From Thermoanaerobaculia bacterium (GTDB lineage Bacteria; Acidobacteriota; Thermoanaerobaculia; UBA5066; DATFVB01): a stretch of DNA of 40,891 nucleotides. The stretch is from assembly GCA_035260525.1 (NCBI GenBank), contig DATFVB010000096.1, positions 1 to 40,891 on the forward strand, given 5' to 3'. This document shows, piece by piece, positions 1 to 40,891 of this stretch. The translations under genes were made by a program, and so were the position numbers. The notes under the pieces are model-generated. The model saw only the letters and a list, made by a program, of their open reading frames with translations, was not told the DNA's origin and did no database searches. Position 1 is the first letter of the stretch. Each line of letters begins with the position of its first letter.

Positions 1-1129
1 GCTCGGGTCCGTACGCGATCCCGGAGGCGAAAAGCCGGCGGTCCGGAGGGAGTCCGCCGCCCACCGGCAGGGAGAGCCCGTCCGTGCGCCGGGCCGGAAG
101 ACCGAGCCGCTGCCGCGCGGTCGGGGCGATGTCGACGAGGCTCACCGGCGATCCTTCGTGCCGCGGGCGCTCACCCGGACTCCAGATCAGGAGCGGGACG
201 CGCAGGACCTCGTCGTAGAGCGCGTGCCCGTGGCCTTCGCCGTAGATGCCCCGCGGATCGGCTGCGCGAAGCCGTTCCTCCGCGCGATGCTCGCCGAACT
301 CCTCCCCGTGGTCGGAGAAAAGGACGACGAGCGTGTCGCCGAGGAGACCGCGCGCCTCGAGGAACGTCAGCAGTTGCGCCACATCGTGCCGCTGGATCTC
401 GATTTCCCGGTGATACGACAGATACCGGATGCACGGGCCGCTCGCGGGATCCGCGCACCTCCCCGCGGGAGCCGCGGCGAGGAGCTCCCGGCGCTCCTCG
501 GCCGACAGCGCCGCGGCCTCGCGTCTCTTTTGATCGGGCGACGCATTGCCGTGCGCGTCCACCCAGTGCATGTAGAGGAAGAACGGCGCGCCGGCGCGAC
601 GATCGTTCTCCAGCCACCGGCGCGCCCTCGCGAGGACCTTGCGCGAAGGGACGTTGGCGACCGTTTGGAAACCCCTCACGACGCCCGTTCCGACGTCGAC
701 CCAGCCGTTGGAGATGAACGCGGCCGTCTGGAACCCCGCTCGGGACGCCGCCTGCCCGAGGACGGGCATCCGCCTCGGGAGACGGGAGGGAATCCGGGAA
801 CCGAGATCGGCGACCGGGTCGAGAAACCTCCCGGCGTTGTGGTGCGCCGGATAGAGACCGCTCATCACGCTCGCGAGCGACGGCAGCGTCCACGGCGCCG
901 CCGCCCGCGCGTCGTCGTAGACGACGGCGCGGCGCGACCACGATGAAAGAGCGTCGGGCGATCCGGTCCGATCGTGCCGGGCGAACGAATCGGCGCGGAC
1001 CGTATCGAAGCAAAGAAGGACGAAGTTCCGCGCGAGGGTTCGGCGGACGGGAGCGGGGCGACGCGCGCAGCCGCCGAGGACCGAGAGGACGAGCACGACC
1101 GCGGCGGCCTTCCCTCGGCGATTTTTCAT
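1..1129 (-). CDS. Sulfatase-like (alkaline phosphatase superfamily) lipoprotein, C-terminus off the left edge
   Basis: The reverse strand is open from an ATG at 1129 to the window edge (376 codons, no stop). The N-terminus is a lipoprotein signal: basic MKNRRGK, a hydrophobic stretch, then a VLGGC lipobox with Cys21, so it should be membrane anchored. The fold is the sulfatase/phosphatase type: FDTVRADSF at 41-49 gives the first metal aspartate, APWTLPSLASVMSGLYP at 78-94 is the nucleophile region, a W-V-D-A-H segment lies at 189-193, and SDHGEEFGEH at 272-281 supplies the second metal pair. The nucleophile position (residue 81) is Thr, not the Cys or Ser that is matured to formylglycine in true sulfatases. 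I therefore expect a phosphate-ester or phosphotransfer activity rather than sulfate hydrolysis. The substrate is unknown. It is divergent from the amidohydrolase at 1324. Confidence 0.88.
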   Translation of the reverse strand, partial: MKNRRGKAAAVVLVLSVLGGCARRPAPVRRTLARNFVLLCFDTVRADSFARHDRTGSPDALSSWSRRAVVYDDARAAAPWTLPSLASVMSGLYPAHHNAGRFLDPVADLGSRIPSRLPRRMPVLGQAASRAGFQTAAFISNGWVDVGTGVVRGFQTVANVPSRKVLARARRWLENDRRAGAPFFLYMHWVDAHGNASPDQKRREAAALSAEERRELLAAAPAGRCADPASGPCIRYLSYHREIEIQRHDVAQLLTFLEARGLLGDTLVVLFSDHGEEFGEHRAEERLRAADPRGIYGEGHGHALYDEVLRVPLLIWSPGERPRHEGSPVSLVDIAPTARQRLGLPARRTDGLSLPVGGGLPPDRRLFASGIAYGPE

Positions 1130-1311
1130 TTCCCGCAGCGTTCCTGGTCGTGCCATGACATTGAGACCGACCGCCACGGTATCCGGCGAGGACCGTTCGG
1201 ACCGGTGATGGGGGACCATAACAGGAATCCGCTGCATTTTCATTTCCGGACACGGCCGGGCGCTTTCGGCCTCCGCCCGCGCCGGCCGCCGAGCATGGGA
1301 CCCGGCGCTGA

Positions 1312-1317
1312 TAAGCT
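1312..1317 (+). promoter_or_regulatory. Putative -10 element of a leaderless promoter
   Basis: TAAGCT lies 6 nt before the ATG at 1324. No Shine-Dalgarno sequence is present, so transcription would begin at or next to the start codon. Confidence 0.4.
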
Positions 1318-1323
1318 TTTCTC

Positions 1324-2661
1324 ATGAAAATCGGAAGAACGACGCTCTTTCTCGCGGGCATGCTCTCTCTCGCGCTCCCCCTCCGGGCCGACGACCCGAA
1401 GACCACGCTGGCGCTCGTCGGCGGCCAGATCATCGACGGCTACGAGGGAACGCCGATTTCCGACGGCGTGATTCTCGTCGCCGGCAACCGGATCAGAGCG
1501 GTCGGCCGCCGCTCCGAGATTCCCGTCCCGCCCGGCGTGCCCGTCATCGACACCCGCGGGATGAGCGTGATGCCGGGGCTCGCGGACATGCACGTCCACC
1601 TCATGATCCTCGGGCACAGCGACTACGAATACTGGGACAAGAAATACTCCGGACGGTTCGCGACCGAGATCATGCCGATCGCCGCAAAGCAGCTCCTCGA
1701 GAGCGGCGTGACGTTCGCCCGCGATCTCGGCGCGCCCCTCGAAGACAGCCTCGCCGTCCGCGGACGGATCGCGCGCGGCGAGATCCCGGGGCCGAGACTC
1801 TTCGTGTCCGGCCCGTTCATCCAGAAGAAGGCCTACAACCCGTGGGAGGAGTCTTACCGCTGGGGCGTCAACGGAGCCGCCGACGCGCGCGCGAAGGTCA
1901 AGCGCCTCGTCGACGCGGGTGTGGACATGATCAAGCTCATCGACCAGGACCAGCTCACCGACGACGAGGTGAAGGCGGTCGTCGAGACCGCGCACGCGGG
2001 CGGGAAGCCCGTCGTCGCGCACGCGCACCGCGAGGACGAGATCCGGATGGGGCTGAAGTACGGGATCGACTCGTTCGAGCACACCGGCCTCGCGACCGAA
2101 CCGGGATATCCGGAGGACATCCTCGCCGGGATCCGGAAGCGCAACAACACGCTGTACTGGTGCCCGACCATCGAAGGCCTCTTTCTCGCTGATTACACCG
2201 CGCGGACGTTCCCGGAACGCCTGAACGACCCGGCGTGGCAGAAGGACATGCCGCCCGAGATGGCGCTCGACATCCGCAAATCCCTCGAGAGCGTCACCCA
2301 CCTCGACTACTTCACGCTGACGTTCCGGCGGCTCCCGACTCTCGCGCACAAGTTCCAGCAGCTCCGCGACACGGGCGTGACGCTCCTCGTCGGGACCGAC
2401 AGCGGCATCCCGGGCAACTTCCACACCGATTCGACGTGGCGCGAGCTCGACATGTGGGTGAAGCTCGGCATGACGCCGATGCAGGCGATTGCGGGCGCCA
2501 CCCGCTGGCCCGCCCGGTTCCTTCGGAAGGAGAACGAGCTCGGGACGATCGCGCCGGGCCGCTACGCCGACATCGTCGCGGTGCGCGGCGACGTCCTCTC
2601 GAACATCGGCCTCCTTCAGCACGTCGACGTCGTCGTCAAGGACGGGAAGAGAGTCAAATAG
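1324..2661 (+). CDS. Exported amidohydrolase (imidazolonepropionase-like metal-dependent hydrolase)
   Basis: A 445-residue protein with a Sec signal peptide (cleavage likely after LRA, residues 20-22). The rest is an amidohydrolase TIM barrel with a composite beta-sandwich. The HVH metal pair is at H90/H92, followed by K204 in MIKLID (candidate carbamylated lysine), H233/H235 in VVAHAH, H253 in FEHTG and D359 in GTDSG. The C-terminal LGTIAPGRYADIVAV segment is the hallmark end of the family. Members of this branch are often annotated as Xaa-Pro dipeptidases or imidazolonepropionases and cleave amides or cyclic amides of unknown identity. The export signal points to periplasmic peptide or amide turnover. 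It has no SD and sits directly behind a TAAGCT hexamer. It is monocistronic as far as can be seen. Confidence 0.93.
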   Translation: MKIGRTTLFLAGMLSLALPLRADDPKTTLALVGGQIIDGYEGTPISDGVILVAGNRIRAVGRRSEIPVPPGVPVIDTRGMSVMPGLADMHVHLMILGHSDYEYWDKKYSGRFATEIMPIAAKQLLESGVTFARDLGAPLEDSLAVRGRIARGEIPGPRLFVSGPFIQKKAYNPWEESYRWGVNGAADARAKVKRLVDAGVDMIKLIDQDQLTDDEVKAVVETAHAGGKPVVAHAHREDEIRMGLKYGIDSFEHTGLATEPGYPEDILAGIRKRNNTLYWCPTIEGLFLADYTARTFPERLNDPAWQKDMPPEMALDIRKSLESVTHLDYFTLTFRRLPTLAHKFQQLRDTGVTLLVGTDSGIPGNFHTDSTWRELDMWVKLGMTPMQAIAGATRWPARFLRKENELGTIAPGRYADIVAVRGDVLSNIGLLQHVDVVVKDGKRVK

Positions 2662-2700
2662 AAAAAGAAGTCGCGAGTCGGTCGCGCGTCTCGGGTCACA

Positions 2701-2767
2701 CGAGCGAGTTCAGCGGTCAGCGATTCGTGATCGCCGACCGCTCCAACGAGCGGCCGACTTTTCGACT
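2701..2767 (+). repeat. Intergenic hairpin repeat, family 1, copy 1
   Basis: A block of about 67 bp that recurs at 14051-14117 with roughly 80-85% identity by eye. Its core folds as AGCGGTC-a-GCGAT / ATCGC-c-GACCGCT (12 paired bases around a TCGTG loop). The flanks contain a further inverted pair, GTCGCGAGTC upstream and GACTCGCGAC downstream, so the whole 2665-2800 spacer can fold. It may serve as a transcript end for the amidohydrolase and the convergent cupin. Confidence 0.6.
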
Positions 2768-2802
2768 CGTGACTCGCGACCCGGGACCCGCGACCCGACC
2801 GC

Positions 2803-3168
2803 TCAGATCGGAGTGGGCACGAACGTCCGCTCACCTCCTGCCGTCCCCGTGTTGACCGTCGACTTCGGCTCGAAGAGCATCACGTGGACTTCCTCGTCGG
2901 CGTACGGACAGTGCTCGACGCCCCGCGGGACGATGACGAGCTCCCCGGGGTCGAGCGAGAGCTCTCCGTCGCGGAAGCGGATGCGGAAGCGCCCCTTCAA
3001 CACGAGGAACATCTCGTCCTCGTTCTCGTGATGGTGCCAGACGAACTCGCCCTCGAGCTTGACGACCTTCACGTGCATGTCGCCGACCTCGCCGACGATC
3101 CGCGGCTGGAAGCGTTCGGAAAAGAAAGAGAGCTTCTCGGCGAGGTTCACCTTCTGGGGCATCGGCAT
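2803..3168 (-). CDS. Small single-domain cupin protein
   Basis: A 121-residue cupin. The start MPMPQKVNL at 3168 is chosen because GGAGGAG lies 7-8 nt upstream; the reading frame stays open further upstream, but that part looks non-coding. Cupin motif 1 is W44-HHHENEDE, with candidate metal ligands H45, H47 and E50/E52, followed by the G-x-F-x-I-x-F strand. Motif 2 is PGELVIVPRGVEHCP. The family includes phosphomannose isomerase-like and cysteine dioxygenase-like barrels as well as many small metal-binding proteins without a known substrate. Nothing nearby identifies a substrate. It is convergent with the amidohydrolase, with the hairpin repeat between them. Confidence 0.88.
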   Translation of the reverse strand: MPMPQKVNLAEKLSFFSERFQPRIVGEVGDMHVKVVKLEGEFVWHHHENEDEMFLVLKGRFRIRFRDGELSLDPGELVIVPRGVEHCPYADEEVHVMLFEPKSTVNTGTAGGERTFVPTPI

Positions 3169-3282
3169 GGCGCGCTCCTCCGGAGAGCGATTATGGATCC
3201 CGCCCCGCGCCTGTCGTGGACGCCGCCGAGTCGACGATGCCGTGGCATGCCCCCTGCTCATTCCTCCGTCGGGAGGATTCGA

Positions 3283-3489
3283 ATGCGAAACCGGGACGAA
3301 GTCAGCGGAAAAACGGAAGAAATCAAGGGGCGCGTGAAGGAGGCCGCCGGAATCGTCACGGGCGACCGACGGCTCGAGGATGAAGGCGAGGGTCAGCGCC
3401 GGGAAGGCGAGGCCGAACTCGATCTCGGCCGCGCGCGGCGAAGGCTCGGCGAAGCCGTCGAGGACCTGGGCGACCGGATCAAGCGCTGA
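3283..3489 (+). CDS. CsbD-like stress protein
   Basis: A 68-residue, strongly charged helical protein starting MRNRDEVSGKTEEIKGRVKE. It shows the CsbD-family pattern: E-V-x-G-K at the start, T-G-D-R-x-L-E-D-E-G in the middle, and a closing helix ending VEDLGDRIKR. The start is supported by GGGAGG about 6 nt upstream at 3271-3276. CsbD proteins are small general-stress proteins, and their biochemical role is not settled. The gene is divergent from the cupin at 3168, and the two share a promoter-sized gap of about 114 bp, so co-regulation is possible but not shown. Confidence 0.88.
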   Translation: MRNRDEVSGKTEEIKGRVKEAAGIVTGDRRLEDEGEGQRREGEAELDLGRARRRLGEAVEDLGDRIKR

Positions 3490-3559
3490 ACCGTCGCGCC
3501 GGCTACCCCCCGAGATCCGAGACCAACCGGATGTCAGTTCACCGGACCATGAGGCGCGT

Positions 3560-3679
3560 CGAGGCGCGAGCCCGAGGGGTTGCGGGTCGGCCGCGCCGTC
3601 CCGAGTCGTACCGGTGGCGTACGGCGACGGCGGCGCGGCCGGCTCGCGCCCCTCCGGCTCGATGCATCGCCGCGCCGGC
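3560..3679 (+). repeat. Structured intergenic repeat, family 2, copy 1
   Basis: This GC-rich spacer starts with CGAGGCGCGAGCCCG and ends with CATCGCCGCGCCGGC. A related block at 12256-12330 begins CGAGGCGCGAACCCG and ends GATCGCCGCGCCAGC. Both carry a stem-loop of the form CCCG-(8 nt)-CGGGT near the left end and a CGTACCG box in the middle. Both abut the 3' end of a minus-strand gene; this copy overlaps the stop of the oxidoreductase at 3679. The middle parts differ in length, so the family call rests on the edges. Confidence 0.4.
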
Positions 3680-4749
3680 TAATCTTTCGCGCGCAGGTAC
3701 TGATTGGGCCAGGGAACGTCCACCCGGAGCGCCCGCGCCGCGTGGAGCGGCCAGTACGGATCGCGAAGCTCCGCGCGGGCGAGAAGGACCGCGTCCGCTT
3801 CGCCGGAAGCGACGATCAGCTGAGCCTGGGCGGGCTCGGTGATGAGGCCGACCGCCGCCGTCGCGATTCCGGTCTCGCGGCGCACGCGCGCCGCGAGAGG
3901 CACCTGATAGCCCGGCTCCAGGGGGATCTTCACTCCCGGCACGATCCCGCCGGACGAGCAGTCGATCAGATCGACGCCCGCGCGGCCGAGCTCGCGGGCG
4001 AACCGCACCGAGTCCTCGGCCGTCCATCCCTCCTCCGCCCAGTCGGTCGCCGAGATGCGGACGAAGAGAGGCCGCCCTTGCGGCCACACCGCGCGAGCGG
4101 CGGCCGCGACGCGCAGCGGAAACCGGATCCGGTTCTCGAAGCTCCCGCCCCAGGCGTCGTCGCGACGATTGGAGAGCGGCGAGAGGAATTCGTGCAGCAG
4201 GTATCCGTGCGCCATGTGGAGCTCGAGGACGTCGAACCCCGCCGAGAGCGCGAGCTCCGCCGACGCCGCGAAGTCGCCGACGATGCGGTCGATCTCCGGC
4301 CCCGTGAGCGCGCGCGGCGGAGGATATCGGCCGAAGGCGACCGCGCTCGGCGCGACCGTCTCCCACGCGCCCTCGGAGGCGGAGAGCGGCGCCCCTCCTT
4401 CCCACGGCGGGCGCGTCGAGGCCTTCCGTCCCGCGTGCGCGAGCTGGATCCCGGCGATCGCGCCGTTCTCGCGAAGGAAGTCGACGATCCTCCGGAACGC
4501 CGCCGCCTGCCCGGAGGACCAGAGGCCGCTGTCGGCGGGGGTGATCCTTCCGGCAGGTGACACGGCCGTCGCCTCGACCATGACGAGACCGGCGCCTCCC
4601 ACCGCCCGGCTCCCGAGGTGGACGAGGTGCCAGTCGTTCGGCGTCCCGTCCCGGCTGGAGTACTGGCACATCGGCGAGACGAAGATCCGGTTTCGGAACA
4701 TCGTCTCCCGGATCACGAGCGGATCGAAGAGTCCCGGCACGCTTCTCAC
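3679..4749 (-). CDS. NADH:flavin oxidoreductase, Old Yellow Enzyme family (YqjM/NamA-like)
   Basis: A 356-residue FMN-dependent ene-reductase, expected to reduce activated C=C bonds with NAD(P)H in the cytoplasm. The start is NRIFVSPMCQYSSRDG, where the Cys corresponds to the conserved Cys near FMN in the YqjM (class III) group. It is followed by AGIQLAHAGRKAS, ELHMAHGYLLHEFLSP with the substrate-binding His and Tyr, the NRRDDAWGGS and ENRIRFPL block, VRISATDW, and the phosphate-binding end with VGLI and ADAVLLARAELRDPYWP. The length is normal. The start is a GTG at 4749; a second GTG nine bases inside (4740) is equally possible, since neither has a good SD. It is divergent from the cupin at 4974 across 224 bp that contain no other gene. 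Confidence 0.93.
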   Translation of the reverse strand: MRSVPGLFDPLVIRETMFRNRIFVSPMCQYSSRDGTPNDWHLVHLGSRAVGGAGLVMVEATAVSPAGRITPADSGLWSSGQAAAFRRIVDFLRENGAIAGIQLAHAGRKASTRPPWEGGAPLSASEGAWETVAPSAVAFGRYPPPRALTGPEIDRIVGDFAASAELALSAGFDVLELHMAHGYLLHEFLSPLSNRRDDAWGGSFENRIRFPLRVAAAARAVWPQGRPLFVRISATDWAEEGWTAEDSVRFARELGRAGVDLIDCSSGGIVPGVKIPLEPGYQVPLAARVRRETGIATAAVGLITEPAQAQLIVASGEADAVLLARAELRDPYWPLHAARALRVDVPWPNQYLRAKD

Positions 4750-4923
4750 GATCGCACAGATCGTTTCCGCCCGCGAGCGAGGCGGGCGCCTCCTCCGGTT
4801 CTCGCGGGGAGGGCCGGATCGGTTCGGGGCCGTTGCTCGCTCTTTCCCGTTCGATCGCTTCAGCCGATTTGCGCCGAACGCGGATTGATGCCGCTGGATC
4901 AGGCGAAACCCGGGCGCAGCGCG

Positions 4924-4929
4924 TAAATT
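4924..4929 (+). promoter_or_regulatory. Putative -10 element for the cupin at 4974
   Basis: TAAATT in an otherwise GC-rich spacer. A start site around 4936 would leave a leader of about 38 nt ending in the strong AAGGAGG site. No convincing -35 box was found. Confidence 0.3.
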
Positions 4930-4973
4930 CCAATCGTCACGTCTTCCGGCCCGCGAGCCGGAAAGGAGGACCG

Positions 4974-5345
4974 ATGACCTACCTGAAGAACTTCCAGAAC
5001 GTCGCCTCCGAGAACGAATTCTTCCGGAACGTTCTGTACACGGGTAAACGCAGCCAGCTCGTGGCGATGAAGCTCGCGCCCGGGGAGGAGATCGGAGAGG
5101 AGACGCACCCGGCGACCGACCAGGTGTTCTTCTTCATCGAAGGCGCCGGTGAGGCGACGATCGACCACAGGCCCCTGCGCGTCTCCTCCGGAGAGGTGCT
5201 CTGCGTTCCCGCGGGAACGCTGCACAACATCCGGAACACGGCGAAGAAGGCGCTCAAGCTGCTCACGCTCTATGCGCCGCCGGAGCACCCGGCGGGCACG
5301 ATCGAGAAAACGCGCGAAGACGCGCTCGCTTCGCAGGCGCACTGA
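4974..5345 (+). CDS. Small cupin-domain protein
   Basis: A 123-residue cupin starting MTYLKNFQNVASENEFF. AAAGGAGG at 4962-4969 fixes the start. Motif 1 is ETHPATDQVFFFIEGAGEA and motif 2 is SSGEVLCVPAGTLHNIRNT. Compared with the classical G(X)5HXH pattern, motif 1 keeps only one His (THP) plus an acidic residue and Gln, so metal binding is possible but less certain. The C-terminal TLYAPPEHPAGTI is common in small cupins often annotated as mannose-6-phosphate isomerase-like. Its substrate is unknown. It is a different subfamily from the cupin at 2803. It ends 71 bp before the LPXTG gene, and a GC-rich stem at 5357-5389 lies between them, so the two are probably separate transcripts. Confidence 0.88.
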   Translation: MTYLKNFQNVASENEFFRNVLYTGKRSQLVAMKLAPGEEIGEETHPATDQVFFFIEGAGEATIDHRPLRVSSGEVLCVPAGTLHNIRNTAKKALKLLTLYAPPEHPAGTIEKTREDALASQAH

Positions 5346-5416
5346 TTCACCCGTCGTCCGGCCGAGGAGCCGTCGAGAGCCCGGCCGGATCGCACATCTT
5401 TTGAAAGGAGCCCATC

Positions 5417-6034
5417 ATGAAAGTCTCGAGACGTCTTGCTTATCCCCTGGCTCTGGCGTTCCTCTGCGTTCTCGCCGTTCCCGTGGCTCGGGCCGACAAC
5501 GCCTGGCGGACCCCGCTCCGGCTCTCCGAGCCGACGGAGATCCCCGGCAAGGTCCTCCAGCCCGGCGCGTACGTGATCAAGGTGGTCGACACGGCGCGCA
5601 TCCGGTCGATCGTGCAGTTCCTGAACCCGGACGAAACCGAGGTCATCGCGACGGTGCTCGCGGTTCCGACCCGCCGGGTCCCGGCGGCCGAGGAGACGGA
5701 GTTCACGTACTTCCAGCGCCAGGAGGGCGCGCCCCAGGCGATGAAGTCGTGGATCTACCCGGGAGAGAATTTCGGCGTCGAGTTCGTCTATCCGAAGGCG
5801 GAAGCGATCACGCTCGCCGAGAAGACCCACGAAACCGTCTACGCGACTCCGGCACCGGAGCCGACCATCGAGAGCGAGGTCGTCGCCGTCACTCCGGAGC
5901 GCAAGGAGATTCCCTACCAGCCTCTCCCGACTCTGCCGAAGACCGGCAGTGATCTTCCGCTGATCGGCCTTCTCGCGGCCGCGTCGCTCGCCGGCGCCGC
6001 CGGGTTGAAGATCCTTGGCAACCGGATCGGCTGA
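5417..6034 (+). CDS. Exported LPXTG-type protein, probable substrate of the adjacent sortase
   Basis: A 205-residue protein with a strong SD (GAAAGGAG) and a Sec signal peptide ending ARA near residue 26. The mature part begins DNAWRTPLRLSEPTEIPG and contains PGAYVIKVVDT, a repeated-strand region and SWIYPGENFGVEFVYPKAE, suggesting one compact beta domain. A short Pro/Glu-rich linker leads to LPKTG at 173-177. After it come a hydrophobic helix of about 20 residues and the short tail GNRIG, which is the layout of a sortase sorting signal, although the tail has only one Arg. The next gene is a sortase, which strongly supports the role. Such signals are typical of Gram-positive walls and are unusual in a diderm. 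The function of the N-terminal domain is not recognised. Confidence 0.9.
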   Translation: MKVSRRLAYPLALAFLCVLAVPVARADNAWRTPLRLSEPTEIPGKVLQPGAYVIKVVDTARIRSIVQFLNPDETEVIATVLAVPTRRVPAAEETEFTYFQRQEGAPQAMKSWIYPGENFGVEFVYPKAEAITLAEKTHETVYATPAPEPTIESEVVAVTPERKEIPYQPLPTLPKTGSDLPLIGLLAAASLAGAAGLKILGNRIG

Positions 6035-6707
6035 TTTCCTGCGTTCGGATCCCGGCCTCCGGGGCGCTCGCCCCGGAGGCCTGCGCGTTCTCGAGCGCGT
6101 CCTCTGGGTCACCGGTTCCCTCGCCCTCGGGTGGTGCGTCTTCGTGATCTCCGCTTCCCGAATCGATCGGTTTCTCGGCGGCCGCCTCCTCGACCGCTCG
6201 CACGCCTCGCGATCGTCCGATCCCGCCGCCGTTCCGAAACCGAACCCCCGTCCCGCGGCCGGCCAGACGATGGAGTCGCGTCCCGCCATCGCGCCGCTCG
6301 CTCCTCTCGTCCGCGGAGCTCTCATCGGCCGTCTCGAGATCGCGACGATCGGCCTGTCGGCCGTCGCCCGCGAGGGAGACGACGCGCGGACGCTGCGGTT
6401 CTCCGTGGGCCACATCCCGGGGACTCCCGTTCCTCCCGAGGAGGGCAACGCCGCGTTCGCCGGTCATCGCGACCGGCAGTTCCGCGGTCTCGGCCGGGTG
6501 CGGCCGAACGACGAGATCCGGATCACCACCGAGTCGGGAGAGTTCGTCTACCGCGTCGAGTGGACGTCGGTCGTCGGTCCCGACGCCTCCTGGGTCCTCG
6601 ATCCGACCCCCGACGCGACGCTCACGCTCGTCACGTGCTATCCCTTCGGCTACGTCGGAAGCGCGCCGGACCGTTTCGTCGTGCGGGCGAAGCTCGTCGC
6701 GAGCTGA
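6015..6707 (+). CDS. Class D-like sortase (transpeptidase)
   Basis: A membrane-anchored cysteine transpeptidase of 230 residues if translation starts at the TTG at 6015, which overlaps the LPXTG gene by 20 bp. No downstream ATG, GTG or TTG retains the N-terminal anchor (about residues 24-47), so coupled translation from this start is likely. The catalytic triad is visible: His151 in AGHRDRQF, Cys208 in TLVTCYPFGY and Arg220 in APDRFVVRA. The TLVTCYPF-Y-G-AP-RF-V signature matches class D sortases as I know them. Between the anchor and the catalytic domain is a Pro/Ser-rich linker. The enzyme should cleave LPKTG between Thr and Gly and transfer the protein to an amine acceptor. What that acceptor would be in a diderm envelope is not known from sequence. 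Confidence 0.92.
   Translation: MATGSADFLRSDPGLRGARPGGLRVLERVLWVTGSLALGWCVFVISASRIDRFLGGRLLDRSHASRSSDPAAVPKPNPRPAAGQTMESRPAIAPLAPLVRGALIGRLEIATIGLSAVAREGDDARTLRFSVGHIPGTPVPPEEGNAAFAGHRDRQFRGLGRVRPNDEIRITTESGEFVYRVEWTSVVGPDASWVLDPTPDATLTLVTCYPFGYVGSAPDRFVVRAKLVAS
6054..6081 (+). promoter_or_regulatory. Perfect 12-bp hairpin at the substrate/sortase junction
   Basis: GGCCTCCGGGGC and GCCCCGGAGGCC flank a four-base loop, GCTC. It begins 20 bp after the LPXTG stop codon and lies inside codons 14-23 of the sortase. No U-tract follows, so it is not a standard intrinsic terminator. An mRNA 3'-stabiliser or attenuator that keeps substrate levels above sortase levels would fit. Confidence 0.6.
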
Positions 6708-6742
6708 CGCCGCCGCCCGGCCTTCCTTCCGATCGGACCAAA

Positions 6743-7048
6743 TGCCCCGGCCGGGAATAGCGTGCCATTTGCGCCCGCGGCTTGCGGACGAGGTCAAGAC
6801 GCGTCGGGGGAGCAGATGCCGGGAGCATCGGGCCCGCGACGCCACGCCGCCATCGTTCGCAATGCGCCGGCGCCCGTAGCGCGCTCTGCGCGCTCACTTC
6901 AAATGCTTTCGGGCGGCCTCCGGGCAATCTGCGGCGCCGCCGCGGCTCGGTCCCCGCGAAAGCGGGGATGGCAACGATACGCCGCGGCGACCTTCAGCTT
7001 ACCCCGCGGCGCTCCGAACAAATGTCACGTTATTCCCGGGCCGGGGCA
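6743..7048. mobile_element. MITE-like element or large inverted-repeat structure
   Basis: The 355-base spacer between the sortase and the membrane-protein operon holds no convincing gene. Its ends are inverted repeats: 6743-6771 (TGCCCCGG-CCGGGAATA-G-CGTG-C-CATTTG) against the complement of 7019-7048, with 27 of 29 aligned bases identical and one single-base gap. Inside lies a perfect hairpin with a GAAA tetraloop at 6951-6968 (TCCCCGC/GCGGGGA) and a smaller AGCGCG/CGCGCT stem. No clear target-site duplication and no transposase is visible. The right end lies 15 bp before the start codon at 7063, so the element forms most of that gene's upstream region. Confidence 0.6.
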
Positions 7049-7049
7049 C

Positions 7050-7055
7050 TAAGAT
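7050..7055 (+). promoter_or_regulatory. Putative leaderless -10 element for the GT-C operon
   Basis: TAAGAT ends 7 nt before the ATG at 7063, with no SD. The hexamer lies immediately beyond the right inverted repeat, so the -35 region would lie inside the repeat arm. Confidence 0.45.
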
Positions 7056-7062
7056 CGCCCGC

Positions 7063-8748
7063 ATGGCCTTCCCGAAAAGGCAGTTCCTGTGGCCGATGGC
7101 GGCGCTCTGCCTCGCCTGGGCCGCCGCCCAGCTCTCGCTCGCGTGGAACGACGCGCCGGTCGTGGACGAGCCGATCCATCTCTTCGACGGCTCGCTCGCC
7201 GTCGATCTCGGGGACCCGACCGCGAATCCCGAGCACCCGCCGCTCGTGAAGGTCCTCGCCTCGGCCGCGGCCCGGCCCTGGCGCTCCCGCGCGTCGGCGG
7301 TCGCGCCGGGAACGGACCCTCGCGCCTCCGCTCCGGCGCTCCTCGTCCGCCCGACCGAGACCGCCCGCGTCCGGATCTTCGCGGCTCGGCTGCCGCCGAT
7401 CGCGATCGGGCTCGCGGCGATCGTCGTGTGCGGCGTCTGGGGAGCGTCGATCGGCGGCGCGGCGGGGGGCCTCGCGGCGGCCGCGATGCTCGCCTCCTCG
7501 ACGCTTTTCGGCGCCCACGCGCATTTCGTGACGACGGACGCGCCGGTCGCCGCGCTCGTCTTCTGCGGCGCGTTCTGTCTCGACGCTCCGGGAGACCGCT
7601 TCTCGCGCCGGCGGATCGCCGCCGCCGGGCTCGTTCTCGGCGCGGCGCTCGCCGCGAAATATTCGGCGGTATTTCTCGTCCCGGTCCTCCTCGCCGCGTC
7701 GTTTGTCCGGAAGCCGTCCCGCGCCCGACTCGTGTCGCATCTCGGGATCGTCCTCGCCGCGGCGATCGCGCTCGCGGCGATCACCGGATGGGCGTCCCGG
7801 CGGGCGACCGCCGCCGAGGTCCGCGGCGAGATCGCGAACGCCCGGACCGGCGCCACGACGAACCGTCTCGACGCCGCCGGGATGTCGGCGGTCCTCGCGA
7901 TCGGCGATCGGATCGCGCCGGCGAGCCCGGGGCTCGCGCGCTACTGCCTGGGGACCGCTCTCGTGGCGTCGCCCGCGTTCCGGCGCGGCGCGTATCCGGC
8001 CTTCTTCCACGGGCGGATCACGACGACGGGAGCGCCGGGATACTTCCCCGCCTGCGTCGCGTTCAAGTTCGGATCGATCGCGCTCATCGCCGGAATCGCC
8101 GGGCTCGTGTTCGCCGCGCGCCGCCTCCCCCTCTTCGCCGTGCTTGTCCCGCTCCTCTATTTCGCGGCGGCGCTCCCGGCGCATTACCTCCTCGGCGCTC
8201 GTTACCTCCTGCCGATCTATCCGTTCCTCTGCCTCTGGGCCGCGCCGCTCGGGCGGGTCGCTCCGAGGGCAATCCTCGCGGCGGGAGCGCTGTCGCTCGC
8301 GGGCGCGGCGTGGGCCTATCCGCACTGGATCGCCGATTCCTCGGCCATCGGCCGCGCGATCGGACCGATCGAAGATTGGTTCGCGGATTCCAATCTCGAC
8401 TGGGGACAGGACCTCGGGCGGCTCGCGGCGCGGGCCGCCGCGCGCGGAGAGCCCGTGTCGATCGTCAGCGGCTCCGAGTTCGGAGATCTCGGCGTTCTGT
8501 ATCCGGCGCTCCGGTTCCCCGATCTCGGGCGTCCGCTCCCGGCGGGACTCTACTCGGCCGTTCGCTGGCTTGCGTTCCTTCGCGCGGCGGCCGAGCCGGA
8601 GGGGATCGCCGCTTATCCGCCCGAGCTGCGGCCTGTCGTCCTCCAGCTTCGCGCGGACTACGATCTTCTCGATCGGGGAGCGCCGATTCCGGACCTTTCG
8701 ACCCCCTCGATGCGCGGATCGCGGCTGCCGCCGGAAGCGGCGCCGTGA
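7063..8748 (+). CDS. GT-C-type membrane glycosyltransferase-like protein (GT39/ArnT-like)
   Basis: A 561-residue polytopic membrane protein and first gene of a four-gene operon. The first helix is followed by a periplasmic loop with VVDEPIHLFDGS, the acidic pair typical of GT-C active sites, and NPEHPPLVK, the HPPL motif common in GT39/PMT-related proteins. About ten to eleven further hydrophobic segments follow, alternating with basic cytoplasmic turns. A later loop has DSNLDWGQDLGRLA, which recurs in many bacterial dolichyl-phosphate-mannose-type transferases. The predicted reaction is transfer of a sugar from a polyprenyl-phosphate carrier to a periplasmic acceptor; donor and acceptor are unknown. 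It overlaps the next gene by 4 bp (GTGA). Confidence 0.85.
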   Translation: MAFPKRQFLWPMAALCLAWAAAQLSLAWNDAPVVDEPIHLFDGSLAVDLGDPTANPEHPPLVKVLASAAARPWRSRASAVAPGTDPRASAPALLVRPTETARVRIFAARLPPIAIGLAAIVVCGVWGASIGGAAGGLAAAAMLASSTLFGAHAHFVTTDAPVAALVFCGAFCLDAPGDRFSRRRIAAAGLVLGAALAAKYSAVFLVPVLLAASFVRKPSRARLVSHLGIVLAAAIALAAITGWASRRATAAEVRGEIANARTGATTNRLDAAGMSAVLAIGDRIAPASPGLARYCLGTALVASPAFRRGAYPAFFHGRITTTGAPGYFPACVAFKFGSIALIAGIAGLVFAARRLPLFAVLVPLLYFAAALPAHYLLGARYLLPIYPFLCLWAAPLGRVAPRAILAAGALSLAGAAWAYPHWIADSSAIGRAIGPIEDWFADSNLDWGQDLGRLAARAAARGEPVSIVSGSEFGDLGVLYPALRFPDLGRPLPAGLYSAVRWLAFLRAAAEPEGIAAYPPELRPVVLQLRADYDLLDRGAPIPDLSTPSMRGSRLPPEAAP

Positions 8749-9104
8749 GAGGCGGCGGGCGCCGTTTCGCAGTCCTCGCGCTCTCGATCGCGGCCCTCTT
8801 CGCGGCCGAGCTCGCCACACTCGACTTCCGGGACGTCGGTGCGAGGATTCGCATGGCGCTCGGCCCGCACGACCTCGCCCGCGATCGCATCCAGGGCACG
8901 GATTTTCTCTTCGACCGGGGGTACGGGGCGTTTCTCGACCGCCTGGCGCGGACGACCCCAGCCGGGAAGCCCGTCCGGCTCTGCGCGCCGCGCACCAACG
9001 AGCTCTACGACTACGCGGCGGCCTACGTCCTCGCTCCGCGGCCGGTGACCCGGGACGCCGGCGGAGACTTCGGCTACCGCTGCGCGGAAAGCCCGGGCCG
9101 ATGA
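8745..9104 (+). CDS. Small membrane-anchored companion of the GT-C operon
   Basis: A 119-residue protein starting at a GTG inside the GTGA overlap with the previous gene. A short basic N-terminus (MRGGGRR) and one hydrophobic helix (about residues 8-24) are followed by a soluble region of roughly 90 residues. That region contains YGAFLDRLARTTPAG, a strand-like PVRLCAPRTNELYDYAAAYVLAPRPVT and a C-terminal FGYRCAES. Its predicted topology places this domain in the periplasm, which fits an accessory subunit or substrate-presenting factor for the GT-C proteins. The YAAAYVLAPRPV end resembles segments I associate with GT-C clusters, but I cannot name a family. It overlaps the next gene by ATGA. 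Confidence 0.75.
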   Translation: MRGGGRRFAVLALSIAALFAAELATLDFRDVGARIRMALGPHDLARDRIQGTDFLFDRGYGAFLDRLARTTPAGKPVRLCAPRTNELYDYAAAYVLAPRPVTRDAGGDFGYRCAESPGR

Positions 9105-10396
9105 ACCTCGCGACGGCCGCCGCCGCTCTCGGCGTCATCGCGCTCACGACCGCCGCGGGCTACCTCGTCGTCCGGTTCTCCGGCCCCGAGCTCGCCGCCG
9201 GAGAGACTCTCGGATGGAGCTGGGGCGCGGGGATGCTGCTCCTCGTCGGAGCGTACGCGGCGTTGATCGCCGTCGGCGCGCGGCCCGGGCCGAAGAAGCT
9301 CGGCGGTCTCCTGGCGATCGCGTCGATCGGAGCGTTTCTTCGCCGCTCTCCGCGCCGGCGGGGCGCCGGGAATCGAGACGCGCTCGCGCGGCTTTTCGCG
9401 GCGATCGCGCTCGCCGGATGCGTCGCTTACCTGCTGCAGGCGGTCGCGGAGCCTCTCTGGAGCACCGACTTCCTCGCGATCTGGGGTCTGAAGGGAAAGA
9501 CGATCTATTTCACGGGCGCGATCCCGGGCCGGCTCTTCCACGATCCCGCGACCGTGTGGTCCCATCCCGAGTACCCGCTCTTCGTGCCGCTGGCCATGGC
9601 GGCGTTCTCCGCCGCGGCCGGCTCGTGGAACGACGAGACGCTCGGGCTCCTGTATGCCGCATGGCAGATCGCGACGGTGCTCGTCATCGCCGGATATTGC
9701 CGCCGGCGCGGCTGTGCCCGCGCCGGCCTCGCGACCGCCGCCCTCGTCGCATGGTTTCACCCCCTCTATCGCGGCTACGGCGCCGGGCTCGCCGACGTTC
9801 CCTTCGCGTTTGCCGCCGTCCTCCTCTGCGCCGCCGCCGCCGACCGCAATCCCGGACGGGCGGCGGTCGCCGCGCTTCTCCTCGTGGCCACGAAGCAGGA
9901 GGGAACCCTCTTCGCGATCCTCGCGGCGCTCCTGCTCCTCGCCGGCTCCGCCGCCGACCGAGGCGCCCGGCGCGCCACGGCCGCCGTCGTCGCGGGCGCT
10001 GCCGCGGCGCACTTGCTCCTGCTGCGCGCGCTTCGCGGCCCTCTGTCCGATCGCGACTTCACGTTCGCGCCGCTGGCGCACGCGGCCGACCTCGCGGCGC
10101 GCTTCGCGCGCCTGTTCCCGGCGCTCGCCGGGAGCCTGACGATTCCGCTCCTTGCGGGCATCGCCGCCTCGGCGGCGGTCTTCTTCGCCGGCCGCCGCTC
10201 GCGCGAGGATCTCCTCCTCGCCGCTCTCGGGCTCCAGGTCTCGGCGTACCTCGGGGCGTGCGTCCTTTCCGCCTACGACCCGGTCTGGCAACTCCAGGGC
10301 TTCTTCCGGACGTCGGGAGCGCTCGCGCCTGCCGCCGCGCTCCTCCTCGCCTCGCGGGTCGCCGCGCCATCGACGCCGGCTCCCGTTTCCTCGTGA
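9101..10396 (+). CDS. Polytopic GT-C-like membrane protein
   Basis: A 431-residue integral membrane protein with about ten hydrophobic segments. A large loop has STDFLAIWGLKGKTIYF and then WSHPEYPLFVPL, the D...W.lK and YPL pattern found in bacterial GT-C membrane proteins. Further loops carry YRGYGAGLADVPFAF and ATKQEGTLF; an acidic residue followed by a K-x-E-G motif is common in this group. The start ATG lies in an ATGA overlap with the previous gene, and the end overlaps the next gene by GTGA, so it is almost certainly cotranslated. It is shorter than the first gene of the operon and is a different subfamily, so it may use a different donor or build a different linkage. Confidence 0.82.
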   Translation: MNLATAAAALGVIALTTAAGYLVVRFSGPELAAGETLGWSWGAGMLLLVGAYAALIAVGARPGPKKLGGLLAIASIGAFLRRSPRRRGAGNRDALARLFAAIALAGCVAYLLQAVAEPLWSTDFLAIWGLKGKTIYFTGAIPGRLFHDPATVWSHPEYPLFVPLAMAAFSAAAGSWNDETLGLLYAAWQIATVLVIAGYCRRRGCARAGLATAALVAWFHPLYRGYGAGLADVPFAFAAVLLCAAAADRNPGRAAVAALLLVATKQEGTLFAILAALLLLAGSAADRGARRATAAVVAGAAAAHLLLLRALRGPLSDRDFTFAPLAHAADLAARFARLFPALAGSLTIPLLAGIAASAAVFFAGRRSREDLLLAALGLQVSAYLGACVLSAYDPVWQLQGFFRTSGALAPAAALLLASRVAAPSTPAPVSS

Positions 10397-12138
10397 CGGC
10401 CGCTCCGATTCCCGCGGCCAACCGCCGGTTGCCGGGAGCCATCGCCGTCCTTCTGCTCGCGGCCGCCGCGGGGCTGCTGGTCGCTTCCGCTTCGCAGGCG
10501 CCCGTGAGCGGCGGTTTCGGCGATCGCGACCTGCAGATTCTTCGTCAGTGGATCGCGTCCGGGCGCCTGGCCCCCCTCCCGCATGCTTCCGATCACCTTC
10601 TCAAGCCGGGCTACCTCGCTTATCTCCGGATCGTTCTCGGCGCGAGAGAGCCGTTCCCGATCCGCCGGCTGCTGCTGACGAACGCGATCCTCCTCGCCTG
10701 CGGTTTCGCCATGGTCGTCGCCGCGCTGTGGAGGAGCGGCCGGCAGAAGCCGGCGTTGATCGCCGCGCTCGTCTTTCTGGCCTACACCCCGCTTCGCGAC
10801 GCGAACGACTACGTCCTCAGCGAACCCGTGGCCGCATTCGGATTGCTCGTCTGCCTCGCCATCCTGATCGTCGGTGAGGTCCACCCGCGAGCGCTCCTCC
10901 TCCTGGGCATTCCGATCGCGTTGACGACCCTCGTGCGCCCGAACACGGGGGAAATCGCCCTCGTTCTGTCGCTCCTCGTCGTCGCCTCCTCCGGACGCCG
11001 CCGCGGCGTTCATCTCGTCTGGATCGTGCTCGTCTCCGTCTCGGCATGCGCGGCGGTCGTCTTTCTGGGCGCCCGAAATGGGATCGACGTCAACCCGCTC
11101 GGCGTGCGCGCGACGAACGTCTTTCTCTGGGGAGCGGCGGATTACTACTGGGAAGCGGACGTCGGACCATGGCCGGAAGCTCCCACGATGGCGGAGCAGC
11201 GGCGCCTCGAAGCCCGCAACGCGCGCGGCATCTGGGGCGCGAAGCTTCGCCGTTGGTCCGGTGACGACCGCCGGGCGCTCGCATGGAAGCTGGGCCATGC
11301 GTATCTCTCCTGCGAGCAGCTTCCGCCGCGTTGGCAACACTCCGCCTACCGGCGATACGACGGGCTTCTTCGGCGATGGTGGTGGCTCATCGCGCTCGTG
11401 TGCGCGGCCCTCGCCGCGGGAGTCGCCGTCGGAGGGGTCGGACCGTGGCGTTTTGCCCCCGCCCTTCTCGTCGCCGCCATCGTCGCCCAGGGTCTCTTCG
11501 TCGGCGCCGACCCACGCTTCGCGTTGCCGTTCATGCCGGGCCTCCTGCTGACGCTCGTCCTCGCGATCCCTTCCGGGCGGCTCTCCGCGCGATGCGCGGG
11601 AGCGCAGGCCCTCGTTCTCGTCGTCGGCCTCGGTCTGATCGCCGCCGTCCCCGACGCGGCCAATTCGGATTTCGCCGTCGTCAGGGAATCCCGCACGGTG
11701 TCGTTGGCGGTGGGACCGCGTCCCTTCCGAGGAACGTCATCCGCCGTGACGCTGCACGTCCGAATCCTCGAGCCCGCCCAGACGTTCGAACGGGGGATCA
11801 CCATCACGGCCAATGGTCGGACGGTCGCCCGTTACGATGCGGACCCCTCCCGGCCGGAGCCGCCCTATCTGACGGCGGTCGTCGCCGGAAGGCTTCTCAC
11901 GGAGGCTCGTCGTTCCGGGCTGAACGTCCGGATCCGGCCGGTCGACGGTCCGCCGGAACGGTTCCTGTACTTCCCCGTCGTTCCGCCGCCCTGGGCGGCT
12001 CCGGCGGCGATCGACGGAAGCCGCGCGTTCGAATCCGGGTACGGAGGTCTCACTCGCGGCGGCATCCCGTTCTGGATTCACTCCGGCGTGGACGCGCCTC
12101 TGCCGGCCGAAATCACGACCACGCGAGCGAGCCGCTGA
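10393..12138 (+). CDS. Membrane protein with C-terminal beta domain, GT-C-like
   Basis: A 581-residue protein starting at a GTG inside a GTGA overlap. The N-terminal two thirds are about eleven membrane helices. Loop motifs include GGFGDRDLQILRQW, HLLKPGYLAYLR, VLSEPVAAFGLL and TTLVRPNTGEI. The last 140 residues or so are predicted extracytoplasmic and beta-rich (VTLHVRILEPAQTF through FLYFPVVPPPWAAP), similar to a carbohydrate-binding or jelly-roll domain. The convergent gene at 12335-14005 has the same order of motifs (HAVKPGYVFFL, AVMSEALATAG, FLVRPNEGG, FPVVPRPWGAP), so the two are paralogues. Glycosyltransferase function is inferred from architecture and the operon; I do not recognise a named family. 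Confidence 0.82.
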   Translation: MTAAPIPAANRRLPGAIAVLLLAAAAGLLVASASQAPVSGGFGDRDLQILRQWIASGRLAPLPHASDHLLKPGYLAYLRIVLGAREPFPIRRLLLTNAILLACGFAMVVAALWRSGRQKPALIAALVFLAYTPLRDANDYVLSEPVAAFGLLVCLAILIVGEVHPRALLLLGIPIALTTLVRPNTGEIALVLSLLVVASSGRRRGVHLVWIVLVSVSACAAVVFLGARNGIDVNPLGVRATNVFLWGAADYYWEADVGPWPEAPTMAEQRRLEARNARGIWGAKLRRWSGDDRRALAWKLGHAYLSCEQLPPRWQHSAYRRYDGLLRRWWWLIALVCAALAAGVAVGGVGPWRFAPALLVAAIVAQGLFVGADPRFALPFMPGLLLTLVLAIPSGRLSARCAGAQALVLVVGLGLIAAVPDAANSDFAVVRESRTVSLAVGPRPFRGTSSAVTLHVRILEPAQTFERGITITANGRTVARYDADPSRPEPPYLTAVVAGRLLTEARRSGLNVRIRPVDGPPERFLYFPVVPPPWAAPAAIDGSRAFESGYGGLTRGGIPFWIHSGVDAPLPAEITTTRASR

Positions 12139-12255
12139 CGCGGCTCGCGCCATGGATCCGCCTTCGCCGAGGCTTCGGCGCGACAGGTCGCCGCGCCCGC
12201 CTGCCTCGATGCGGAGAGAAGCTCACTCAGTTCAAAACCGCCCGAAAGCGCGGCG

Positions 12256-12330
12256 AGGCGCGAACCCGGCGGGATGCGGGTTTCCGACCGGCCGTGAAGG
12301 CGTACCGAAAGCCGGATCGCCGCGCCAGCC
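12256..12330 (+). repeat. Structured intergenic repeat, family 2, copy 2
   Basis: This shorter relative of the block at 3560-3679 contains the perfect stem AACCCG-(GCGGGATG)-CGGGTT and ends five bases before the 3' end of the minus-strand gene at 12335. The remaining part of the spacer (12139-12255) holds only a small CGCCGA/TCGGCG hairpin and no gene. Confidence 0.4.
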
Positions 12331-12334
12331 TGCG

Positions 12335-14005
12335 TCACCACCAATCCAGCCCTCCGCTCACGACTCCCGACGTCGGCGACAGCACGCCGCTCCCTTCCCG
12401 CCGCGCCGGCGCGCCCCAGGGCCGCGGGACGACCGGAAAGGCGTAGAAGTTCGTCTCGTCGAACCCGCCGCCCGCGACGAAGCGCAGGTCGACCGGACCG
12501 CGGCGGTTTCGTTCGAGGAGATCGGCCGGAAGCGCAACGACGATGTCGGGCCGCTCCGGGTGGGGATTGCTGCGGCTCGAGAAAAGCGTCCGGCCGGTTT
12601 CGTCCTCGACGGAGAGCTCCGCCGAGGTCAGGCCGGTGAGCGACCCGATGCGGACGTGCAGCTCGCGGCGGCGGCGATCGAGGCCGTGGCGCGGAATCTC
12701 CTGGTGCACGACGACTCCGCCCTTCTCGATCTTCCCCCACTCCCGGTCGAGGATGCCGGGGCGAAGCGACACCGCCGCGGCCAGGATCGCCGCGGTCAGA
12801 AGCGGCGCGATGAATCTCCGGGACCCGGAAAGGACCGCGAAGAGCAGGAGCGGCGCGAGGAACGGCAGCCCATAGCGCGGAAGCGAGCCGACGAGAAGGC
12901 TCTGCGCGACGAGCATCGCCAGCAGCGCCGCGCCGAGCGCCCCGAAGGCCCGGGTCTCGGGGCGGCGGAAGGCGCACAGAATCCACGCGACGCAGAGGAG
13001 CACGACGAAGGGTCTCGCGACCTTCGCGGCTTCGTCGATCCTCCAGTACGCGCCCGACCAGCTCGCATCGTAGTAGTCCGTCCCGAGGAGCGCGTGGAAC
13101 GCCCGCCAGAGCCACTGGCGCCGCACCTCCGGCGTCGAGGGAGGCCACAGAGCGCTCCAGCGGACCGCGGCGAGCCGGAGCTCCTCTTTCGCGGTTGCCG
13201 CCGGAGTCGGGGCCGAGGGCCATTTCCCGACCGACGGAGGCCAGAGATAGTCGAGCGATCCCGTCAGGACGGCGCTCGAGACGCCCGAGCGCGCCGGCTC
13301 GCGCTCGTGCGCCCGCCGGGCGATCGCGACCGGCGCCCACAGCGCGAGGAACCCGGCGGCGAGCGCGCCGGCGACCGCCCGTCGGCGCGGCGCCATCCGG
13401 CGAAAACCGATGAGCGCGAGCACGGCGGCCGCGCCCCCCTCGTTGGGGCGCACCAGGAAGAGCGCGGCGATCGCGACGCCGGCGGCGAGCGCGCTCCGGA
13501 CCGACACGCGCCGGCCGAGCGCCGCCCACGCCGCGACCGCGAGGAAGCCGGCGGTCGCCAGGGCTTCGCTCATCACCGCGCTCGCGGAGTCGCGGAAGGA
13601 AAGCATCGCCACCGCGAGCGCGAAAAACGCCGCCCCGTGGCCGGCGCCGCGCCGGCGCGCGGCGAAGAGGGCGGCGCCGCCGATCGACGCGAGGAGGATG
13701 ACGGACTGGACGACCACCGATGCTCGCGCCGGATCCCGGAAGAGCGCGGTGCACACGGTCAGGAAGAAGACGTAGCCCGGCTTGACGGCGTGGCCCCAGC
13801 CGCCCGCGTCCCGGTAGGCCGCTCCCCCGAGGAACCCCAGGCGCTCGCGGGCGAGCGCGAGGTCGACCCGGCTGTCCGACCAGACGACGACCGGTCCGCG
13901 AAGCGCCGGCCAGAGGTAGAGGAACGAGCCGGCAGCGCCGAAAAGCAGGAGGGCGATCTTCGTCGCGGGCGCGGTACGGTACCGTACGGTTCCTTCAGGA
14001 GGCAC
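12335..14005 (-). CDS. Membrane protein with C-terminal beta domain, inverted paralogue of the gene at 10393
   Basis: A 556-residue polytopic protein on the opposite strand, tail to tail with its paralogue. The N-terminal loop has VVVWSDSRVDLALARERLG, with acidic residues placed like those of GT-C active sites. HAVKPGYVFFL, MSEALATAG, LVRPNEGG and VGKWPSAPTP follow in the same order as in the paralogue. After about eleven helices comes an extracytoplasmic beta-rich tail with ELHVRIGSL and YAFPVVPRPWGAP. The GTG start at 14005 has no SD but has TACCAT 8 nt upstream. A perfect 14-bp palindrome (13974-13987) covers codons 7-11, which would be unusual unless it is an operator or the true start is further in. 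The substrate is unknown. Confidence 0.82.
   Translation of the reverse strand: MPPEGTVRYRTAPATKIALLLFGAAGSFLYLWPALRGPVVVWSDSRVDLALARERLGFLGGAAYRDAGGWGHAVKPGYVFFLTVCTALFRDPARASVVVQSVILLASIGGAALFAARRRGAGHGAAFFALAVAMLSFRDSASAVMSEALATAGFLAVAAWAALGRRVSVRSALAAGVAIAALFLVRPNEGGAAAVLALIGFRRMAPRRRAVAGALAAGFLALWAPVAIARRAHEREPARSGVSSAVLTGSLDYLWPPSVGKWPSAPTPAATAKEELRLAAVRWSALWPPSTPEVRRQWLWRAFHALLGTDYYDASWSGAYWRIDEAAKVARPFVVLLCVAWILCAFRRPETRAFGALGAALLAMLVAQSLLVGSLPRYGLPFLAPLLLFAVLSGSRRFIAPLLTAAILAAAVSLRPGILDREWGKIEKGGVVVHQEIPRHGLDRRRRELHVRIGSLTGLTSAELSVEDETGRTLFSSRSNPHPERPDIVVALPADLLERNRRGPVDLRFVAGGGFDETNFYAFPVVPRPWGAPARREGSGVLSPTSGVVSGGLDWW
13974..13987. promoter_or_regulatory. Perfect 14-bp palindrome near the 5' end of the membrane-protein gene
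   Basis: GTACGGTACCGTAC is self-complementary and lies 18-31 bases inside the annotated GTG start on the minus strand. It could be an operator that acts on a promoter overlapping the start. Chance occurrence in coding DNA cannot be excluded. Confidence 0.3.
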
Positions 14006-14013
14006 TGGATCGG

Positions 14014-14019
14014 ATGGTA
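14014..14019 (-). promoter_or_regulatory. Putative leaderless -10 element
   Basis: On the minus strand TACCAT ends 8 nt before the GTG at 14005, matching the spacing seen at several other starts in this window. Confidence 0.3.
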
Positions 14020-14050
14020 CCGCGCGACGAGCCCCGCATCGCGGATCATG

Positions 14051-14117
14051 CGAGCGAGTTCAGCGGCGGCGATCTCCGATCGCCGTCCGCTGCAACGAGC
14101 CGCCGACTCTTCGACTC
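14051..14117 (+). repeat. Intergenic hairpin repeat, family 1, copy 2
   Basis: Homologous to 2701-2767. The core hairpin here is GGCGATC-TCC-GATCGCC, flanked by AGCGG/CCGCT. The loop and inner stem bases differ from copy 1 while the pairing is kept, so the structure rather than the exact sequence seems conserved. It lies between the membrane-protein gene and the DUF1328-type gene. Confidence 0.6.
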
Positions 14118-14139
14118 TCTTCCGATCCGCAGGGCCGGT

Positions 14140-14310
14140 TCAGATCCGCCGCGCGACGGAGACGCCGATCAGCAGGAACACCAGGAAGAGCACCAGGAAA
14201 AGAAAGGCGAAGATCTTGGCGATCGCAAACGATGCGCCGGCGATCGACGTGAAACCCAGGAGCGCGGCGACGATCCCGACGAGAAGGAAGACGATCGCGA
14301 GTCTCAACAT
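14140..14310 (-). CDS. DUF1328/YtjA-type small membrane protein
   Basis: A 56-residue protein starting MLRLAIVFLLVGIVAALLG, preceded by GGAGG with 5 nt spacing. It is two hydrophobic helices joined by a short turn (SIAGASFAIAKI), ending in VSVARRI, which matches the DUF1328 family of tiny inner-membrane proteins often linked to general or envelope stress. The reading frame is open further upstream, but the SD and the family length favour this start. It probably forms its own transcript. Confidence 0.88.
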   Translation of the reverse strand: MLRLAIVFLLVGIVAALLGFTSIAGASFAIAKIFAFLFLVLFLVFLLIGVSVARRI

Positions 14311-14456
14311 GAGGACCTCCGTTTTCGCCGGGAGGCCGATCTCCCCCCGGCCATGGCGCCAGAACGCCTCGCGTCCCGCTCCACCGTCGAAGTGCATTCG
14401 GAATGCCAGACTTCCGCCCCCGCTCACCGGGCACAGGGGTTGCTCCGCTGCGACCC

Positions 14457-14663
14457 ATGGCCGAGACTTGCCGCCGCTGCGGAGCGACCGGATCCCTCTA
14501 CCCGATCGGGAAAGAGCTCTACTGCCGGGGCTGTTTCGAGATGAGCTTTCGCGTGGTCTCGCGATATCGCCTCCTCGACCGGCGCGACGCGCGCCGGGAA
14601 CCGCGCGGCTATGGACGACGCTGGACCGACGACCTCACCGACCGTCCGCCATCCGACTCGTGA
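14457..14663 (+). CDS. Small zinc-ribbon protein, unknown function
   Basis: A 68-residue basic protein. MAETCRRCGATGSLYPIG is followed by ELYCRGCFE, giving two CxxC knuckles (Cys5/Cys8 and Cys23/Cys26) spaced as in a single zinc ribbon. The remainder is arginine-rich and probably disordered. The start at 14457 is chosen because the zinc site then lies near the N-terminus, as is usual; an ATG at 14403 would add 18 residues of non-coding appearance. No good SD is seen. The stop is 13 bp from the stop of the convergent dehydrogenase gene. It is plausible as a real gene but short. Confidence 0.5.
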   Translation: MAETCRRCGATGSLYPIGKELYCRGCFEMSFRVVSRYRLLDRRDARREPRGYGRRWTDDLTDRPPSDS

Positions 14664-14676
14664 GGGGGCGTTCGAC

Positions 14677-16977
14677 TTAGCCGCCGCCGGACTTCCGGGG
14701 ACGCGCGCGGACCGGAACCGGCGGCGCGACCGGCAGGATCTTCTCGGCTTCGTAGATCGCCGTCAGCGTCGTTCCCCCCGCCGAGGCGGCCACGACGTGG
14801 GTGGCGGCTCCGCCGTCGGACCACGACCGGAAACGATACCTCTTCCCCCCGAGCGTCTGGTGCGCCGGAGCGCTCACCGTGCTCGCGGATCCCGCGATGA
14901 CGGTCCGCACGAACGGCGTCACCTCCCGCCCGGATCCCGCGTCGAGGACGAGACCGCGAGGCCGGGAGTCGAACGAGAGCGACGCGGTCTTGGGCTGGAG
15001 ATACACGCTCGCCACGCCGGGAATCCCGAGCGAGTTGATCGCGGAGAGACGCAGCTCGAGGTAGGAGGGATACTCGTGGTCCGGAGCGTCGAACGTCCCG
15101 CTCGAGACGCCGGAGAAGCTCTGGATGTCGTGGGTGTGGCATCCCGACGGGCAGTGATGCATCACCAGAGTCCACGTCATCGCGGAGGCGGGAAGGGCGC
15201 CCTCCTTCGGGTCGCGCGCCTGTCCCGAAAACCGGATCGCATCGCCGACCGCCCACGAGAGCGTCGCCGCGGGCGCGTCGATCGACGCCGTCGGCGCCTC
15301 GTCGTAGGCGGCGATCGTGATGGGGTCGCTGTACGACGACACGCCGTGCTCGTCGGTGACGCGGAGCCGCACCGAGTGCACGCCCGAATCGGTGAAGGTC
15401 GCGGTGGGACTCACGGCAGACGCGTCGGAGTAGTCGCCGTCGCCGTTGAGGTCCCAGGCGAACGTGAGCGTGTCGCCGGTCCGGAACCCGTGCGAGCCGC
15501 TCCCGTCGAACGCGACCGTGAGCGGAGGCGCGCCTTCCGCGTGGTCGGCGACGGCCGACGCCGTCGGGGCGCCGTACTGCACCCGCCGGATCGCTCCTCC
15601 TTCGTAATCGACGTAGTACAGGTCTCCTCCGGGCCCGATCTCGAGGTCGACGGGATGAGAGGCGGCGCCGAGGAAGAGCGCGCGGCTGCCGGGATCCGGA
15701 TTTCCCTGCGCGTCGGGGAACATGACCCAGGCGCAGTTGCGGGTGTGATCGGCGAGAAAGAGCGCGCCGTCGTAGTCGTGCGGGTAGCTCCCCCCCGAAT
15801 AGAACGCGAGGCCGGTCTGAGACGAGCCCGCCTTCGCGCACCCGTCACCCGCCGCGACGTCGTCGGCGTGGCGGTAGCCGAACCACGGAGACGTCACGAG
15901 CGACGGATCGCGATACAGATCGTTCATGCAGATGTTCACCTGCGCGCTCACCCAGTCGGGCATCGGGAACGGCCCCTCGTAGCACGGCCAGCCGAAATTG
16001 CGGACTTCCCGGTCCGGATGGGGAGCGACGTCGATCTCCTCCCAGAGGTTCGTGCCGTCGTCTCCGATCCAGAGCGCGTTGCCGCCCGGCCGGATCGTGA
16101 AGCGGAAAGGGTTGCGGAATCCGTACGCGACGATGCGCCGCGCGTTTTCGTCGGTGCTCGCCGCCAGCGGATTGTCGGGAAGCGCGTCGCCCGTCGCCGG
16201 ATCGACGCGGATCACCGTCCCGTTCAGGACGGCGGGCTCTCCCGGCGGGCGCCGCAGACTCTGGCTGCGAAGCGCTCCGCCCTCCGCCCACGGCGGCTGC
16301 ATGACTCCTCCGACGCCGCCGGGAGGGTCGCCGAGCGGGTTTCCGCCGAACTGGCCGTAGTCGACCGTCCCGAGGCTCGCGCCGTCGCCGGCGCTCGCGT
16401 AGAGCGCGCCGTCCGCGCCGAACGCGAGCGCGCCGACCGAGTGACTCGGGAACTGCTGTCCCCACGCGTTGATCAGCACCTTCTCGCCGACGGCCGCGTT
16501 GCCGTTGCCCGTCAGGCGGGAAAGCCGCCCGCTCACGACGCATCCGTTCGTGTTCGGGCCGGGCGGCGTCGGGCACCCGTCGCTCCAGACCGGCGCGGTC
16601 CCCCCGATCGGCGCGTCGAACGTGTAGAGAACGTAAACGTAGGGCTTCTTCGGGAATCCCGGGTCCAGCGCCATCCCGAGCAGCCCCCGGTCCCAGTAGT
16701 CGTCCACGTTCTTCGTGAGATCGGCGAAGATCGAGGGCCTGGTCGAATAGAGGGAGGGGAAGACCTTCACGAGTCCGCTCTTCTCGGCGACGAACACCCG
16801 TCCGTCGGGAGAGAAGCGAACGACGGTCGGGTGCGTCAGTCCCGCGATCGCGAGGGAATCCTGGAACCCCGGCAGAAGGCGGGGTTCGCCCGCAGCCGGA
16901 GCTGCCGCGGCTGCGGCCAGAGCCGCGGCGAAAGCCAGCGCTCGCGGTCGACTTTTTCGGAAGTTCGCCTCAGGCAC
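14677..16977 (-). CDS. Exported PQQ-type sugar (glucose/sorbosone) dehydrogenase-like propeller with PKD domain
   Basis: About 766 residues from a GTG at 16977, chosen because GGAG lies 6 nt upstream; an ATG two codons earlier has no usable SD spacing. A signal peptide (ALAFAAALAAAAAAPAAG) precedes a six-bladed propeller of the soluble glucose dehydrogenase family. It shows GLTHPTVVRFSPDGRVFVAE, DYWDRGLLGMALDP, SHSVGALAFGADGALYAS with the candidate catalytic His, YGFRNPFRFTI and DLEIGPGGDLYYVDY. A PKD-like domain follows (TVAFDGSGSH, FAWDLNGDGDYSDAS) and then beta domains at the C-terminus. Family members oxidise sugars with PQQ in the periplasm, but many homologues have no known substrate. 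A run of Cys residues in the propeller insert suggests disulfides. It is divergent from the radical SAM gene. Confidence 0.88.
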   Translation of the reverse strand: MPEANFRKSRPRALAFAAALAAAAAAPAAGEPRLLPGFQDSLAIAGLTHPTVVRFSPDGRVFVAEKSGLVKVFPSLYSTRPSIFADLTKNVDDYWDRGLLGMALDPGFPKKPYVYVLYTFDAPIGGTAPVWSDGCPTPPGPNTNGCVVSGRLSRLTGNGNAAVGEKVLINAWGQQFPSHSVGALAFGADGALYASAGDGASLGTVDYGQFGGNPLGDPPGGVGGVMQPPWAEGGALRSQSLRRPPGEPAVLNGTVIRVDPATGDALPDNPLAASTDENARRIVAYGFRNPFRFTIRPGGNALWIGDDGTNLWEEIDVAPHPDREVRNFGWPCYEGPFPMPDWVSAQVNICMNDLYRDPSLVTSPWFGYRHADDVAAGDGCAKAGSSQTGLAFYSGGSYPHDYDGALFLADHTRNCAWVMFPDAQGNPDPGSRALFLGAASHPVDLEIGPGGDLYYVDYEGGAIRRVQYGAPTASAVADHAEGAPPLTVAFDGSGSHGFRTGDTLTFAWDLNGDGDYSDASAVSPTATFTDSGVHSVRLRVTDEHGVSSYSDPITIAAYDEAPTASIDAPAATLSWAVGDAIRFSGQARDPKEGALPASAMTWTLVMHHCPSGCHTHDIQSFSGVSSGTFDAPDHEYPSYLELRLSAINSLGIPGVASVYLQPKTASLSFDSRPRGLVLDAGSGREVTPFVRTVIAGSASTVSAPAHQTLGGKRYRFRSWSDGGAATHVVAASAGGTTLTAIYEAEKILPVAPPVPVRARPRKSGGG

Positions 16978-17057
16978 GGACATCTCCGATCTGCAATGCC
17001 GGTGCCGGAAATCCGGATGATCGCCGGCTTCCGACGATCGTGCGGCCGAATTCCCCA

Positions 17058-17063
17058 TAGAAT
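17058..17063 (+). promoter_or_regulatory. Putative leaderless -10 element
   Basis: TAGAAT ends 8 nt before the ATG at 17072, with no SD. It lies in the short divergent spacer shared with the propeller gene. Confidence 0.45.
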
Positions 17064-17071
17064 GACGCTCG

Positions 17072-18652
17072 ATGGGCAAGCTTCGGGTGGGGGTCATCGA
17101 TCTGGTCAGCCGAGGTCCGACCCGCGCCCTGTACGCCCGCGTGATGCACGCGAACCTCGCGAGCATCATGCCGCAGGTGGTCGCCGCCTGGTGCGAGGCC
17201 GAGGGCCATGCCGTCACGTTCATCTGCTACACGGGGCTCGAGGACCTGGCCGCGGAGCTCCCGGAGGACGTCGATCTCGTGTTCATCGGCGCCTTCACGG
17301 AGGCGGCGCTCCTCGCCTACGCGCTGAGCAGCTATTTCCGCTCCCGGGGGGCCGTCACCGTCCTCGGGGGCCCCCACGCGCGCTGCTATCCCGAGGACGC
17401 GCGCCGCTACTTCGATTACGTGGCGGGGTTCACCGACCGGACGGTGATCGCCGAGATCCTCCGGGACTGCTCTCCCCATCGTCCGGAGGGGGCGCTCGTC
17501 GACGCGAAGCGGCAGCCGACGTCGCTACCGAGCGTGCGAGAGCGATGGAAGTTCATCGAGCCCACCCTCCGCAAGGCCCCCTTCCTGAAGATCGTGCCGA
17601 TGCTCGGAAGCCTCGGCTGCCCCTATACCTGCAGCTTCTGCATCGATTCGGTCGTCCCCTACCAGCCGCTCGATTTCGGCGTGCTCCGCGACGATCTGCG
17701 GTTCCTGAAGAGCACGCTCGGGCGCCCGCGAATCGGATGGCACGATCCGAACTTCGGCGTCCGCTTCGACGATTACCTCGACGCGATCGACGAAGCCGTT
17801 CCGCCCGGGAGCGTCGACTTCGCCGCGGAGAGCAGCCTGTCCCTCCTCTCCGAGCCGCATTTGAAGCGCCTCGCGCGAAGCGGCTTCAAGGCGCTCCTGC
17901 CCGGGGTCGAGTCGTGGTACGACCTCGGCAACAAGTCGAAGACGGGGCAGAACCGGGGGATGGAGAAAGTCCGCCAGGTTTCGGAGCACGTCAACCTGAT
18001 CCTTCGATACGTCCCTTACGTCCAGACGAACTTCGTCCTGGGCCTCGACTCCGACGACGGAGCCGAGCCCTTCGAGCTGACGCGGAGATTCATCGACCTC
18101 GCTCCGGGAGCTTTCCCCGGCTATTCGCTCCTCTCGGCGTTCGGGCGCGCCGCGCCGCTCAACCTCGAGTATCAGCGCGCGGGCCGCGTTCTGCCGTTCC
18201 CGTTCCACTTCCTCGACAACAACCGCGCGATGAACGTGCGCCCGAAGAACTACTCCTGGCCCGAGTTCTACGATCGGGTGATCGGCCTCACGAAATACAC
18301 GTTTTCGTGGCGCGCGATCGCGAGCCGCTTCCGGGCGGCGCGGACGCGGATCCCGCGGTGGTTGAACGTCGTCCGGGCCGTGTCTTCGGAAGGATTCGGA
18401 CGGCTCGTCCATTACGGGGAGGTCCGGCGGCGGCTGGACCAGGACCCGAGCGTCCGGCGCTTCTTCGAACAGGAGACCGACGAGATCCCGGCGTTCTATT
18501 CGGAGCGCGTGCGGCAGGAGCTCGGCCCGCTCTGGAAGTGGCTCCCCGAGGGAGCCCTGCGCCACGACCCCGAGGCTTACCGGAAGGCCGAAGAACAGGA
18601 GAGCGCCGCTGCCTCGCCCGCTCGCGTCCCGCTGCGCGCTTCGGCTCCGTGA
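17072..18652 (+). CDS. B12-binding domain radical SAM protein
   Basis: A 526-residue enzyme with an N-terminal cobalamin-binding-type Rossmann domain (about 1-150, with VDLVFIGAFTEAALLAYALS and VTVLGGPHARCYPEDA) and a radical SAM core. The cluster motif is GCPYTCSFC (CxxxCxxC, around residues 185-192), followed by HDPNFGVRFDDYLDAID and SSLSLLSEPHLKRL. The C-terminal 170 residues contain several aromatic and basic helices without a recognised domain. The B12-radical SAM superfamily includes methylases and ring-forming enzymes; the reaction here cannot be read from the sequence. A leaderless-type promoter precedes it. It shares no operon with the downstream kinase, since a -10-like box lies between them. 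Confidence 0.9.
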   Translation: MGKLRVGVIDLVSRGPTRALYARVMHANLASIMPQVVAAWCEAEGHAVTFICYTGLEDLAAELPEDVDLVFIGAFTEAALLAYALSSYFRSRGAVTVLGGPHARCYPEDARRYFDYVAGFTDRTVIAEILRDCSPHRPEGALVDAKRQPTSLPSVRERWKFIEPTLRKAPFLKIVPMLGSLGCPYTCSFCIDSVVPYQPLDFGVLRDDLRFLKSTLGRPRIGWHDPNFGVRFDDYLDAIDEAVPPGSVDFAAESSLSLLSEPHLKRLARSGFKALLPGVESWYDLGNKSKTGQNRGMEKVRQVSEHVNLILRYVPYVQTNFVLGLDSDDGAEPFELTRRFIDLAPGAFPGYSLLSAFGRAAPLNLEYQRAGRVLPFPFHFLDNNRAMNVRPKNYSWPEFYDRVIGLTKYTFSWRAIASRFRAARTRIPRWLNVVRAVSSEGFGRLVHYGEVRRRLDQDPSVRRFFEQETDEIPAFYSERVRQELGPLWKWLPEGALRHDPEAYRKAEEQESAAASPARVPLRASAP

Positions 18653-18743
18653 CGGATCAGCGGGAAGAATCCGCCGGCGCGTCGCGCTCGAAATCGCGGA
18701 ACCTCTGCGCCGCCTCCCGTGACACCGCCGGCGGACCCTGAGC

Positions 18744-18749
18744 TAAGAT
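18744..18749 (+). promoter_or_regulatory. Putative -10 element upstream of the kinase leader ORF
   Basis: TAAGAT would place a start site near 18756, just ahead of the AAGGAAG site and TTG codon of the short ORF at 18769. Confidence 0.4.
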
Positions 18750-18768
18750 CCCGCTCAAGGAAGATCAT

Positions 18769-18882
18769 TTGAAGCTCGGTGCCCGTTCCCGGCTAGGCCC
18801 CTACGGTCCGCCGCCGCTCGCTGAGGCGAGGCCGGGCGCGATGGGGAATCTTTCGACGACTCTGGCCATGGGCATTCCATGA
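18769..18882 (+). CDS. Possible 37-residue leader ORF coupled to the kinase
   Basis: TTG at 18769 has an AAGGA site 7 nt upstream (18757-18761). The frame is open for 37 codons and its TGA overlaps the kinase start as ATGA (18879-18882). The kinase start itself has no SD, so coupled translation through this ORF would explain how it is initiated. The peptide contains R-S-R-L-G-P-Y, strikingly like T-R-L-G-P-Y at the kinase N-terminus, which could mean a decayed duplication of the kinase 5' end. Only sequence features support this; the codon signal is too short to judge. Confidence 0.4.
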   Translation: MKLGARSRLGPYGPPPLAEARPGAMGNLSTTLAMGIP

Positions 18883-21449
18883 CTCTTGCGGCCGGCACCA
18901 GACTCGGGCCCTACGAAATCGTCGCGCCTCTGGGATCGGGAGGAATGGGTGAAGTCTACAGGGCCAAAGACACGCGCCTCGGCCGCGACGTCGCGATCAA
19001 GGTCCTTCCGGAGCGGCTCGCCTCCGATCGCGATGCGGCTTCCCGCTTCGAGCGCGAGTCGAAGGCCGTCGCCGCCCTCTCTCACCCGAACATCCTCGCG
19101 ATCCACGACGTCGGGACGACGGACGGAACGGCGTATGCCGTCACCGAGCTCCTCGACGGCGCGACCCTGCGCGACCGGCTCGAGCACGGCGGGCTCCCGG
19201 TGCGCAAGTGCGTCGAGTACGGCATCCAGATCGCCGACGGGCTCGCGGCCGCGCACGAGAAAGGAATCGTCCATCGGGACTTGAAGCCCGAGAACGTCTT
19301 CGTGACGCCCGACGGGCGCGTGAAGATCCTCGACTTCGGCCTCGCGAAAGCGGCGGCGCCCCTCGACGCCGCGGAGACGAACTCCCCGACGATGTCCTCG
19401 CCGACCGACCCCGGGACGGTCCTGGGGACGGTCGGCTACATGTCCCCCGAGCAGGTGCGCGGAAAACCGGCCGACCACCGGAGCGACATCTTCTCGCTCG
19501 GGGCCGTGCTCTACGAGATGGCGACCGGCAGCCGCGCGTTCAAGGGGGATTCGGCGATCGAGACGATGAACGCGGTCTTGAAGGAGGACCCTCCGGAGGT
19601 CTCGACGCTGCGCGGCGTCCCGCCGGAGTTCGACCGGATCGTCCGCCACTGCCTCGAAAAGTCGCCGGCGGAGCGCTTCCAGTCCGCCCGCGACGTCGCA
19701 TTCGACCTCAAGCACGCGGCCGCGGAATCCTCCATCCGGAGCGGAGTGGCGCGCGGACGTTTGCCGATCCGCCGCTGGGTCCCGGCAGCGGTCGTGGTCG
19801 GAGCCCTGGCGGTCGCGGCGCTGACCTTCCTCGCCGGACGGCGCGCCGGCACCCGCCAGGCGCGGGAGCATCCGCCGACGTTCCAGTCGCTGACGTTCCG
19901 GCGCGGCACGGTGCTCGCCGCGCGATTCCTCTCCGACGGAAAGACCGCCGTCTATTCGGCGTTCCTCCAGGACGAGCCGCTCTCGCTCTACACGGTGCGG
20001 CCGACGGCGCCGGAATCCCAGAAGCTCGACCTTCCGCCGGCAGTGCTCTACTCCGTCTCGCGCTCCGACGACCTCGCGATTGGCCTCGGCTTCCACTACA
20101 CGTTCGGCTTCAACAGCGAGTCGACGCTCGCCCGCGTCTCGATCTCGGGCGGCACGCCGCGGCCGCTCGCCGAGCGCGTCGTCTCGGCGGACTGGGCGCC
20201 GAACGGCGACGACCTCGCGGTCGCCCGCTTCTCGGGTGCGCAGTGCCAGCTCGAATATCCGATCGGGAAGCGGCTCTTCGCGACCAACGGATGGATCGAC
20301 AGCATCCGCGTGTCGCCCGACGGATCCCGGGTCGCGTTCGCCGAGCATCCGCTCACGGGAGACTCGGCGGGCAATCTCGCGGTCATCGACCGTCGTGGCG
20401 ACGTCCGCCGGCTCGTGACGGGACTGAAGAACCTCTCCGGTGCCGCATGGTCCGCCGACGGCCGCGAGGTGTACTGGAGCGGCACCCGGGTCGGGAACGA
20501 CTTCGACGTCTACGCGTCGACGCTCGCCGGACGAACCTTGCCGGTGCTCGCCGCAGGAGCGAACGACGTCCTCCTCGATCTGCAGGGAAACGCGGCCCTC
20601 GTCGACCGATTCGACCAGCGACGCGAGACCGAGTTCGTCGGACCCAGCGCTCCGGGTCCGCGCGACCTCTCCTGGTTCGATTGGTCATATCCCACCGACC
20701 TTTCCCAGAACGGCCGGTGGCTCCTCTCGGTCGAGCAGGGCCGGGCCACGCGGGGCGACTACGCCACGTACCTCCGCTCCACCGACGGCGCACCCGCCGG
20801 ACTGCTCGGTCCCGTTACGGGGACGACGATCTCTCCCGACGGACGCTTCGTCGCGGCGCTGAAAGGCTCGGGACGACCGCAGCTCGTCGTGATGCCCGTC
20901 GGAGCCGGCTCCGTTCGGGAGGTCCCGATGCCGGACGTCCAACCGATCTGGGCGGAGTGGTTCCCCGACGGGCGGCGGCTGCTCGTGTCGACGTCATCGC
21001 CCGCTTCGGGAACCGTCTTCTACGAGAAGGACATCAACGGCGGCCCGGCCCGCCGGATCGCCTCCCCGCCCCTGCAGCCTTACGGCTTTCCCCTTTCTCC
21101 CGACGGCACGACTCTCGCGGCAGTGGGGGTGGACGGCCGGCTGACGCTCGTGCCGGTCGCCGGCGGGCCGGCGCGCACGTTCCCCGTCGAGTTCGCCGCC
21201 CAGTCCGTTCTGACGTGGGATCCGAGCGGCCGATTCCTCTACTACCAGGACGCGACCCCCCTCCCCGCCCGCATCTGGCGTCTCGACGTCTCGACCGGAG
21301 CTCACGACCTCTTCCGCTCCGTCGCTCCGGCCGACCGTGCTGGAGTACAGGTCGTCTCCCCGCTCGTGATGACCCGCGACGGCAAATCTATCGCGTATTC
21401 CTACCGCCGCCGGCTGAGCCAGGTGCTGCTCGTCCGCGGCCTCCCGTAG
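18879..21449 (+). CDS. Transmembrane Ser/Thr protein kinase with TolB/WD40-like sensor half
   Basis: An 856-residue receptor kinase. The cytoplasmic domain (1-275) has GSGGMGEVY at 19-27, Lys41 in VAIKV, HRDLKPEN at 132-139 with catalytic Asp134, DFG at 152-154, and GTVGYMSPEQV in the activation segment. A basic juxtamembrane region leads to one helix (about 300-320, AAVVVGALAVAALTFLAG). The extracytoplasmic 530 residues are repeated beta strands with S-P-D-G and similar turns (RVSPDGSRVAF, TISPDGRFVA, PLSPDGTTLAAVG), as in TolB/WD40 propellers. This architecture is abundant in Acidobacteriota. The ligand and target proteins are unknown. The start fits the family (MTLAAGTRLGPYEIV), but it has no SD and overlaps a short upstream ORF by ATGA. 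Confidence 0.96.
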   Translation: MTLAAGTRLGPYEIVAPLGSGGMGEVYRAKDTRLGRDVAIKVLPERLASDRDAASRFERESKAVAALSHPNILAIHDVGTTDGTAYAVTELLDGATLRDRLEHGGLPVRKCVEYGIQIADGLAAAHEKGIVHRDLKPENVFVTPDGRVKILDFGLAKAAAPLDAAETNSPTMSSPTDPGTVLGTVGYMSPEQVRGKPADHRSDIFSLGAVLYEMATGSRAFKGDSAIETMNAVLKEDPPEVSTLRGVPPEFDRIVRHCLEKSPAERFQSARDVAFDLKHAAAESSIRSGVARGRLPIRRWVPAAVVVGALAVAALTFLAGRRAGTRQAREHPPTFQSLTFRRGTVLAARFLSDGKTAVYSAFLQDEPLSLYTVRPTAPESQKLDLPPAVLYSVSRSDDLAIGLGFHYTFGFNSESTLARVSISGGTPRPLAERVVSADWAPNGDDLAVARFSGAQCQLEYPIGKRLFATNGWIDSIRVSPDGSRVAFAEHPLTGDSAGNLAVIDRRGDVRRLVTGLKNLSGAAWSADGREVYWSGTRVGNDFDVYASTLAGRTLPVLAAGANDVLLDLQGNAALVDRFDQRRETEFVGPSAPGPRDLSWFDWSYPTDLSQNGRWLLSVEQGRATRGDYATYLRSTDGAPAGLLGPVTGTTISPDGRFVAALKGSGRPQLVVMPVGAGSVREVPMPDVQPIWAEWFPDGRRLLVSTSSPASGTVFYEKDINGGPARRIASPPLQPYGFPLSPDGTTLAAVGVDGRLTLVPVAGGPARTFPVEFAAQSVLTWDPSGRFLYYQDATPLPARIWRLDVSTGAHDLFRSVAPADRAGVQVVSPLVMTRDGKSIAYSYRRRLSQVLLVRGLP

Positions 21450-21486
21450 CCCCCGCCGCTGGTCCGCGCTTCGCAGGTCGCCCCGC

Positions 21487-22473
21487 ATGGCCCGCAAAGG
21501 TTCGACTTTCGTCATCGTCTCCGCCGTCGGCGCGAATCTCGCGATCGCCGCGGCCAAGTTCGTCGCGGCCGCCGTCACGAGAAGCTCCGCGATCCTGTCG
21601 GAAGCCGTCCACTCCGTCGTCGATTCCGCCGACGGCCTGCTCCTGCTGCTGGGCGAGCGTCTGAGCCGCCGGCCGGCGGATGCGGCCCATCCCTTCGGAC
21701 ACGGGCGCGAAATCTACTTCTGGGCGATGGTCGTCTCGATGGTGATCTTCGGGGCGGGAGGAGGGATCTCCGTTTACGAAGGGATACTCCACCTCCTGCA
21801 TCCGGCCGAGACCGTCAAGCCGGCGTGGAGCTACGGCGTGCTCGCGTTCGCCGCCCTCTTCGAGTCGATCTCCTGGGTCGTCTCGTTCCGGCACTTCCGT
21901 GGTACCCAGCCGACGGACCGCGGCGTGGTCGAGACGATCCGCCGCAGCAAGGACCCGACGCAATTCGTGATCCTCCTCGAAGACTCGGCGGCGCTCGCGG
22001 GGATCGCGATCGCGTTTGCCGGGATCGCGCTCGATCGCGCGCTCGGCACGCGCGTCTTCGACGGGATCGCCTCGATCGTGATCGGGCTCGTGCTCGGCGC
22101 GGTCGCCGCGATCCTCGTCTGGGAGACCAGGGGACTGCTGATCGGCGAGGGACTGGATCGGGAACGCTCCGAGGCGATCCGCCGTCTCGCGGCGCAAGAC
22201 CCGGCGGTCGACGCAGCGGGCGCGCCGCTCTCGATGTATCTCGGCCCGGAAGACGTCCTGCTCAACCTCGACCTCCGCTTCCGGCGGGGGCTCCCGCTTG
22301 ACGAGCTCGAGGAAGCCGTGCGGCGGCTCGAGACGGAGATTCGCCGCCGTTATCCTGAAGTTCGGCGGATCTTCCTCGAGGCCGGCGCGCTCCGGAAAAC
22401 GGGATCCGGCCGCCGATCCTCGGCGCATGAGGGCTCCGCCGAATCTTCGGACGAGCCCGCGGCTGAAAAATGA
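21487..22473 (+). CDS. Cation diffusion facilitator (CDF) transporter
   Basis: A 328-residue metal/proton antiporter with six predicted helices and a cytoplasmic C-terminal domain. TM2 carries HSVVDSADG (His42, Asp46), half of the usual tetrahedral metal site. PADAAHPFGHGREIYFWA is the conserved loop after TM2. TM5 should carry the second half as HxxxD, but here reads LLEDSAALAG (Glu165, Asp166), the variant I associate with the SLC30A9/ZnT9-like branch. Metal choice (Zn, Fe, Mn or Co) therefore cannot be assigned. The C-terminal SMYLGPEDVLLNLDLRF and ETEIRRRYPEVRRIFLEA are the dimerisation-domain strands and helix. It starts 37 bp after the kinase and could be cotranscribed with it. Confidence 0.93.
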   Translation: MARKGSTFVIVSAVGANLAIAAAKFVAAAVTRSSAILSEAVHSVVDSADGLLLLLGERLSRRPADAAHPFGHGREIYFWAMVVSMVIFGAGGGISVYEGILHLLHPAETVKPAWSYGVLAFAALFESISWVVSFRHFRGTQPTDRGVVETIRRSKDPTQFVILLEDSAALAGIAIAFAGIALDRALGTRVFDGIASIVIGLVLGAVAAILVWETRGLLIGEGLDRERSEAIRRLAAQDPAVDAAGAPLSMYLGPEDVLLNLDLRFRRGLPLDELEEAVRRLETEIRRRYPEVRRIFLEAGALRKTGSGRRSSAHEGSAESSDEPAAEK

Positions 22474-22607
22474 CTCCAGACGGCGTGTCACGAGTCTTGC
22501 CGATCGTTCGCCGGACGGAGCGGCGGGGCGCCGGATCTTTGCGGCGCGCGAACGGGGAGACTCGCATCACCAGCGGAACGCAGCGGCGCGGGCTCGCCAC
22601 CCACGGT

Positions 22608-22650
22608 GAAAAATTCATCGGGGTGCGAAAATTCAGGGGAGAAAATTTCA
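22608..22650 (+). repeat. Three AT-rich direct repeats upstream of the SGKS repeat gene
   Basis: GAAAAATTCA (22608), GAAAATTCA (22627) and GAAAATTTCA (22641) stand out in the otherwise GC-rich spacer, and an inverted half-site, GATTTTCAT, follows at 22682. Possible activator or repressor sites, or an UP-element-like region. Confidence 0.4.
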
Positions 22651-22695
22651 CGCTCGTCTCTCCGCCCCGGAGAAAGGCTGCGATTTTCATGAACT

Positions 22696-22701
22696 TATGA
22701 T
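22696..22701 (+). promoter_or_regulatory. Putative -10 element of the SGKS repeat gene
   Basis: TATGAT is close to consensus. A start near 22708 would give a leader of about 50 nt ending in GAGAGGAGG before the ATG at 22759. No good -35 box is seen, which would fit dependence on an activator at the AT-rich repeats. Confidence 0.45.
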
Positions 22702-22758
22702 TCGAACTCGCGGGCCCGAATGTTGCGATCAAGGTCTTTCAAACGAGAGGAGGACAAA

Positions 22759-23055
22759 ATGGCGAACGAAGTGAGGATCAAGCTGACGAACGAACAGAAG
22801 AGCCGGTCTCTTCCGGGAAAGAAGCTCTCCGGCAAGTCGTTCTCCGGCAAGTCGCTTTCGGGCAAATCAATGTCCGGCAAGTCGATGTCGGGCAAGTCTC
22901 TCTCCGGCAAGTCTCTCTCCGGCAAGTCTCTCTCCGGCAAATCGATGTCGGGCAAGTCCCTCTCCGGGAAATCGATGTCCGGCAAGTCCCTCTCCGGCAA
23001 ATCGATGTCGGGCAAGTCTCTCTCCGGGAAATCGCTCTCCGGGAAATCCGTCTAG
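22759..23055 (+). CDS. Small protein made of 15 [LMF]SGKS pentapeptide repeats
   Basis: A 98-residue protein with a strong SD (GAGGAGG). A 22-residue head (MANEVRIKLTNEQKSRS plus LPGKK) is followed by 15 exact five-residue units with only residue 1 variable (Leu nine times, Met five times, Phe once), ending in Val. There is no signal peptide or membrane helix, and the predicted charge is strongly positive from the lysines. Copies differ at silent sites (TCC/TCG, GGC/GGG, AAG/AAA, Ser codon) while the amino acids stay fixed, suggesting selection on the protein. It is not the classical A(D/N)LXX pentapeptide family; the only loosely similar idea I know is the MXKDX pentapeptide repeat. Function is unknown. 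A regular amphipathic or beta-helical solenoid, or a polyanion binder, is possible. Confidence 0.85.
   Translation: MANEVRIKLTNEQKSRSLPGKKLSGKSFSGKSLSGKSMSGKSMSGKSLSGKSLSGKSLSGKSMSGKSLSGKSMSGKSLSGKSMSGKSLSGKSLSGKSV
22825..23049 (+). repeat. Tandem 15-bp coding repeat, 15 copies
   Basis: Fifteen in-frame units of consensus CTCTCCGGCAAGTCG (first codon CTC, CTT, ATG or TTC). Silent differences between units show the array is not a recent slippage expansion throughout, although units 6-8 are nearly identical and may be recent duplicates. Confidence 0.9.
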
Positions 23056-23080
23056 CGAGGTCCCGGCTCCGACCCGCCCC

Positions 23081-23111
23081 GCGCCCCGGCACCGCACCGG
23101 GGCGCACTTTT
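23081..23111 (+). terminator. Rho-independent terminator of the SGKS repeat gene
   Basis: GCGCCCCGG and CCGGGGCGC form a perfect 9-bp stem around CACCGCA, followed by ACTTTT. It lies 26 bp after the stop codon. Confidence 0.85.
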
Positions 23112-23164
23112 GAGGGCGATGACCGTGCCGACGCCGATGCGTCGAAGGGAAAGCCGGGGACGAG

Positions 23165-23193
23165 AACGGCCGCCGCGCGAGGCGGCGGCCGTT
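23165..23193. terminator. Perfect 12-bp hairpin between convergent genes
   Basis: AACGGCCGCCGC and GCGGCGGCCGTT pair around GCGAG. It follows the stop of the minus-strand gene at 23225 and could end that transcript. There is no long U-tract, so it may only stabilise the 3' end. Confidence 0.55.
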
Positions 23194-23224
23194 GGGTCGG
23201 GCCGAATTCAGGCCATGCCCATGA

Positions 23225-23743
23225 CTACGACCTCGGCGGAGAGATCTTCGAGACCAGGAGCGCGAGCGCGCCCGCCCCGAGGCTCTTCACGAGCGTCGGA
23301 TGCTGGGCGTAGAAGTTGGCGGCCATGTTGACGATGGACGGGTTCTTCTTCTCCGCCTGCTCCGCAAGGACGCGCACTTGCTCCGGGGAGACCTGCTGCG
23401 CCTGCGTCGGCGTGACGCTGCCGCCAGCCGGAAGGATGTTCGCGAGCCCTCCGAGGCCGCCGGCTGCGGCCAGCAGCGACGACACGCCGCCCGGGCCGAG
23501 CGCCCCCATGAGGTTGTTGAGGAGACCCGCCTTCTGGTCGGGGTTCGACTGGTTGAAGAGATTCGAGACCATGTCGCCGAAGGGAGGCGTCTTTTCCGAC
23601 TGGAACGCATGCGTCAGCCCCTCGGCGAGCGTGCTCGGCGGGACCGTCCGGGACACGTGATCGAACGTCGACGAAACGTCGGCGACGGGAGTCTTGCCGG
23701 TGACCTTGCCGGCGAGATCGGTGAGAGTCTCGAGTAGTGCCAT
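23225..23743 (-). CDS. Conserved-looking soluble protein of unknown function
   Basis: A 172-residue protein starting MALLETLTDLAGKVTG, with GGAGG 5-6 nt before the start. It is helical, with Gly/Ala-rich and Pro-rich stretches: GDMVSNLFNQSNPDQKAGLLNNLM, a glycine-rich hinge (LGPGGVSSLLAAAGGLGG) and VSPEQVRVLAEQAEKKNPSIV. The end is FYAQHPTLVKSLGAGALALLV, a weakly hydrophobic helix. There is no signal peptide. The LLNxLM-GxLGPGG and SPEQ features recall uncharacterised proteins I have seen in several Gram-negative soil bacteria, somewhat like YidB/DUF937 proteins, but I cannot assign a family. It is convergent with the SGKS repeat gene. Confidence 0.82.
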   Translation of the reverse strand: MALLETLTDLAGKVTGKTPVADVSSTFDHVSRTVPPSTLAEGLTHAFQSEKTPPFGDMVSNLFNQSNPDQKAGLLNNLMGALGPGGVSSLLAAAGGLGGLANILPAGGSVTPTQAQQVSPEQVRVLAEQAEKKNPSIVNMAANFYAQHPTLVKSLGAGALALLVSKISPPRS

Positions 23744-23936
23744 GGTTGCCTCCGTCGGCACACCGCCCGGGCGAGGACCGTCCCGATCCGGAGATGCGCC
23801 TCCACGAACCTACGCCCCGGCCGCCGGCGGCGCCTGATCCAAATGACGGAATAAACTCCGTCGGGAAACGCTTCGAGGTCGAAACCACGCGAACGGTTCG
23901 AGCCTCCGGCGATCCGGTCGGAATCCCTCGCGGATG

Positions 23937-23942
23937 TATCCT
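23937..23942 (+). promoter_or_regulatory. Putative leaderless -10 element
   Basis: TATCCT ends 7 nt before the ATG at 23950, with no SD between them. Confidence 0.4.
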
Positions 23943-23949
23943 AGCCGTG

Positions 23950-24918
23950 ATGAGCGAAGGCTTCCTGCTCTCTCCCGACCCGCCGCCCCACCGCGAGCGA
24001 ACGATGCGGATCCTCGCGGCGCACCCGGAGGTCCGGCGGTTCATCGGGGTCAATTCTGCGAGCCTCGCCGTCGTCGCCGCCGGAGCCGGGCTCCAGTTCG
24101 TTCTCGCTTACCTGCTGAGATCGCAATCGTGGTGGCTCGTCGTCGCCACGGCGATGCTCGTCGGAGCGTTCGCGAGCCACGCCCTCTGGGTGATGATCCA
24201 CGAGTGCACGCACAACCTGCTCTTCCGGAATCCGCGGTGGAACACGCTGGCCGGCATCTTCGCGAACCTGCCCCACATCCTGCCGAGCGCCGTCTCGTTC
24301 CAGCGGTATCACCTGAAGCACCATGCGTATCAGGGCGTCTACGAGCTCGATGCCGACGTGCCGAACCGGTGGGAAGCGCGGCTGATCGGGCACTCCCCTC
24401 TCGGAAAGGCCGTGTGGATGCTGCTCTTCCCGGTCTTCCAGATCACGCGTCCGCCGCGTCTGCGCGAGATCCGCCCGGTCGACCGATGGATCGCGATGAA
24501 CTTCCTCGTTCAGATCGCCTTCGACGCCGCGGTCTGGGCGTGGCTCGGCCCGAGAGCCTTCTTCTATCTGCTGTTCTCGACCTTCTTCGGTCTCGGACTC
24601 CATCCGCTCGGCGCCCGATGGATCCAGGAGCATTACGTCTTCGCGCCTCCGCAGGAAACGTACAGCTACTACGGACCGCTCAACACCGTCGCGTTCAACG
24701 TCGGCTATCACAACGAGCATCATGATTTCCCGTCCGTTCCCTGGAACCGGCTTCCGCGGATCCGGGAGACGGCGCCCGAGGCGTACGAGGGCCTCGTGTT
24801 CCATCGGTCCTGGACCGGTCTGCTGCTTCGGTTCCTGGGCGATCCGGCGATCACGCTCTTCTCGCGGGAAGTTCGCGTGGGGCGCGGTCCCGGCGAAGGC
24901 GAGACGACGCCGGTCTAG
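23950..24918 (+). CDS. Membrane fatty acyl/sphingolipid desaturase, dihydroceramide delta-4 desaturase (DEGS)-like
   Basis: A 322-residue di-iron desaturase of the membrane. The three histidine clusters are HECTHN (from His84), YHLKHH (His121 onward) and GYHNEHHDFPSVPW (from His254). The closest family I know is eukaryotic DEGS/sphingolipid delta-4 desaturase: shared blocks include FANLPHILPSAVSFQRYHLKHH, GLGLHP, EHYVF, ETYSYYGPLN and FNVGYHNEHHDFP. The N-terminal PHRERTMRILAAHPEVRR segment also matches the DES N-terminal region. It would introduce a trans double bond next to the amide or acyl head of a sphingoid-type or related lipid. No serine palmitoyltransferase lies in this window, so the lipid substrate is unproven. 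It has a leaderless-type promoter and is monocistronic. Confidence 0.9.
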   Translation: MSEGFLLSPDPPPHRERTMRILAAHPEVRRFIGVNSASLAVVAAGAGLQFVLAYLLRSQSWWLVVATAMLVGAFASHALWVMIHECTHNLLFRNPRWNTLAGIFANLPHILPSAVSFQRYHLKHHAYQGVYELDADVPNRWEARLIGHSPLGKAVWMLLFPVFQITRPPRLREIRPVDRWIAMNFLVQIAFDAAVWAWLGPRAFFYLLFSTFFGLGLHPLGARWIQEHYVFAPPQETYSYYGPLNTVAFNVGYHNEHHDFPSVPWNRLPRIRETAPEAYEGLVFHRSWTGLLLRFLGDPAITLFSREVRVGRGPGEGETTPV

Positions 24919-24951
24919 CCGCGGGCCCGGCTATCGGTCGAGCCGACCTCT

Positions 24952-25704
24952 TTACTGCGCGAGATACCCGCCGTCGATCGCGTAGTACGCGCCGGTGACG
25001 AAGGACGCGCGGTCCGAGCTCAGCCAGGCGACCAGCTCCGCGACCTCGGCGGACTCGCCGATCCGTCCGAGCGGATGCATCCCTTCGATACGGCTCAGCG
25101 CCTCCGGCGTGAGGTTTTCGAGCATCGGCGTCCGGATGAAACCCGGCCCGACCGCGTTGACGCGGATGCTCTTCCTCCCGTATTCGAGCGCCGCGCTCTG
25201 TGTCAGACCGACGACACCATGCTTGGCCGCGACGTAGGCGGAAGAATTGCGAAACCCCACCTGGCCGAGGATCGAGGCGATGTTCACGATCGAGCCGCCT
25301 CCGGCCTCGAGCAGCGCGGGGACCTGGGCGCGCATTCCGTAGAAGACCCCCGACAGGTTGACGGCGAGCACCCGGTCCCATCCGTCGACCGGATACTCGC
25401 CGACGGGCGCCTGCGGCCCCGCGATCCCCGCGTTGTTGGCGGCGACGTGGAGCGCCCCGAATTCCGCGACCGCCGCGCGGACGAGGGCGGCGTTCTCCGC
25501 CGGCATCGAGGTATCCGCCTCGAAGAACACCGCGCGTCCGCCTCCCTCGCGGATCCGCTCGAGAGTCTCCCTCCCGCCGGCTTCGTTGACGTCGGAGACG
25601 ACGACGCGGGCTCCCTCGGCCGCGTAGTGAACGGCGATCTCGCGGCCGATCCCGGAGCCGGCGCCCGTCACGAGGGCCACCTTGTTCTCGAGAAGTTTCG
25701 ACAT
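24952..25704 (-). CDS. Short-chain dehydrogenase/reductase (classical SDR)
   Basis: A 250-residue NAD(P)-dependent oxidoreductase. It has the cofactor motif TGAGSGIGRE (residues 14-23), VVVSDVNE with the Asp that favours NAD(H), NNAG, an NLSGVFYGMR helix, a catalytic Ser in NIASILGQVGF, YVAAKH as the YxxxK pair, and the C-terminal PGFIRTPM and GAYYAIDGGY. The length and motif order are normal. The start is fixed by AAGGAGAG before the ATG. Such enzymes are often 3-oxoacyl reductases or sugar or alcohol dehydrogenases; the substrate is unknown. It converges on the desaturase, with 33 bp between the stop codons. Confidence 0.93.
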   Translation of the reverse strand: MSKLLENKVALVTGAGSGIGREIAVHYAAEGARVVVSDVNEAGGRETLERIREGGGRAVFFEADTSMPAENAALVRAAVAEFGALHVAANNAGIAGPQAPVGEYPVDGWDRVLAVNLSGVFYGMRAQVPALLEAGGGSIVNIASILGQVGFRNSSAYVAAKHGVVGLTQSAALEYGRKSIRVNAVGPGFIRTPMLENLTPEALSRIEGMHPLGRIGESAEVAELVAWLSSDRASFVTGAYYAIDGGYLAQ

Positions 25705-25765
25705 GACGCTCTCCTTCGGGCGACTCCGCCGACTCGCGCCGGTGCGCTCGCGTGAGGACGCACCT

Positions 25766-25771
25766 AGTCTA
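25766..25771 (-). promoter_or_regulatory. Putative -10 element of the SDR gene
   Basis: TAGACT on the minus strand would start transcription near 25759, giving a leader of about 55 nt before the ATG at 25704. Confidence 0.35.
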
Positions 25772-25799
25772 ACCGGGCGATCGAAAGGACTCCGGAGCC

Positions 25800-25841
25800 G
25801 CGACGATCCCGAACCCGCCGCGAGCGGGTCGGGATCGTCGC
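25800..25841 (-). terminator. Long hairpin terminator-like structure downstream of the small secreted-protein gene
   Basis: GCGACGATCCCGA-a-CCCGC and GCGGGTCGGGATCGTCGC form an 18-bp stem with a single bulged A and a five-base loop, 14 bp after the stop of the gene at 25856. Only a weak T-rich stretch follows on the minus strand. Confidence 0.65.
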
Positions 25842-25855
25842 TCCCCGGATGCGGG

Positions 25856-26197
25856 TCAGTTCAGCGAGAGCGACCGGACCTCGATCTCGTCGCCCTGCCG
25901 TTCCCCTTCGAGATCGACGCGCAGGTGGTCGGCTTTGTTCGTGGCCTTCAAGGCGGCGGCCGCCTGCTCGTTCCCCTTCCGGTCGAGCTTGAGATACCGG
26001 CCGTCGGCCGTGAGAATTCCATAGCCGCTCGCCTGGCACTGGATCGCGCATTTCGTCGTGTGCGAGTCGGGCGCGGCCTCGACCGCCGCCTTGCCGGCGC
26101 ACATCGAGTCGACCAGGGCGACGTTCTTCCACGATTCGGCGCGAAGCATCGCGGGAAGCGCGGCGGCAGCGAGCATCAGCAGGAGGGTCTTCTTCAT
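25856..26197 (-). CDS. Small secreted protein of unknown function
   Basis: A 113-residue protein with a signal peptide (MKKTLLLMLAAAALPAMLRA, cleavage before ESW). The mature part has SMCAGKA, KCAIQCQASGYGILT and DGRYLKLDRKGNEQ, with three Cys residues (CAG, CAIQC) able to form at most one disulfide plus a free thiol. The C-terminal ADHLRVDLEGERQGDEIEVRSL suggests a small OB or beta-sandwich-like end. The pattern looks familiar from other Acidobacteriota secreted proteins, but no function is known to me. It lies 39 bp downstream of DoxX on the same strand, so the two may be cotranscribed. Confidence 0.8.
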   Translation of the reverse strand: MKKTLLLMLAAAALPAMLRAESWKNVALVDSMCAGKAAVEAAPDSHTTKCAIQCQASGYGILTADGRYLKLDRKGNEQAAAALKATNKADHLRVDLEGERQGDEIEVRSLSLN

Positions 26198-26236
26198 CGT
26201 CTTTTCCTTTCGTGGGTTCGTTGCGTTGACGGCGTT

Positions 26237-26689
26237 TTAGAGGGAAGCGCTCGAGAGCCCCTGGCCCAAAGGACGGCGGGCGCCGGCGCCCGCGAGCGCC
26301 GCTTGCCGGACCTCGGTGAGCCGCGCCAGAGCAAAGGCCGCGACCGCGATCTCGAGGTCCCGGACGGCGAGATCGAAGAACATCCCGGTCGTCACGAGGT
26401 TCGCCGCGATCGCGACGAGCCACCCCGTCGCGACCCAGCTGCCCAGCCGCGTCCAGCGGGTCAGGATCGCCGCTCCGACGATCATCTCCATCACGCCGAC
26501 TCCGCGCATGAACACGCGCGGGTCGATCGGGAGGACCTTTTGCGCGAGCGGGCTCAAGTACATGCTCCAGTCGGTCAGGACGTTGAAGAACTTGTCGAGC
26601 CCCGCCAGGAAGGGCCCCAGCCCGAGAGCGATGCGAAGCACCCACCAGATCGAATCGAGCTCTTTCTCCCTGTCTCTTTGGAATTTCAT
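26237..26689 (-). CDS. DoxX-family small membrane protein
   Basis: A 150-residue integral membrane protein with four hydrophobic segments. It begins MKFQRDREKELDSIWWVLR and has the DoxX signature: LRIALGLGPFLAGLDKFFN with GxxFxxxGxxKF-like spacing, FMRGVGVMEMIVGAAIL, and LVAIAANLVTTGMFFDLAVRD. The start at 26689 is chosen because the upstream open frame is not protein-like and AAGG precedes it. DoxX proteins are linked to quinone, thiosulfate or oxidative-stress functions in different bacteria; the role here is unknown. It is divergent from the ECF sigma factor at 26838, so regulation by that factor is plausible but not shown. Confidence 0.82.
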   Translation of the reverse strand: MKFQRDREKELDSIWWVLRIALGLGPFLAGLDKFFNVLTDWSMYLSPLAQKVLPIDPRVFMRGVGVMEMIVGAAILTRWTRLGSWVATGWLVAIAANLVTTGMFFDLAVRDLEIAVAAFALARLTEVRQAALAGAGARRPLGQGLSSASL

Positions 26690-26823
26690 CGAAACCTTGC
26701 CTCCTGCCCGATACAGAGTCCGCGGGAGAGGTTTGGTGACATCCCGTCGCCGGCAGCGGCGGAGCGTCGGAAGCGGCGAATTAAGATTTGCCGCCGTAAC
26801 CTTTTCGTCGATTCGCGCTCTGT

Positions 26824-26829
26824 TAGGTT
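26824..26829 (+). promoter_or_regulatory. Putative leaderless -10 element
   Basis: TAGGTT ends 8 nt before the ATG at 26838. A weak GGGA immediately before the start could also act in ribosome binding. Confidence 0.35.
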
Positions 26830-26837
26830 GACCGGGA

Positions 26838-27557
26838 ATGATCGTGAATACGGTGGCCGCCAGAGCCGAGGAGGGAAATGACTTCTCCGACGACGCCGTT
26901 ATCGAGAGGGTCCGCGCGGGGGAAACCGACCTCTTCGAGATCCTCATGCGACGCTACAACCAGCGGGTCTACCGGCTCGCCCGCGCCGTCCTGCGAAGCG
27001 ACGCGGAAGCCGAGGACGTGGTCCAGGACGCGTGGGTCCGGGCGTACACGCACCTGGACCAGTTCGCCGGCCGCGCGGCGTTTTCGACGTGGCTCTCCCG
27101 AATCGCGCTCCACGAAGCGTGGGCGCGCGCGCGACGCGGCCATCGGTTCCGGACGATCGAGCCGGATGCGGCGGGAGAGACGTTCGAGATGAAGCAGGTA
27201 TCCCGCGACCCCGATCCCGAAGGACTGGCCGCGAGCGAAGAGGTCCGCTCCATTCTGGAGTCCGTGATCGAAGACCTGCCCGACACGTACCGGACGGTTT
27301 TCGTGCTGCGGGAGATCGAGGAGCTCTCGACCGCGGAAACCGCCGAATCGCTGGAGGTCACCGAGGAGACGGTCAAGACCCGCCTCCACCGGGCCCGGGC
27401 CGTCCTTCGCCGCGAGCTCCTCGCGAGAGCGGGCACCGGGATCCGTCACGCCTTTCCCTTCATGGGACCGCGCTGCGACCGGATGGTCGAAACGGTCATG
27501 GCCCGAATCCGCGCGCTCCGCGACGCGGCGACCCGCCCGTTTCCCTCGGTTTCCTGA
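26838..27557 (+). CDS. ECF-type RNA polymerase sigma factor
   Basis: A 239-residue sigma factor. Region 2 (about 20-95) has LFEILMRRYNQRVYRLARAVL and AEDVVQDAWVRAYTHL, with FSTWLSRIALHEAWARAR at the -10 contact helix. Region 4 (about 145-200) has LPDTYRTVFVLREIEELSTAETAE and EVTEETVKTRLHRARAVLR as the helix-turn-helix. A tail of roughly 40 residues beyond region 4 (GTGIRHAFPFMGPRCDRMVE) has the F-x-G-x-R-C-D look of the end of RpoE-like ECF factors in acidobacteria and proteobacteria. No anti-sigma gene follows; the next gene is recD2. The divergent DoxX gene is the nearest candidate target. Confidence 0.93.
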   Translation: MIVNTVAARAEEGNDFSDDAVIERVRAGETDLFEILMRRYNQRVYRLARAVLRSDAEAEDVVQDAWVRAYTHLDQFAGRAAFSTWLSRIALHEAWARARRGHRFRTIEPDAAGETFEMKQVSRDPDPEGLAASEEVRSILESVIEDLPDTYRTVFVLREIEELSTAETAESLEVTEETVKTRLHRARAVLRRELLARAGTGIRHAFPFMGPRCDRMVETVMARIRALRDAATRPFPSVS

Positions 27558-27626
27558 GCCCGCTTTGCGTGCGGCGGCAAACGCCGGCCGCCTTGCCCTT
27601 CCCTCGCAATCGTCCACAATACGGGA

Positions 27627-29849
27627 ATGCGTCCACCGGAGAGCGCCGCCCCGCCGATGCCCGCCGAGGCCGTGACCGGGCAGGTCGAGCGGGTGACGTT
27701 CCACAGCGACGAATCGGGGTTTTGCGTCCTGAAGGTCGCCGTGCGCGGCCGGAAAGAGCTCTGCACGGTCGTGGGCACCGCGCCGGCGGTCTCGGTCGGA
27801 GAGTGGCTCAGCGCGACCGGCCAGTGGACGATCGACCCCCGCCACGGCGCGCAGTTCAAGGCCGACGAGATCCGGACGTCGGCCCCGGACAACGCGGAAG
27901 GCATCGAGCGCTACCTCGCCTCCGGCCTCATCAAGGGGATCGGGCCCGCCTTCGCCGCGCGTCTGGTCGAGAAGTTCGGCAAGGACGTCTTCGCCGTGAT
28001 CGCCGAGAAGCCCCGGCGCCTGCGCGAGGTCGAAGGGATCGGACCGGGGCGCCAGCGCGCGATCACGGAGTCCTTCCGCGCGCAGAAGATCGTCCGCGAC
28101 ATCATGGTTTTCCTCCACAGCCACGGGGTCTCGTCGTCGCGCGCTTACCGGATCTTCAAAACCTACGGCGAGGATGCGATCGAGAAGGTGCAGGCGGATC
28201 CGTACCGCCTCGCGCGCGACATTCGCGGAATCGGCTTCAAGAGCGCGGACGCGATCGCGGCCCGGGTCGGTGTGGGCCGGGAGTCGGAGCTCCGGGCGCG
28301 CGCCGGCGTCGAGTTCACGCTCCAGGAGCTCACCAACGAGGGCCACTGCGCATACCCGAGGGCGGATCTCGCGAGGAAGGCCTCCGACCTTCTCGGGATA
28401 CCGGTGGAGACGACCGACGCCGCGATCGCGTTCGGCGCCGCCTCGGAAAGGCTCGCCGAGCACTCCGGCCCGGATGGCGCACCGCTCGTCTATCTGGCGC
28501 CGATCGACCGGGCCGAGCGGGAGCTCGCGGAGGCCCTCGCGAGGCTCTCCCGCGGCCGCCACCCGCTCCCCGCCGTGGACTTCGAGAAGGCGGCCGACTG
28601 GGTCGAGGCGAAAGTCGGCGTGACGCTCTCCCCCACGCAGCGTGCGGCGCTGTCGAGGGCTTTGACGGCAAAGGTGATGGTGATCACGGGCGGTCCGGGC
28701 GTCGGGAAGACGACCCTCGTCAATTCGATCGTGAAGATCTTCCAGGCGAAGAAGCTGACGGCGGTTCTCTGCGCCCCGACCGGGCGAGCCGCCAAGCGCC
28801 TGACGGAGACCTCGGGCGTCGACGCGAAGACGATCCACCGGCTCCTCGAGTTCGACCCGGCGACTCTCGGATTCAAGCGGGACGCGAAACATCCGCTGAA
28901 AGGGGATCTCTTCGTGGTCGACGAGGCGAGCATGCTGGACGTGTCGCTCTGCCACCAGCTCGTGCGCGCGGTGCCGCCCGGGGCGGCGCTCCTTTTCGTC
29001 GGCGACGTGGACCAGCTCCCCTCCGTCGGACCGGGATCGGTGCTTTCCGACGTCATCGACTCCGGGACGATTCCCGTTCTCCGGTTGACGGAGGTGTTCC
29101 GGCAGGCGGCCCGGAGCACGATCGTCACGAACGCGCACCGGATCAACCGGGGGCTCCTCCCCGTCTTCCCGGAAAGGAGCGGGAAGGAGGAAGAGCTCTC
29201 CGACTTCTACTTCGTCGAGGCCGAGGCGCCGGAGGAGGGGGTCGCGCGGGTGCTGCAGCTCGTCACGGAGTCGATTCCGCGCCGGTTCCGAATGAACCCG
29301 CGCGAAGACGTCCAGGTCCTCTGCCCCATGCAGAAGGGAGAGCTGGGCGCGCGGAACCTGAACGTGAAGCTCCAGGAAGCGTTGAACCCCTCGGGCGAAG
29401 AGGTCAGCCGCTTCGGCTGGATCTTCCGCGCGGGCGACCGCGTCATGCAGATGGTGAACGACTACGAGAAGAACGTCTTCAACGGAGACATCGGCCGCAT
29501 CGCGGCGGTCGACGGAAGGGAACAGGAGCTCACGGTGACGTTCGACGGCCGTCCGGTGGCGTACGCCTTCGGCGAGCTCGACGAGCTGTCGCTCGCCTAC
29601 GCCGCCACCGTTCACAAGAGCCAGGGAAGCGAATACCCGGCCGTCGTCGTCCCGATTCATTCGCAGCACTACGTCATGCTGCAGCGAAACCTCCTCTACA
29701 CGGCGGTGACGCGGGCGAGGAAGCTCGTCGTGCTCGTCGGAACGAAGAGCGCGCTCGCGATCGCCGCACGGCGGATCTCCTCCCGGCGCCGGATCACGAC
29801 CCTGAAGGAACGCCTGGCGCGGGCCGTGGCCGTCTCGCCCGTTTCCTGA
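27627..29849 (+). CDS. recD2: RecD2-family ATP-dependent DNA helicase
   Basis: A 740-residue superfamily 1B helicase that unwinds DNA 5'-3' in the cytoplasm. An N-terminal OB-like region (GQVERVTFHSDESGFCVLKVAV) and helix-hairpin-helix repeats (LIKGIGPAFAARLVEKFG, VEGIGPGRQRAI, IRGIGFKSADAIA) precede the motor. Walker A is ITGGPGVGKTT (353-363), motif II is VVDEASMLD, and there are GDVDQLPSVGPG, LTEVFRQAARSTIV, and the C-terminal SLAYAATVHKSQGSEYPAVVVP and YTAVTRARKLVVLVG. The length and the absence of RecB/RecC neighbours fit RecD2, which acts in replication-fork and mismatch repair in other bacteria. There is an ACAATA-like element but no strong SD before the ATG. Confidence 0.95.
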   Translation: MRPPESAAPPMPAEAVTGQVERVTFHSDESGFCVLKVAVRGRKELCTVVGTAPAVSVGEWLSATGQWTIDPRHGAQFKADEIRTSAPDNAEGIERYLASGLIKGIGPAFAARLVEKFGKDVFAVIAEKPRRLREVEGIGPGRQRAITESFRAQKIVRDIMVFLHSHGVSSSRAYRIFKTYGEDAIEKVQADPYRLARDIRGIGFKSADAIAARVGVGRESELRARAGVEFTLQELTNEGHCAYPRADLARKASDLLGIPVETTDAAIAFGAASERLAEHSGPDGAPLVYLAPIDRAERELAEALARLSRGRHPLPAVDFEKAADWVEAKVGVTLSPTQRAALSRALTAKVMVITGGPGVGKTTLVNSIVKIFQAKKLTAVLCAPTGRAAKRLTETSGVDAKTIHRLLEFDPATLGFKRDAKHPLKGDLFVVDEASMLDVSLCHQLVRAVPPGAALLFVGDVDQLPSVGPGSVLSDVIDSGTIPVLRLTEVFRQAARSTIVTNAHRINRGLLPVFPERSGKEEELSDFYFVEAEAPEEGVARVLQLVTESIPRRFRMNPREDVQVLCPMQKGELGARNLNVKLQEALNPSGEEVSRFGWIFRAGDRVMQMVNDYEKNVFNGDIGRIAAVDGREQELTVTFDGRPVAYAFGELDELSLAYAATVHKSQGSEYPAVVVPIHSQHYVMLQRNLLYTAVTRARKLVVLVGTKSALAIAARRISSRRRITTLKERLARAVAVSPVS

Positions 29850-29969
29850 GCTCGCCGGCGAGCCTCGGTCATCGAACTGCTTGTTTTTCCGCTATTTGGC
29901 GTCGACGCCCCCTCTTCGTGTCCCCAAAATCGCCGCTCGGCGATGAATGAGGTAGGAGAAGGTCTGTCC

Positions 29970-30215
29970 ATGTACGAGTACTGGATCCACCACATGGCGA
30001 TCCGCGCCGGAGAAGACCCGAAATTCAGCGTTTTCGAGGTCGATCCGGACGGGAAGCAGGCGATCGTCTCGCCGCCGGGACGGCTCTCGGCCTCCGCGGA
30101 CGTCGTCAACCTTCTGGTCGCGCGCGGAGTGGATCCCGAGCAGGCGCATCGGGGAGCCGAAGAAGCCATTCGTCACGGAGTCTCGAAGGTGGTCGTGCCG
30201 GTGACCGGCGCATGA
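29970..30215 (+). CDS. Small protein of unknown function
   Basis: An 81-residue protein starting MYEYWIHHMAIRAGEDPK. The start was chosen because GGAGAAGG lies in front of it; an ATG nine codons earlier (29943) is possible. It contains KFSVFEVDPDGKQAIV and a helical half (ADVVNLLVARGVDPEQAHRGAEEAI). There is no signal peptide or membrane helix. It may be cotranscribed with the methyltransferase 42 bp downstream. Family unknown. The 120-bp spacer upstream starts with the palindrome GCTCGCCGGCGAGC right after the recD2 stop, which may end that transcript. Confidence 0.7.
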   Translation: MYEYWIHHMAIRAGEDPKFSVFEVDPDGKQAIVSPPGRLSASADVVNLLVARGVDPEQAHRGAEEAIRHGVSKVVVPVTGA

Positions 30216-30257
30216 CGCCGCGCGCCCGGAGATGAGAAACTCTCTCCGGAGCGGGAA

Positions 30258-30917
30258 ATGCGAACCGAGTTCTCTCCCGCGGATGCCCGGCGCTTCTACG
30301 ATCGAATGGGCGCGCGGCAGGACGCACAGGGGTTCTACGAAGACGCCGCCCTCGACCTCCTGATCGCGAACGGCCGCTTCGGGTCGGCCCGGTCGGTCGT
30401 CGAGCTCGGCTGCGGCACCGGAAAGCTCGCCCTCCGGCTCCTTCGGGAGGTCCTCCCGCCGAACGCCGAATACACGGGTATCGATCTGAGTCCCGTCATG
30501 CAGCGCCTCGCGGCCGGCCGGCTGGCCGCTTTCGGACCTCGTGCGCACGTCCTGCCGACGGCCGGCGGCGTCCCTCTTCCGCTCGCCTCCGGCAGCGCCG
30601 ACCGTTTCGTCGCGACCTACGTCTTCGATCTGCTTCCCCCTGCGGCCCTTCGCAACGCCGTCGGCGAAGCTTTCCGGGTCCTCGAACCCGCAGGGCTTCT
30701 CTGCTCGGTCAGCATCACGCACGGACGTCGATTTCCCTCGAGCCTCCTCATGAAGCTGTGGGAGAGCGTCTGGCGCGCGAATCCGCGTCTCGTCGGCGGG
30801 TGCCGGCCGATCGAGCTCTCGGCTGCGCTCGAGGGAGAGAGATGGGAGCCGCTCCACCGTGAAACCGCTGCCTCCTGGGGGATCTCCTCCGAAATCGTGA
30901 TCGCGCGCCGGCGCTGA
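30258..30917 (+). CDS. SAM-dependent methyltransferase (class I)
   Basis: A 219-residue class I methyltransferase. SAM-binding motif I is SVVELGCGTGKLALRLL (about 47-63), motif II is EYTGIDLSPVMQRLAAGRL with the acidic Asp, and the post-motif region reads ATYVFDLLPPAALRNAVGEAFRVLEPAG, the usual edge of UbiE/Methyltransf_11 proteins. The C-terminal part (RRFPSSLLMKLWESVW) is helical and may hold the substrate. The acceptor is unknown. The stop codon lies in the loop of a 9-bp GC stem at 30903-30926. Confidence 0.9.
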   Translation: MRTEFSPADARRFYDRMGARQDAQGFYEDAALDLLIANGRFGSARSVVELGCGTGKLALRLLREVLPPNAEYTGIDLSPVMQRLAAGRLAAFGPRAHVLPTAGGVPLPLASGSADRFVATYVFDLLPPAALRNAVGEAFRVLEPAGLLCSVSITHGRRFPSSLLMKLWESVWRANPRLVGGCRPIELSAALEGERWEPLHRETAASWGISSEIVIARRR

Positions 30918-30926
30918 CCGGCGCGC
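30903..30926 (+). terminator. GC-rich hairpin spanning the methyltransferase stop codon
   Basis: GCGCGCCGG and CCGGCGCGC form a perfect 9-bp stem with the TGA in the six-base loop. A T-rich stretch (CTTATTTT) appears about 14 bp later, so this is at best a weak terminator. Confidence 0.4.
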
Positions 30927-31022
30927 CGATCCCGGCCTGTCTTATTTTGAGGTCAAACGTTTTTTCGGCTCGGGGCGGAAATGCTTTGCTTCTCGTCGAG
31001 GTTGTAGTAATGGGAGTTTGTC

Positions 31023-31568
31023 ATGATCCGGGAACCCGTCGTCATCTCGCGCGCCGAAACCCCGAAGCCCGCCGACTCCGGCCTCACGCGGCGCGGGTGG
31101 CTCGTTGCGTCGTGGATCGGGTTCGCCGCCGCCGTCGGGGCCGGAAGCACGGCCGCGCTGCGGTTCCTCTTCCCCAACGTGCTCTTCGAACCGCCCACGC
31201 GGTTCGACGCGGGATTTCCGTCCTCGTACCTGCCGGGACTCGTCGACACGCGCTGGAAGCAGAAGTACGGCGTGTGGATCGTCCGGCGGACCGATGGCGC
31301 GTTCTATGCCCTGATCGCGATCTGCAAGCACCTCGGGTGCGTACCGAACTGGCTGCAGGACCAGAAGAAATTCAAGTGCCCCTGCCACGGGTCCGGCTAC
31401 TACATCAACGGGATGAACTTCGAGGGCCCCGCTCCGTCGCCCCTCGATCGGGCGAAGATCTGGCTGTCCCCCGACGGCCATCTGATCGTGGACAAGGCCA
31501 CCGTCTACCACATGGTGGGCGGTCTCGAACCCGCCAAGCAGTACCCCGAATCGATCCTGACCGTCTGA
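31023..31568 (+). CDS. Rieske [2Fe-2S] protein of the cytochrome bc/b6f type
   Basis: A 181-residue Rieske protein. The N-terminal TRRGWLVASWIGFAAAVG is a twin-Arg-like signal anchor. The cluster ligands are Cys101 and His103 in CKHLGC, and Cys119 and His122 in CPCHGSGY; the extra cysteines Cys106 and Cys121 would form the disulfide seen in bc1/b6f-type proteins. It should carry electrons from quinol to cytochrome in the periplasm. No cytochrome b or c gene follows, so it is either an orphan copy or part of a split operon. Upstream is an AT-rich spacer with TAGTAATGGGAG before the start, offering both a -10-like box and an SD. Confidence 0.93.
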   Translation: MIREPVVISRAETPKPADSGLTRRGWLVASWIGFAAAVGAGSTAALRFLFPNVLFEPPTRFDAGFPSSYLPGLVDTRWKQKYGVWIVRRTDGAFYALIAICKHLGCVPNWLQDQKKFKCPCHGSGYYINGMNFEGPAPSPLDRAKIWLSPDGHLIVDKATVYHMVGGLEPAKQYPESILTV

Positions 31569-31580
31569 CGCCCGGCGGGA

Positions 31581-31586
31581 TAGGCT
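31581..31586 (+). promoter_or_regulatory. Putative leaderless -10 element
   Basis: TAGGCT ends 6 nt before the GTG at 31593 and no SD is present. It lies in the 24-bp spacer after the Rieske gene. Confidence 0.35.
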
Positions 31587-31592
31587 CCCCCG

Positions 31593-32423
31593 GTGATCGT
31601 CCACCTCCTCGACGGCACGTACGAGCTGTTCCGGCACTTCTACGGCCTTCGACGATTCACGAAAGGAAAAGATCGACCGCTCGGCGCGGTCGCCGGCGTG
31701 CTGAACACCGTGCTCGAGACGATCGAGAAAGGGGCGACGCACGTCGCCGTCGCGACCGACCACGTGATCGAGTCCTTTCGCAATCGCCTCTGGCCCGGCT
31801 ACAAGACCGGGGAGGGAATCGAACCGGCGCTTCTCGCTCAGTTCCATCCCCTCGAAGAGGCGCTCGCGGCGATGGGAGTCGTCGTCTGGCCGATGATCGA
31901 GCTCGAGGCCGACGACGCTCTCGCCTCCGCGGCGTATCTCGCGTCGAAGGATGCCCGCGTGGAGAGAGTCTGCCTCTGGACGCCGGACAAGGACCTCGCG
32001 CAATGCGTGCGCGGCAGCCGGGTCGTCCAGGTCGACCGGCGGGCCGGCAAGATTCGCGACGCGGCCGGGGTCCGGGAGAAGTTCGGGGTCGGGCCGGACC
32101 TCATCGCCGACTATCTCGCCCTGGTCGGCGACGCCGCGGATGGATATCCCGGAATCGGCGGCATCGGCGCCGTCGGCGCGGCGAAGCTCCTCAACCGCTA
32201 CGGCCCGATCGAGGCCTTCCCTCCCCACGTCCTGGGGGAGCAGCGCGAGCGCGCGCTGCTCTTCAAGAACCTCGCCACGCTCCGGACCGACGCGCCGCTC
32301 TTTGCGAACGTCGACGTGCTGCGATGGCGCGGGCCGACGAAGGCCTTCGCTCCGTGGACGGAGGAGATCGGCGACGCGCGCCTGCGGGAGCGGTGCGAGA
32401 AGGCGGCATCGCAGCTCGTCTGA
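31593..32423 (+). CDS. Stand-alone 5'-3' exonuclease / FEN-type nuclease
   Basis: A 276-residue protein equivalent to the 5' nuclease domain of DNA polymerase I. The metal site runs through MIVHLLDGTYELFRHFYG, IELEADDALAS and LWTPDKDLAQ, then GVGPDLIADYLALVGDAADGYPGIGGIGAVGAAKLL, which is the helix-3-turn-helix DNA-binding region. The protein ends before any 3'-5' exonuclease or polymerase domain, so it is free-standing. Such proteins remove flaps or primers, but this family also includes nucleases of unknown role. The start is a GTG with no SD. Confidence 0.92.
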   Translation: MIVHLLDGTYELFRHFYGLRRFTKGKDRPLGAVAGVLNTVLETIEKGATHVAVATDHVIESFRNRLWPGYKTGEGIEPALLAQFHPLEEALAAMGVVVWPMIELEADDALASAAYLASKDARVERVCLWTPDKDLAQCVRGSRVVQVDRRAGKIRDAAGVREKFGVGPDLIADYLALVGDAADGYPGIGGIGAVGAAKLLNRYGPIEAFPPHVLGEQRERALLFKNLATLRTDAPLFANVDVLRWRGPTKAFAPWTEEIGDARLRERCEKAASQLV

Positions 32424-32466
32424 GGGCGAGTCCGGGGACGAGCCGGCGGCGGTACCGGATCGGTCT

Positions 32467-34392
32467 TCACGGTCCGAAGCTCGCCGAGCCGCCCTTGCGT
32501 GCGGCAATCCATTCGCGGATCCGCTTCTCGAGCAGGTCGAGCGGGAGCTGCCCGCCCCCGAGCAGCGCGTCGTGGAAATCGCGCACGTCGAAGCCCGGGC
32601 CGAGCTCCCGCTCCGCGAGAGCCCGGAGATCCCGGATCTTCCTCTCTCCGATCTTGTAGGCGGGCGCGCTCCCCGGCTGGACGATGTACCGGTCGACCTC
32701 CTGCGCGACGTCGGTGTCGCTCCGCGCGGAGTTGTCGCGGCAGTACGCGATCGCCTGTGCCCGCGTCCAACCCATCGTCTGCAGGCCCGTGTCGACGACG
32801 AGCCGGATCGCCCGCCAGACCTCGAGATTCAACCGGCCGAACCGCGAATACGGGTCCCGATAGATGCCGATCTCCTCACCCAGACCTTCGGCGTACAGCG
32901 CCCATCCCTCCGAGAACGCGGGATACACGTCCCACTTCCGCCACTCGGGAAGGCCGCCGGTTTCCTCCGCAAGCGCGTAAGCGAGGTGGTGGCCGGGCAC
33001 CGCCTCGTGGAGCGTCAGCGCCTCCATCTCCCACTTCGGCCGCGAAGCGAGGGCGGTCGTGTTCACGAGGAGCCAGCCGGGTTTCCCCGCCGCGAGCGAG
33101 CCGTTGTCGTAATAGGCGCTGGGAGCGGTACCGGCTTCCGCCTCGTCCATCGCCCGAACGCCGTACGGAAGCCGCGGCAGCCGGCGGAAGAGCCGCAGCA
33201 GCTCCGGATCGATCCGCTTGGCGATGTCGCGGTAGCCGGAGACGAGGTCCTCGGGCTTCTCGTAGAAGAAACGGCGGTCGCTCCGCAGGAACGTCGAGAA
33301 CGAACGGAAATCGCCGGCGAAGCCGGTTTCGCGGATCACGGCGTCCATTTCCCGACGGATCCGGGCGACCTCGGCGAGGCCGAGCCGGTGGATCTCGGCG
33401 GGCGACAGCCCGGTCGTCGTGTAGTACCGGAGAAGCCACGCATACCAGTCGCCCCCGCCGGGCATCGCGCTCATCGCGATCGACTCGCGGGCGCCCGGCA
33501 CGTACGTCCGCTCGAGGAAGTCCCGATAGCGGCGCAAAGCGGGCGCGACGCCGCGTTCGAAGATCGTCTTCGCTTCGTTCCGTATCCGGTCGCGCTCGGC
33601 CGCCGGAATCGAGCCGGGGAGGTGCCGGAACGGCTCCAGGGCCGGACTCTGCCACGCGTCTGCGGGGACGAGGGAGCCGACCCGCTCGGGGACGTCCCGG
33701 AGCGTGACGCGCGGGGGAGTGATGCCGCGCGCGAGTCCTTCGGTGAGCCTCCCGATTCCCTCGTCGACGACCCGCGGGAAGGCGCGCAGGCGCGTGAGCG
33801 CGTTCTCGAAGTCGGCCGCCGTTCGAGCCGGCGTCTGCCCGACGAGGCCCAGCGCGCCGGAGATCCGGTCGTTCATCCGGTCGACGAGCAGCCAGTCGTT
33901 TCGCCACGGATCGAGGCTCCCGAACCTCTCCCCTTCGACCTCGAGAGCGAGCCGGCGACGCGCGAGATCGTCGTTGAGCCGCTCCACCGGGGAGAGCCGC
34001 CCGCGATCGATGGACTCGAGCGCCGCGAGCTCGAGACGGGAGAGACGATGGCCGAGAGCGAGCGCCTCGGCGGAGAAATCGGGGAGCCGGTCGTCGACGC
34101 CGCGGTAGCCGATCGCCGCCGCGAGATCGGGCATCTCCCGCATGCGCGCTTCCCACGAGAGCTCGAAGAGCTCCCCGAGCCTCGCGCTCTCCGAGCCGTT
34201 TCCGCGCGTCGCGGGAAACCGCTCGATCTTCGCCGCGAGTGCGACGAGCGCGGGATCGACCGCGAGCGCGTCCGCCGCGACGAGCAGAGAGAAGGCGAAG
34301 CCCACCCGTCCAAAGGCCCGCCGGAGGGCGGGGCGGACTCGACGGCACCTTCGTCGCGGATCCAGGCTCTTCGCCACGAGCGGGATCATCAT
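32467..34392 (-). CDS. DUF885-family exported hydrolase/metallopeptidase-like protein
   Basis: About 641 residues. A basic N-terminus (SLDPRRRCRRVRPALRR) leads to a hydrophobic stretch (VGFAFSLLVAADALA) and then the DUF885 body. Diagnostic parts are FELSWEARMREMPDLAAAIGYRGVDDRLPD near the front, SAMPGGGDWYAWLLRYYTTTGLSP, and the gluzincin-like HEAVPGHHLAYALAEE, with YPAFSEGWALYAEGLGEE providing a second Glu. DUF885 proteins are thought to be zinc-dependent peptidases, although few are characterised. Two ATGs (34392 and 34389) are adjacent; neither has a good SD, and an internal GTG just before VGFAF would give a more typical signal peptide. It is convergent with the FEN gene. Confidence 0.88.
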   Translation of the reverse strand: MMIPLVAKSLDPRRRCRRVRPALRRAFGRVGFAFSLLVAADALAVDPALVALAAKIERFPATRGNGSESARLGELFELSWEARMREMPDLAAAIGYRGVDDRLPDFSAEALALGHRLSRLELAALESIDRGRLSPVERLNDDLARRRLALEVEGERFGSLDPWRNDWLLVDRMNDRISGALGLVGQTPARTAADFENALTRLRAFPRVVDEGIGRLTEGLARGITPPRVTLRDVPERVGSLVPADAWQSPALEPFRHLPGSIPAAERDRIRNEAKTIFERGVAPALRRYRDFLERTYVPGARESIAMSAMPGGGDWYAWLLRYYTTTGLSPAEIHRLGLAEVARIRREMDAVIRETGFAGDFRSFSTFLRSDRRFFYEKPEDLVSGYRDIAKRIDPELLRLFRRLPRLPYGVRAMDEAEAGTAPSAYYDNGSLAAGKPGWLLVNTTALASRPKWEMEALTLHEAVPGHHLAYALAEETGGLPEWRKWDVYPAFSEGWALYAEGLGEEIGIYRDPYSRFGRLNLEVWRAIRLVVDTGLQTMGWTRAQAIAYCRDNSARSDTDVAQEVDRYIVQPGSAPAYKIGERKIRDLRALAERELGPGFDVRDFHDALLGGGQLPLDLLEKRIREWIAARKGGSASFGP

Positions 34393-34688
34393 CTGGAAAC
34401 GCCTCGTCGCTGACGGCGCTCTCGCCTGCATCGCCGCCCCGGCGACCCCGCGCTCTTCCGGCCGCAGTCTAAACCCGGCGCGCATCGAGCGCACGGGCTC
34501 GAGCGGGCGACCCGCAGCCCGGGACCGGGCGCGTGTCCCGCGACGCAACCCACAAGATTTCGATAATCCCGGCCGGCGAGTTCCGGTATCGTCCCGTTCC
34601 CGCCGCCGGGCGTGTTCCGCAACCGTCACGGCTGGACGGCGCGGCCGTCGCGTCCGTAATCCAGCGAGTGGGAATGACGGAGACCGCC

Positions 34689-34811
34689 ATGACAACGTTC
34701 GCCGCCGACATCGATCGGGACACGGATGTGGACCGGACCGCGCGACTCGTCGCCCGGGCGCGGAGGGTGCTCGCCAACGGCGAGCTGGCAATGAGCGCGC
34801 GGCATGATTGA
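34689..34811 (+). CDS. Possible 40-residue peptide
   Basis: ATG with GGAG 5 nt upstream. The sequence MTTFAADIDRDTDVDRTARL is charged and helical, without resemblance to a family I know. It overlaps the next short frame by 8 bp. Weak evidence. Confidence 0.22.
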   Translation: MTTFAADIDRDTDVDRTARLVARARRVLANGELAMSARHD

Positions 34812-34959
34812 CCTCGTGCGCGCCGGCGCCGCGACGCCGCGGAAGATCCGCGTCGTGTGGAAGTCCGTGATCTATCCCGGTGCCGGCGCGCCGGAACGTC
34901 ACCGGCGACTGTCCGAGGAAGCCGGACGGCTGCCCGTCCACCCCGCCGAACGAGGCTGA
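34804..34959 (+). CDS. Possible 51-residue peptide or gene remnant
   Basis: It starts MIDLVRAGAATPRKIRVVWK and continues SVIYPGAG, then becomes Arg/Pro-rich. The IRVVWKSVIYPG part loosely recalls the start of phosphonate-binding proteins, so it could be a relic of a longer gene, but this is speculative. No good SD. Confidence 0.2.
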   Translation: MIDLVRAGAATPRKIRVVWKSVIYPGAGAPERHRRLSEEAGRLPVHPAERG

Positions 34960-35011
34960 GCGCTCCGGCACGAACTTGCGCCCCCTTCCGCCGGAGCGCG
35001 AAACGTCGAAG

Positions 35012-35017
35012 TAAGAT
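35012..35017 (+). promoter_or_regulatory. Putative leaderless -10 element
   Basis: TAAGAT ends 6 nt before the ATG at 35024. The same hexamer occurs at 7050 and 18744. Confidence 0.45.
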
Positions 35018-35023
35018 CGGACG

Positions 35024-35533
35024 ATGAAGATCGTTTCGATCGCCGCCCTGATTGCCCTCGTCTGCGCTCTCGGTTCGGGCATCGAGGCGCGAGCCGCGGA
35101 ATCCGCGGGCCGCGAGGTGTCCGGAACCCTGACGGTCGACGGCAAGGCGATCGAGCTCCCGCATGCCTATCTGGACGAGACCGATCCCGACGAGCCGATC
35201 GTGGTCCTCTCCGATCAGCCCCTCCCGCCGGACGCCATTCCCTTCATCCCGGAAAAGCTCGTCGAAGAAAAGCAGCTCCACGCCGTCGCGTTCAGCTTTT
35301 CGCGCCGGGAGGGAAAGCTCACGAACACTTTCGGGAAGCTGTACGCCCCTGGGCACGAAATCGGCGTCGGTCTCGGGAGGGTCGAGGACGGCAACGTCTC
35401 GCTCACGGTCGGCCTCATCGATGATTCCGGGATCGAGGGCCGCATCGCGACGGTGAAACCCGTGAAGCTCTCGTACATCGCGTATTCGTTCGACCTGGCG
35501 TTCCGGGCGCCGGCGGCCAAAGCGAAGAAGTGA
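35024..35533 (+). CDS. Exported protein of unknown function
   Basis: A 169-residue protein with a signal peptide (MKIVSIAALIALVCALGSG, cleavage near ARA-AES). The mature protein is beta-rich: VSGTLTVDGKAIELPHAYLDE, DPDEPIVVLSDQPLPPDAIPF, LVEEKQLHAVAFSFSRREGK, HEIGVGLGRVEDGNVSL and VKLSYIAYSFDLAF. No Cys occurs in the mature part and no membrane helix follows the signal. The GTLTVDG start and the alternating strands suggest one small beta-barrel or beta-sandwich. I do not recognise the family. It has a leaderless-type promoter and no neighbour on the same strand close enough for an operon. Confidence 0.82.
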   Translation: MKIVSIAALIALVCALGSGIEARAAESAGREVSGTLTVDGKAIELPHAYLDETDPDEPIVVLSDQPLPPDAIPFIPEKLVEEKQLHAVAFSFSRREGKLTNTFGKLYAPGHEIGVGLGRVEDGNVSLTVGLIDDSGIEGRIATVKPVKLSYIAYSFDLAFRAPAAKAKK

Positions 35534-35670
35534 CGGAGCCGCCGAGCCGGCGGGTCCGATGGTTCCCGGCCTGAACGCCGCGCGAGGCCGACGGGCCGGC
35601 GCCGCCCGCCTGGCCCGGCTTCGCGTCCCTGCAATATTTCCTTCCGCCGTTCGTCTACACCCATGGATGG

Positions 35671-36240
35671 ATGATTCGAGCATCGATGACCGAGCAAGAC
35701 CGTCGAATCTCCGAGATCGTCGCGGAAGAGCGGTCCCGGCTGCGCCATTTCATCCGCAAACGGGTTCCAAACGAGGCCGACGCGGAAGACCTGCTCCAGG
35801 ACGTCCTCTCCGCCCTCGTCGAAGCCAACCGGCTGCTGATGCCGATCGAGCACGTGACCGCCTGGCTCTTTCGCGTGGCGCGCAACCGGATCACGGACCT
35901 CTTCCGCCGGAAAAAGGCGGAGATCTTCACCGACACGGCTGGGGAGGACGAGAACGGCGAGCCGCTGCGGATCGAAGATCTCCTGCCCTCGCCCGATGCC
36001 GGGCCGGAGGCGCTCTACCTGAGGAGCGTGCTCTTCGACGAGCTGGTGCTCGCGCTCGACGAGCTGCCCGACGAGCAGCGCGAAGTGTTCGTCGCCCACG
36101 AGCTGGAGGGTCGGAGCTTCAAGGAGCTCTCGGCGGAGAGCGGCGTCAACGTCAATACGCTGCTCTCGCGCAAGCGCTATGCGGTGCTTCGTCTGCGAGA
36201 GCGATTGCGCAGCATTCACGACGAGTTGACGAAGAATTGA
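35671..36240 (+). CDS. ECF-type RNA polymerase sigma factor with two small membrane partners
   Basis: A 189-residue sigma factor, or 184 if the second ATG (35686) is used. Region 2 has IVAEERSRLRHFIRKRV and DAEDLLQDVLSALVEANRLL, then VTAWLFRVARNRITDLFRRKK. Region 4 has LDELPDEQREVFVAHELEGRSFKELS and GVNVNTLLSRKRYAVLRLRERL, the helix-turn-helix. The linker is acidic (AGEDENGEPLRIEDLLPS). It is followed after 10 bp by a small membrane protein and then by another in an ATGA overlap, so the three form one operon. No typical anti-sigma domain is visible, so one membrane protein may act as the regulator. Confidence 0.92.
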   Translation: MIRASMTEQDRRISEIVAEERSRLRHFIRKRVPNEADAEDLLQDVLSALVEANRLLMPIEHVTAWLFRVARNRITDLFRRKKAEIFTDTAGEDENGEPLRIEDLLPSPDAGPEALYLRSVLFDELVLALDELPDEQREVFVAHELEGRSFKELSAESGVNVNTLLSRKRYAVLRLRERLRSIHDELTKN

Positions 36241-36250
36241 GGAGCACCGA

Positions 36251-36592
36251 ATGAGAAAGAAACTGATCTTCATCGTCCCGGCGGCGATCGTCGGGATGGC
36301 GGTCTTCATCGCCGTCGGCGGCGCGCTGGTGATGCTCCTGTGGAACTGGCTGCTGCCGACCCTGTTCGGGTGGCGGCTCCTCACGTTCTGGCAGGCCGTC
36401 GGGGTGCTGGCTCTTTGCCGAATTCTCTTCGGCCGCTCCGGTCTCGGCCGCGGTTACCGCCGCGTCGGTTCCTGGCGGCGGGAGCGGGGCGGCTGGGTGC
36501 GAATGACGGCCGAGGAGCGGGAAGAATTCCGGCGGCGGTTTCGTGATCGCTGGGCCGGCGGACCGCCTCCGAATTCCGAGCCGACGCCATGA
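36251..36592 (+). CDS. Small membrane protein in the sigma-factor operon
   Basis: A 113-residue protein starting 10 bp after the sigma stop, with GGAG in the spacer. Two hydrophobic helices (about 5-30, VPAAIVGMAVFIAVGGALVML, and 42-60, LLTFWQAVGVLALCRILFG) are followed by an Arg/Gly-rich cytoplasmic tail (GRGYRRVGSWRRERGGW and TAEEREEFRRRFRDRWAGG). The acidic/basic tail could contact the sigma factor, giving an anti-sigma-like role, but it has no zinc-binding motif. The stop overlaps the next start (ATGA). Confidence 0.8.
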   Translation: MRKKLIFIVPAAIVGMAVFIAVGGALVMLLWNWLLPTLFGWRLLTFWQAVGVLALCRILFGRSGLGRGYRRVGSWRRERGGWVRMTAEEREEFRRRFRDRWAGGPPPNSEPTP

Positions 36593-37062
36593 GACCCATG
36601 CTCGAACGACTCTTTCCCAAACATGCCGACAACGCGTATCACGGCTCGCGGCTCGCGCTCTGGCTCTTTCCCCTGCTCGTCTTCCTGAAGACGACGATCA
36701 GCCTCAACTCCATTTTCAACGGCGGCGAGGTCGCCAGGGGCGCCGACGGCATCCCTCTCGACTCGTTCACGCCGGATGGCGCGCGAATGGTCATCACCCA
36801 ATTTGCGCTCTGGGGACTTTCCCAGTTCATGATCTGCCTGCTGTGCGTCGTGATCCTGGCGCGATATCGCGCTCTCGTTCCGTTGATGTTCACCGTCCTC
36901 CTGGTGGAGCACCTGAGCCGGAAACTGATTCTTCAGGTCATGCCCATCGTCCGGACGGGGCACCCGCCCGGCGTCTACGTGAACCTCTCGCTTCTCGTGC
37001 TCATGGTCGCCGGTCTCACGCTGTCGGTTTGGAGCCGGCCGCGACTCCCCGCAGGAGCGTGA
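36589..37062 (+). CDS. Polytopic membrane protein of unknown function
   Basis: A 157-residue protein with about four helices: LALWLFPLLVFLKTTISL, VITQFALWGLSQFMICLLCVVIL, ALVPLMFTVLLVEHLS and VNLSLLVLMVAGLTLSV. A long periplasmic loop lies between helices 1 and 2 (FNGGEVARGADGIPLDSFTPDG). The ATG sits in an ATGA overlap with the previous gene, so translation is coupled. It resembles small four-helix proteins of no known function. Cotranscription with the sigma factor suggests it is a target or regulator of that system. Confidence 0.8.
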   Translation: MRPMLERLFPKHADNAYHGSRLALWLFPLLVFLKTTISLNSIFNGGEVARGADGIPLDSFTPDGARMVITQFALWGLSQFMICLLCVVILARYRALVPLMFTVLLVEHLSRKLILQVMPIVRTGHPPGVYVNLSLLVLMVAGLTLSVWSRPRLPAGA

Positions 37063-37088
37063 GTCGCGCCCAGACGAGAGCCGGCGTC

Positions 37089-37116
37089 CCGCGAGGGATG
37101 CCGGGGCATCCCGCGG
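37089..37116. terminator. Hairpin between convergent transcripts
   Basis: CCGC-ga-GGGATGCC and GGCATCCC-GCGG pair around a two-base GG centre (8 + 4 bp with a two-base bulge). It lies between the stops at 37062 and 37118 and may end both transcripts. Confidence 0.6.
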
Positions 37117-37117
37117 C

Positions 37118-40100
37118 TTACGCGATCTGCGCCGAGTTCGGACCTGGCTTCGGACCGATGATCTCCAGCGCGCCGTCGCCCACGGCATCTTCGGAGGATG
37201 CCGCCAGTCGTCGGGACAGCTCCCCCGGATCCGTGCCCGCCGTGGCGGCGAGGCCGGCCCACGTGTTCCTCCCGCCGCTCTTGGCGCGATAGAGCGCCTG
37301 GTCGGCGAGCTCCACGACCTGCGGCCACGCGATGGCGCGCGGAGCCGACGGCACGAACGGCAACGCCGCGAACCCGATCGACACGGTCTTCGCCAGAGCC
37401 TGTCCTCCGTCGAGCAGGAACGGGCGCTCCGAAACCTCGGTGCGCAGCCGCTCCGCGATCTCGGCCGCGTCGGAGCGGGAGCTTCCGCGCGCGACGGCGA
37501 GGAACTCTTCCCCGCCCCAGCGAAGCACGTAGTCCGACGAACGGAAGACCGACTCCAGCCGCTCGCGCATCTGCGCGAGAATCCGGTCGCCGGCCGAATG
37601 GCCGAGTTCGTCGTTCACCTTCTTGAAATGGTCGATGTCGACCAGGAAGAACACGAGGTCGGTCCCCTGACGGAGCGCGAGCGCCACGTCGTCGTCGATG
37701 CGCTGCATGAGGAAGCGGCGGTTTTTCAGCCCCGTCAACGGGTCGGTGATCGTCAGGTCCTCGAGCGCCGCGTTGGCCCTCGCGAGCTCGCTCGTCCGCT
37801 CCGCGACGATCCCCTCCAGGCGTTCGGCGCGCCGGCGCAGGACTCCGGTGCGCGCCCGAACGATCGTGAAGATCGCCACGGCGAGGAGCACGCCGAGGAG
37901 CGATCGGAACCACCACGTCTCGTACCATGCCGGCAAAGCGCGCAGGACGAGCGCGATGGCGCTCGAGCTCCATACGCCGCGCCGGTTCGTGCCGCGCACG
38001 CGCAGCGTGTACGTTCCCGGAGCCAGATTGGTGTACGTCGCGACGCGGTGCGCCGGGTCCGCGTCGATCCATCCGCGGTCGTACCCTTCGAGCCGGTATG
38101 CGTAGCGGAGCCGTTCGGGCGCCGAGTAGTCGAGCGCCGCGAACTCGACCGTGACATCGCGCGCGCCGGCAGGCAGCTCGAGGGGACCGCGAAGACCGCC
38201 CGGGCGTGAAACGGTCCGGCCGTCGACCTTGAGCGCCGTGACCGCGACCGGAGGCGAATAGCTCCACTCCGCGCTCGCTCCCGGCTCGATCACCGTGACG
38301 GCGCGGGTCCCGGCGAAGAAAATCGCCCCGTCGCGCGAAACGGCGACCGCGCCGGTCCAGAACTCGGCTTCCTGGATGCCCTCCGCCGGGCCGAGAATCT
38401 GCGCGCGGAAATCGTCCGAGTCGATGCTCGCAAGCGCGTTGGTCGCGCTCGCCCAGATTCGGCCGTCCGGGCCTGCCGCGAGAGCATCGACGTGCTCGGG
38501 CAGACCTTCGGCGGCGCCGAGGCGCTGAACGTCGGCGCCCCCGCCGGCTCTTTCCGTCAGCACGTTCAGCGGTCCCCCGACGGCGCTCGCCCAGATCCGT
38601 CCGCGGCGGTCCTCGACGATCGAGCTGACGGCCCCCGGCCCCAGGGAGCTCGGGTTCCGCGGATCGTGGACGAATCGCACGACGCGCCCCGTGCCGGGGT
38701 CGATGCGGTCGAGGCCGTTCCGGGTTCCGGCCCAGATCCGGCCCGCGCGATCCGCGTACAACGTGGTGACGAAGTCGTTCGAAAGCGTCTCGGGAGAATC
38801 GCCGCGCCGGTATCGCGCGACGTTGCCGCTTCGCTCGTCCAGCGCGGCCAGTCCGGAGCCGGTCCCGACCCAGAGCGTCCCGCGGCTCTCGACGAGAGAG
38901 AACACGCGGTCGAGATGCTCGTACGGGCATTCGACCTCGCGGCCCGCCGGTACCAGACGGCAGACGCCGTGCATCGTTCCGATCCACAGCGTTCCGTCCG
39001 CGCCGCTCGCGAGCGTCTGCACGCTCGGGTGATTCGGGACCGTGAACGAACGGGATGAGCCCGTTCGCGGGTCGATCCGAACCACCTTGTCCGATCCGCC
39101 GAGCCAGAGACTTCCGTCGGGTGCGGACGCGACGGCGCGCGCACCGATGTCGCCCGCTCCCGACCCTCTGTCGCTCGAGGAGAGCTCGTCGATGCCGCGG
39201 TTGGCGGGATTGTGCACGAGCAGGCCTCCCGGGCCGTTGGCGATCCAGATCAGCCCCGACCGATCCCGGAAGAACTGCCACACGTCGCCGGGGGTGAGAC
39301 CGCCCGGATCCGCCCGGTCGATCGCGATCCGGCGAACGCGCTGCTCCGCGTCGTCGACGATCGAGATGCCGCCGTCGTAGCACGCGACCCAGAAAACGCC
39401 GGGGTTCACCTCGATCACGCCCCATTGCTCGCCGCGGGGCAGCGCGGAAGGGTCCTTGCCGGACGTGTAGGTTCGCTCGACGCGGCGCTCCGCGCTCAGA
39501 ACGAATACCGCGTCGACGGATCCGATCCAGAGACGGCCCGCCGCGTCTTCGTACAGGCTGAAGAACCCGCGCGCGATGAAATCCCCGGCGCCGTCCGGAA
39601 CGAAGCGCCGAAACGTCTTCTCGCGAGGCGGGCGAAAGTACAGCCCGTGGACGGTCGCCGCCCAGACCGTCTGCCCCCGGTCGACGAGAAGCGCCTCCAC
39701 GCGTGGTTGCGCCTCGCCCGCGTCCGCCAGATCGGCGCGCTCGAATCGTCCGGTCGCGGGATCGAAGGAGTCGAGACCGCTGTCGCCCCCCACCCAGAGA
39801 AGGCCCCCCGGCGCCCTTGCCAGGGCAATGATCGTGGCGCTCCTCGGGCCCGTCCGGCCCGTCGGGTCGGCGTGCCAGGCGCGGAACGTTCCGGTGGATT
39901 CATCGAGGCAAAGAAGCCCGCTCGAGAGCGTACCGATCCAGAGCTTCCGGTCCGGATCCGAGAGGAGGGACTCGACTCCGGACGGAGCATTCGGATCCGT
40001 CCGGTAGCTTCGAAAATGGTAGCCGTCGTAGCGGGAGAGGCCCGCCGGCGTGCCGACCCAGATGAAGCCGGCCGCATCCTGGGTCACCGCGTAGACGGCG

Positions 40101-40234
40101 GGATGCGGCAACGATTTCTGGTCGATCCTCGAGAACACCGGATCGGCGACGTTCGCCCACAACGAGAGGGCGTGGACGGTCGAAGCCCAGACGAGCAGCG
40201 AGGAAACGAAGAGAGCGCAGCGGGCTCGGCTCAT
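37118..40234 (-). CDS. Two-component-like receptor diguanylate cyclase (Reg_prop, Y_Y_Y, GGDEF)
   Basis: A 1038-residue membrane receptor. A signal peptide (MSRARCALFVSSLLVWASTVHA) precedes a periplasmic propeller built from Reg_prop repeats such as FIWVGTPAGLSRYDG, KLWIGTLSSGLLCLDE, LLWVGGDSGLDSFDP and GTLWIGTMHGVCRL. A Y_Y_Y domain follows (RLRYAYRLEGYDRGWIDAD, YTLRVRGTNRRGVWS), then one membrane helix (WWFRSLLGVLLAVAIFTIVRA), a short coiled coil, and GGDEF. Catalytic site GGEEF and the inhibitory RxxD (RSSD, five residues earlier) are both present, so it is likely an active, product-inhibited c-di-GMP synthase. Most proteins with this sensor half are histidine-kinase hybrids; the GGDEF output is less common. 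A TAAAAT box lies 11 nt before the start. Confidence 0.94.
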   Translation of the reverse strand: MSRARCALFVSSLLVWASTVHALSLWANVADPVFSRIDQKSLPHPAVYAVTQDAAGFIWVGTPAGLSRYDGYHFRSYRTDPNAPSGVESLLSDPDRKLWIGTLSSGLLCLDESTGTFRAWHADPTGRTGPRSATIIALARAPGGLLWVGGDSGLDSFDPATGRFERADLADAGEAQPRVEALLVDRGQTVWAATVHGLYFRPPREKTFRRFVPDGAGDFIARGFFSLYEDAAGRLWIGSVDAVFVLSAERRVERTYTSGKDPSALPRGEQWGVIEVNPGVFWVACYDGGISIVDDAEQRVRRIAIDRADPGGLTPGDVWQFFRDRSGLIWIANGPGGLLVHNPANRGIDELSSSDRGSGAGDIGARAVASAPDGSLWLGGSDKVVRIDPRTGSSRSFTVPNHPSVQTLASGADGTLWIGTMHGVCRLVPAGREVECPYEHLDRVFSLVESRGTLWVGTGSGLAALDERSGNVARYRRGDSPETLSNDFVTTLYADRAGRIWAGTRNGLDRIDPGTGRVVRFVHDPRNPSSLGPGAVSSIVEDRRGRIWASAVGGPLNVLTERAGGGADVQRLGAAEGLPEHVDALAAGPDGRIWASATNALASIDSDDFRAQILGPAEGIQEAEFWTGAVAVSRDGAIFFAGTRAVTVIEPGASAEWSYSPPVAVTALKVDGRTVSRPGGLRGPLELPAGARDVTVEFAALDYSAPERLRYAYRLEGYDRGWIDADPAHRVATYTNLAPGTYTLRVRGTNRRGVWSSSAIALVLRALPAWYETWWFRSLLGVLLAVAIFTIVRARTGVLRRRAERLEGIVAERTSELARANAALEDLTITDPLTGLKNRRFLMQRIDDDVALALRQGTDLVFFLVDIDHFKKVNDELGHSAGDRILAQMRERLESVFRSSDYVLRWGGEEFLAVARGSSRSDAAEIAERLRTEVSERPFLLDGGQALAKTVSIGFAALPFVPSAPRAIAWPQVVELADQALYRAKSGGRNTWAGLAATAGTDPGELSRRLAASSEDAVGDGALEIIGPKPGPNSAQIA

Positions 40235-40245
40235 GGAATGACGAG

Positions 40246-40251
40246 ATTTTA
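40246..40251 (-). promoter_or_regulatory. Putative -10 element of the receptor cyclase
   Basis: TAAAAT on the minus strand, ending 11 nt before the ATG at 40234. Transcription would give a leader of only about 4-5 nt. Confidence 0.4.
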
Positions 40252-40403
40252 AGGCCCGGGGTCAGTTCCGTGCCGCCGGCCGGTGTCCATCTTTGGTCGA
40301 TCTGTCGAAACGCGGCGTTCACCGCCAACTCCTCGATTCCGCGTCGGCCGCAGGCGGGAGCGAAGAAAGAGGCTCGGCGCCGCCCCGGCGACGGCCGTCC
40401 CGA

Positions 40404-40409
40404 TATGAT
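40404..40409 (+). promoter_or_regulatory. Putative -10 element of purU
   Basis: TATGAT lies 29 nt before the ATG at 40439, and the leader contains AAAGGA. This gene therefore looks like the ordinary, SD-led type in this window. Confidence 0.4.
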
Positions 40410-40438
40410 GCTCGCCGGATCAAAGGACGGAATCACCC

Positions 40439-40891
40439 ATGACCGACGAGCCGAATCGCGACGAGTCCCGATCGCTCATCCTGCTGCTCCAGTGTCCCCT
40501 TCGCCGCGGCCTGGCGGCGCGGCTGACCGAGCTCGTGTACGACCACGGGGGGCGCATCCTCTATCACGATCAGTTCGTCGATCCCGAGGATCAGCAGTAC
40601 TTCACGCGCCTGAAGTGGGACGTCTCGAAATTCACGCTGACGGATTCCGAGATCGCCGATCGGGTCGGCGCTATCGTGGAAGGAGCCGCCGACACGGAAT
40701 GGTCGCTCCACGATTCGAACGAAGTCCCGCGAATGGCGGTCTTCGCGTCGAAGGACCCGGCCTGCCTCGACGACATCCTGGCGCGGTGCCGTTCGGGAGA
40801 ATGGCGCGTCGACGTTCCCGTCGTCGTCGGCAACCACCCCGACCTCGCGCCGGTCGCCCGAAGGTTCGACATCCCGTTTCGCGAGATTCCC
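40439..40891 (+). CDS. purU: Formyltetrahydrofolate deformylase, C-terminus off the right edge
   Basis: The frame stays open for 151 codons to the window end. The N-terminal ACT domain (SLILLLQCPLRRGLAARLTE, ILYHDQFVDPEDQQYFTRLK) is followed by the start of the formyl-transferase domain: PRMAVFASKDPACLDDILARC, then VDVPVVVGNHPDLAPVARRF and DIPFREIP. VGNH and FDIPF are the PurU hallmarks. The enzyme releases formate from 10-formyl-THF for purine synthesis and one-carbon balance. The catalytic Asp/His region lies beyond the window. It is divergent from the receptor cyclase gene, with about 200 bp between starts. Confidence 0.93.
   Translation, partial: MTDEPNRDESRSLILLLQCPLRRGLAARLTELVYDHGGRILYHDQFVDPEDQQYFTRLKWDVSKFTLTDSEIADRVGAIVEGAADTEWSLHDSNEVPRMAVFASKDPACLDDILARCRSGEWRVDVPVVVGNHPDLAPVARRFDIPFREIP

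Follow-up and report, generated by a model that had tools for sequence, protein, structure and literature searches.

The window, that is, the whole stretch of 40,891 nucleotides of acidobacterial DNA analysed here, carries a two-gene cassette in which a sortase with intact catalytic residues follows a single exported protein bearing an LPKTG sorting signal. Such pairs recur one-to-one across the phylum, and the host of this one is a diderm with a MurE of the meso-diaminopimelate (meso-DAP) type. We think it reasonably probable that the dedicated sortase anchors its client covalently to peptidoglycan, on the periplasmic face of the thin diderm wall.

The client and its sortase

The features of the pair, all on the forward strand, are listed below with the evidence for each.

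5403–5410, forward: strong Shine-Dalgarno-like sequence GAAAGGAG, 5′ of the client gene (sequence)
5417–6034, forward: client gene P0001, encoding the sortase substrate of 205 aa (open reading frame, same-genus orthologue)
5417–5494, forward: client signal peptide, residues 1–26, ending in VARA before DN (sequence; helix 3–19 in the model)
5498–5803, forward: client β-sheet domain, residues 28–129, without Pfam assignment (model, profile searches)
5807–5932, forward: client linker, rich in Pro, Ala, Glu, Thr and Val (sequence; 116 relatives)
5933–5947, forward: LPKTG sorting motif, client residues 173–177 (sequence, genome-wide tail profile)
5954–6031, forward: hydrophobic helix and short basic tail of the sorting signal (sequence; helix 180–204 in the model)
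6015–6707, forward: sortase gene P0002, open from TTG 6015, 230 aa; the start may be CTG 6039
6054–6081, forward: hairpin within the opening codons of the sortase frame; perfect 12-bp stem, 4-nt loop
6093–6155, forward: putative N-terminal membrane anchor of the sortase, about residues 27–47 (hydrophobic stretch)
6465–6467, forward: codon of the catalytic His151 (sortase alignment)
6636–6638, forward: codon of the catalytic Cys208, in TLVTCYPF (sortase alignment)
6672–6674, forward: codon of the catalytic Arg220 (sortase alignment)

A first-pass annotation of this DNA had described an exported protein with LPKTG, a hydrophobic helix and a short tail, and the reading frame at 5417–6034 has all of these behind a signal-peptide-like N-terminus. 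Its C-terminus shows the motif, helix and basic tail of an LPXTG sorting signal; the general sorting-signal profiles are not passed (PF00746, 17.2 against a cut-off of 20; TIGR01167, 14.8 against 15.9). The predicted model of the client has a pLDDT of 91.6 and shows a β domain of approximately 100 residues. This is the one unrecognised exported domain of the annotation, and it is indeed without Pfam assignment. A remote likeness to DUF2911 was seen in 22 of 53 relatives (best E 2.7e-4), and the profile search gave no DUF2911 match to the window client itself. Foldseek with the client model found nothing in the PDB at E ≤ 0.001 (best 0.36); as the query held the signal peptide, linker and tail, this is only weak evidence for a new fold, and we claim none. 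The client shares 79% amino acid identity with its same-genus orthologue at a dN/dS of about 0.33, and purifying selection acts on both genes of the pair in this comparison.

The sortase passes PF04203 (96.3 bits, cut-off 26.6) and TIGR01076 (52.9, cut-off 39.35). H151, C208 and R220, which the annotation had called intact, align with positions that never vary among 168 aligned sortases, counted wherever the row is complete. The single-sequence AlphaFold model of the enzyme was poor (pLDDT 45) and was not used.

The junction of the two genes

The two genes had been said to overlap by 20 bp, which holds only if the sortase starts at TTG 6015. In the same-genus orthologue (G396:C310, locus L281), 4 bp separate the client stop from the sortase ATG, which stands opposite CTG 6039 of the window in the alignment. 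The overlap is thus not established, and from the sequence we regard it as doubtful.

The hairpin reported at the junction, on the other hand, stands. The RNA around it folds with a z of −4.8, and in L281 all 24 stem bases are identical while the loop has changed, at a synonymous divergence between the two sortase genes of about 0.45 per site (pS). Lacking a T-run, the hairpin was not picked up by the terminator scan. The second pair of the genome (on C136) and its orthologue both have a hairpin in the gap between the genes, followed in the orthologue by T-rich sequence. Among 51 adjoining pairs in the phylum, the junction hairpin is longer than every same-locus control stretch in 9, where about one is expected. 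A reasonable reading is that the hairpin probably lowers sortase output relative to the client. At 23165–23193, the window has a further inverted repeat, with 12 bp perfectly paired around a 5-nt loop.

The host genome

LptD is encoded in the window's genome above the family cut-off; among 14 control genomes, the family matched only Escherichia coli and Caulobacter. The host is therefore a diderm with LPS transport, as the annotation had thought probable. The MurE of the genome carries DNPR, the motif that marks meso-DAP-type MurE enzymes. The assignment of the phylum to Acidobacteriota agrees with the named records encoding the client domain, all acidobacterial but for one titled Planctomycetota; some of these records are matched in their DNA by loci from genomes of the window's phylum.

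The genome has four sortases. Searched over the whole genome, the sorting-tail profile found three places with E < 1e-10, the next match being at E = 0.14, and all three tails belong to paralogues of the window client type, the window client included. The paralogue on C136 is 38–42% identical to the window client, has an adjoining sortase and passes TIGR01167 with 19.1. The paralogue on C214 ends in LPKTA and lies 6 kb from the nearest sortase. The fourth sortase (L010, G000:C38, 3836–4507) is divergent, sits on a long branch and has no tail-bearing protein nearby. The proposal of a single-client system is supported with a qualification: one client adjoins the sortase, but three clients and four sortases make a small family rather than one system, and with the third client 6 kb from its nearest sortase, cross-use is possible.

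In the window, neither the Rfam scan nor the tRNA scan gave a match. Elsewhere in it are an ordinary hybrid sensor with regulator propeller, Y_Y_Y and GGDEF domains (37121–40234, reverse strand) and an ordinary RecD2-type helicase (27627–29846, forward strand).

One-to-one pairing across the phylum

We sampled 396 genomes of the same phylum as the window. A sortase is present in 80, the client domain in 44, and both in 39. A sortase thus accompanies the client domain in 39 of 44 genomes, against 41 of the 352 others (Fisher p = 4e-26, a value that overstates independence, the genomes being related), and this is the co-occurrence that the annotation had proposed to look for. The five client-domain genomes without a sortase are weak domain matches, and the three whose loci were read (G176, G229 and G114) have homologues without a tail. 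At the level of the order, two more tail-less groups (G399 and G406/G407) likewise lack a neighbouring sortase in the sequence retrieved. A homologue without LPXTG beside an intact sortase, which the annotation had named as speaking against its view, occurs once among approximately 40 neighbouring pairs in the phylum sample: in L172, a tail-less homologue lies 10 bp from an intact sortase.

Within 3.6 kb of the surveyed sortases, 72 of 104 have an open reading frame with an LPXT[G/A/S] tail. It lies on the sortase's own strand in all 72, and 71 have exactly one such neighbour. The tail detector gave one hit per 776 kb of reversed loci, compared with 78 in the real loci, and none in 33 kb of window sequence outside the pair. 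At the remaining 32 sortases, no client was detected within 3.6 kb; some of these loci end at contig ends, and the detector may have missed clients at some of them. On the sortase tree, the client type changes 28 times, as against 56.6 times in shuffles, and none of 200 shuffles was as low, the pattern to be expected of matched enzymes and clients. The pairing of client and sortase, and with it the claim of a dedicated pair, is well supported by these observations (one neighbouring client at 71 of 104 sortases, and co-occurrence of domain and sortase).

Client architecture

In 116 copies, the client tail reads LPXT[A/G/S]-S followed by a helix and basic residues, with a fuller pattern LPXT[A/G/S]-S-x-x-P-L. 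The last residue of the motif is A in 84, G in 28 and S in 4, and P174 and T176 are invariant in a 53-row client alignment. The linker of these relatives is composed of A, P, E, V and T and spans 42–221 residues, mostly 50–100.

The window's type makes up about half of the clients beside surveyed sortases. The others carry PG_binding_1 (PF01471) or small OB-like domains, consist almost purely of low-complexity arms, or belong to the true class GN targets (TIGR03788). The full-length client profile meets these proteins only through tail and linker, and they were counted as other types. A separate sortase group (L249, L250, L253, L254, L257, L259, L207 and L222) has clients made of a signal peptide, PG_binding_1 and an MPXT[G/A] tail, and the clients of L247, L248, L255 and L168 consist of little more than a signal peptide, a low-complexity stretch of Gln, Asn, Ser and Pro and a sorting tail. 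Class GN sortases with TIGR03788-type targets are also found in the phylum (L203, L206, L232, L235, L239 and L260); five of these targets pass the TIGR03788 cut-off and L232 is slightly below it.

At about 48 loci (L151, L132, L074 and some 45 more), a VWA gene separates the client from the sortase. The intervening protein is TIGR03436 (acidobact_VWFA) in the three tested, and 33 of 34 inspected lack an LPXT[G/A] motif. Since almost all inspected copies are without a sorting tail, they may be a partner rather than a client. The window pair has no such intervening gene. At 16 loci (L080, L082, L092 and 13 others), a malic-enzyme-like gene stands between the client and the VWA–sortase genes.

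Relation to known systems

The class D (SrtD) profiles are the best-scoring ones for the window sortase, far above class C, and in sequence comparison with the PDB it best matches sortases of the class D kind. Both class D cut-offs are missed (NF033746, 111.9 against 165; NF058671, 113 against 140), so class D behaviour is an extrapolation for this enzyme; two relatives lie just above the cut-off of 140 (L165, 142.1; L151, 140.4). SrtC of Bacillus anthracis, a class D sortase, resembles the present case in its best sortase profiles (NF033746, NF058671 and NF058670) and in having few clients, BasI and BasH. SrtC cleaves the T–A bond of LPNTA and links the client to meso-DAP (PMC3297441). With the class D clients of LPXTA type, the window's family shares a motif that is mostly LPXTA-S and the availability of meso-DAP as acceptor; it differs in scores below the curated cut-offs, in the diderm host, in an unrelated client domain and in the window's own motif, LPKTG. 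Of the 116 family tails, 84 end in A, 28 in G and 4 in S.

Other systems offer more distant parallels. Braun lipoprotein and outer-membrane proteins joined by L,D-transpeptidases are covalently linked to peptidoglycan at meso-DAP in diderms (PMC8263019), a link that is putative here. Those enzymes are of another family and chemistry; unlike Braun lipoprotein, the sortase client shows no lipid anchor, and its predicted attachment is by the C-terminal Thr that cleavage exposes. The PEP-CTERM/exosortase system likewise has a C-terminal motif, helix and basic tail that are processed by a Cys enzyme in diderms, but the exosortase spans the membrane several times, is no relative of sortase and has many clients per enzyme. 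The genome paper of Ca. Solibacter usitatus names six sortase genes and says no more about them (PMC3174227). Among open-access papers that mention both sortases and Acidobacteriota, none appeared, by title or by the relevant passages, to describe such pairs.

Proposed mechanism and alternatives

In the mechanism that we favour, the cassette would consist of a membrane-anchored, periplasm-facing sortase and a single dedicated client. The client would be exported by Sec and kept in the inner membrane by its C-terminal helix. Cys208 would then cut LPKTG between T and G and pass the Thr carboxyl to an amine, most likely the side chain of meso-DAP in a peptidoglycan precursor, as for Bacillus class D sortases. 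The client domain would end up on its flexible linker, covalently fixed to the thin wall. Since meso-DAP occurs in diderm walls, no Gram-positive wall is needed, which answers the puzzle of the acceptor in principle; meso-DAP is a plain candidate for this role, and the DNPR-type MurE supports its supply. Cleavage, transpeptidation and the part played by the client domain are proposed at the same, conditional level. Wall anchoring is favoured by the peptidoglycan-binding domain PF01471 on clients of related sortases; the tail-less homologue of L172, the class D scores below cut-off, the possible cross-use among three clients and four sortases and the restriction of the hairpin to some pairs count against our explanation.

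The sortase could instead only hydrolyse the client and release it into the periplasm, which would be processing and not anchoring. The proposed role of diderm processing systems such as PEP-CTERM/exosortase is to release proteins or to relocate them (PMC1569441), and the acceptor is a deduced one. Sortase-fold enzymes with the H/C/R residues are, however, typically transpeptidases, the long linker from domain to motif fits display from a fixed point, and related clients bear the peptidoglycan-binding domains noted above, so that we hold mere release to be unlikely. It is still less probable that the client is polymerised into a pilus-like fibre, with Thr joined to a Lys of the next subunit as in Gram-positive pilins. 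The client has VYPK at residues 124–127 (window 5786–5797), which resembles the core of the pilin motif, and a Lys stands at the position of Lys127 in 109 of the 123 tail-bearing relatives that have a residue there. The remaining 14 keep the tail and have Arg, Gln, Glu, His or Pro, so this Lys is not invariant; known shaft pilins do not look like one small domain on a floppy linker, and the dominance of class D over class C in the sortase scores also speaks against a fibre.

We see very little chance that the pair belongs to the class GN sortase/marine target-protein system (TIGR03784/TIGR03788), the known NCBIfam sortase class for Gram-negatives. The two systems are alike in the adjacent, one-to-one sortase and client of outer-membrane bacteria, true pairs of TIGR03784 and TIGR03788 occur in the same phylum, and VWA genes intervene at the loci described above. 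But the window sortase scores 79.6 on TIGR03784, half the cut-off of 158.25, and class GN sortases form their own well-supported group in the sortase tree. Known members of TIGR03788 are VIT-VWA proteins; the class GN target measures approximately 650 aa, whereas the window client has 205 aa and a small β domain, and profile searches found no VIT or VWA domain in the client. Membership is thus refuted by scores, client domains and tree, and the functional parallel remains. A recent import from Gram-positives or assembly contamination is hardly credible. Sortases are usually Gram-positive and the assembly is in 368 contigs, but its contamination is 0.23%, ordinary genes flank the pair in the 41-kb contig, an orthologous pair under purifying selection is present in a same-genus genome, and 79 of the 80 named relatives retained are acidobacterial, the exception being titled Planctomycetota. 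The same-genus orthologue, the acidobacterial relatives and the flanking genes largely exclude this origin.

Implications

In reviews, anchoring by sortases is described as belonging to monoderm walls, and a treatment from 2020 calls sortases unknown in strictly outer-membrane phyla. Here, an LPS-type diderm phylum has sortases in about a fifth of the sampled genomes, most with one dedicated neighbouring client. The known parallel in diderms is the class GN pairs, and judged by profile scores the window sortase and client pass neither class GN model. The pairs make covalent protein anchoring in a diderm directly testable, offer natural enzyme–substrate pairs, possibly of distinct specificity, that could be useful as ligation tools, and place several protein families, at present labelled hypothetical, in a functional context. 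More speculatively, Acidobacteriota might possess a repertoire of single-client sortases that fix small domains covalently to the thin peptidoglycan, on arms of 42–221 residues (mostly 50–100) that could reach the outer membrane. Such a sortase-made counterpart of Braun's lipoprotein may tether or sense the envelope, sometimes together with a VWA protein.
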